Shown piece after piece: positions 1-33,068 of a stretch of DNA of 33,068 bases. A program made the position numbers and the translations under genes. Source of the DNA: Methanocellales archaeon (GTDB lineage: Archaea > Halobacteriota > UBA148); assembly GCA_030019435.1 (NCBI GenBank), contig JASEEV010000020.1, positions 1-33,068 of the forward strand, read 5' to 3'. The stretch's first letter is position 1; the number at the start of each line of letters is the position of its first letter. The notes below the pieces were generated by a model. The model was given only the letters and a program-made list of their open reading frames with translations, was not told where the DNA came from and did no database searches.

Positions 1-150
1 ATATACTTGTTCGTATACAATTCATCCATCCCCTGTTGTTGGTTTTCTGTTATCACTCAGGGGATACCTACTTTTATAAGAGTTTGCATTAAGCTAGTGG
101 AGTTGAGAGGAAAGGTTTTCTACAGAGCCCAAATTTTTATAACAGGTAAT

Positions 151-381
151 ACGTTTCCAGAGGAGATTTGCATAAAGCCCATTCTTTCGAGCTGTCCGCT
201 AGATGGCGTTGTTCTCGACCCTTTCCTGGGAAGAGGCACGACCATGAAGGTGGCCCGAGATCTAGGTCGAAATTCGATTGGGATAGAAATTCAGCCAGAT
301 TATCTGCCGATCATCAAGAAGTACCTTGAAATAGATCAGCAACGCTTTGGAGTGACGCATGAGATCGTTGAAAAACGATAG
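151..381 (+). pseudogene. DNA methyltransferase, C-terminal remnant
   Basis: The frame encodes the C-terminal part of a site-specific N4-cytosine/N6-adenine DNA methyltransferase: a TFPEEI-x-KPIL segment, the S-adenosylmethionine-binding DPFLGRGTT motif, and the usual following GRNSIGIEIQPDYL. These match the end of the common SAM-dependent methylase family. The family normally has 150-250 residues before this point with a DPPY-type catalytic motif. Here the homologous part begins near base 151 and the open frame upstream (from base 7) has no recognisable methylase sequence. The gene therefore looks 5'-truncated by insertion or rearrangement and is probably inactive. The window edge lies only 150 bases away, so the missing part could exist elsewhere. 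Confidence 0.7.
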
Positions 382-431
382 AGAAGCATCGTATTTTTCC
401 GTCTTCGTTGATATAGTATGGAGGAACAAAA

Positions 432-686
432 ATGACTAAAAAATGCACATTCTGCCCAAAAGAGGCGGTCATAGAGTACGACGGCGACACAGCCCTCTGC
501 GACGAGCACGACTCCGCCATAAAGGCCGCAGCCCTTCAAGAGGTCTTGCAGTACCTCAACGACATGATCGAGATCGAGGACATAGAGAGCTTCGATGACT
601 TCAAGAGGAAGCTGAAGGAGATCGGGCAGCCCCACATCTCTACAAGCAGAGTACAAGCAGAGGTATCAGAAATCAAGGAGAAATAG
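432..686 (+). CDS. Small zinc-motif protein upstream of nucleotidyltransferase
   Basis: An 84-residue protein of unknown function. The N-terminus carries C5-x2-C8 and C23-x2-H26, a likely single zinc-binding knuckle, followed by a mostly helical, acidic region (EIEDIESFDDFKRKLKE). ATG is preceded by GGAGG at 421-425. Its stop codon abuts the ATG of the nucleotidyltransferase at 687, so the two are almost certainly co-translated. The position suggests a partner or antitoxin-like role, as seen for small proteins paired with MNT-type nucleotidyltransferases, but no HEPN or known antitoxin motif is visible. That functional idea is inference. Confidence 0.7.
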   Translation: MTKKCTFCPKEAVIEYDGDTALCDEHDSAIKAAALQEVLQYLNDMIEIEDIESFDDFKRKLKEIGQPHISTSRVQAEVSEIKEK

Positions 687-1079
687 ATGCAAAAGATAAA
701 AGGATTCCTGCGTGAGTTCGGCCGGAGAGCAGCGGAGTACGATGCAGTCGAGTCGGCCGTCCTCTTCGGCTCGGCAGCCAACGGAACGTGGCACCCTGGG
801 TCGGATCTGGACATTGTGGTCGTGCTGTCCCACAATGACGATAAGGTCAAGAAAGAGCTGGTCGACCTGTTCTGGGAGCTCGACAAAAAATATGGGACCG
901 GCATTATAGACGCACACGCAATGCACCCCCCGATAATCTTCCTGGACAGGAAGTGGAAAAAGAGGATATTCGCAAAGGCGTTATCAAGCTACAGATTTCT
1001 GCGACTCTTCCAGGCGTTCGACAGGGTGCAGAAGCGGCTCAAGAGATTCGCTCCAAGATACCGGTTTTTCTACGGATAA
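687..1079 (+). CDS. MNT-type nucleotidyltransferase domain protein
   Basis: A 130-residue minimal nucleotidyltransferase of the DNA polymerase beta superfamily. The signature is visible: LFGSAANG around residues 26-33, then SDLDIVV with the metal-binding D40 and D42, and a plausible third carboxylate at D75 (IIDAH). The C-terminus is basic (KKRIF, VQKRLKRF). Such proteins transfer nucleotides to proteins or small molecules, and many act as the antitoxin in MNT-HEPN pairs by AMPylating the toxin. Here the coupled neighbour is a zinc-motif protein rather than a HEPN protein. The ribosome-binding site AAGGAG lies at 675-680. A T-run at 1080-1085 follows the stop and may terminate transcription. 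Confidence 0.8.
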   Translation: MQKIKGFLREFGRRAAEYDAVESAVLFGSAANGTWHPGSDLDIVVVLSHNDDKVKKELVDLFWELDKKYGTGIIDAHAMHPPIIFLDRKWKKRIFAKALSSYRFLRLFQAFDRVQKRLKRFAPRYRFFYG

Positions 1080-1102
1080 TTTTTTACATCCTAGAGTTGT
1101 AG

Positions 1103-1128
1103 TGCACATCCATCGTGTACATCCATGT
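1103..1128. repeat. Tandem 13-base repeat in gene-free stretch
   Basis: Two adjacent copies of TGYACATCCATSK (1103-1115 and 1116-1128). A looser relative occurs near 1270-1283. They lie in the gene-poor stretch 1080-1348, where I see no credible gene: open frames there are short and compositionally arbitrary. The function is unknown; these could be regulatory or leftover mobile-element sequence. Confidence 0.5.
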
Positions 1129-1348
1129 CGTTCTACAATTGTGGATGGTGTTCGTGTTGGAAGTGGTTTTTCATACCCAAGACGGGTACCCTTTCCATCT
1201 CATCACAAGCTCTCTGCACACCCATCGAACTAACGCCACCTTTTATTGAAGATGTATCCATAATTTTAGGTGTGTATGTCCATCTCTCGTGGATGTATTC
1301 CATCCTACGAATACGTTTTCAGAGATCGTGAAGAGTTTTCACGACTAG

Positions 1349-1701
1349 AAGGAGCAGAAGCCGACGGAAAAACCGTCGGTGGCTCCGACGGAAGTCCCGT
1401 CGGAAAAGCCTACAACCCCCCCACCGTAGGGGGGTAATAAGGAGGAACCGACGCAGCCTCCGACGGAAAACCTACGGAAACTCCTAAGGAAACCGTAGAG
1501 TGGTTCTGCAAAGAGCATGGAGCAGTCATTCCTGAGGAAAGAAAGGGAAGGATGTTCTGACCTATGTGCAGAAGGTTGGTGAGCAAGAAGTCCTATCAGA
1601 GAAAGCAACCCCTCTCTATCCCCACGATTGATGAGGAGATCATCAAGCAAGCCTTTCTGGGCATATACGGCGTCAGCGATCGGTACAGAAGTGAATTTTG
1701 A
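1349..1701 (+). pseudogene. Decayed Pro/Thr-rich linker and zinc-motif gene
   Basis: Reading from 1349 gives PTEKPS/APTEVPSEKPTTPPP repeats, a TAG at 1427, then more of the same in the same frame (EEPTQPPTE) up to about 1468. One base lost in the A-run at 1467-1470 would move the frame to KPTETPKETVEWFCKEHGAV, which continues to a TGA at 1558. After it the frame still reads sensibly (PMCRRL ... IDEEIIKQAFLGIYGV) to a TGA at 1699. Repeats like these are typical of extracytoplasmic linkers. C-x2-H followed later by [stop]-x2-C suggests a broken zinc site. Two in-frame stops plus a frameshift argue for a pseudogene. A C-rich/G-rich hairpin sits at 1415-1435. Confidence 0.5.
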
Positions 1702-1974
1702 GTATAATAAAGGGTCTCAAAAAGCCCCTTAGATATGTTTGAGATCCTCATCAGGACCTCCTCAGCTTCTCTCCAGAGCCTGTAGAGCCAAAAAACCCTA
1801 ATATGGTTAAGGTCCTTACCAGCTCCTCCGTAGGACCCTCCTGCGGCTCCCCACTATGCCTCCACAGAGGCCCCACAAAAACCCTTATAATATCCTCTGC
1901 GTGTGCATCCACTGTGGTGCCACAAATAGTGAAGATTGATAGAGGAGACAGGTATAAGAACCACGGTAGGGTAA
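1702..1974. other. Gene-free stretch with C-rich near-repeats
   Basis: I see no gene here. The plus strand has repeated CTCCTCAG/CTCCTCCG-type segments between about 1745 and 1855 and AT-rich TATA-like elements near 1701-1708 and 1884-1893 with no obvious downstream gene. A short open frame at 1803-1988 has a compositionally arbitrary translation and overlaps the regulator gene, so it is not called. Confidence 0.4.
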
Positions 1975-2268
1975 CTAACGAGGAGTAGGGGGCGTGGCTA
2001 TCCCATATTTTTCCAGCAAATCCACTCCATTATCTGTGATCCTCAGAAAAGACCGCCTGCCATCCATATAGTAATCCCCTTTGACATATCCTGCCTTCTT
2101 CAGCTTGTTTACGTTGTAAACCATCGTGCTTCTGCTTATCTTCAAACTCTTCCTCAACACATGCTGAGGCACCCCCCTCCCCCTTTCACGTGTCTCATAC
2201 AATCTTTTTAGTATCTCCACTCTGGTTGAATTGTCTATTATTTCCAGCTCGATTTTGTCTATGGACAT
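1975..2268 (-). CDS. Small winged-helix transcriptional regulator
   Basis: A 97-residue DNA-binding protein. Residues ~15-90 form a winged helix: TRVEILKRLYE as first helix, VLRKSLKISRSTMVYNVNKLKKAG as the helix-turn-helix, and GDYYMDGRRSFLRIT as the wing, ending in a short helix (LLEKYG). It resembles archaeal ArsR/MarR-like single-domain regulators. It stands alone on the minus strand between a decayed region and the integrase. The ATG lies next to an ATATATAT tract with no ribosome-binding site, so the message is probably leaderless or nearly so. The target is unknown; a mobile-element regulator is plausible from context. Confidence 0.8.
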   Translation of the reverse strand: MSIDKIELEIIDNSTRVEILKRLYETRERGRGVPQHVLRKSLKISRSTMVYNVNKLKKAGYVKGDYYMDGRRSFLRITDNGVDLLEKYGIATPPTPR

Positions 2269-2299
2269 ATATATATCATACGGTCATAGTTGTTCGTCG

Positions 2300-2309
2300 G
2301 ATATATAGA
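2300..2309 (-). promoter_or_regulatory. TATA box for winged-helix regulator
   Basis: On the minus strand the sequence CTATATATCC lies about 32-41 bases upstream of the regulator ATG, a fit for a TATA box with transcription starting a few bases before the start codon. A direct repeat of TCATA (2276-2280 and 2284-2288) lies between it and the gene and could be an operator. Confidence 0.45.
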
Positions 2310-2363
2310 TTGGTTATTGTCTGATTTTTAGATCGACTTTAGATAGGTTTTCAAAAGATTTTA

Positions 2364-2439
2364 GGGAGGCAAAAGGCTGAAATTAGGCTGACGAAATGTT
2401 GATGAAAGGAAGGCAAAAGTTAAGGGTTAGGCTGAAGAA
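2364..2439. repeat. Imperfect direct repeat downstream of integrase
   Basis: Two imperfect copies of a roughly 32-base unit, GGAGGCAAAAGG...TTAGGCTGACGAA at 2364-2395 and GGAAGGCAAAAG...TTAGGCTGAAGAA at 2407-2439. They lie in the 274-base gap between the regulator and the 3' end of the integrase gene. Position suggests recombinase arm sites, an attachment region or iterons. No coding potential is seen in 2269-2542. Confidence 0.45.
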
Positions 2440-2542
2440 GATAAGGCTTTAGGACTATGGATAGTACATGGTGCCATCAATTGGAAACTAAATTGAGGAC
2501 GTGAACATGACAAAAAAGCCGAAAGCACGACCTGGGGGCTGA

Positions 2543-3832
2543 TTAGCTATCCGTCAACCTTCGCTTTTTTGTTCCGGAACTCAGATCGGGAGCGAGTTCA
2601 TCGATGATGGTTGCCCAATGGGTGCCTTGTAACATCTCACTCAGGACAACTTTAGGTCCATGTTTGAGGAGCCACTTCGCTGTGACCGTCTTGATCTCCT
2701 CGTCTTCGAGCATCCGAGATAAGAGGTGATCCTTGATCGTTAGTTTCTCCATGCCCTCTACTCGCTCCTGTAGTTTGATCGCGGCCTTGACATCCAATAC
2801 AGCACTGCATTTATTACAGAATTTTGCTGTGGATGGATTTTTGGTCTCGCACCTGGGGCATTTCTTTGGAGTAAGTGGACGCTCCTCGATCTTCTCTTTC
2901 TCCTCTATCAAGCCATGCCTAGCTAACACCTTCTTATCCACATCCGCCCCACTTAGATGCACATAAATCGCAGGCATTTGAGAACTTCCAGTCCATCCTG
3001 CCATCACCTTCATGTCTGATTCTGTGAAATCGTCTTTAGCCCATTCGGTTATCCTGGAATGCCTGAACAAATGTGGGTGCACCCTCTTATCTATCCCAGC
3101 TCGTTTAGCCAACTTTTTGACCAGTCTGTTCAAGCCATCATAACCAAGAGGATCCCCATATCCTTTTTTGCCCAAGTTTATGAATAAAGGACTGTCTGAC
3201 TTCTTTTGTGGATGTATGTTCATCCATGCAGTGAGATCCGGGACAGAATCAATTAGCCTGATCCTTCTCATGCCAGTTTTGCCCTTGACCATGATCACAG
3301 CGCCGTATTTATCGAACTGAACGTTTCGGTTTCTTAAACCAAGTATCTCCTCTGCCCTACATGCAGATTCATACAGACACATTATGAGAGCTCTGTCCCG
3401 TAGATTATCTGCAACATCCACTATCGCTTTGACATCGTTGGGCGTTAGGAGTTCCTCCGGTAGCTTTTGGTTATTGTTACCTCTCGTGGTCTTGAGCCAC
3501 TTGACAACTGGGGGGTATTCACCCTCTAGCTGATAGAGCCACTTGTAAAAGCGCTTGAGACACACCTTATACAAGGATAGGGATGAAGGGGCTATGCTCA
3601 GCCCATTGACGAATGCCATGATATCGCTTTTTGTAGCATCTTTGTATGGCCTTTTCAGATGTGCACCAAATTCCCTCAACATATATAGGTAGTTCAGCCT
3701 GCCTCTTGCACTCATGTTATTTGCAGCGCACTCCTGTTCATATTGCCTCAAAACATCCTTTTGCGCATCCAATAACTCAGGAGAGTTTAAGATGCGCTCC
3801 ATCTGTCTGGTTATCCTTTCTTTTTTCATCAC
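2543..3832 (-). CDS. Tyrosine recombinase/integrase with C-terminal zinc ribbon
   Basis: A 429-residue phage-integrase/XerC-D family recombinase. Residues ~20-115 are the SAM-like core-binding domain; residues ~125-305 are the catalytic domain. Visible catalytic positions are R159 (ESACRAEEIL), the beta-hairpin lysine in KGKTGMRR (183-190), H254-x-x-R257 (HLFRHSR), W280 in place of the common histidine (AGWTGSS) and nucleophile Y290 (AIYVHLSG). After it comes an extra zinc ribbon with CPRC at 325-328 and CNKC at 339-342, then a ~85-residue helical tail. The family cuts and rejoins DNA at attachment sites. No tRNA adjoins it, so the target site is not evident. It marks the left region as mobile or formerly mobile. 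Confidence 0.92.
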   Translation of the reverse strand: MMKKERITRQMERILNSPELLDAQKDVLRQYEQECAANNMSARGRLNYLYMLREFGAHLKRPYKDATKSDIMAFVNGLSIAPSSLSLYKVCLKRFYKWLYQLEGEYPPVVKWLKTTRGNNNQKLPEELLTPNDVKAIVDVADNLRDRALIMCLYESACRAEEILGLRNRNVQFDKYGAVIMVKGKTGMRRIRLIDSVPDLTAWMNIHPQKKSDSPLFINLGKKGYGDPLGYDGLNRLVKKLAKRAGIDKRVHPHLFRHSRITEWAKDDFTESDMKVMAGWTGSSQMPAIYVHLSGADVDKKVLARHGLIEEKEKIEERPLTPKKCPRCETKNPSTAKFCNKCSAVLDVKAAIKLQERVEGMEKLTIKDHLLSRMLEDEEIKTVTAKWLLKHGPKVVLSEMLQGTHWATIIDELAPDLSSGTKKRRLTDS

Positions 3833-3850
3833 TCAGTATGTTAGATTACA

Positions 3851-3863
3851 TATTATATAAACT
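3851..3863 (-). promoter_or_regulatory. TATA box of the integrase gene
   Basis: Minus-strand AGTTTATATAATA lies 19-31 bases before the integrase ATG, the usual distance for an archaeal promoter giving a leaderless or very short-leader transcript. Confidence 0.6.
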
Positions 3864-3984
3864 TGTCTCTGAGACGAGCATGTCCGAAGTAGGTTTGCCA
3901 GTAGCTAGAGGAGCGAAAAAACTCTTCAACCTCTAGTCTCACAGTTCGATTTTCTCATCAAAACTTCCAGATCGCGTTGGCTCT

Positions 3985-5430
3985 TCAACCCTTCACCACG
4001 CCCATTGGTATCAGCTTGGCAACGGTCTTACTTATGCCAGCGACCTCGCAAACCCTGACAACTTCATGGATGTCTTTATACACGCCAGGCGCCTCTTCCG
4101 CCAGCACCTTCCAAGATGCAGATCGTACGAATATGTCCTTGCTCGCTAGGTTTGCCTTTACCCGCTCGCCCCTGAATTGTTTCAGCGCACTATGTCTCGA
4201 CATGAGGCGCCCTGCGCCATGGCAGACCGAGCTAAAAGTTTCTTCTTCAGCCATTTTTGTTCCTACTAATACATAGCTTGCGGACCCCATATCGCCTGGC
4301 ACGAGCACTGGTTGACCTACGCTGCGGTAATCCTTTGGGATGTCCATAGAGCCAGGACCGAAGCATCTCGTCCCCCCTTTTCTGTGCACATACGCTTTTA
4401 TTTTCTCACCGTCTATGACGTGCTCCTCTAGCTTGCCGATGTTATGTGCCACATCATAGACGACCTCTATACCAATGTCCTCTTGACTCATGCCGAGGAT
4501 CTTGGTCATGCTCTCTCTCACCCAGTGGTTTATCATCTGCCTGTTACACCATGCGAAGTTCGCTGCGCAGCTCATCGCCGCAAAATAATCCTCACATTCC
4601 TTCGTTCCAGCAGGAGCATACACTAGTTCACGATCAGGTAGCTTTGCCACCTCTTCTCTAAACTTCATCTCCAATATCCGCAGATAATCCGTGCACACTT
4701 GGTGTCCGAAGCCTCTGGAGCCGGTGTGAATCATCACACAAATTTGATCCTCATGTGAGATGCCAAAAGTCCTTGCAATATCCGGCTGGTAGATTTTATC
4801 CACCCTTTGGATCTCCAGAAAATGATTTCCTGCTCCTAGGGAACCAAGCTGTGGTGCGCCCCTTTGCATAGCCTTGGATGATATTTTCTCTGAGTTAGCT
4901 GATTTCATACAACCTTTTTCTTCCAAATGCTCTATGTCTTTCTCAGTCCCATAGCCATGTTCGACTGCCCATCTAGCCCCCATCTCCAGCACTTCGCAAA
5001 TCTCTCGCGTCGACAATCTGATCTTTCCTCCCTTGCCGACGCCGGAGGGCACGTTATGGAATATCTCCACCACCAACGACTCCAGCACTGGTCTTATGTC
5101 GCCAGACCTCAGATTCGTTCTTAGCAGGCGGACACCGCAGTTGATGTCAAAACCAATTCCGCCTGGAGAAAGTCCACCGCTTTGGGCATCCAAGGCGGCG
5201 ACGCCTCCTATGGGAAAACCATAGCCGAAATGCATGTCCGGCAGTGCAATAGAATGCTTGTGGATTCCTGGCAGGCAGGCAACATTTGCAGCCTGCTCTA
5301 CCGCCCCCTCTTCTACCTGCGTTAACAATTTGTCTGATAAGAAAATCCATGCCGGTGCATTCATCCCCTTAACGGTGCCTTGGGGCAGTTCCCACAGGCA
5401 ATCGCCAAGCTTTTTCAATTTCTCTTTCAA
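3985..5430 (-). CDS. rtcB: RtcB RNA-splicing ligase
   Basis: A 481-residue GTP-dependent ligase that joins 2',3'-cyclic phosphate and 5'-OH RNA ends, the step that seals tRNA exons after archaeal intron excision. Length and residues match the well-studied archaeal enzyme: D95 and C98 (GFDINCGV) and H203 (GAGNHF), a further metal histidine in MIHTGSRG, H329 (DVAHNIG), and the guanylated histidine H404 in CHGAGR. No intein is present. The start is TTG; the region MKEKLKKLGDCLWELPQG aligns with the family N-terminus, so I keep it. Divergently transcribed from nrdD. A sealed tRNA-Leu in this window would be a natural substrate. Confidence 0.96.
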   Translation of the reverse strand: MKEKLKKLGDCLWELPQGTVKGMNAPAWIFLSDKLLTQVEEGAVEQAANVACLPGIHKHSIALPDMHFGYGFPIGGVAALDAQSGGLSPGGIGFDINCGVRLLRTNLRSGDIRPVLESLVVEIFHNVPSGVGKGGKIRLSTREICEVLEMGARWAVEHGYGTEKDIEHLEEKGCMKSANSEKISSKAMQRGAPQLGSLGAGNHFLEIQRVDKIYQPDIARTFGISHEDQICVMIHTGSRGFGHQVCTDYLRILEMKFREEVAKLPDRELVYAPAGTKECEDYFAAMSCAANFAWCNRQMINHWVRESMTKILGMSQEDIGIEVVYDVAHNIGKLEEHVIDGEKIKAYVHRKGGTRCFGPGSMDIPKDYRSVGQPVLVPGDMGSASYVLVGTKMAEEETFSSVCHGAGRLMSRHSALKQFRGERVKANLASKDIFVRSASWKVLAEEAPGVYKDIHEVVRVCEVAGISKTVAKLIPMGVVKG

Positions 5431-5450
5431 GATAATCGCCTTTATTTCTT

Positions 5451-5460
5451 CTATTTATCA
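5451..5460. promoter_or_regulatory. Shared AT-rich promoter between rtcB and nrdD
   Basis: The sequence CTATTTATCA reads TGATAAATAG on the minus strand, 21-30 bases upstream of the rtcB TTG (leaderless spacing). On the plus strand the same tract could serve as the TATA box for nrdD with a start near 5480. Only about 75 bases separate the two start codons. Confidence 0.4.
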
Positions 5461-5505
5461 ATCTTTATGTATTTTGAGGACAAGAGATATAAGCTAGTGC
5501 CCAAG

Positions 5506-7287
5506 ATGTCGGATGAGGTAGACCAACTGGACAAGGATCTAAGAGAATTGGTGGATGATGTTCTTGAGCGTAGCAGTTGGTTGCTAAAGGAGAACTCAAA
5601 TACCAGGGTCAGCCCGTCTCTGATAGACTTGCATGTGACTTCTCAGGCGAAAAAGGCATATGCGCTGAAAAGGCTTTATTCCAAGCAAGTTGCGCAAGCT
5701 CACATGGATGGGTACATGCACATCCACGATCTGCACAATCCTTTCAAGCCATATTGTGCTGGGCATGATGCCCGCATATTTCTGCTCGATGGGCTACGAT
5801 TCCCAGATGCTAGGAGCCATCCAGCAAAAAAATTTGATGCCGCCGTCTATCACACGATGGCATACATGTTTCATTCTCAGCAGTTTTTTGCAGGAGCACA
5901 AGCCATAGACGTGTTTAATTGGCTACTTGCACCCCACCTCTCTCATGACCGTCTGGATTATAACAGGGTGAAGCAAATCCTACAAGGATTCATTTTTCAG
6001 ATGAACCAGTCCAATCGCATTGGATCCCAGAGTGCATTTACAAATCTAGGGCTTCGCATCAGATGTCCACCTTATCTGGGGGATGAGAAAGCAATATGGG
6101 CTGGTCATAGGCTAAAGGATACGTATGCGGACTTTGAGGATGAAGCACGCATGATATACCAAGCGATAATGGAAGTGCTTGGCGAAGGCGATGCAGATGG
6201 TGCTCCCTTTACCTTTCCATTGGTGACCACAGCCATCACTTCCAATTTGGACAGAAACGATCCGTTATGGAAAAGTACGATGGAAGCCACAGCCAGCACA
6301 GGCGCACCATATTTCCTAAACCTAACGACGGACTATCTCCAAGAGGGTTTCGTCCAAGCGATGTGTTGCCGACTGCTTGTTGCCCATTCAGGAGGCATAT
6401 GGACGGCTGGGGGGATGGGTACTGGATCTAACAAAGTGATCACATTGAATCTCCCAAGAATCGCTCTCGAAAGTAAAGATGAGTCGAGTTTTTTCGAGTT
6501 GCTGGATGACAAAATGGAGGTCACTAGGGCAGGATTGCTCCAGAGCAATGAGATCATCAAGAGGTCATTGGATGAATGGCAGATCCTGCCATGGCTGAAG
6601 ATGAAGACGAGAGATGGGCAGCCATACTATGATTTTGAGCAAAGGCGATTAACGTTCGGGATGGTTGGACTGAATGAATGTCTATCGAATCTGATCGGTG
6701 AGCCCATCACATCAGAGAACGGTCACAAGCTCGGGCTGAGGATAATCAAACATATGCATGAGCAGATCGAAAGTTATTCTGAAAAAGATGGCGTGACATA
6801 TACCTTTGAGCAAACGCCTGCTGAATCTGCTGCGCATCGACTTGCGATGATCGATAGATCAAAGTTTCCAAGGGCAAACGTTCAAGGAACTGCTGATAAG
6901 GTGTATTACACCAACAGCACGCATGTTCCATATGCCTCAGACATCCCTCTGATCGACAAAATCTCCATAGAGGCGGAGTTCCACCCATACTTCACCGGTG
7001 GAACCATGTGCCATATTTGGATGGGTGAGAGTCGTCCAGACCCAGCTGGGCTGAATGAGTTCGTCAAAAAGTTATCGAAAACCAAATTGGCTTACTTCTG
7101 TTTCTCGCCAGATTTCAGCGTGTGCGAGAACAATCACGTTTCCAGAGGCAAAAAAGAGCGTTGCCAAACATGTGATGGGGCGATGGTCACATATATATCC
7201 CGGGTTACAGGATACTTCGGTCGCACAACTCAGTGGAACCCAGGTAAGCAAGAGGAATACGGAAGGCGACATAGATATTCGTTGTGA
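5506..7287 (+). CDS. nrdD: Anaerobic ribonucleoside-triphosphate reductase
   Basis: Class III ribonucleotide reductase, a glycyl-radical enzyme that makes deoxyribonucleotides without oxygen. From the ATG at 5506 it has 593 residues. Visible features are HIHDL near residue 73, the MCCRL cysteine pair C287/C288, GSNKVITLNLPRI typical of the barrel, a likely zinc site C540, H544, C553, C556, and RVTGYFGRT with the probable radical glycine G569, 24 residues from the end as usual. The N-terminal ATP-cone regulatory domain present in many homologues is absent. An upstream in-frame ATG (5467) exists but lies within the expected promoter. The activating enzyme NrdG is not in the window. Confidence 0.95.
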   Translation: MSDEVDQLDKDLRELVDDVLERSSWLLKENSNTRVSPSLIDLHVTSQAKKAYALKRLYSKQVAQAHMDGYMHIHDLHNPFKPYCAGHDARIFLLDGLRFPDARSHPAKKFDAAVYHTMAYMFHSQQFFAGAQAIDVFNWLLAPHLSHDRLDYNRVKQILQGFIFQMNQSNRIGSQSAFTNLGLRIRCPPYLGDEKAIWAGHRLKDTYADFEDEARMIYQAIMEVLGEGDADGAPFTFPLVTTAITSNLDRNDPLWKSTMEATASTGAPYFLNLTTDYLQEGFVQAMCCRLLVAHSGGIWTAGGMGTGSNKVITLNLPRIALESKDESSFFELLDDKMEVTRAGLLQSNEIIKRSLDEWQILPWLKMKTRDGQPYYDFEQRRLTFGMVGLNECLSNLIGEPITSENGHKLGLRIIKHMHEQIESYSEKDGVTYTFEQTPAESAAHRLAMIDRSKFPRANVQGTADKVYYTNSTHVPYASDIPLIDKISIEAEFHPYFTGGTMCHIWMGESRPDPAGLNEFVKKLSKTKLAYFCFSPDFSVCENNHVSRGKKERCQTCDGAMVTYISRVTGYFGRTTQWNPGKQEEYGRRHRYSL

Positions 7288-7290
7288 AAA

Positions 7291-7304
7291 CCTTTAAATA
7301 AAAG
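7291..7304 (+). promoter_or_regulatory. TATA/BRE promoter of ribosomal superoperon
   Basis: CCTTTAAATAAAAG contains a good archaeal TATA element (TTTAAATA at 7293-7300) with purines just upstream as in a BRE. The distance puts the start near 7320, about 20 bases before the first gene (7342). A second AT-rich element, CTATATATA, lies at 7311-7319. It probably drives the long run of genes that follows. Confidence 0.6.
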
Positions 7305-7341
7305 ACACTACTATATATACGGAAACACATGGATAACAGCA

Positions 7342-8151
7342 ATGCAGTGCGATCTAGCAATACTGATACCATCATCTCTGACATCTGAGAGCAAGGATCA
7401 ACGAATCAAGACCTACAAGGTGGGACAGATAGCAAGGGCGGCATCGATATTCAGGGTGGACAAGATCATCATCTACAAAGACCCAGAGTACGATGACAGC
7501 AAGTTCATCGACCTAGTGCTTAGGTATGCGGAAACACCACAGTATATGCGGAAGCAATTGTTTCCGTTGAGCGATGAGCTAAGATATGTGGGTGTCATCC
7601 CACCGCTGCGAACCCCACATCATCCATTGACCACTCCAAAAATGGGAGAATTTCGAGAGGGCGTCGTAATCAAGTCTGGCGAGAACGCTTGGGTCGATAT
7701 TGGGACCAAAAGCCCAGTCCCCTTACGCACGGATAAAATCGTGCGGAGAGGAGAGCGTGTAACCGTCAGGATCTTTTCGCGAAGGCCATTGCGGGTTGAA
7801 CTTGTAAGCAAGGAACAAATTCCGCTGTATTGGGGATATCAAACCCGTGTCTCAGGGACACTGGGCGAGACGCTGAAAGCACAGTCCACGGTGATTGCGA
7901 CGTCCAAACGTGGCGAAGTCGTGGGCGTGAAAATGCTATCCCAGCTGAGAGAGGCGATGCAGGGTGAAGTCTCAATTGCGTTCGGCTCCCCAAATCGTGG
8001 GCTCGATGCCATCCTAGAAGATGAGGGCCTGGCGCTCTCCAACCTCTCAGACTACATCATCAACACGATCCCTGACCAAGGGACCGCTACGGTCAGAACA
8101 GAAGAGGCAATATTCTCAACTCTGGCAATGCTGAATATAATCAGGAGGTAA
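7342..8151 (+). CDS. SPOUT-superfamily RNA methyltransferase-like protein
   Basis: A 269-residue protein of the archaeal SPOUT family (COG2106-like), often found directly before uL3. The N-terminal half starts the Rossmann-like part (CDLAILIPSSLT, VDKIIIYKD). The middle (~residues 95-165) resembles an OB/S1-like RNA-binding insert (EGVVIKSGENAWVDIGTKS). The C-terminal part has the trefoil-knot cofactor-binding loops VSIAFGSPNRGL and INTIPDQGTATVRTEEA. Relatives in eukaryotes are predicted rRNA uridine methyltransferases, so action on rRNA during ribosome assembly is likely but inferred. Its TAA is two bases from the uL3 ATG, with AGGAGGT just before. Confidence 0.85.
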   Translation: MQCDLAILIPSSLTSESKDQRIKTYKVGQIARAASIFRVDKIIIYKDPEYDDSKFIDLVLRYAETPQYMRKQLFPLSDELRYVGVIPPLRTPHHPLTTPKMGEFREGVVIKSGENAWVDIGTKSPVPLRTDKIVRRGERVTVRIFSRRPLRVELVSKEQIPLYWGYQTRVSGTLGETLKAQSTVIATSKRGEVVGVKMLSQLREAMQGEVSIAFGSPNRGLDAILEDEGLALSNLSDYIINTIPDQGTATVRTEEAIFSTLAMLNIIRR

Positions 8152-8152
8152 A

Positions 8153-9166
8153 ATGCCAAAAAGACACCGTCCGAGAAGAGGGTCTTTAGCGTTCAGCCCA
8201 AGAAAGCGGGCAAGGGCAGCCATAGCTAGATTTAGATCTTGGCCAAAAGGAGATGGAGAGCCAAAAATACAAGGGTTTGCTGGCTATAAAGCAGGAATGA
8301 CTCATGTGCTGATGATAGATGATAGGGCTCATAGCTCAACAGAGGGCATGGAGATATCCGTTCCAGTCACGATCCTTGAGACGCCTGCCATGAAGATAGC
8401 AGCGATCAGAGTCTATGCTCACACACCTTATGGTGTCAAGTCCATAACAGAGGCATGGGCAAAGGACCTTGACCCAGAGTTCAGTAGGTTGCTCCCATTG
8501 CCAGAAAATCATGACACCAAGGCAGCGTTGAAGAAAATTGAGGAGCTGATCTCCCAAGGTATTGTAGATGACATTTTTGTACTGACTTACACGCTTCCTG
8601 CCAAGATCCCCAGCATTCCGAAGAAAAAGCCAGATGTGATGGAGAATAGAATCTGCGGGGGAGATATTACAGCCAGGTTTGAGTATGCGAAGAGCATTCT
8701 TGGCAAAGAGATCGAGATATCAGATGTCTTCGAGGATGGAGAGTTGGTCGACGTTGCTGCTATCACAAAAGGAAAGGGAACGCAAGGTCCTGTAAAAAGA
8801 TGGGGAGTTCAGGTTCAAAAACACAAGCATGCTAGGACTGGCAAAAAAAGACATGTTGGGACGCTTGGACCATGGCATCCAGCCAGAATAAGATGGCAGG
8901 TACCCCAGCTAGGACAGATGGGCTACCACCAAAGAACGGAGTTCAATAAACAAATTCTGCGGATAGGATCTGCTTCGGAAGAGGTCAACCCAAGAGGTGG
9001 GTTCTTGAACTATGGCACAATCAGGAACAAGTTTGTGATGCTTAGAGGAACTGTTCCTGGGCCAGCAAAGCGTTTAATTCGGATGCGCCCGGCAATCAGA
9101 CCAACGATGATTGTGAGAGGTGCTCCAGAGATCAGTTATTTGAGCACGAAATCTAAACAAGGATGA
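8153..9166 (+). CDS. rpl3: Large subunit ribosomal protein uL3
   Basis: Archaeal uL3 (337 residues), an early-assembly protein of the large subunit whose extension reaches the peptidyl-transferase centre. It starts with the basic [20 protein letters not shown] seen in archaeal uL3. It carries [16 protein letters not shown] near residue 41 and the central-extension block [20 protein letters not shown] with [13 protein letters not shown]. Start is ATG with AGGAGGT at 8142-8148. It begins the classical S10-like cluster and is followed four bases later by uL4. Confidence 0.97.
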
Positions 9167-9170
9167 TCAA

Positions 9171-9926
9171 ATGAAAGCACGAGTCATGGGTCTATCAGGA
9201 AAGGTCAAGGGCAAGATCGAACTGCCAAAAATCTTCGAGGAGGCGTACAGACCCGACCTGATCAAAAGAGCAGTCCTTGCCGCCCAGGCTAACAGGCTGC
9301 AGTCGTATGGACCTGATGTATATGCTGGCATGAGAACGTCCGCTGAGGGATGGGGCGTTGGTAGGGGTGTCTCCAGGGCGCCAAGAATCAAGGATGGTAG
9401 GAGAGTTGCCAAAGTTCCTTTCGCGGTGGGCGGAAGAAGGGCTCATCCCCCCAAGGTGCAGAAGGACTTCAGAGAGAAGATCAACAAAAAAGAGCGAAGG
9501 AAAGCGATCAGGTCTGCGATAGCTGCTACTGCTAACCCATCTCTGGTCAAGAGCAGGGGGCACAAGTTTGATGTTGAACTGCCGATAATCATCGATGATT
9601 CTCTGGAGGAGTTGACCAAAGCTTCTGAGATGAGGGAATTTTTGCAAGCTCTCAATCTATGGGACGATGTTCTTAGGGCGAAAAATAGAAAAATTCGGGC
9701 TGGTAAAGGCAAGAGGCGAGGCAGAAAATATAAACGGAAGAAGAGCATTCTGATCGTAACCTCTAAGGACGGAGGCATCGTTAAAGCAGCACGCAATCTG
9801 CCTGGTGTGGATACCGTCCTCGTAGGAGCATTGAATGCGGAATTGCTTGCGCCTGGTGCGCACGCTGGTCGTCTGACGATCTGGACTAAGTCCTCCCTAT
9901 CCAAGTTAGAGGAGGTGTTTGGGTGA
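9171..9926 (+). CDS. rpl4: Large subunit ribosomal protein uL4
   Basis: Archaeal uL4 (L4/L1e type, 251 residues). Diagnostic parts are the N-terminal strand, the long tunnel-lining loop around [20 protein letters not shown] and [10 protein letters not shown], then [17 protein letters not shown] and SLLIV-type ending ([20 protein letters not shown]). It contacts 23S rRNA in the exit tunnel. The stop region overlaps the GTG start of uL23 by four bases (GTGA), so the two are translationally coupled. Confidence 0.97.
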
Positions 9927-10165
9927 TCAGACATCCCTATGTGACGGAAAAAGCATCCATAGGAATGGATGCTGGAAACAAGCTTCAGTTCCTGGTCGAT
10001 GTCAGGGCGACGAAAGATCAGATCAAAAGGGAGATCGAGGAGACATACGATGTCACTGTCATAGATGTCAAGACGATGATGACTAAAAAGGGAAAAAAAG
10101 CCATCGTCACGCTATCTCCTGAGGATTCTGCTGAAGAAATCGCAACGAGGCTGGGAATCTTCTAA
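9923..10165 (+). CDS. rpl23: Large subunit ribosomal protein uL23
   Basis: uL23 (80 residues), located at the exit of the polypeptide tunnel where the signal recognition particle and Sec machinery dock. The start RHPYVTEKA and the end [19 protein letters not shown] are typical of the archaeal form. Start codon is GTG overlapping the uL4 stop, with GGAGGTG at 9911-9917. Length is normal for archaea. Confidence 0.96.
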
Positions 10166-10177
10166 AGGTGAAAAAAC

Positions 10178-10891
10178 ATGGGAAAGCGATTGGGATCTCA
10201 AGTCAGGGGGAAAGGAACTCCTACGTATAGAGCTCCGTCTCACAAATACAAGGCAGACCTCAAGCACGTAAAAACCGATGAGGATGAAACCGTAAGAGGA
10301 ATAGTCGTTGGCATAGAGCATGATCCAGCTAGGAGCGCTCCCATAGCGAAGGTCAGATTCGATAACGGTGAGGAGCGACTCCTCCTCGTGCCAGAGGGCG
10401 TTGCAGTAGGCGATGAGATCGCATGTGGCATATCTGCAGAGATAAAACCGGGTAATACGTTGCCTCTGGCAGAAATTCCAGAGGGAATCCCGATATGTAA
10501 TATAGAAAGCCAGCCAGGAAATGGTGGCTCTTTTGCAAGAGCGTCGGGAGTATACGGCATTTTGGTTGCCCATGACGTTCATAGGACGGTCGTGCAGTTA
10601 CCAAGCGGCGAAATGAAGTGGTTAAATCCAAGATGTAAGGCGACCGTCGGCGTCGTCGCCGGAGGGGGAAGAACTGATAAGCCATTCATCAAGGCCGGCA
10701 AAAAATATCATAAAATGAAAGTGCGAGCGGGAAAATACCCACGAGTAAGAGGAGTTGCGATGAATGTGGTTGACCATCCATTTGGGGGAGGGGGCAGCCA
10801 GCATCCTGGAAGGCCGAAGACTGTGAGCAGAGGGGCTCCACCAGGGGCGAAAGTGGGATCTATCGCAGCGCGGAGGACTGGAAAACGATAG
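10178..10891 (+). CDS. rpl2: Large subunit ribosomal protein uL2
   Basis: uL2 (237 residues), a core protein near the peptidyl-transferase centre and subunit interface. It begins with [20 protein letters not shown]. The RNA-binding domain and SH3-like barrel follow ([31 protein letters not shown]). The C-terminal loop is the conserved [18 protein letters not shown] followed by [25 protein letters not shown] precedes the ATG. Lies between uL23 and uS19 as in other archaea. Confidence 0.98.
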
Positions 10892-10901
10892 GAGTGATAC
10901 G

Positions 10902-11306
10902 ATGGCTAAGGATAAGAGAGGACAGAGAAGAAAAGAGGAATTCACATATCGCGGTTATACGGTTGATGAGCTGAAAAAGATGAGCCTGGAGCAGATAGCT
11001 GAGTTACTCCCAGCAAGACAGCGACGTACCCTCAAGAGAGGGCTCTCAGAAGAGTGCAAGAAATTATTGCAGCGCATCCAGAGTGGCGGAGTGATAAGGA
11101 CGCATTTACGAGATATGATCATATTACCAGAGATGGTCGGTCTGCCATTTGAGATACATGACGGCAAGAGATTTAATCGAGTGGAGATCAAGCCAGAGAT
11201 GATTGGACACTGTCTGGGCGAGTTCGCCCTAACGCGGAAGAAGGTCGTACATGGAAGTGCTGGCATTGGTGCGACCAGATCCAGTAGGTATGTGCCACTG
11301 AAGTGA
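10902..11306 (+). CDS. rps19: Small subunit ribosomal protein uS19
   Basis: Archaeal/eukaryotic-type uS19 (134 residues), in the head of the small subunit close to uS13. The N-terminal extension [19 protein letters not shown] is the archaeal form; the core has [20 protein letters not shown] and [23 protein letters not shown] follows GGAGTG. The final residues RSSRYVPLK are normal. Confidence 0.97.
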
Positions 11307-11310
11307 TCAA

Positions 11311-11772
11311 ATGTCAAGAGTAGATTATTCCATAGAGGTAGAAGCCGATAGAACGGCAAAGGCCATGTGTTACGAGGTTCACATCTCGCCAAAACATGCG
11401 ATGGAGCTCTGCCGCGAGCTAAAAGGCATGCGTGTTTCCAAGGCGAAGGAATATCTAGAAGATGTGATTGCGTTGAAGAAGGCGGTTCCGTTCAAGCGAC
11501 ATAAGAAAAATGTTAGCCACAAGAGGGGACTACGTAAATGGGATGCTGGGCGATATCCTCAAAAGGCAGCCTCTGAAATCCTAAGACTCATCAAGAATGC
11601 CGAGAGCAATGCCGAATATAAGGGTCTTGAGCCAGAGCACATGCGTATCCTACACATTTCCGCCAAGAGAGGACGAGTGATCGATGGGTTTTTCCCACGT
11701 GCGATGGGTAGGACTACGCCAAAGCATGGTGACACTGTGACGATCGAACTCATCTTAGAAGAGGTGCGCTAA
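11311..11772 (+). CDS. rpl22: Large subunit ribosomal protein uL22
   Basis: uL22 (153 residues), lining the exit tunnel. Archaeal features are the start [38 protein letters not shown], the [20 protein letters not shown] segment and the beta-hairpin region [19 protein letters not shown]. The TAA stop shares its last base with the uS3 ATG (TAATG), indicating coupling. Confidence 0.97.
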
Positions 11773-12518
11773 TGGCTGTTGAAAAGAAGTTCGTTCAAGA
11801 GGGATTAAAAAAAGCCATGATGAACGAATATTTCATGAAACGACTGGATAGAGCTAGTTATGGTGGAATGAAGGTCACCAGGACTCCGATGGGAACGCAG
11901 ATCACGATCTATGCTGAAAAGCCGGGGATGGTCATTGGAAAGGCGGGGAAAACCATACACAAGCTCACGCAAGAACTAGATGCTCAGTTCAAGTTGGACA
12001 ACCCACAAATCGATGTGCAAGAGGTTGAAAGGCCAGAGTTAAATGCACAAATGATGGCGACTAGGCTTGCTAACGCACTGGAAAGGGGCTGGTATTTCCG
12101 AAAGGCAGGTCACTCCACGCTGCAAAGAATCATGGATGCGGGTGCACTAGGCTGCGAGATCATAATCTCTGGAAAGCTCACTGGTCCGAGGAAGAGGGCA
12201 GAAAAATTCCTGGCTGGATACATCAAGCACGCTGGAGAGCCAGTTGAGCAAATAGTTGATGAGGGCTATGCGGTTGCGACCAAGAAACTGGGCGTTATCG
12301 GCATAAAGGTCAGAATAGTCCCTCCTGACGTGGAGTTGCCAGACGATTTCAACGTGATCGAGAAAGTCATAGCTGAGGCGCCGGTCGAGGAAGTTACAGT
12401 TGAGAAGCCTGAGGAAATCGCCGAAGAGAAGCCTAAAAAGGAGGAGGCGGTAGAAGAAGAAAAGAAAGAGGCTAAAGGAAAGTCGTCCAGTGTTAAAAAA
12501 TCCAAAGGTGACGAGTGA
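11772..12518 (+). CDS. rps3: Small subunit ribosomal protein uS3 with charged tail
   Basis: uS3 (248 residues), at the mRNA entry of the 30S subunit. The type-II KH domain has [18 protein letters not shown]; the second domain has [20 protein letters not shown]. After about residue 200 comes a low-complexity tail rich in Glu and Lys ([20 protein letters not shown]), longer than the bacterial form but common in archaeal uS3. Overlaps uL22 by one base and uL29 by a TGATG. Confidence 0.97.
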
Positions 12519-12721
12519 TGGCGATCTTACGGCTCGATGAGATCAGGGAAATGACATCTGAAGAAAGAGAAGGGCAATTGGTTAAGCTTAAGAACGAGCT
12601 CATTCGAGAACGAGCCATGGCCTCTGCAGGCGGCGCACCCGAGAATCCAGGTAGAATAAGGGAGATAAGGCGCACAATAGCCAGAATCAAGACCATCCAA
12701 CGAGAGCAGGGGGAAGCATAG
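12518..12721 (+). CDS. rpl29: Large subunit ribosomal protein uL29
   Basis: uL29 (67 residues), a two-helix protein near the tunnel exit. [16 protein letters not shown] and [20 protein letters not shown] are the usual helices. I use ATG 12518, which overlaps the uS3 TGA and follows AGGTGA at 12506-12511; a GTG one codon earlier (12515) is the only alternative. A SUI1-type factor gene, often next in related archaea, is missing; Rpp29 follows directly. Confidence 0.94.
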
Positions 12722-12979
12722 ATGGACATCACTCCAAATAACTTGATCTATCATGAGTTAATCGGGCTTTTTGCAGAAGTAATTGCGAGCACGAATCCTA
12801 GCTTGGTAGGAATCAAGGGAAAAGTCGTGGATGAGACGCGAAACATGCTTGTGATAGAGGACAAAAAAATCCCGAAGGCATGCTCGACGTTCATGTTCTC
12901 TCTTCCAAACAACAGGGTCAAAGTCGATGGTATGCTCCTAGTTTCACGACCAGAAGACAGGATGAAAAGAAGGCTATGA
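12722..12979 (+). CDS. rnp1: RNase P protein component 1 (Rpp29/Pop4)
   Basis: An 85-residue archaeal RNase P subunit that works with Rpp21 and the RNase P RNA in removing tRNA 5' leaders. It has the Sm-like barrel: [47 protein letters not shown] and [20 protein letters not shown], all family-typical. It starts immediately after the uL29 stop, and its stop overlaps an ATG (ATGA at 12976). Placement between uL29 and uS17 is the standard archaeal order. Confidence 0.95.
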
Positions 12980-12990
12980 GGCGACAAACG

Positions 12991-13311
12991 ATGGTAAGAG
13001 ATATTGGACTGGATGTGGCTGCGCCGGAAAACGAATGCTCTGATGCAAACTGCCCATTCCACGGCACTCTTCCCGTCAGGGGGCAACTTCTAGAGGGGAG
13101 AGTCATCAGCTCCAAAATGGAAAAGACGGTCGTCGTACAGCGAGAATTCACCAAATGGGTGCCGAAATACGTGCGACACGAGAGGAGACGGTCAAAAATC
13201 CATGCACATAACCCCCCCTGCATAGATGCAAAGGAGGGCGATGTGGTGAAGATAGCTGAATGTCGCCCGCTGAGCAAGACAAAGAGCTTTGTGGTGGTGG
13301 AGAAGAGATGA
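12991..13311 (+). CDS. rps17: Small subunit ribosomal protein uS17
   Basis: uS17 (106 residues), an early-binding 16S rRNA protein with an OB fold. [19 protein letters not shown] matches archaeal uS17 starts, and [20 protein letters not shown] with [18 protein letters not shown] is the conserved end. I prefer ATG 12991 by homology (VRDIGL) and GAGG at 12978-12981. An in-frame ATG at 12976, overlapping the rnp1 stop, would add five residues and is nearly as likely. Confidence 0.95.
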
Positions 13312-13706
13312 GGGGAATGAAAGCCAAGATTCCACGTTCCATTCACACCGGCACTATACTAGAGTGTGCTGACAACACGGGTGCAAGGGTCCTGCAAGTC
13401 GTCTCAGTCATTGGCTACAGAGGTGTTAAGCGAAGATATCCAAAGGCTGGCATCGGGGATATGGTCGTCGTTTCAGTTAAGAAGGGCACTCCAGAAATGA
13501 GGAAGCAAATCCTTCGTGCAGTGATCATCAGGCAGAAGAAGGAATTTCACCGCCCTGATGGCATAAGAGTCAAATTTGAGGATAACGCAGCCGTGCTCAC
13601 AGATGAAAAAGGTGAGCTAAAAGGCACAGATATCAAGGGACCTGTAGCCAGAGAGGTAGCGGAGCGCTTCTCAAAGATCGCATCAGCGGCAACGATGATC
13701 GTGTGA
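13308..13706 (+). CDS. rpl14: Large subunit ribosomal protein uL14
   Basis: uL14 (132 residues), at the subunit interface. Recognised by [60 protein letters not shown] and [20 protein letters not shown]. The ATG at 13308 overlaps the uS17 stop (ATGA); the ATG at 13317 is an alternative. Homologues begin with M-K/R-G, supporting 13308. Confidence 0.97.
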
Positions 13707-13715
13707 GGTATCAAG

Positions 13716-14066
13716 ATGAAATCTAAACAGCCAAGAAAGCAGCGTCGTGAAAGGATGAAAGCACCGTTGCACAGGCGACAAAAATTCCTGAGAGCACCAC
13801 TCAGCGAGAGTCTGAGAAAAAAATATTCCAAACGTAATGCGAGGGTCGTCAAAGGCGATGTCGTGAGAGTGATGAGAGGTGATCATGTCGGCATAGAGGG
13901 CAAAGTCCAGACTGTTGATCTGAGGAGGGGGATCATAACCATCGACGGCATTACTCTAGAAAAAGCGGATGGCTCTGAGGTAGCAAGACCGATCTATCCC
14001 TCCACTGTCGTCATTACGAAGTTAAATCTGAAAGATGAGCGCCGAGAGGACATCCTGGAGAGGTGA
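13716..14066 (+). CDS. rpl24: Large subunit ribosomal protein uL24
   Basis: uL24 (116 residues), archaeal type with a basic N-terminal arm ([20 protein letters not shown]) and a KOW motif ([20 protein letters not shown]). It initiates large-subunit assembly and sits by the tunnel exit. GAGGT precedes the ATG. Followed by eS4. Confidence 0.97.
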
Positions 14067-14070
14067 ACAA

Positions 14071-14766
14071 ATGCATCAAAAAAGATTGTCGGCACCTACT
14101 TCCTGGCCAATAACCAGAAAAACACATGAATGGGTTACCAAACCAAGTTCTGGTCCTCACTCAAAGGAGAAATGTGTGCCTTTGCTCATAATATTAAGAG
14201 ACATGCTGAAGCTTGGTGACAATGCCAGAGAGATCAGGCGTATCCTAAGTGAGGGGCAGATCCTCGTTGACGGTGTGATCAGAAAGGACCATCGGTTTCC
14301 CATCGGCATCTTCGACATAGTCTCGATCCCGGCTAGAAAGAGACATTACAGGGTGTTACTCGATCCTAAAGGGCGATTCATTCTTCACCCCACTAAGGAT
14401 TCCGACCTCAAACTATGCAAGATTGGCAACAAAACCACGATAAAGGGGGGAGCAGTTCAACTTAACCTGAATGACGGCTCAAACATCATCGCCTCCGATG
14501 AATACAAGCCTGGTGACTCAGTCGTGCTAAAATTGCCTCAGCGGGAAATAGCAAAGCATCTTGAGCGCAAACCTGGAAATCTTGCCATGGTCATCGGTGG
14601 TAAACATTCAGGAGAAATTGGTTCGATCAAAGAAGTAAAGGAGATAAGAAGTTCACAACCAAATATGGTTACCATTGAGGGAGAAACGGAATTTGAGGTT
14701 ATAGAGGACTACGTCTTCGTCATCGGTACCAAGAAGCCAGAGATCGATTTGGGGGTGGGCAAATGA
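14071..14766 (+). CDS. rps4e: Small subunit ribosomal protein eS4
   Basis: eS4 (231 residues), found in archaea and eukaryotes only. Start MHQKRLSAPTSWPITRKTH, an S4-like RNA-binding domain (LLIILRDMLKLGDNAREIRR, GQILVDGVIRKD), a central domain, and a KOW at the C-terminal side (NLAMVIGGKHSGEIGSIKEV). ATG 14071 is chosen because GGAGAGGTGA lies just upstream and the homologous start is MHQKR; an earlier in-frame ATG (14035) inside uL24 is rejected. Confidence 0.97.
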   Translation: MHQKRLSAPTSWPITRKTHEWVTKPSSGPHSKEKCVPLLIILRDMLKLGDNAREIRRILSEGQILVDGVIRKDHRFPIGIFDIVSIPARKRHYRVLLDPKGRFILHPTKDSDLKLCKIGNKTTIKGGAVQLNLNDGSNIIASDEYKPGDSVVLKLPQREIAKHLERKPGNLAMVIGGKHSGEIGSIKEVKEIRSSQPNMVTIEGETEFEVIEDYVFVIGTKKPEIDLGVGK

Positions 14767-15266
14767 ATCCCATGCAGCGCCCTAAAATCGATAAAGTCAC
14801 GATCAACATGTGCTTGGGTGAGGGCGGTCAAAGATTGCTGAACGCTGAGAAAATAATGGGAGAAATAGCTGGGCAGAGACCAGTTCGAACCATCGCAAGT
14901 AAAGCAAAAACGTTTGGGATCAAAAAGGGCGAGCCAATTGGTTGTAAGGTAACGCTCAGGAAGAAAAGAGCTGAGGATTTTTTGAAACAGGCATTCGCGA
15001 TAAAGGATAACAAATTGTATCAGCACCAATTTGATGAAGCTGGTAATTTCTCGTTTGGCATCGAGGAGCATACCGACTTTCCCGACATGCAATATGACCC
15101 AGAGATCGGCATATTTGGCATGGACGTCTCTGTCACTCTGGAGAGACCCGGCTACAGGATAAGCAGAAGGCGAGCTCAGCAACGAAAAATTCCTAGGAGT
15201 CACAGACTGACCAAAGAGGACGCGATCACATTTGTCAAGGAAGAATTTGGTGTGGAGGTAATATGA
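14763..15266 (+). CDS. rpl5: Large subunit ribosomal protein uL5
   Basis: uL5 (167 residues), 5S rRNA-binding protein of the central protuberance. [40 protein letters not shown] and [20 protein letters not shown] are family signatures, and it ends in an archaeal-type tail. It overlaps eS4 by four bases (ATGA) and its stop overlaps the uS14 ATG the same way. Confidence 0.97.
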
Positions 15267-15403
15267 AAAAGTTCGGGCGCGGAGCAAATTCCTGTAGAAG
15301 GTGCGGCAGAAAACAAGGATTGGTCCGAAAATATGGCATTTACCTATGTCGCCAATGTTTCAGAGAGGTTGCACATGACATGGGATTCAAAAAATATAGT
15401 TGA
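15263..15403 (+). CDS. rps14: Small subunit ribosomal protein uS14, zinc type
   Basis: A 46-residue protein translated from ATG 15263 to TGA 15401-15403. It reads [18 protein letters not shown] ... [20 protein letters not shown], with zinc ligands C11, C14, C29 and C32. This is the short zinc-binding archaeal uS14 of the small-subunit head. GGAGGT precedes it at 15254-15259 and it overlaps the uL5 stop as ATGA. Position between uL5 and uS8 is canonical. Confidence 0.96.
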
Positions 15404-15412
15404 GGTGTCTCT

Positions 15413-15793
15413 ATGCTATTAGATCCCCTTGCCAATGCATTATCAACGATCAAGAATGCTGAAAATATCGGAAAGCAGGAGTGCGTGGTGAAAGCATCAA
15501 AGCTCATCGGCAGTGTACTCAAGGTCATGCAAGACCAAGGATACATCAGCGGTTTTGAGTTCATCGATGACGAAAAGTCGTTTAAGGTACAATTACATGG
15601 CAAAATCAACAAATGCGGGGTTATAAAACCACGGTTTTCCGTCCGGAAGACGGAGTTCGAAAAATGGGAAAAACAATTCTTGCCGGCTAGAGACTTTGGT
15701 GCCCTGATTCTCACGACCTCTGAAGGTGTGATCTCCCATTATGAAGCTAAGGAAAAGGGTGTAGGTGGAAAACTACTCGCATATGTATGGTGA
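15413..15793 (+). CDS. rps8: Small subunit ribosomal protein uS8
   Basis: uS8 (126 residues), central-domain 16S rRNA-binding protein. [20 protein letters not shown] begins it, and [20 protein letters not shown] with [11 protein letters not shown] ends it, as in archaea. GAGGTG lies at 15402-15407 before the ATG. uL6 follows within a few bases. Confidence 0.97.
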
Positions 15794-15798
15794 TTCCT

Positions 15799-16326
15799 AT
15801 GAGAGAGACAAAAGTTGACATTCCGATTCCAGACGACGTAAACGTAAGCATTGAGGGTTGTATGGTAAAGGTATCTGGTCCCAAGGGCGAGTTGCAGCGC
15901 GAGTTCGTGTATCCTGGAGTTACGATCGCAAAAACGGACTCCAACGTGGTGGTAGATACTCAATTTGTCGAGAAAACGCAAAGCGCAATGGTAGGTACAT
16001 TTGTCTCGCACATCCAAAACATGATTATGGGTGTGACAAAAGGGTTCGAATACAAATTGAAGGTGGTATACGCCCACTTCCCGATTCAAGTCAAAGTCGA
16101 AGGAAGCACGGTGTCAATTGGCAACTTTTTGGGTGAAAGAAAGCCAAGAAAAGCAAAGATCCTCCCTAATGTGGATGTCCAGATCGGCAACGATGAAATC
16201 TTCGTCAGGGGAATAGACAAGGAGGCGGTTGCTCAGACTGCTGCGAATATAGAGCAAGCAACTCGCATAAAAAGGCGCGATCCCAGAGTTTTCCAAGATG
16301 GGATCTATATGGTCGGGGGGTCGTAA
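15799..16326 (+). CDS. rpl6: Large subunit ribosomal protein uL6
   Basis: uL6 (175 residues), near the factor-binding site. Two repeated alpha/beta domains are visible: [20 protein letters not shown] and [20 protein letters not shown], with [20 protein letters not shown] and [23 protein letters not shown] 15799 is preferred because GGTGA lies at 15789-15793. ATG 15787, overlapping the uS8 stop, adds four residues and is possible. The TAA overlaps the eL32 ATG. Confidence 0.95.
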
Positions 16327-16907
16327 TGGACGAAATGATCAAGGGACTGCCAAAGATAAAGGGACTCGGCAAGGCAAGAACTACAGCGCTCTACCAAGCA
16401 GGATTTAAGTCCGCTGAGGATCTTCGACGAGCATCTATAGAGGAGCTCATGGCTGTGAAAGGCATTAGTCCATCGCTGGCAGAGAGCATCCAAAAGGCAG
16501 TTAGAATCAAAAAAGTTCTCTCAGACATAAAAGAGCGTCTCCTCAAGGTGAGAAAGCGACAAAAAAGCAAAAAACCATCCTTTAGACGTCACGACTCACA
16601 TAAGAAAAAGAGGGTTGGTGAAAGTTGGAGACGTCCGAGAGGCCTTCATAACAAGTTGCGCAAAAGAATTGCTGCAAAGGGTGCAATCGCCCAAGTTGGA
16701 TATGGCAGTCCTAAAGAAGTAAGGGGACTACATCCATCTGGCTATGAAGAAGTCTTGGTGCATCGTCCAAAAGACCTTGAGGATGTCAACGGGGCGACGC
16801 AAGCGATTCGGATCGGTAGCAACGTTGGGATGAGGAAACGACTTGATATAGAGGAAAAAGCGGAAGAGCTCGGCATCAAAGTGTTAAATCCGGCCGGGAG
16901 GGAATGA
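16326..16907 (+). CDS. rpl32e: Large subunit ribosomal protein eL32 with HhH extension
   Basis: A 193-residue archaeal/eukaryotic eL32. The conserved domain is the C-terminal ~120 residues ([60 protein letters not shown]). In front lies a helix-hairpin-helix-like module of ~65 residues ([40 protein letters not shown]) and a basic linker. This extension also occurs in some Methanomicrobia and haloarchaea, so it is informative for placement rather than novel. Confidence 0.96.
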
Positions 16908-16908
16908 G

Positions 16909-17358
16909 ATGGATCTGTCCAATCAAAGGAGAATGGCTGCCGACATTCTCGGTGTTGGCGAGGAAAGAGTATGGATGGATGCTGAAAAGGCTGAAGATAT
17001 ATCCACAGCGATCACGAGGGAGGATGTTCGGGCGCTGATCGCTGAAGGAGTCATCAAGCGAAAGCCCCAGAAGGGTGTCAGCCGTGGCAGAACACGTGCA
17101 AAAGACCAAAAGCGAGCATATGGGCATCGAAAAGGGCCTGGCAGTCGGCGAGGTGCAAAGGGTGCTAGGATGCCGGAAAAAGAGCGATGGATGAAACGCA
17201 TTAGAGCCATTCGAAAGAGGCTCAAAACGCTTAGAGATGAAGGCATCATAGATACAAGTATGTATAGGAAACTATATGATAAAGCCACAAGTGGAGAGTT
17301 TCGGGATGTCGCTCACTTGGATTCCCATCTGAAATCCAAAGGAGTCAAGCATGGCTAG
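16909..17358 (+). CDS. rpl19e: Large subunit ribosomal protein eL19
   Basis: eL19 (149 residues), a long helical protein at an inter-subunit bridge. It starts [20 protein letters not shown], has the basic [20 protein letters not shown] and [20 protein letters not shown] blocks, and ends in a helix ([20 protein letters not shown]). The start codon lies one base after the eL32 stop. Its end overlaps uL18 by eight bases. Confidence 0.97.
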
Positions 17359-17827
17359 GAGAAGAAAGGAAGGAAAGACGGATTACAGGCAGAGACTTAG
17401 GTTATTGTTATCACAAAAACCACGGGTAGTGGTGCGAAAGAGCCTAAAACATATGATCGTGCAACTAGTCTCTCCCAGCGAGCAAGGAGATGTTACCCTA
17501 GTATCTGCGATCTCCTCTGAACTAAAAAAGTTTGGACTGAAGAGAACTGGAAATATACCTGCTGCATACCTGACTGGATTGTTGTTCGGCCTTAGGGCAA
17601 CAAAGGTAGCTAAGGAGGCGGTGCTGGATATTGGGCTACAGACATCATCTCCAGGCTCAAAAATTTACGCTGCGCTAAAGGGTATGATCGATGCTGGTAT
17701 GAGCATCCCACATGATCCAGTCATGTTTCCGTCTGAGGAGCGAATTAGGGGGGAACACATTGCTGAATATTTACCCTTCGATGAGGTCAAGGAAAAAGTG
17801 CTGAGCGAGTTCGCTCAAGGTGAGTAG
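17351..17827 (+). CDS. rpl18: Large subunit ribosomal protein uL18
   Basis: uL18 (158 residues), a 5S rRNA-binding protein. The start [20 protein letters not shown], then [40 protein letters not shown] and [20 protein letters not shown] are archaeal uL18. It ends with a short segment; the TAG is followed immediately by the uS5 ATG. Confidence 0.97.
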
Positions 17828-18457
17828 ATGTCCATAGAAGTAGATGAGCTGGAACATGAAGAGGTATGGGTTCCCAAGACCCGTCTGGGGAGGTTGGTCC
17901 TAGAGGGCAAGATCACTTCCATCGAGGAGGCACTTGCATCCGGTTTTCCTATCAAGGAGCCCCAGATTGTGGATGCCCTTTTACCAGACTTAGTGGACGA
18001 AGTTCTGGATATTAACATGGTCCAGCGGATGACCGACTCTGGGCGTCGAATCAAATTCAGAGCGGTCGTCGTCATCGGTAATGGTGACGGCTATGTTGGA
18101 TTAGCAGGGGGCAAGGATGTACAAGTTGGACCAGCTATCCGAAAAGCGATCGACGCGGCAAAGCTAAATCTCATACAGATCAGGAGAGGTTGCGGTTCTT
18201 GGGAGTGCGGTTGTGGTCTGCCACATACCGTCCCATTCGAGGTCAAAGGAAAGGCAGGCAGTGCCACAGTCGTGCTTAAGCCAGCACCTAGGGGACTCGG
18301 AATTGCATCAGGCGAAGCCATCAAGAAGGTACTAGAGCTGGCGGGCATCAAGGATGTTTGGACTTTTTCTAGAGGAGAGACTCGAACCACGCTGAATTTT
18401 GCAAAAGCCACGTATGCGGCGCTAAAGCAAACTGCGACGATAAGGGGGCTTAGATGA
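17828..18457 (+). CDS. rps5: Small subunit ribosomal protein uS5
   Basis: uS5 (209 residues), involved in decoding fidelity near the mRNA entry. The double-stranded-RNA-binding domain has [20 protein letters not shown] and [20 protein letters not shown]; the C-terminal domain has [20 protein letters not shown] and [20 protein letters not shown]. It abuts uL18 and overlaps uL30 by ATGA. Confidence 0.98.
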
Positions 18458-18918
18458 TGCATGCGGTGATCAGGTTAAGAGGAAGCGTTAATCTTAGACC
18501 AGATATAAGGGACACGCTGAAGGTGTTACGCCTGCACAAGGTAAACCACTGCATCTTATTGGACGAAAATCCCAACAATGAGGGGATGATCCGAAAGGTG
18601 AAGGATTACGTTGCTTGGGGTAATATTAGCGAGGACTCGCTTGCATTGATCCTACGGACGAGGGGTGAACTTATCGGCGGCACTCCTCTTACAGACGAGT
18701 ATGTGAAAGAGAACACGAAGTACAGCTCCATAGAGAGCTTGGCAAAAGCACTCTGTGAGAGAAAAGCATCGCTCAAAGACGTTCCTAGGCTCACGCCAGT
18801 GTTCAGGCTCCATCCCCCACGTAGGGGTCATAAGGGAATCAAAAAGACTTTCCAGCAAGGGGGTGCGCTTGGATTTTATGGCGAGGACATCAACATCCTC
18901 CTCAAACAAATGCGGTGA
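18454..18918 (+). CDS. rpl30: Large subunit ribosomal protein uL30
   Basis: Archaeal-type long uL30 (154 residues). The core is [20 protein letters not shown] with [20 protein letters not shown], and the archaeal extension ends [20 protein letters not shown] then [18 protein letters not shown]. Two consecutive ATGs (18454, 18457) are possible starts. The stop overlaps the upstream part of uL15. Confidence 0.96.
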
Positions 18919-18923
18919 GGTCT

Positions 18924-19328
18924 ATGCGCAAAAAAACAAAGAAGTTCCGTGGGAAAAGAACGTTTGGCACCGGACATGGTTGGAGAGGCGCTGGCAACCG
19001 AGGCGGTAGGGGACGTGCTGGTGGCTGTAAGCATCATTTCAAGGAAGGAGTGTTTGGCAAACATGGCTTCAAACGCCCTCCTAAGGTCGTTGAAGAAAAG
19101 GCGGCGATCAACGTAGGTGAGCTCGATCAGATCTCAGAGTATTTACTTGCCGAGGGAATGGCGAAAGAAAAGAAAGGAGCAATCCATATCGATCTAGCAG
19201 ATCTGGGCATAGCCAAAGTGCTTGGTAGTGGTCAGGTAACGAAAAAATTTGTCCTCAGAGCGAACGAATTTTCGGAAACAGCGAAAATGAAATTGGAGAA
19301 AATGGGTGGTAAAGTTTGGGTGAGATAG
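18924..19328 (+). CDS. rpl15: Large subunit ribosomal protein uL15
   Basis: uL15 (134 residues), an assembly-stage large-subunit protein. It has [34 protein letters not shown] and a KHGFKRPP segment, then [20 protein letters not shown] and a short C-terminal strand. GGTGAGGT lies at 18914-18921 before ATG 18924; an in-frame ATG three codons earlier (18915) is a weaker option. Its final bases overlap the secY start. Confidence 0.96.
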
Positions 19329-20794
19329 GCATCAGGGATCGCTTGGAACCATTCTTCAATAGGCTGCCTGCTGTAAAAGGACCTGTAGGTCACGTCCATC
19401 TCAGGAACAAATTGCTATGGACTCTTGGCATCCTCATACTGTATCTAGCACTCACGAATATCCCTCTCTTCGGCCTCCATCCAGAGTCAAGAGACTTGTT
19501 TGCAATGTATCGAACGATCATGGCTGGGACATCTGGCTCATTGATGCTACTGGGAATCGGTCCGATAGTAACCGCCTCCATCGTTCTGCAACTGTTCGTC
19601 GGTGCGGACATCATCAAGCTTGATCTGAGCGAGCCAAGGGACCAAGCGATATTTCAAGGGATGCAAAAAGCACTCGTGTTCGTCATGATCGTGCTAACGA
19701 CACTCCCTCAAATAATGGGCGGTTATCTATTGCCAGATCTGGACTTAGCCAGCAGGTTGGGCATCTCCCCATCAGTAGTAACAACGATCATCTTCATCCA
19801 AGTGTGCATTGGCGGCGTTCTGATACTCTTCATGGACGAGATAATCACGAAATGGGGCATCGGCTCTGGCGTCGGTCTGTTCATCGTCGCTGGCGTCTCG
19901 CAAGCATTGGTGGTCGGCATATTCAGCTGGAAGATCGATGCCTTTACTCAGCTCCCAGTCGGACTGATTCCAAAATGGTATCAAATCTTCACCACCATGG
20001 GCGCAAGCCAATTGCTCACTGGAGGTGGACTGATGTTCTTACTCCTACGTGGGGGAATACTCGCTTTATTCGGCACTCTCTTGATATTCGCAATAGTGGT
20101 ATATGCAGAGAGCACCCGCATAGAGATCCCACTTGCGCACTCTGCCGTGCGTGGCGCAAGGGGGCGGTTTCCAGTCAAATTGATCTACGCCTCTGTTCTG
20201 CCGATAATCTTGATCATGGCGCTGATTGCAAACATCCAGATGATCGGCATGCTGCTCTGGAATAGCCGTCTGCCAGTCATTGGGCACAGCCCCCTTATAG
20301 GCGCATACGAAGGTAGCACTGCCATCTCTGGAATCATGTACTATCTTGCGCCTATACACGACCCCACTGAACTGATACCTGGCATAGCAATGCACTTACC
20401 ATGGCAGATCGCACTTAGGATAATCGTTTACTTGATCATCATGATCCTTGGGTCCATCGTATTTGCCATATTTTGGATCGAGACCACTGGAATGGGTCCG
20501 AGAGATGTGGCAGAACAAATTCAACGATCAGGTTTGCAAATCCCAGGATTTAGGCAAAATATCGCATCTATTGAAAGGGTCATGAAGCGATACATTCCAA
20601 AGATCACCATAATAGGTGGTGCAGTTATGGGTGCTTTAGTGGTATTAGCGAGCTTTACCGGCACCATTGGGCAAGCGGGTGGAACAGGTCTTTTGCTGAC
20701 TGTCAGCATCGTATACGAAATGTATGAGCGACTGGCATCTGAGCAGATGATGGAGATGCATCCTGTGCTGAGAAGATTCCTTGGTGAGGAATGA
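19316..20794 (+). CDS. secY: Protein translocase subunit SecY
   Basis: A 492-residue polytopic membrane protein forming the Sec channel. About ten hydrophobic segments are seen, starting at [20 protein letters not shown]. The plug region and [20 protein letters not shown] follow, and the cytoplasmic loop [20 protein letters not shown] is diagnostic. The C-terminus has [20 protein letters not shown]. No canonical in-frame ATG or GTG lies at the homologous N-terminus: the likely start is TTG 19316 with GGTGGT a few bases upstream, overlapping uL15 by 13 bases. It is followed directly by an EMC3-like gene; adk is missing at the usual place. Confidence 0.97.
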
Positions 20795-21394
20795 ATGAGC
20801 AAGTGGAAGGAATATTTGGACAAGGTTGCATTGATAGCGGGATTTGGTCTTATAATCGGGTTTATGAGCGAAGAATTCCGCAATGTACTCGGAATAGGGA
20901 TGAACTATCTATTTGGACCATTGACTGTGTTGCCAGTGCACATCGTGATTTTCATCTTGGCAGCGATCACGGGTTTATTCCTTTCGCTCATCCAGAAGTA
21001 CACCATCGACTGGGAGGCCACGAAGAGAGCTCAAGAGCAAATGAAAGTTTTTCAAAAGGAATTTCGAGAGGCTCAGCTATCAGGGAACAAACACAAGCTG
21101 AAGAAATTGGAGGGACAAAGGGCTAAGATGATGGAAATGCAGTCTGAGATGATGAAGCAGCAGTACAAGCCGATGGCATATAGCATGTTGATAACACTGC
21201 CCATATTTGGCTGGCTGTACTATCTGGTATTCACATTACAGCCAGAGGCCACGATCATCTTGCCATTCTATGGCATCAAGATATTGGCTACTGACAGGGT
21301 TCTGCGATTTGTGCCCGTATGGCTCTTCTGGTATTTCATCTGCTCTTTCTCAGTCAGCCAAGTCATCCGAAAGGCATTGAACATAGGTGCATAA
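20795..21394 (+). CDS. EMC3/TMCO1-family membrane protein (DUF106)
   Basis: A 199-residue membrane protein of the archaeal DUF106 family, related to YidC/Oxa1, Get1, EMC3 and TMCO1 insertases. Hydrophobic segments lie near residues 10-25 (VALIAGFGLIIGFM), ~45-65 (VHIVIFILAAITGLFLSLIQ), then a charged coiled-coil (~80-130: RAQEQMKVFQKEFREAQ, LKKLEGQRAKMMEMQSEMMK), then three more segments. It probably helps insert membrane proteins beside SecY, which fits its position directly after secY (ATGAATG junction). The mechanism is inferred from the family. Confidence 0.88.
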   Translation: MSKWKEYLDKVALIAGFGLIIGFMSEEFRNVLGIGMNYLFGPLTVLPVHIVIFILAAITGLFLSLIQKYTIDWEATKRAQEQMKVFQKEFREAQLSGNKHKLKKLEGQRAKMMEMQSEMMKQQYKPMAYSMLITLPIFGWLYYLVFTLQPEATIILPFYGIKILATDRVLRFVPVWLFWYFICSFSVSQVIRKALNIGA

Positions 21395-21395
21395 A

Positions 21396-21944
21396 ATGAT
21401 CATCACGCTGAGTGGTTTGCCAGGAAGTGGAACTAGTACTGTAGCACGAACGCTTGCAGATATGCTACAACTCGAGGTCGTATCAGCTGGAGACATGTTT
21501 AGGGACATGGCTAGGGAGCGAGGTCTCTCATTGGAGGAATTTGGTAAATTGGCAGAACTTGACCCAAAAATCGATAAAATGATCGACGAAAGACAGGTGG
21601 AAATTGCCAAGGAAAAAGATAACGTCCTAATTGAGGGACGCCTATCTGGATGGATGGTGGATGCTGACATAAAAATCTGGCTTAAGGCGTCGGTTGAATC
21701 TCGATGTGAGCGGGTTGCATCCCGTGAAGGAATGTCTTTCGAGCAAGCACTACGCGATGCAAAAGAGCGAGAGGCATGTGAAGCAAAACGATACACGGAG
21801 TTCTACAAAATCGATATCAACGATTTATCTCCTTATGACTTAGTCATCGACTCATCCAAGTGGGACAGGGACGGAGTCGTGGAGATCCTCTATGCTTCGA
21901 TAAAGGCGTTGGGCGATAAAAATGAATCCAGAGATGCTTGTTAG
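21396..21944 (+). CDS. cmk: Cytidylate kinase
   Basis: A 182-residue archaeal CMP kinase, phosphorylating CMP/dCMP with ATP. The P-loop GLPGSGTSTVARTLA lies at residues 7-21, followed by VSAGDMFRDMARERG, VLIEGRLSGWM, the LID-like region CERVASREGMSFEQA and KEREACEAKRYTEFYKID. ATG 21396 matches the family start (MIITLSGLPGSG); a GTG three codons earlier is less likely. It follows the DUF106 gene and overlaps truB by 23 bases. Confidence 0.94.
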   Translation: MIITLSGLPGSGTSTVARTLADMLQLEVVSAGDMFRDMARERGLSLEEFGKLAELDPKIDKMIDERQVEIAKEKDNVLIEGRLSGWMVDADIKIWLKASVESRCERVASREGMSFEQALRDAKEREACEAKRYTEFYKIDINDLSPYDLVIDSSKWDRDGVVEILYASIKALGDKNESRDAC

Positions 21945-22875
21945 AGCGAAAGACACGACGAATCCAAGCTATGGATGTGAGCCAGGAAAACGTGGGATGA
22001 AGGAGTACATCAACAAAGGCGTGGTAAACATAGACAAGCCACCTGGTCCGACCTCGCACGAGGTAGTTGCATGGACCAAGAGAATTTTGCATATAAATAA
22101 AGCTGGTCATAGTGGGACGCTGGACCCAAGGGTAACTGGTGTGCTTCCAGTGATGCTCGGCGATGCCACCAAGGTTGTCGGTGTTCTCTTAGGAGATAAA
22201 GAATATATATGTGTAATGAGACTTCACAGAGGTGTTTCAGCAGAGAAGGTAGCAGAGGTTTGTAGCCAGTTCGTCGGATCAATATATCAACGACCACCAT
22301 TAAAGTCTGCTGTTAAGCGACGTATTCGCAAGAGGAAGATCTACTATCTAGAAGTAAAAGAGATGGAGGGGAACGACATACTGTTCAGAGTGGGGTGCGA
22401 GGCAGGAACATACATTCGTAAGCTGTGTCATGACATTGGCAAAGCACTTGGAACTGGTGCGCATATGGCAGAATTACGCAGAACTCGCGCAGGATCATTT
22501 ACGGAGGCAACGCTCACAACATTGCACGAGCTCAAGGATGCGTATGTCTTTTGGGAAGAGGGTATAGAACATCCACTCAGAAAGGTAATTCTCCCGATGG
22601 AGCACGCATTGGAAGCTCTGCCAAAGATCATCATCAGAGATTCCGCAGTAGACGCAATCTGCCATGGTGCAGATCTTGCGGTACCTGGAGTACTATCCAT
22701 CCAAAATGGCATCCGTGCAGGCGATCAGGTGGTTGTGTTCACGTTAAAAGGCGAAGCAGTATGCCTTGGCACAGCGAAAATGGACTCACAGCAAATGTTG
22801 TATGCCGAGAAGGGGGTTGCAGTCGACACCGATAGGGTCTTAATAGAGCCCAATACATATCCTAAGGGATGGTAA
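21922..22875 (+). CDS. truB: tRNA/rRNA pseudouridine synthase (TruB/Cbf5)
   Basis: A 317-residue archaeal Cbf5, the catalytic subunit of box H/ACA ribonucleoproteins and also able to modify tRNA U55. The N-terminal part NPSYGCEPGKRGMKEYINKG is archaea-typical. The catalytic motif GHSGTLDPRVTGVLP contains D68. GCEAGTYIRKLCHDIGKALG follows, and a PUA domain (~230-310) includes LAVPGVLSIQNGIRAGDQVV. Overlaps cmk by 23 bases, suggesting coupling. A hairpin with a T-tail lies just after the stop. Confidence 0.95.
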   Translation: MNPEMLVRAKDTTNPSYGCEPGKRGMKEYINKGVVNIDKPPGPTSHEVVAWTKRILHINKAGHSGTLDPRVTGVLPVMLGDATKVVGVLLGDKEYICVMRLHRGVSAEKVAEVCSQFVGSIYQRPPLKSAVKRRIRKRKIYYLEVKEMEGNDILFRVGCEAGTYIRKLCHDIGKALGTGAHMAELRRTRAGSFTEATLTTLHELKDAYVFWEEGIEHPLRKVILPMEHALEALPKIIIRDSAVDAICHGADLAVPGVLSIQNGIRAGDQVVVFTLKGEAVCLGTAKMDSQQMLYAEKGVAVDTDRVLIEPNTYPKGW

Positions 22876-22888
22876 TGTAGCCTGCAGG

Positions 22889-22897
22889 TTTAAAAAG
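22889..22897 (+). promoter_or_regulatory. TATA box for tRNA-Ser/uS13 operon
   Basis: TTTAAAAAG lies 15-23 bases before the tRNA-Ser 5' end, suitable for transcription starting at or just before the tRNA. It would give a second promoter for the uS13-to-MEMO half of the locus. Confidence 0.55.
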
Positions 22898-22911
22898 GAC
22901 GCAGTCCTTTT
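22893..22911. terminator. Perfect hairpin with T-tail after truB
   Basis: AAAAGGAC-GCA-GTCCTTTT forms a perfect 8-bp stem with a 3-base loop and four trailing T's. It overlaps the proposed TATA box and stops one base before the tRNA-Ser start. It could terminate the upstream transcript or be a binding site. Archaeal terminators are usually just T-runs, so the role is uncertain. Confidence 0.4.
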
Positions 22912-22996
22912 GCCGGGGTGGCTGAGTGGCCTAAAGCGCAAGCCTGGAGAGCTTGTGTTCCTCTGGAACGCAAGGGTTCGAATCCCTTCCCCGGCG
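22912..22996 (+). tRNA. tRNA-Ser(GGA)
   Basis: An 85-base class II tRNA. Acceptor GCCGGGG pairs with CCCCGGC and the discriminator is G. The D arm is GCT...AGC, the anticodon stem CAAGC/GCTTG with loop CTGGAGA (anticodon GGA), a long variable arm, and the T arm AAGGG-TTCGAAT-CCCTT. It lies between truB and uS13, 23 bases before the uS13 ATG, and appears co-transcribed. Confidence 0.95.
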
Positions 22997-23019
22997 TGCC
23001 AGCTTCGTTAGGTGAGAAC

Positions 23020-23505
23020 ATGGCTAAGCAAAAAACGACGGATGAAAAGATCAAACACATAGTTAGAATCGCTAGCGCTGATCTAGAGGGAAAGAAGAGT
23101 GTGCACTATGCGCTTACTGGTATAAAGGGTGTTGGCAGGAGGACAGCAAGGATAATTGCTCAGAACGCTGGATTAGATCCAGAGGCGACTATGGGTTATC
23201 TGTCTGATGAAGAAGTTGGACGATTAAAAAAAGCAGTTGAGGATTTCGAAAAAAGTGCTCCGAGTTGGATGACTAACAGGCAGAAAGATCCCCTAAGTGG
23301 TAGTGGACGGCATGTGATTGGCTCTGACCTCATGCTGACGCTACGAGAGGACATCAGTAGGATGAGGAAAATGCGTAGCTACAAGGGTATCAGGCACGAA
23401 AGAGGACACAAGGTCAGAGGTCAAAGAACTAGGACAACTGGGCGAAAAGGAGCTATAGTAGGAGTTGTAAGAAAGAAGGTAGTAGCGAAAGGAGAAAAGA
23501 AGTGA
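23020..23505 (+). CDS. rps13: Small subunit ribosomal protein uS13
   Basis: uS13 (161 residues), in the small-subunit head contacting uS19 and the P-site t[43 protein letters not shown] and [20 protein letters not shown] with [11 protein letters not shown] are diagnostic. ATG 23020 with GGTGAG at 23011-23016. An open frame reading back into the tRNA is not used. Its stop overlaps the short upstream part of uS4. Confidence 0.97.
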
Positions 23506-23510
23506 TTGTC

Positions 23511-24026
23511 ATGGCTTATCCAGGAAAGAATAGAAAAATGTATGACACACCACGTCACCCATGGCAAGCGATAAGGATGACCGAGGAGGCGGGGGTGGTC
23601 AAAAAATATGGCCTAAGAAATAAGCGAGAGCTTTGGAAGGCACATAGCATACTAAGAAAACATCGACGAGAAGCGCGAAAATTACTTGCAGAGACGTCCG
23701 AACGAGGTGAGAGAGGGGATCACGCTCGAGCGGAGTCAAAGAACGTGTTGGGGAAACTAAGCAGGATGGGCTTGCTAAAGAAAAATGCTGAGTTAGATGA
23801 AATTCTCGCATTGGAAATCGAGGATCTGTTGGAACGACGATTGCAAACTTTGGTCTACAGAAAAGGTCTTGCAAACTCCACCAAACAAGCCCGCCAGCTC
23901 ATCGTTCACGGTCATATAGCGGTTGCAGGGAGAAAGATTACCGTTCCGAGTTACACCGTTCTAAAGGATGAAGAGTCCAAGATCGGATACTACGTGGGAT
24001 CTTCGATAGCTCAGAAGGAGGAGTGA
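23511..24026 (+). CDS. rps4: Small subunit ribosomal protein uS4
   Basis: uS4 (171 residues), a primary 16S-binding protein. Archaeal start [40 protein letters not shown], and the S4 domain [20 protein letters not shown] with [23 protein letters not shown] 23511 matches homologues; a GTG overlapping uS13 (23502) would add three residues. Confidence 0.97.
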
Positions 24027-24030
24027 AAGT

Positions 24031-24411
24031 ATGTCTGATGGAAAATGGGGTATTGCGCACATCTACGCATCATTTAACAACACGATAGTAACGATAACCG
24101 ACCTGACTGGAGCTGAAACCATTGCGAAATCCTCGGGCGGAATGGTGGTCAAAGCAGACAGAGATGAGAGCTCACCATATGCGGCTATGCAAGTTGCGAT
24201 GAGAGCCGCAGAGCAAGCCAAAGAAAAAGGGATTGTAGGCGTTCATGTACGGGTGAGAGCTCCTGGTGGTAACAAACAGCGCAGCCCAGGCCCGGGTGCA
24301 CAAGCTGCAATTCGAGCATTGGCTAGGGCTGAATTACGAATTGGAAGGATTGAGGATGTGACGCCCGTACCACATGATGGAACGCGGGCTCCAGGTAATA
24401 GGAGGGTCTGA
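24031..24411 (+). CDS. rps11: Small subunit ribosomal protein uS11
   Basis: uS11 (126 residues), on the platform near the mRNA exit. [40 protein letters not shown] and [20 protein letters not shown] with the archaeal ending [15 protein letters not shown]. The last ~35 bases overlap the only ATG codons available to rpoD. Confidence 0.97.
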
Positions 24412-25192
24412 GACGAACATCGATATAATCGAGTTATCTGATCGTAGAGCAAAATTCATATTGTCTGGCATTTCACCCGCTTTCGCAAACGCTCTAAGGC
24501 GTAGCGCGATCGCAGAGGTGCCAATATTGGCGATAGACGACGTCAACATATACGAGAACACATCTGTACTATTCGACGAAATGCTTGCCCTGCGTTTGGG
24601 CTTAATTCCCCTGAAGACCGATCTGGATTCATATGTACTTCGCTCTGAGTGCAGTTGCAAAGAGGGATGCCCACTATGTCAAGTATCTCTGACGCTAAGC
24701 GCTGAAGGACCGAAAGTGGTTTATTCTGGTGAGTTAAAGTCTTCCGACCCAAAAGTCGCCCCAGCAGACGAGAACATACCCATCATTGAACTCATGGAAG
24801 GTCAAAAAGTGGTATTGGAGGCAATAGCACAGTTGGGCAAAGGCGAAGAACATGCGAAATGGCAACCAGCTACGTGTAGCTACAAAAACATGCCGACAAT
24901 CTCCATCTCAAAATGCAATGGGTGTGGTGCTTGTGTGGAAGCCTGTCCAAAGGGCATACTCAAGCTGAATGATGCTTTGACGATGACAAATGAACTCGAT
25001 TGTTCTTTGTGTCATCTTTGTGAAGATGTCTGCGAGTTAGGAGCGATACACGTTGGTAGCGATCCAGCATCGTTCGTGTTTAATCTCGAATCCCATGGTT
25101 CACTTCCAGCAGAGGAGGTGATCCTGAGGGCAGCAGATAATATAAAGGGAAAGATCAAGAGGCTGACAAAGTGCTTGAGTAAGCTAAGCTGA
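24374..25192 (+). CDS. rpoD: RNA polymerase subunit D (two 4Fe-4S motifs)
   Basis: The archaeal RNA polymerase subunit D (Rpb3/alpha-like), which pairs with subunit L to nucleate polymerase assembly. [20 protein letters not shown] and [17 protein letters not shown] are the dimerisation core. Between the halves sits a ferredoxin-like insert with two complete motifs, C181/C184/C187/C191 and C210/C213/C216/C220. Another Cys group lies at C93, C95, C99, C102. Numbering is from ATG 24374. That start overlaps uS11 by 38 bases and lacks a good ribosome-binding site, whereas GGAGGGT at 24401-24407 precedes the homologous start ([10 protein letters not shown]) where only ACG, ATC or ATA codons exist. 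The true start is unresolved. Confidence 0.95.
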
Positions 25193-25216
25193 GCGGGGGT
25201 TGCCAAGTCTGGTCAA

Positions 25217-25457
25217 ACAACCTTTCTTCGCGAAGGGTTTCGCCCCACGGAAATCGAGGATTTCCTGGGCCCAGAAACCTAAAGGTTTCTGTCCTGCTCC
25301 ATTTTGAAGGAAATGCGAGCTGTTCCATTCCCCGAAGGGAATGCGAACACTCACATTTCTCCGAAATGTGAGCACCCACAGATCTTTGATCTGTGGTTTT
25401 TTGAAACCCAAAGGAAGAGGGTCAAGGGAGAAACTACGTTTCTCCTTGATGGGCTAG
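25217..25457 (+). ncRNA. Hairpin-chain intron in tRNA-Leu
   Basis: The insert is nearly all consecutive stem-loops: 25219-25239 (8 bp), 25249-25265 (7 bp, extendable to 25242-25270), 25272-25291 (9 bp), 25296-25320, 25326-25343 (7 bp, CGAA loop), 25350-25372 (10 bp), 25376-25396 (9 bp), and 25422-25449 (12 bp with one bulged base). Most are perfect inverted repeats with 2-5-base loops. There is no credible reading frame. It should be excised by the archaeal splicing endonuclease and sealed by RtcB. Whether the freed RNA has its own role is unknown. Confidence 0.7.
25300..25378 (+). repeat. Three tandem copies of a ~26-base hairpin unit
   Basis: Within the tRNA-Leu insert, units begin at 25300, 25326 and 25354, each starting CATTY and later reading GAA...AATGYGARC. 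Sequences differ, but changes on one arm are matched on the other (CATTT/AAATG, CATTCCC/GGGAATG, CACATTTC/GAAATGTG). That pattern suggests duplication followed by structure-preserving change. Confidence 0.55.
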
Positions 25458-25519
25458 AGGCGCAAGGTTGAGGGCCTTGTCTCGTAGGAGTTCGCGAGTT
25501 CAAATCTCGTCCCCCGCAT

Positions 25520-25873
25520 ATGGTAAAAACAAACCCAAGATTGGTAAAATTGATAGAGGAGCTAAAAGCCAAATCACGTGAGGAAGAAGTGGCAATCTGG
25601 AGAGACATAGCAAAGCGGTTAGAACGGCCGACGAGAAATTATGCAGAGGTGAATGTCGGTCGAATCAACCGACATGCTGTAGAGGGCGAAACAGTGCTCG
25701 TGCCGGGCAAAGTACTTGGTTCCGGCGTTCTCGATCACCCAGTGACGGTAGCTGCTCTCGATTTCAGTCTTTCCGCGAGAGATAAGATCACGAACGTGAA
25801 AGGAAAATGCATCACAATAGAGCAATTGGTAGAGGTGAATCCCTCTGGCAAAGGAGTTCGAATAATTCAGTGA
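25520..25873 (+). CDS. rpl18e: Large subunit ribosomal protein eL18
   Basis: eL18 (117 residues), archaeal/eukaryotic. MVKTNPRLVKLIEELKAKSR, EVAIWRDIAKRLERPTRNYA, EVNVGRINRHAVEGETVLVP and GKVLGSGVLDHPVTVAALDF are typical. The ATG lies one base after the tRNA-Leu discriminator, so 3' processing of the tRNA would leave a virtually leaderless message. No ribosome-binding site is available except within the tRNA itself. Confidence 0.96.
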   Translation: MVKTNPRLVKLIEELKAKSREEEVAIWRDIAKRLERPTRNYAEVNVGRINRHAVEGETVLVPGKVLGSGVLDHPVTVAALDFSLSARDKITNVKGKCITIEQLVEVNPSGKGVRIIQ

Positions 25874-25878
25874 TTAAA

Positions 25879-26325
25879 ATGACCATCATCAATGCAGATG
25901 GGCTCATCTTAGGGCGTTTGGCATCAGATGTATCGAAACGTCTCCTTTTGGGAGAGGATATAATCATCGTGAACGCAGAAAAAGCCGTAATTTCAGGCTC
26001 GAAGGTGAGCATGTTCGAAGAATATAAGAGCCAAGTAAATAGAGGAAGTAGGGAAAAAGGTCCATATTATCCAAAGAGACCTGACCAGATATTGAAGAGA
26101 ACGATCAGGGGTATGCTTCCATATAAGCGAAAACGTGGGCGGAATGCACATTCCCGACTGAAAGTGTATATCGGAGTGCCAGATGAGCTACAAAACGAGT
26201 CTTTTGAGACCGTCAAGGATGCTAGAATGTCACGATTGAGCACGATTAAATATATACGGTTGGGCGACCTAAGCAAGAAACTCGGTGGGTGGTCCTATGA
26301 CAAAAATCGTCAATCAAAGTGGTAA
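25879..26325 (+). CDS. rpl13: Large subunit ribosomal protein uL13
   Basis: uL13 (148 residues). [60 protein letters not shown] and [20 protein letters not shown] are archaeal uL13. ATG 25879 lies five bases after the eL18 stop; an upstream in-frame ATG within eL18 is ignored because homology begins at MTIINADG. Overlaps uS9 by 29 bases. Confidence 0.96.
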
Positions 26326-26698
26326 GAGAAAAACCGCTATTGCAAGAGCCACGATAAAGAAGGGCGTTGGCAGGATCAGAGTGAACAAAAAACCCTTGGA
26401 GATCTTAGAACCAGAGCTAGCACGGCTTAAGATATCAGAGCCATTGACCCTTGCGGGCGATGTTGCCTCTGGCGTAGATATTGATGTCAATGTGCGCGGG
26501 GGAGGAGTCATGGGTCAGGCAGACGCCGTTAGGACGGCAATAGCCAGGGGCTTGGTAGAATGGACTGCTGATGAGAGGCTTAAGGATCTATTCTTAGAAT
26601 ATGACCGAAACCTTCTGGTCAGCGACGCCAGGCAGAAGGAGCCCAAAAAAGTTGGTGGGCCTGGTGCAAGGGCAAAGTATCAAAAATCGTATCGGTGA
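26297..26698 (+). CDS. rps9: Small subunit ribosomal protein uS9
   Basis: uS9 (133 residues), whose C-terminal tail reaches the P-site t[53 protein letters not shown] and the tail [16 protein letters not shown] are conserved. ATG 26297 has GGTGGGTGGT just upstream; four extra codons from a GTG at 26285 are possible but not homologous. Confidence 0.96.
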
Positions 26699-26703
26699 AG
26701 TCA

Positions 26704-26916
26704 ATGATTCCAGTTAGATGCTTCACATGTGGGAAGGTCATATCAAGTGTGTGGGATGAATATAAGAGAAGAGTTGAGGAAAGAAAAAAGGAACTGGGGA
26801 CGGACGAGATCGAGGTAGGGGATATCTTAGATGAATTGGGTATCGAGAGATACTGCTGTCGACGTATGCTACTATCGCATGTGGAATTGGTGGATGCGTT
26901 GGCGAAGTATCAATAG
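26704..26916 (+). CDS. rpoN: RNA polymerase subunit N
   Basis: A 70-residue zinc-binding polymerase subunit (Rpb10-like) that joins the D/L platform. The zinc ligands are C6, C9 (RCFTCGK) and C51, C52 (RYCCRRM), with [20 protein letters not shown] as the family signature. ATG 26704 follows GGTGA at 26694-26698. The last base of its TAG is the first base of tRNA-Pro. Confidence 0.96.
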
Positions 26917-26990
26917 GGGTTGTGGGGTAGTCTGGCCCATCCTTCGGCGTTCGGGTCGCCGTGACCTGAGTTCAAATCTCAGCAACCCCA
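26916..26990 (+). tRNA. tRNA-Pro(CGG)
   Basis: A 75-base tRNA. Acceptor GGGGTTG pairs with CAACCCC, discriminator A; D stem GGGT/ATCC; anticodon stem CGGCG/CGCCG with loop TTCGGGT (anticodon CGG); T arm CTGAG-TTCAAAT-CTCAG. No intron. Its first base is the G of the rpoN TAG stop codon, so RNase P processing would cut the message inside that stop codon. rpoK follows 15 bases later. Confidence 0.95.
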
Positions 26991-27005
26991 TCAAAAGGTG
27001 ATCGG

Positions 27006-27239
27006 TTGGATCAGAAGTATACGAAGTATGAACGAGCTAGAATAATTGGCACTCGCGCGTTGCAAATATCCATGGGGGCACCAGTCCTGGTGAAAACGGA
27101 AAGAACCGATCCGATCGACATTGCGACACTCGAAATGGAGAAAGGCGTGATCCCGATCACAGTAAAACGAAGGGGCTTGAATGGCGAAGCGGATGCTTCA
27201 CATCCTAAATTCGCCCCTTTGGAAAGGAAGAGAGTATGA
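27006..27239 (+). CDS. rpoK: RNA polymerase subunit K
   Basis: The archaeal omega/Rpb6-like subunit (77 residues) that clamps the polymerase assembly. [40 protein letters not shown] and [11 protein letters not shown] are diagnostic; a short C-terminal tail ([19 protein letters not shown]) extends past the core. No in-frame ATG or GTG exists upstream of the conserved region. TTG 27006 lies five bases after AAGGTG (26995-27000) and is taken as start. Overlaps eno by ATGA. Confidence 0.93.
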
Positions 27240-28432
27240 CGATAATTGAGGATGTGATCATTCGAAGGATATCCAATAGCAGGGGGAACGAAACCATTGA
27301 GGTTGATGTACGCACGAAAAATGGTTTCGGGCGAGCTGCGGCACCATCTGGCGCTAGCAAAGGAGCTTTTGAGGCAAGAACGCTTCCGGTCCCAGAGGCA
27401 ATATCAAAGGCAAAAGAAAATGTCATACCAAGGTTAATCGGATTAGATGCTGCAGAGCAGAATGATGTAGATGCGTTGCTCCATGAGATAGATGGTACAG
27501 CTGATTTTTCAAACATCGGCGGCAACGTGGCTATTGCAGTCTCCATGGCAGTGGCAAAAGCAGCGGCATCCTCGCATGGGGTTCCATTGTATCGGTACCT
27601 TGGGTTAGGTCAAAATCTCCCTTATCCATTGGGTAATGTGATCGGAGGAGGAGCACATGCCCCAGGAGGAACGGACATTCAAGAGTTCTTAGTACTCCCA
27701 ACAGGTGCAAGATCTATGACAGATGCTGTATTTGCCAATGCCTCAGTCCACAAGCAAGTTAAGATGCTATTGGATGAGAAGGGCATACCGTGTGGCAAAG
27801 GCGACGAAGGGGCATGGGCACCAAAGATAAGCAATGAGGAAGCGCTTACGGTCATCTCTGAAGCGATTGTGAACGTTGTGGATCACATGGGATTTGAAAT
27901 ACGTGCTGCTCTTGATGTAGCTGCGACAGTATTATGGAATGGTTCCGCCTATATCTACTCGGATGTTCACCGCAGCAGAGAGGAGCAGATGCATTACATA
28001 GAGGAATTGATAGATCGATATGATCTGTATTATGTGGAGGATCCATTACACGAGCAAGACTTTGACGGGTTCGCTAAGCTAACGTCTGGTGCAAGTTGTT
28101 TGATCTGCGGTGACGATCTGTTCGCCACGGATGCCAGCAGAATAAAGCGAGGCATAGAAATTGGTGCCGCAAATTCTGTGTTGATCAAACCAAACCAGGT
28201 AGGAACGGTAACAGATGCTTACAACACAGTAAAGATAGCAAATGCCAATGGTTATATTTGCGTGATGTCTCATCGATCTGGTGAGACTCCTGATGAGACG
28301 ATCGCGCACCTTGCTGTAGCATTTGGCACACCCATCATCAAGACAGGCATAGCAGGAGGAGAGCGGATCGCGAAGCTCAATGAATTAATCAGGATGGAAG
28401 AGTTAGGTGGAAAGATGGCGGAATTAGCATGA
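27236..28432 (+). CDS. eno: Enolase (phosphopyruvate hydratase)
   Basis: A 398-residue enolase converting 2-phosphoglycerate and phosphoenolpyruvate. All key residues have visible counterparts: S38 loop (PSGAS), H141, E150 (DIQEF), E191 (GDEGAW), metal ligands D227, E268 (VEDP) and D293 (GDDLF), catalytic K318 (LIKPNQVGT), SHRSGET at 345-351, and K369 (IIKTG). Slightly shorter than many homologues, without a missing active-site part. Translationally coupled to rpoK and uS2, as in many archaea, where it belongs to this operon rather than to glycolytic genes. Confidence 0.96.
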
Positions 28433-29034
28433 ATGAAGATGTTAGGGATGCTGAGTATGAGTCGCTCATACCCATGGATGAGTATCTGGCATCAGGCGTT
28501 CACATAGGAACGCAACAGAAAACTGAAGACATGATGAAGTTCATCTATCGAGTGCGTACAGATGGACTATATGTCTTAGACGTTCAGGCAACGGATCAAC
28601 GCATCAGGGTTGCAGCCAAGCTCCTAGCAAAATATGAGCCAGAGAAGATCTTGGTCGTTTCTGCAAGACAATACGGTCAGCGACCAGCAGAAATGCTCGC
28701 CAAGGCAATAGGGGCAAAGTCCATTGTGGGAAGATTTATACCTGGAACGCTAACAAATCCACGATACGTGAATTATACGGAGCCGGACATATTGATCGTA
28801 ACGGATCCAGCTGGGGATGCGCAAGCTGTTACAGAGGCGGTAAGCATTGGGATTCCAGTTATAGGGATGTGCGACACCAACAATTTGACTACCAACATCG
28901 ACTTGGTGATTCCTACAAACAACAAGGGAAGGAAAGCACTTGCAGTGGTGTACTGGCTGCTCGCTAGGGAAACCCTTAAGGATAGGGGTGAAGCATTCAG
29001 CTATGCCCTAGAGGATTTCGAAGCAGAACTATGA
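28429..29034 (+). CDS. rps2: Small subunit ribosomal protein uS2
   Basis: uS2 (201 residues), archaeal SA-type core. [60 protein letters not shown] and [20 protein letters not shown] are diagnostic. It overlaps eno by four bases (ATGA), and the stop overlaps an ATG of the next gene. Confidence 0.97.
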
Positions 29035-29042
29035 GGTGTCTT

Positions 29043-29825
29043 ATGAGAAGACCTGTTGTTGCGGGACAATTTTACAGAGGGGACCCAGAAGGCCTGAGAT
29101 CTCAGCTAAAGAGCTGTTTTGACGTTTCCGTCCTTAAAGAAGATGCAAAAGGAGCGGTGGTCCCACATGCTGGCTATGTTTACTCCGGCCAAGTGGCTGC
29201 GCATGTTTATGCCGCACTCCCTTCCGCCGAGACATACATCATCATCGGACCCAACCATCGGGGAATCGGCTCCGCCGTTGCTTTGTCGCAAGAGACGTGG
29301 AGCACACCATTGGGTGAGGTAGAAGTAGACAAAGAAATCGTGGACGCTCTCTTTGCGAACATTGAGGTAGATGAAATGGCACATCAATACGAGCACTCGA
29401 TCGAGGTTCAGCTGCCATTTCTCCAGTACAGGTTCAAGGATTTTAAGATCGTTCCGATATGCATGGGTTTACAAGATGAAAACACTGCAAGAGAGGTCAG
29501 TATTGACCTGGCGAATGCGTTACGAGGTAGAGATGTCATCGTGCTAGCATCCTCTGATTTCACACATTACGAACCTGATAAAGTGGCAAGGGAGAAGGAT
29601 CATTTGGTGATAGAAGCAATCCTCAAGCTGGATACGTCGAAATTCTATTCGCGCATCTATGAACGTCGCATATCGGTCTGTGGCTACGGACCCATTGCAG
29701 TCATGCTCGAAACTACAAAGGCCCTTGGGGCAGAGAAAGGCAAATTACTGAAATACGCTACCAGTGGTGATGTAACAGGGGATAAATCAAGCGTGGTCGG
29801 CTACGCAGCCATAGCAATCATTTGA
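29043..29825 (+). CDS. MEMO/AmmeMemoRadiSam-family protein
   Basis: A 260-residue protein of the MEMO1 family, structurally related to class III extradiol dioxygenases. It shows RRPVVAGQFYRGDPEGL, VVPHAGYVYSGQVAAHVY, YIIIGPNHRGIGSAVALS, HQYEHSIEVQLPFLQYRF and LASSDFTHYEP, in which the family's conserved histidines lie. Its exact reaction in archaea is not settled. ATG 29043 has GAGGTG at 29033-29038; an ATG at 29031 overlapping uS2 is the alternative. Last gene of the operon, convergent with the CNNM gene 25 bases away. Confidence 0.9.
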   Translation: MRRPVVAGQFYRGDPEGLRSQLKSCFDVSVLKEDAKGAVVPHAGYVYSGQVAAHVYAALPSAETYIIIGPNHRGIGSAVALSQETWSTPLGEVEVDKEIVDALFANIEVDEMAHQYEHSIEVQLPFLQYRFKDFKIVPICMGLQDENTAREVSIDLANALRGRDVIVLASSDFTHYEPDKVAREKDHLVIEAILKLDTSKFYSRIYERRISVCGYGPIAVMLETTKALGAEKGKLLKYATSGDVTGDKSSVVGYAAIAII

Positions 29826-29850
29826 CGTCAGTCAAATGGGAATTTTAAAA

Positions 29851-30828
29851 CTACTCGATCTCGCCCACAATCTCTTCAATCAAATCTTCTAGAGTAAGCA
29901 AGCCGAGCAGTTGGTCTTTTTCATCTACTACAATTGCAAGATGTTCTCGAGCTTTTTGCATTTTTCTAAGTACCTCATCAGCTCGCTCGTAAGCTTTAAG
30001 CTTGAAAACAGGCTTCATAATTTGTTTTATCTCTGCAGCTCTATCCTTGCATTTCAAAGCGTCTTTTATATTAGCAACTCCTACGATATTGTCTGGTTGA
30101 GTGCGATAGACTGGCATTTTGGAAACACCAGAGTTGCCTGCAAGCTCTAAAAAATTTTCTATGTTTGTAAGCTCTTCAATGCAAACAATTCTATCTTTAG
30201 GCACCATTATCTGCATCAAAGAGATTTGGTCAAGCTCGAAAACCTCATGGATCATTTCGCGCTCGCTCCTTTTTATAGAGCCGAGCTCTTCTGCAATTTC
30301 CAAAATAGTTCTCAGCTCCCGCTCTGTGAGAGTGAGTTTCTGTGAAGGTAGCTCTTTACCAAAAGCCTTAACAATGGAGTTTGCTAAAAATGTAAATCCC
30401 GAAGCTATAGGCGAGATAAATTTTATGACACATTTTACTGGCAAAGCAAATCTTAGAGCTAATTTCTCGTTTCTCATTGCAAATGCTTTGGGAGTAATTT
30501 CGCAAAACAAAAGTATAAGGAAAGTCATGCTCAAAGTAGCGATTGCAATACCCAGATTGCCGAAAATTCTTAGTGCAACCGTACCTGCAATTATTGAAGC
30601 GAGCACATTCACAAAATTATTTCCTACAACTATTCCTGTAACGAGTTTATGGGGCTCTTTTAATAGCTTTTCTATCATTAGCGCACGCTTATCGCCTTTT
30701 TTTGCGCCCTCCCTTATTCTTATTTTGCTTACCGTTATAAGAGCCATTTCTGCAGCTGAGAAAAAGGCAGAGAGCATCAATAGAAAAACCAGACAAATTA
30801 TTCCAATGACAAGCCAGAAATCGACCAT
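29851..30828 (-). CDS. CNNM/DUF21 membrane protein with CBS pair
   Basis: A 325-residue protein. Residues 1-155 form the DUF21 transmembrane domain with segments at ~5-30, 62-88, 92-112 and 133-155, including SAFFSAAEMALITVSK and VVGNNFVNVLASII. Residues ~205-325 hold two CBS modules (VPKDRIVCIEELTNIENFLE; VDEKDQLLGLLTLEDLIEEI). The family includes Mg2+ transporters (CNNM/CorB) and HlyC-like proteins. The C-terminal CorC domain common in bacterial members is absent. Base composition is more AT-rich than in the ribosomal block. Ion specificity is inferred from family only. Confidence 0.9.
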   Translation of the reverse strand: MVDFWLVIGIICLVFLLMLSAFFSAAEMALITVSKIRIREGAKKGDKRALMIEKLLKEPHKLVTGIVVGNNFVNVLASIIAGTVALRIFGNLGIAIATLSMTFLILLFCEITPKAFAMRNEKLALRFALPVKCVIKFISPIASGFTFLANSIVKAFGKELPSQKLTLTERELRTILEIAEELGSIKRSEREMIHEVFELDQISLMQIMVPKDRIVCIEELTNIENFLELAGNSGVSKMPVYRTQPDNIVGVANIKDALKCKDRAAEIKQIMKPVFKLKAYERADEVLRKMQKAREHLAIVVDEKDQLLGLLTLEDLIEEIVGEIE

Positions 30829-31183
30829 TTCTTTTTAACCTTAACCTGTTTCCAGCCAAATTTGATGGGAAACCCTATAAACATTCTTCTGGATATCTAA
30901 TAAAGTTTCCTTGTCGTAGTATCTAAAGAAGAGCTAATTTGAAGCATTTGGTGTACATTTTCGTGATTTAATGCACAAACTTGTAAAATGAGGATCGAAA
31001 GTTGTAGAGAGTTCTCATAAGCCGATATCGGTGTCTCTCTCATTTTCGGCTTGTCGTTGAGAGAAATAAAGTTCAAAAGGTAAAAGCGTGAGACAAAAAA
31101 GGTGTGTAGGCTACTTGGAGCAGATTTATAATCTTTCAACATGTCAAAATACTCGAGGCATCCTATGAGGTTCAAATTTAGCG
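30829..31183. other. Intergenic stretch, no gene recognised
   Basis: An AT-rich gap of about 350 bases between the CNNM gene and the toxin-like gene. It should contain the CNNM promoter (minus-strand GTTTATAGGG near 30873-30882) and the plus-strand promoter noted at 31121. Short inverted segments around CTCTCTC/GAGAGA lie near 31036-31066. A minus-strand open frame at 30897-31199 has no recognisable features and is not called. Confidence 0.4.
31121..31132 (+). promoter_or_regulatory. TATA box for toxin-antitoxin-like pair
   Basis: GCAGATTTATAATC includes a TATA element ending near 31132. The expected start is near 31150-31158, about 25-30 bases before the toxin-like TTG, with GAGGT at 31167-31171 in between. 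Confidence 0.45.
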
Positions 31184-31405
31184 TTGAAATATCTAACAAG
31201 AAACGATGTGAGAGATGCCCTCAGCGGAAGGGTTTATTTCCGAAAGACTCTGATTGGTGGAGAGGAGTATTGGAGGTTGATTGCTGAAACTAAAGGTCGT
31301 GTGTTATTCATCGTGCTAAAACCTCTGAACGGCAGACAAAGGCTCATTACTGCAAGAGATGTTAAGGAGAGCGAAAAAAGATTATATAAGAAGAGGAGAA
31401 AGTGA
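31184..31405 (+). CDS. BrnT-like toxin candidate
   Basis: A 73-residue basic protein. RVLFIVLKPLNGRQRLITAR followed by DVKESEKRLYKKRRK resembles the C-terminal half of BrnT/DUF4258-type RNase toxins (GR-LF-V ... ITARD ... E-R-Y). BrnT proteins usually have ~90 residues; here the N-terminal ~15 are missing. The start is TTG with an in-frame TGA at 31166-31168 upstream, while an ATG at 31165 opens a different frame. Either the gene uses the TTG or it is slightly truncated or frameshifted. It is followed directly by an antitoxin-like gene. Toxin identity is inferred from motif pattern and context. Confidence 0.6.
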   Translation: MKYLTRNDVRDALSGRVYFRKTLIGGEEYWRLIAETKGRVLFIVLKPLNGRQRLITARDVKESEKRLYKKRRK

Positions 31406-31650
31406 TTACTATGCGAAAGGTTGAGATAAAGAGCATCGAGGACATAAAAGCATTGCCATTCGATGAGTGGGTGGAAGTTCCAAATGGCTTCGATATTGAT
31501 TTTATAGATGTAGAAGATGACGTTCAAGTTCGTGATAACAAGATACTCGTGACTCTACCAGAGGGCGTAACAAAGAAACTAAGGCTGAGCAAAAAGGATA
31601 AATTCACGGCGGTTTATTCCGATAGGAAGTTGATTATAGAGAAAGTGTAA
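31402..31650 (+). CDS. AbrB-like antitoxin candidate
   Basis: An 82-residue acidic protein overlapping the toxin-like gene by four bases (GTGA). Residues 1-50 are acidic and unclassified. The end (LPEGVTKKLRLSKKDKFTAV then YSDRKLIIEKV) follows the SpoVT/AbrB swapped-hairpin pattern LP-x-V-x-KKL-x-L-x-K-x-DK. GAGGAG lies at 31393-31398; ATG 31411 in the same frame is an alternative start to GTG 31402. The gene order toxin-antitoxin matches BrnT-type modules, though BrnA partners are usually ribbon-helix-helix proteins. Its likely role is neutralising the neighbour and repressing the pair. Confidence 0.6.
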   Translation: MITMRKVEIKSIEDIKALPFDEWVEVPNGFDIDFIDVEDDVQVRDNKILVTLPEGVTKKLRLSKKDKFTAVYSDRKLIIEKV

Positions 31651-31756
31651 AAAAGCCCCCAGCCAAATTCATTAGAGAACACAGATCCCAGCCAAGTCAC
31701 TTGTTTAGAGTAAGTGGTGAAAAAAGAATGCTAATTTTTGGTTGAGTTGCCTATAC

Positions 31757-32524
31757 TCACTCTAGATGTTCCAAAAACTCCTCTAAATAATACTCGTAGG
31801 GCATCCTAGATATACTCTCATTAATTCGATGCACGAATGGGACAAACTTTTCCTTTATGATTTCTGAGACTGTTTGTTGTTCAAGTTTATCTAACTTTTC
31901 TATAACTTCTTTACTTATCGCGTCAGCAGGAGAATTTTGAATAATAAATATCTTATCTTTCTCAGTATCGGGGATAACTTCAAGGTCTAGTGTAACAGGT
32001 TGAGAAGTTACTAAAAAATAATAATCTACAAACTCGAAATTTCTCAATCGCATCAGCACTCTACCAATATCTTCCTCCTTTAGAGGTCTGTCCTTGCATT
32101 CACAGAACACCACCTTTCCAAGCGTAACTGCAGCTATGTCGATATCTTGTCCATCAATTTTGAGTCCAGTCCAATATTTTGAGCACTCATGTTCTTTGAA
32201 AGCCTTGTATACTGCTGCTTCAAGCCAAATATTAGGGCCTATTTTTCTAAATTCTGATGCTAAGGAATAGAACTCATCGACATTATCTTTTTCAAGTGGA
32301 GATCCGCAACCGGGACAGTTCAAATTGGGGACTTCCTCGAGCTCTCCAACAATTTGAACTACCGGGCGGTGTTTACATGTCTTGCAAATTATAAATAGCT
32401 GTTTTGAAAAGACCTTATTCTCTTCCAATATTTGGAAGGCACTCTTTGCTTCTTCTATATTGATTCCAAAGAAGGTCGCTATTCGTTGAAGTTCCGAGCC
32501 ATCTTTTGATATGGGCCTCTCCAT
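31757..32524 (-). CDS. Zinc-ribbon protein with PD-(D/E)XK nuclease-like domain
   Basis: A 255-residue protein. The N-terminal ~40 residues look helical (QRIATFFGINIEEAKSAFQI). A zinc ribbon follows with C47, C50, C70, C73. Residues ~98-175 have the restriction-endonuclease-like pattern: WLEAAVYKAF (E102), GQDIDIAAVTLGKVVF (D127/D129) and CECKDR (E142, K144), i.e. the D...E-x-K active site. The tail is helical. Such proteins occur in restriction and other defence systems. It overlaps the upstream unknown gene by 46 bases. A nuclease activity is inferred; the partner's role is unknown. Confidence 0.7.
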   Translation of the reverse strand: MERPISKDGSELQRIATFFGINIEEAKSAFQILEENKVFSKQLFIICKTCKHRPVVQIVGELEEVPNLNCPGCGSPLEKDNVDEFYSLASEFRKIGPNIWLEAAVYKAFKEHECSKYWTGLKIDGQDIDIAAVTLGKVVFCECKDRPLKEEDIGRVLMRLRNFEFVDYYFLVTSQPVTLDLEVIPDTEKDKIFIIQNSPADAISKEVIEKLDKLEQQTVSEIIKEKFVPFVHRINESISRMPYEYYLEEFLEHLE

Positions 32525-33000
32525 TTTTTCAGTCCTGAGTATAAATCTTTTACGGATTTATCCTCGAAAATAAAAGCTTTTTCAGTTTCTGTTTCAACAA
32601 ATTTCCCAAAGGGACTAACACCTTTAACTCGTTTTTCAACTTCTTGTGCTTTACGTTGAGAACGTGGGTCTATTGTTATCGAAACTTTTCCTTCGGATGA
32701 ACTTTCCAATGACCGAACTAAGGTAATTACATCTTGTTCTTCACCCCCCATCACAACGACATTGATTATAGAAGGTTTTTGTGTTCGCTCAATCAGTACG
32801 AGAGTATTGTCTTTATAAAGAAGATCATACTGATACCGTGATACTTTTACGCCCCCTAGTTGGGTGACATGCTTTAGTTTATTAAAGAGCTCTTCGCTTC
32901 GTAAATCTTTTTGAAAACTATAGAATCCCCCATCTACTAGGCATTGAGATAACCAACTAACGCTTTTTCTTGGCATATTAATCTCTATTTCTACAACCAT
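32479..33000 (-). CDS. Unknown protein coupled to the nuclease-like gene
   Basis: A 173-residue protein I do not recognise. It has an N-terminal strand-rich start (VVEIEINMPRKSVSWLSQCL), a central strand segment (SIINVVVMGGEEQDVITLVR) and GKVSITIDPRSQRKAQEVEK, suggesting an alpha/beta fold without obvious catalytic motifs. ATG is preceded by GAGGT (minus strand, around 33008-33012). It overlaps the downstream nuclease-like gene by 46 bases, so expression is tightly coupled. The region is AT-rich compared with the ribosomal block. No TATA box is visible in the 68 bases left upstream. Confidence 0.6.
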   Translation of the reverse strand: MVVEIEINMPRKSVSWLSQCLVDGGFYSFQKDLRSEELFNKLKHVTQLGGVKVSRYQYDLLYKDNTLVLIERTQKPSIINVVVMGGEEQDVITLVRSLESSSEGKVSITIDPRSQRKAQEVEKRVKGVSPFGKFVETETEKAFIFEDKSVKDLYSGLKKWRGPYQKMARNFNE

Positions 33001-33022
33001 ATTGGCAACCTCTTTAACGTCT

Positions 33023-33065
33023 GAGCAAGAAATCTCCGACCTTTAGGTCGGCAGATGAATTGCTC
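33023..33065. mobile_element. IS200/IS605-like terminal hairpin at window edge
   Basis: A long imperfect palindrome: GAGCAA, GAA, ATCT, CCGACC, loop TTTA, GGTCGG, C, AGAT, GAA, TTGCTC. The stem CCGACC-TTTA-GGTCGG followed by (A)GATGAAT is of the kind seen at ends of IS200/IS605-family (TnpB-carrying) elements. The transposase or TnpB gene would lie outside the window. It sits in the 5' region of the minus-strand gene starting at 33000. Confidence 0.45.
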
Positions 33066-33068
33066 GCA

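Follow-up and report, generated by a model that had tools for sequence, protein, structure and literature searches.

What is a chain of hairpins 241 nt long doing in the D-loop of a tRNA gene, and can such a gene still give rise to a tRNA? The question is raised by tRNA-Leu(GAG), which lies at positions 25193-25518, between rpoD and rpl18e, in the 33,068-nt stretch of DNA analysed here (the window). The source genome (G000) is a draft MAG, 94% complete, in 87 contigs, which are labelled below by C-numbers. A preliminary description, made from the sequence of the window, took the locus for a complete class II tRNA-Leu(GAG) with an interrupted D-loop, and the sequence does read so: once position 25216 is joined to 25458, the result is a class II tRNA-Leu of 85 nt with the anticodon GAG and an intact anticodon arm. 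ARAGORN calls the spliced form, as it calls tRNA-Leu in all 27 D-loop-interrupted genes of the order when they are spliced. The unspliced gene is missed both by ARAGORN and by the Rfam tRNA model, as had been foreseen for gene finders. The tRNA sets of the order may be annotated as incomplete, since these programs miss or mislabel such genes. The preliminary description had also named a second intact tRNA-Leu(GAG) gene, together with a lack of spliced reads, as a finding that would speak against it; a search of the 94% complete source genome turned up no further Leu(GAG) gene. Coordinates of all features are given in Table 1.

Table 1. Features of the tRNA-Leu(GAG) locus and of related elements. 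Positions are those of the window unless a contig is named; C1 is the contig of genome G005.
Feature	Position	Strand	Remarks
5′ exon, tRNA-Leu(GAG)	25193..25216	+	24 nt, ends in D-loop (...GGTCAA); from sequence and ARAGORN on the spliced form
D-loop intron	25217..25457	+	241 nt; supported by the BHB junctions and by 26 further D-loop introns compared within the order
3′ exon, tRNA-Leu(GAG)	25458..25518	+	61 nt; anticodon arm, long variable arm, T arm, acceptor
BHB central helix, 5′ strand	25211..25214	+	GGUC, exon; bulge AAA 25215-25217, predicted cut after 25216
BHB central helix, 3′ strand	25452..25455	+	GGCU, intron; bulge AGA 25456-25458, predicted cut after 25457
5′ intron part common to tRNA-Leu(CAA)	25217..25245	+	93% identical
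Palindromic core of hairpin modules, read as mobile	25231..25409	+	96% identical over 180 nt to a stretch inserted behind a ferredoxin gene (C22:76130-76308)
Module pair, GGAAATC/GATTTCC and CAGAAACC/GGTTTCTG hairpins	25231..25294	+	alone in Lys(UUU), Met, Gly, Gln and Leu(CAA) introns and at the CBS-gene site
Nested module group	25293..25410	+	also in Lys(CUU), Arg(UCG) and Thr(UGU) introns and beside TFB
3′ tail with hairpin (TCAAGGGAGAAACTACGTTTCTCCTTGA)	25410..25457	+	read as the tail of the ancestral Leu intron; Leu(CAG) and Leu(TAA) have it with 98% identity
RtcB-type RNA ligase gene	3985..5430	-	presumed exon joiner; RtcB-related models match, below their curated cut-offs
Hairpin element at rpoK 3′ end	27168..27232		52 nt match the TFB-site element in reverse orientation (92% identity)
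Element in 23S rRNA variable region	C65, about 40290-40361		70 nt; site empty in sister genome G001 (match covers it)
G005 tRNA-Gly(UCC) with 37/38 intron	C1:398653		366 nt
G005 tRNA-His(GUG) with 37/38 intron	C1:617692		310 nt
G005 tRNA-Arg(UCU) with 37/38 intron	C1:769422		303 nt

The exon-intron junctions have the form of a bulge-helix-bulge (BHB). Bulges of 3 nt, AA|A and AG|A, flank a 4-bp central helix, GGUC/GGCU, and with the anticodon arm intact the insert is a D-loop intron and not one at the usual 37/38 position; in both respects the first reading stands. Between the D-stem and the central helix lie six unpaired exon bases (AAGUCU/AAGUCA), so that the strict hBHBh′ structure is not formed. 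The motif is of the relaxed kind because AAGUCU separates the two helices. A strict outer helix is unnecessary for membership in the wider archaeal family of BHB tRNA introns. The inner helix is weak in those introns that bear the tail hairpin.

The enzymes that would act on this motif are encoded in the genome. The window itself carries an RtcB gene, as the preliminary description had noted, and the EndA of the source genome is a 352-aa open reading frame with two tandem domains, i.e. of the alpha′2 type. The same two-domain type is present in every genome of the order examined; compared with two outgroups, the order's EndA has no extra loop. According to one review, efficient removal of introns with relaxed motifs is confined to the (alpha beta)2 and epsilon2 enzymes (PMC6379350), and the Archaeoglobus alpha′2 EndA is said to act on canonical BHB substrates only (PMC12397907). 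Either the alpha′2 EndA of this order has a wider range than thought, or the tRNA context helps. From the sequence we infer that the Leu(GAG) intron is spliced. The rule that relaxed D-arm introns require an (alpha beta)2 or epsilon2 EndA is challenged, and with its combination of alpha′2 EndA and relaxed D-loop motif the order offers a good test case.

The D-loop site is not peculiar to one gene. All five Leu isoacceptors of the source genome have an intron there, with lengths of 241 (GAG), 83 (CAG), 143 (TAG), 83 (TAA) and 196 nt (CAA), and Ser(UGA) has two introns, one of 46 nt in the D-loop and one of 228 nt at 37/38. In nine relatives within the order Leu(GAG) stands in the same rpoD-rpl18e context and is interrupted at the same site, by 31-216 nt; the comparison of the locus in relatives, which had been proposed as a check, thus finds it interrupted and not intact. 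D-loop introns in ten genomes of the order range from 28 to 241 nt, and those of Leu(GAG) in the sister genomes measure 79-88 nt only. A full 4-bp central helix is present in 25 of the 27 D-loop introns collected. Its intron strand varies (GGCU, GGUC, GACU, GAUU, GAUC, GACC) and its exon strand hardly does. The exon strand is too constant for a permutation test, and support for the D-loop set therefore comes from pairing that is kept despite the variable intron strand. A few Leu genes within the order are uninterrupted, and the Leu matches in 20 outgroup genomes of the phylum are all uninterrupted. Since the same site is used throughout the order and the outgroups lack an interruption, the distribution shows that the D-loop intron site was gained at the base of the order.

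The length of the insert was rightly considered exceptional, as reviewed archaeal tRNA introns measure 11-129 nt, with about 8% of euryarchaeal tRNA genes having one (PMC4090602). Its fold is also unusual. The minimum free energy (MFE) of the 326-nt sequence is -156.3 kcal/mol (z = -8.9 against dinucleotide shuffles), and 0 of 100 shuffles were as stable. In the MFE structure the insert shows nested stems and about five or six terminal hairpins, fewer than the approximately eight stable ones first proposed. For known structured RNAs, group I and II introns among them, Rfam gives only sub-threshold matches to microRNA models, which are expected for any long hairpin; a self-splicing element or known non-coding RNA in the insert was rejected as having no Rfam support.

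In one respect the insert is not exceptional, and here the preliminary description needs correction: it is not a one-off. A search of the source genome with the insert gives more than 30 significant matches, and palindromic repeats recur at about 26 further sites, namely about 14 tRNA introns, four tRNA spacers and eight places elsewhere (own count). An all-vs-all alignment of 31 introns and insertion sites of the genome yields 135 linked pairs; 20 shuffled sets yield 0. Sense-strand matches to other loci cover 100% of the Leu(GAG) intron, which, as judged from them, is a mosaic of palindromic modules that are shared with those loci (Table 1). Variants of the tail hairpin retain pairing of their stems through two-sided changes at several pairs. 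All modules in the tRNA introns inspected follow the tRNA sense, and elements are found inserted within one another. One instance is the Lys(CUU) intron, where the two halves of a module hairpin are separated by an insert with a repeat of GATCT on each side of it. Uniform terminal repeats or target duplications of the modules were not seen on an unsystematic inspection, and no parent transposon matching the hairpin modules was identified.

Long introns with hairpin chains are found in about ten tRNAs of the source genome. Those bearing the modules include Lys(CUU) with 235 nt, Arg(UCG) with 199, Gln(UUG) with 172, Gly(UCC) with 161, Lys(UUU) with 153, initiator Met with 123, Thr(UGU) with 117 and Asn with 95 nt. 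The 24 tRNA introns measured add up to about 2.6 kb, or 0.18% of the genome, and about 23 of the 42 complete tRNA genes located (own count; the 42 leave out Phe, Ile and Ala-GGC, which were not located in the source genome) are interrupted. Near-identity over the whole intron is limited to the pair Leu(CAG)/Leu(TAA); otherwise the interior modules are common property and the ends are specific to each tRNA. The ends were analysed in 32 introns at the 37/38 position, taken from the source genome and from its relative G005 and picked without use of the central helix. In them, 122 of 128 positions of the intron ends are paired with the anticodon loop of the same gene; after permutation of the introns the count averages 93 and never exceeds 106, and sliding controls give 60-78. 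Because these ends pair with their own anticodon loops, the 37/38 introns are taken as genuine, and the hairpin modules sit inside working BHB frames.

Copies are also present outside tRNA genes. They are found in a variable region of 23S rRNA, behind ferredoxin (fdx), beside TFB, at the end of a CBS-domain gene, and within a DUF504-like gene and an ABC-ATPase gene, the reading frame staying open through both of the latter; gene names at these sites were assigned by reading the translations. Among the four genomes of the sister genus none has an element at the fdx or TFB site; in the same genus the DUF504, ABC and CBS sites contain shorter or degenerate sequence. The element at the end of rpoK is read in frame as a C-terminal extension, where relatives in the order stop four to five codons past PITV, and the end of the CBS gene is likewise extended in frame. 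A pre-mRNA intron at the DUF504 insertion was considered and found to be unneeded, as the frame stays open and the sisters have an in-frame linker there.

A second family of the same order has comparable introns. Its member G005, a complete chromosome in a single contig, has a 216-nt D-loop intron in Leu(GAG), pieces of which recur at many sites, mostly in tRNA introns. In addition to the three 37/38 introns of Table 1, G005 has two more, of 290 and 227 nt. Only 8 short module matches link G005 and the source genome, vs 63 matches within G005 and 183 within the source genome, and as judged from these the hairpin family of G005 is largely separate. Since long hairpin introns are seen in two families, including the single-contig G005, they are not an artefact of assembly.

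The reading favoured here, to which a probability of roughly 0.87 is given, is that tRNA-Leu(GAG) is functional and carries an ancestral D-loop BHB intron, cut by EndA and its exons ligated by RtcB, with a terminal loop that was colonised by mobile hairpin repeats. The gene would be transcribed as a pre-tRNA; the alpha′2 EndA, whose gene is present as is that of RtcB, would cut both bulges, and RtcB would join the exons. The repeats would have landed in the apical loop of an ancestral intron of about 80 nt, where they would be tolerated because splicing removes them and the BHB fold remains intact. Nested insertion, together with recombination or gene conversion between introns, may have carried the palindromic family through this lineage, and the same repeats have also inserted into other transcribed places. 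The tRNA-sense orientation of the modules, together with their nesting, fits recombination or gene conversion between introns with occasional insertion. A more far-reaching proposal is that a selfish hairpin element of a new kind has tRNA introns as its main habitat, has spread independently in two families while hidden by splicing, and has brought introns to 200-370 nt, and that D-loop Leu introns became fixed in the order while its alpha′2 EndA was retained, which would imply that alpha′2 enzymes process relaxed motifs in vivo. The chances of this seem about even.

Other explanations of the insert have to be weighed against colonisation of a spliced intron. The relaxed D-loop motif combined with an alpha′2 EndA could be taken to mean that the insert is never removed, the gene being either a pseudogene or a tRNA with a giant D arm. 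This is scarcely credible for the sole Leu(GAG) gene found, whose exons are conserved through the order in one gene context and whose central helix is of the kind that is complete in 25 of the 27 D-loop introns. A misjoin between repeat copies, which would have placed the chain in a Leu gene with a true intron of about 80 nt, is suggested by source-genome contigs that end in hairpin repeats or hold runs of N within them, and by the near-duplicate segment, 98% identical, that C11 and C18 have in common. It is nevertheless highly improbable, as Leu(TAG) and Leu(CAA) independently bear D-loop introns of 143 and 196 nt with the same modules, and the single-contig G005 has a 216-nt D-loop intron and 37/38 introns of up to 366 nt.

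The very stable fold, and tail-hairpin stems that stay paired through two-sided changes, could reflect a functional RNA under selection, comparable with the box C/D RNA in archaeal tRNA-Trp introns. Sister Leu introns do without the chain, its content varies between introns and between families, and no Rfam family fits, all of which makes such a role quite unlikely. Somewhat more can be said for a Y1 transposase (IS200/RAYT-like) that mobilises the hairpins, as with bacterial REP elements, in place of recombination between introns. There are three Y1 transposase matches in the source genome, on C75 and C14, and the elements do insert into each other, as the split Lys(CUU) hairpin with its flanking GATCT indicates. 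G005, which has the longest introns, has zero Y1 matches, and against this mechanism stand also the lack of uniform terminal repeats or target duplications on unsystematic inspection and the exclusive tRNA sense of the modules in the tRNA introns inspected. Such a transposase is an unlikely agent, and as a general mover it was rejected, being present in the source genome but absent from G005.

Set beside known systems, the Leu(GAG) intron belongs with the BHB tRNA introns, from which it differs in having grown through mobile palindromic repeats. Noncanonical intron positions have been reported above all from Crenarchaeota and Nanoarchaeota (PMC4090602). The noncanonical archaeal BHB introns at 20/21, 22/23 and 25/26 (PMC4090602; PMC8450103) have similar D-arm junctions with an intact anticodon arm, and genes with multiple introns occur among them too, as in Ser(UGA) here. 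They are mainly from Crenarchaeota, Nanoarchaeota and Thaumarchaeota, whereas the present ones belong to an order of Halobacteriota, measure 28-241 nt and coexist with an alpha′2 EndA. Intron transposition in Thermoproteales (Fujishima et al. 2010, as cited in PMC4033280) likewise involves similar introns across the tRNAs of one genome. Unlike those transposed introns, the introns here have tRNA-specific ends, common nested hairpin modules in the interior, and copies outside tRNAs; near-identity of whole introns between different tRNAs, as used for the Thermoproteales type, is not the rule in the source genome, being seen only between Leu(CAG) and Leu(TAA).

Rickettsia palindromic elements (RPE; PMC10969869) are also short palindromic repeats with copies in frame within or at the end of open reading frames, and the elements described here behave in the same way: the DUF504-like and ABC frames stay open, and the rpoK and CBS ends are extended. 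The likeness is one of behaviour and not of membership. Unlike RPE, the present repeats have tRNA introns as their main habitat, an archaeal host and modular nesting, with no conserved peptide demonstrated. With the prokaryotic MITE/REP-type repeats (PMC10969869) they have in common that they are non-coding, hairpin-forming and multicopy, with some sites empty in relatives, but uniform terminal inverted repeats or target duplications were not seen and no parent transposon was identified. Disruption of a tRNA gene by a mobile element in Caldiarchaeum (PMC3293823) is similar in that mobile DNA and recombination reshape introns and scatter tRNA fragments; there the insertion is 1.9 kb with an open reading frame, and here small hairpin repeats contain no gene. 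In the open-licence literature nothing matching an account of long archaeal tRNA introns, or of palindromic repeats inside them, was found.

The introns described here exceed the reviewed size range for archaeal tRNA introns two to three times. They show growth by accretion of mobile hairpins, and as the sister genomes provide near-empty controls, gain and growth can be traced stepwise.

Some further observations concern the assembly. Hairpin repeats appear to break the assembly of the source genome, and at C87:23800-25200 and C44:55100-57600 runs of N at hairpin repeats are flanked by duplicated sequence; these are probably scaffolding artefacts. Despite the replication in G005, individual mosaics of the source genome could be imperfect. 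Orphan 3′ halves of tRNA-Asn and tRNA-Arg(CCU) are present at C11:125300-127800, and the matching 5′ half of tRNA-Arg(CCU) stands where C26 ends; over 284 nt the orphan-half segment has 98.2% identity with C18 (6300-7800). These halves looked like split tRNA-Arg(CCU)/Asn genes, but C18 carries a complete Asn gene and is nearly duplicated by the C11 segment, which makes duplication or an assembly switch likelier. The orphan halves may reflect either intron-intron recombination that makes tRNA half-genes or an assembly switch at repeats. Elsewhere in the window, positions 7676-7769 match the Rfam L4-Archaeoglobi family, a ribosomal protein leader, with 50.7 bits.
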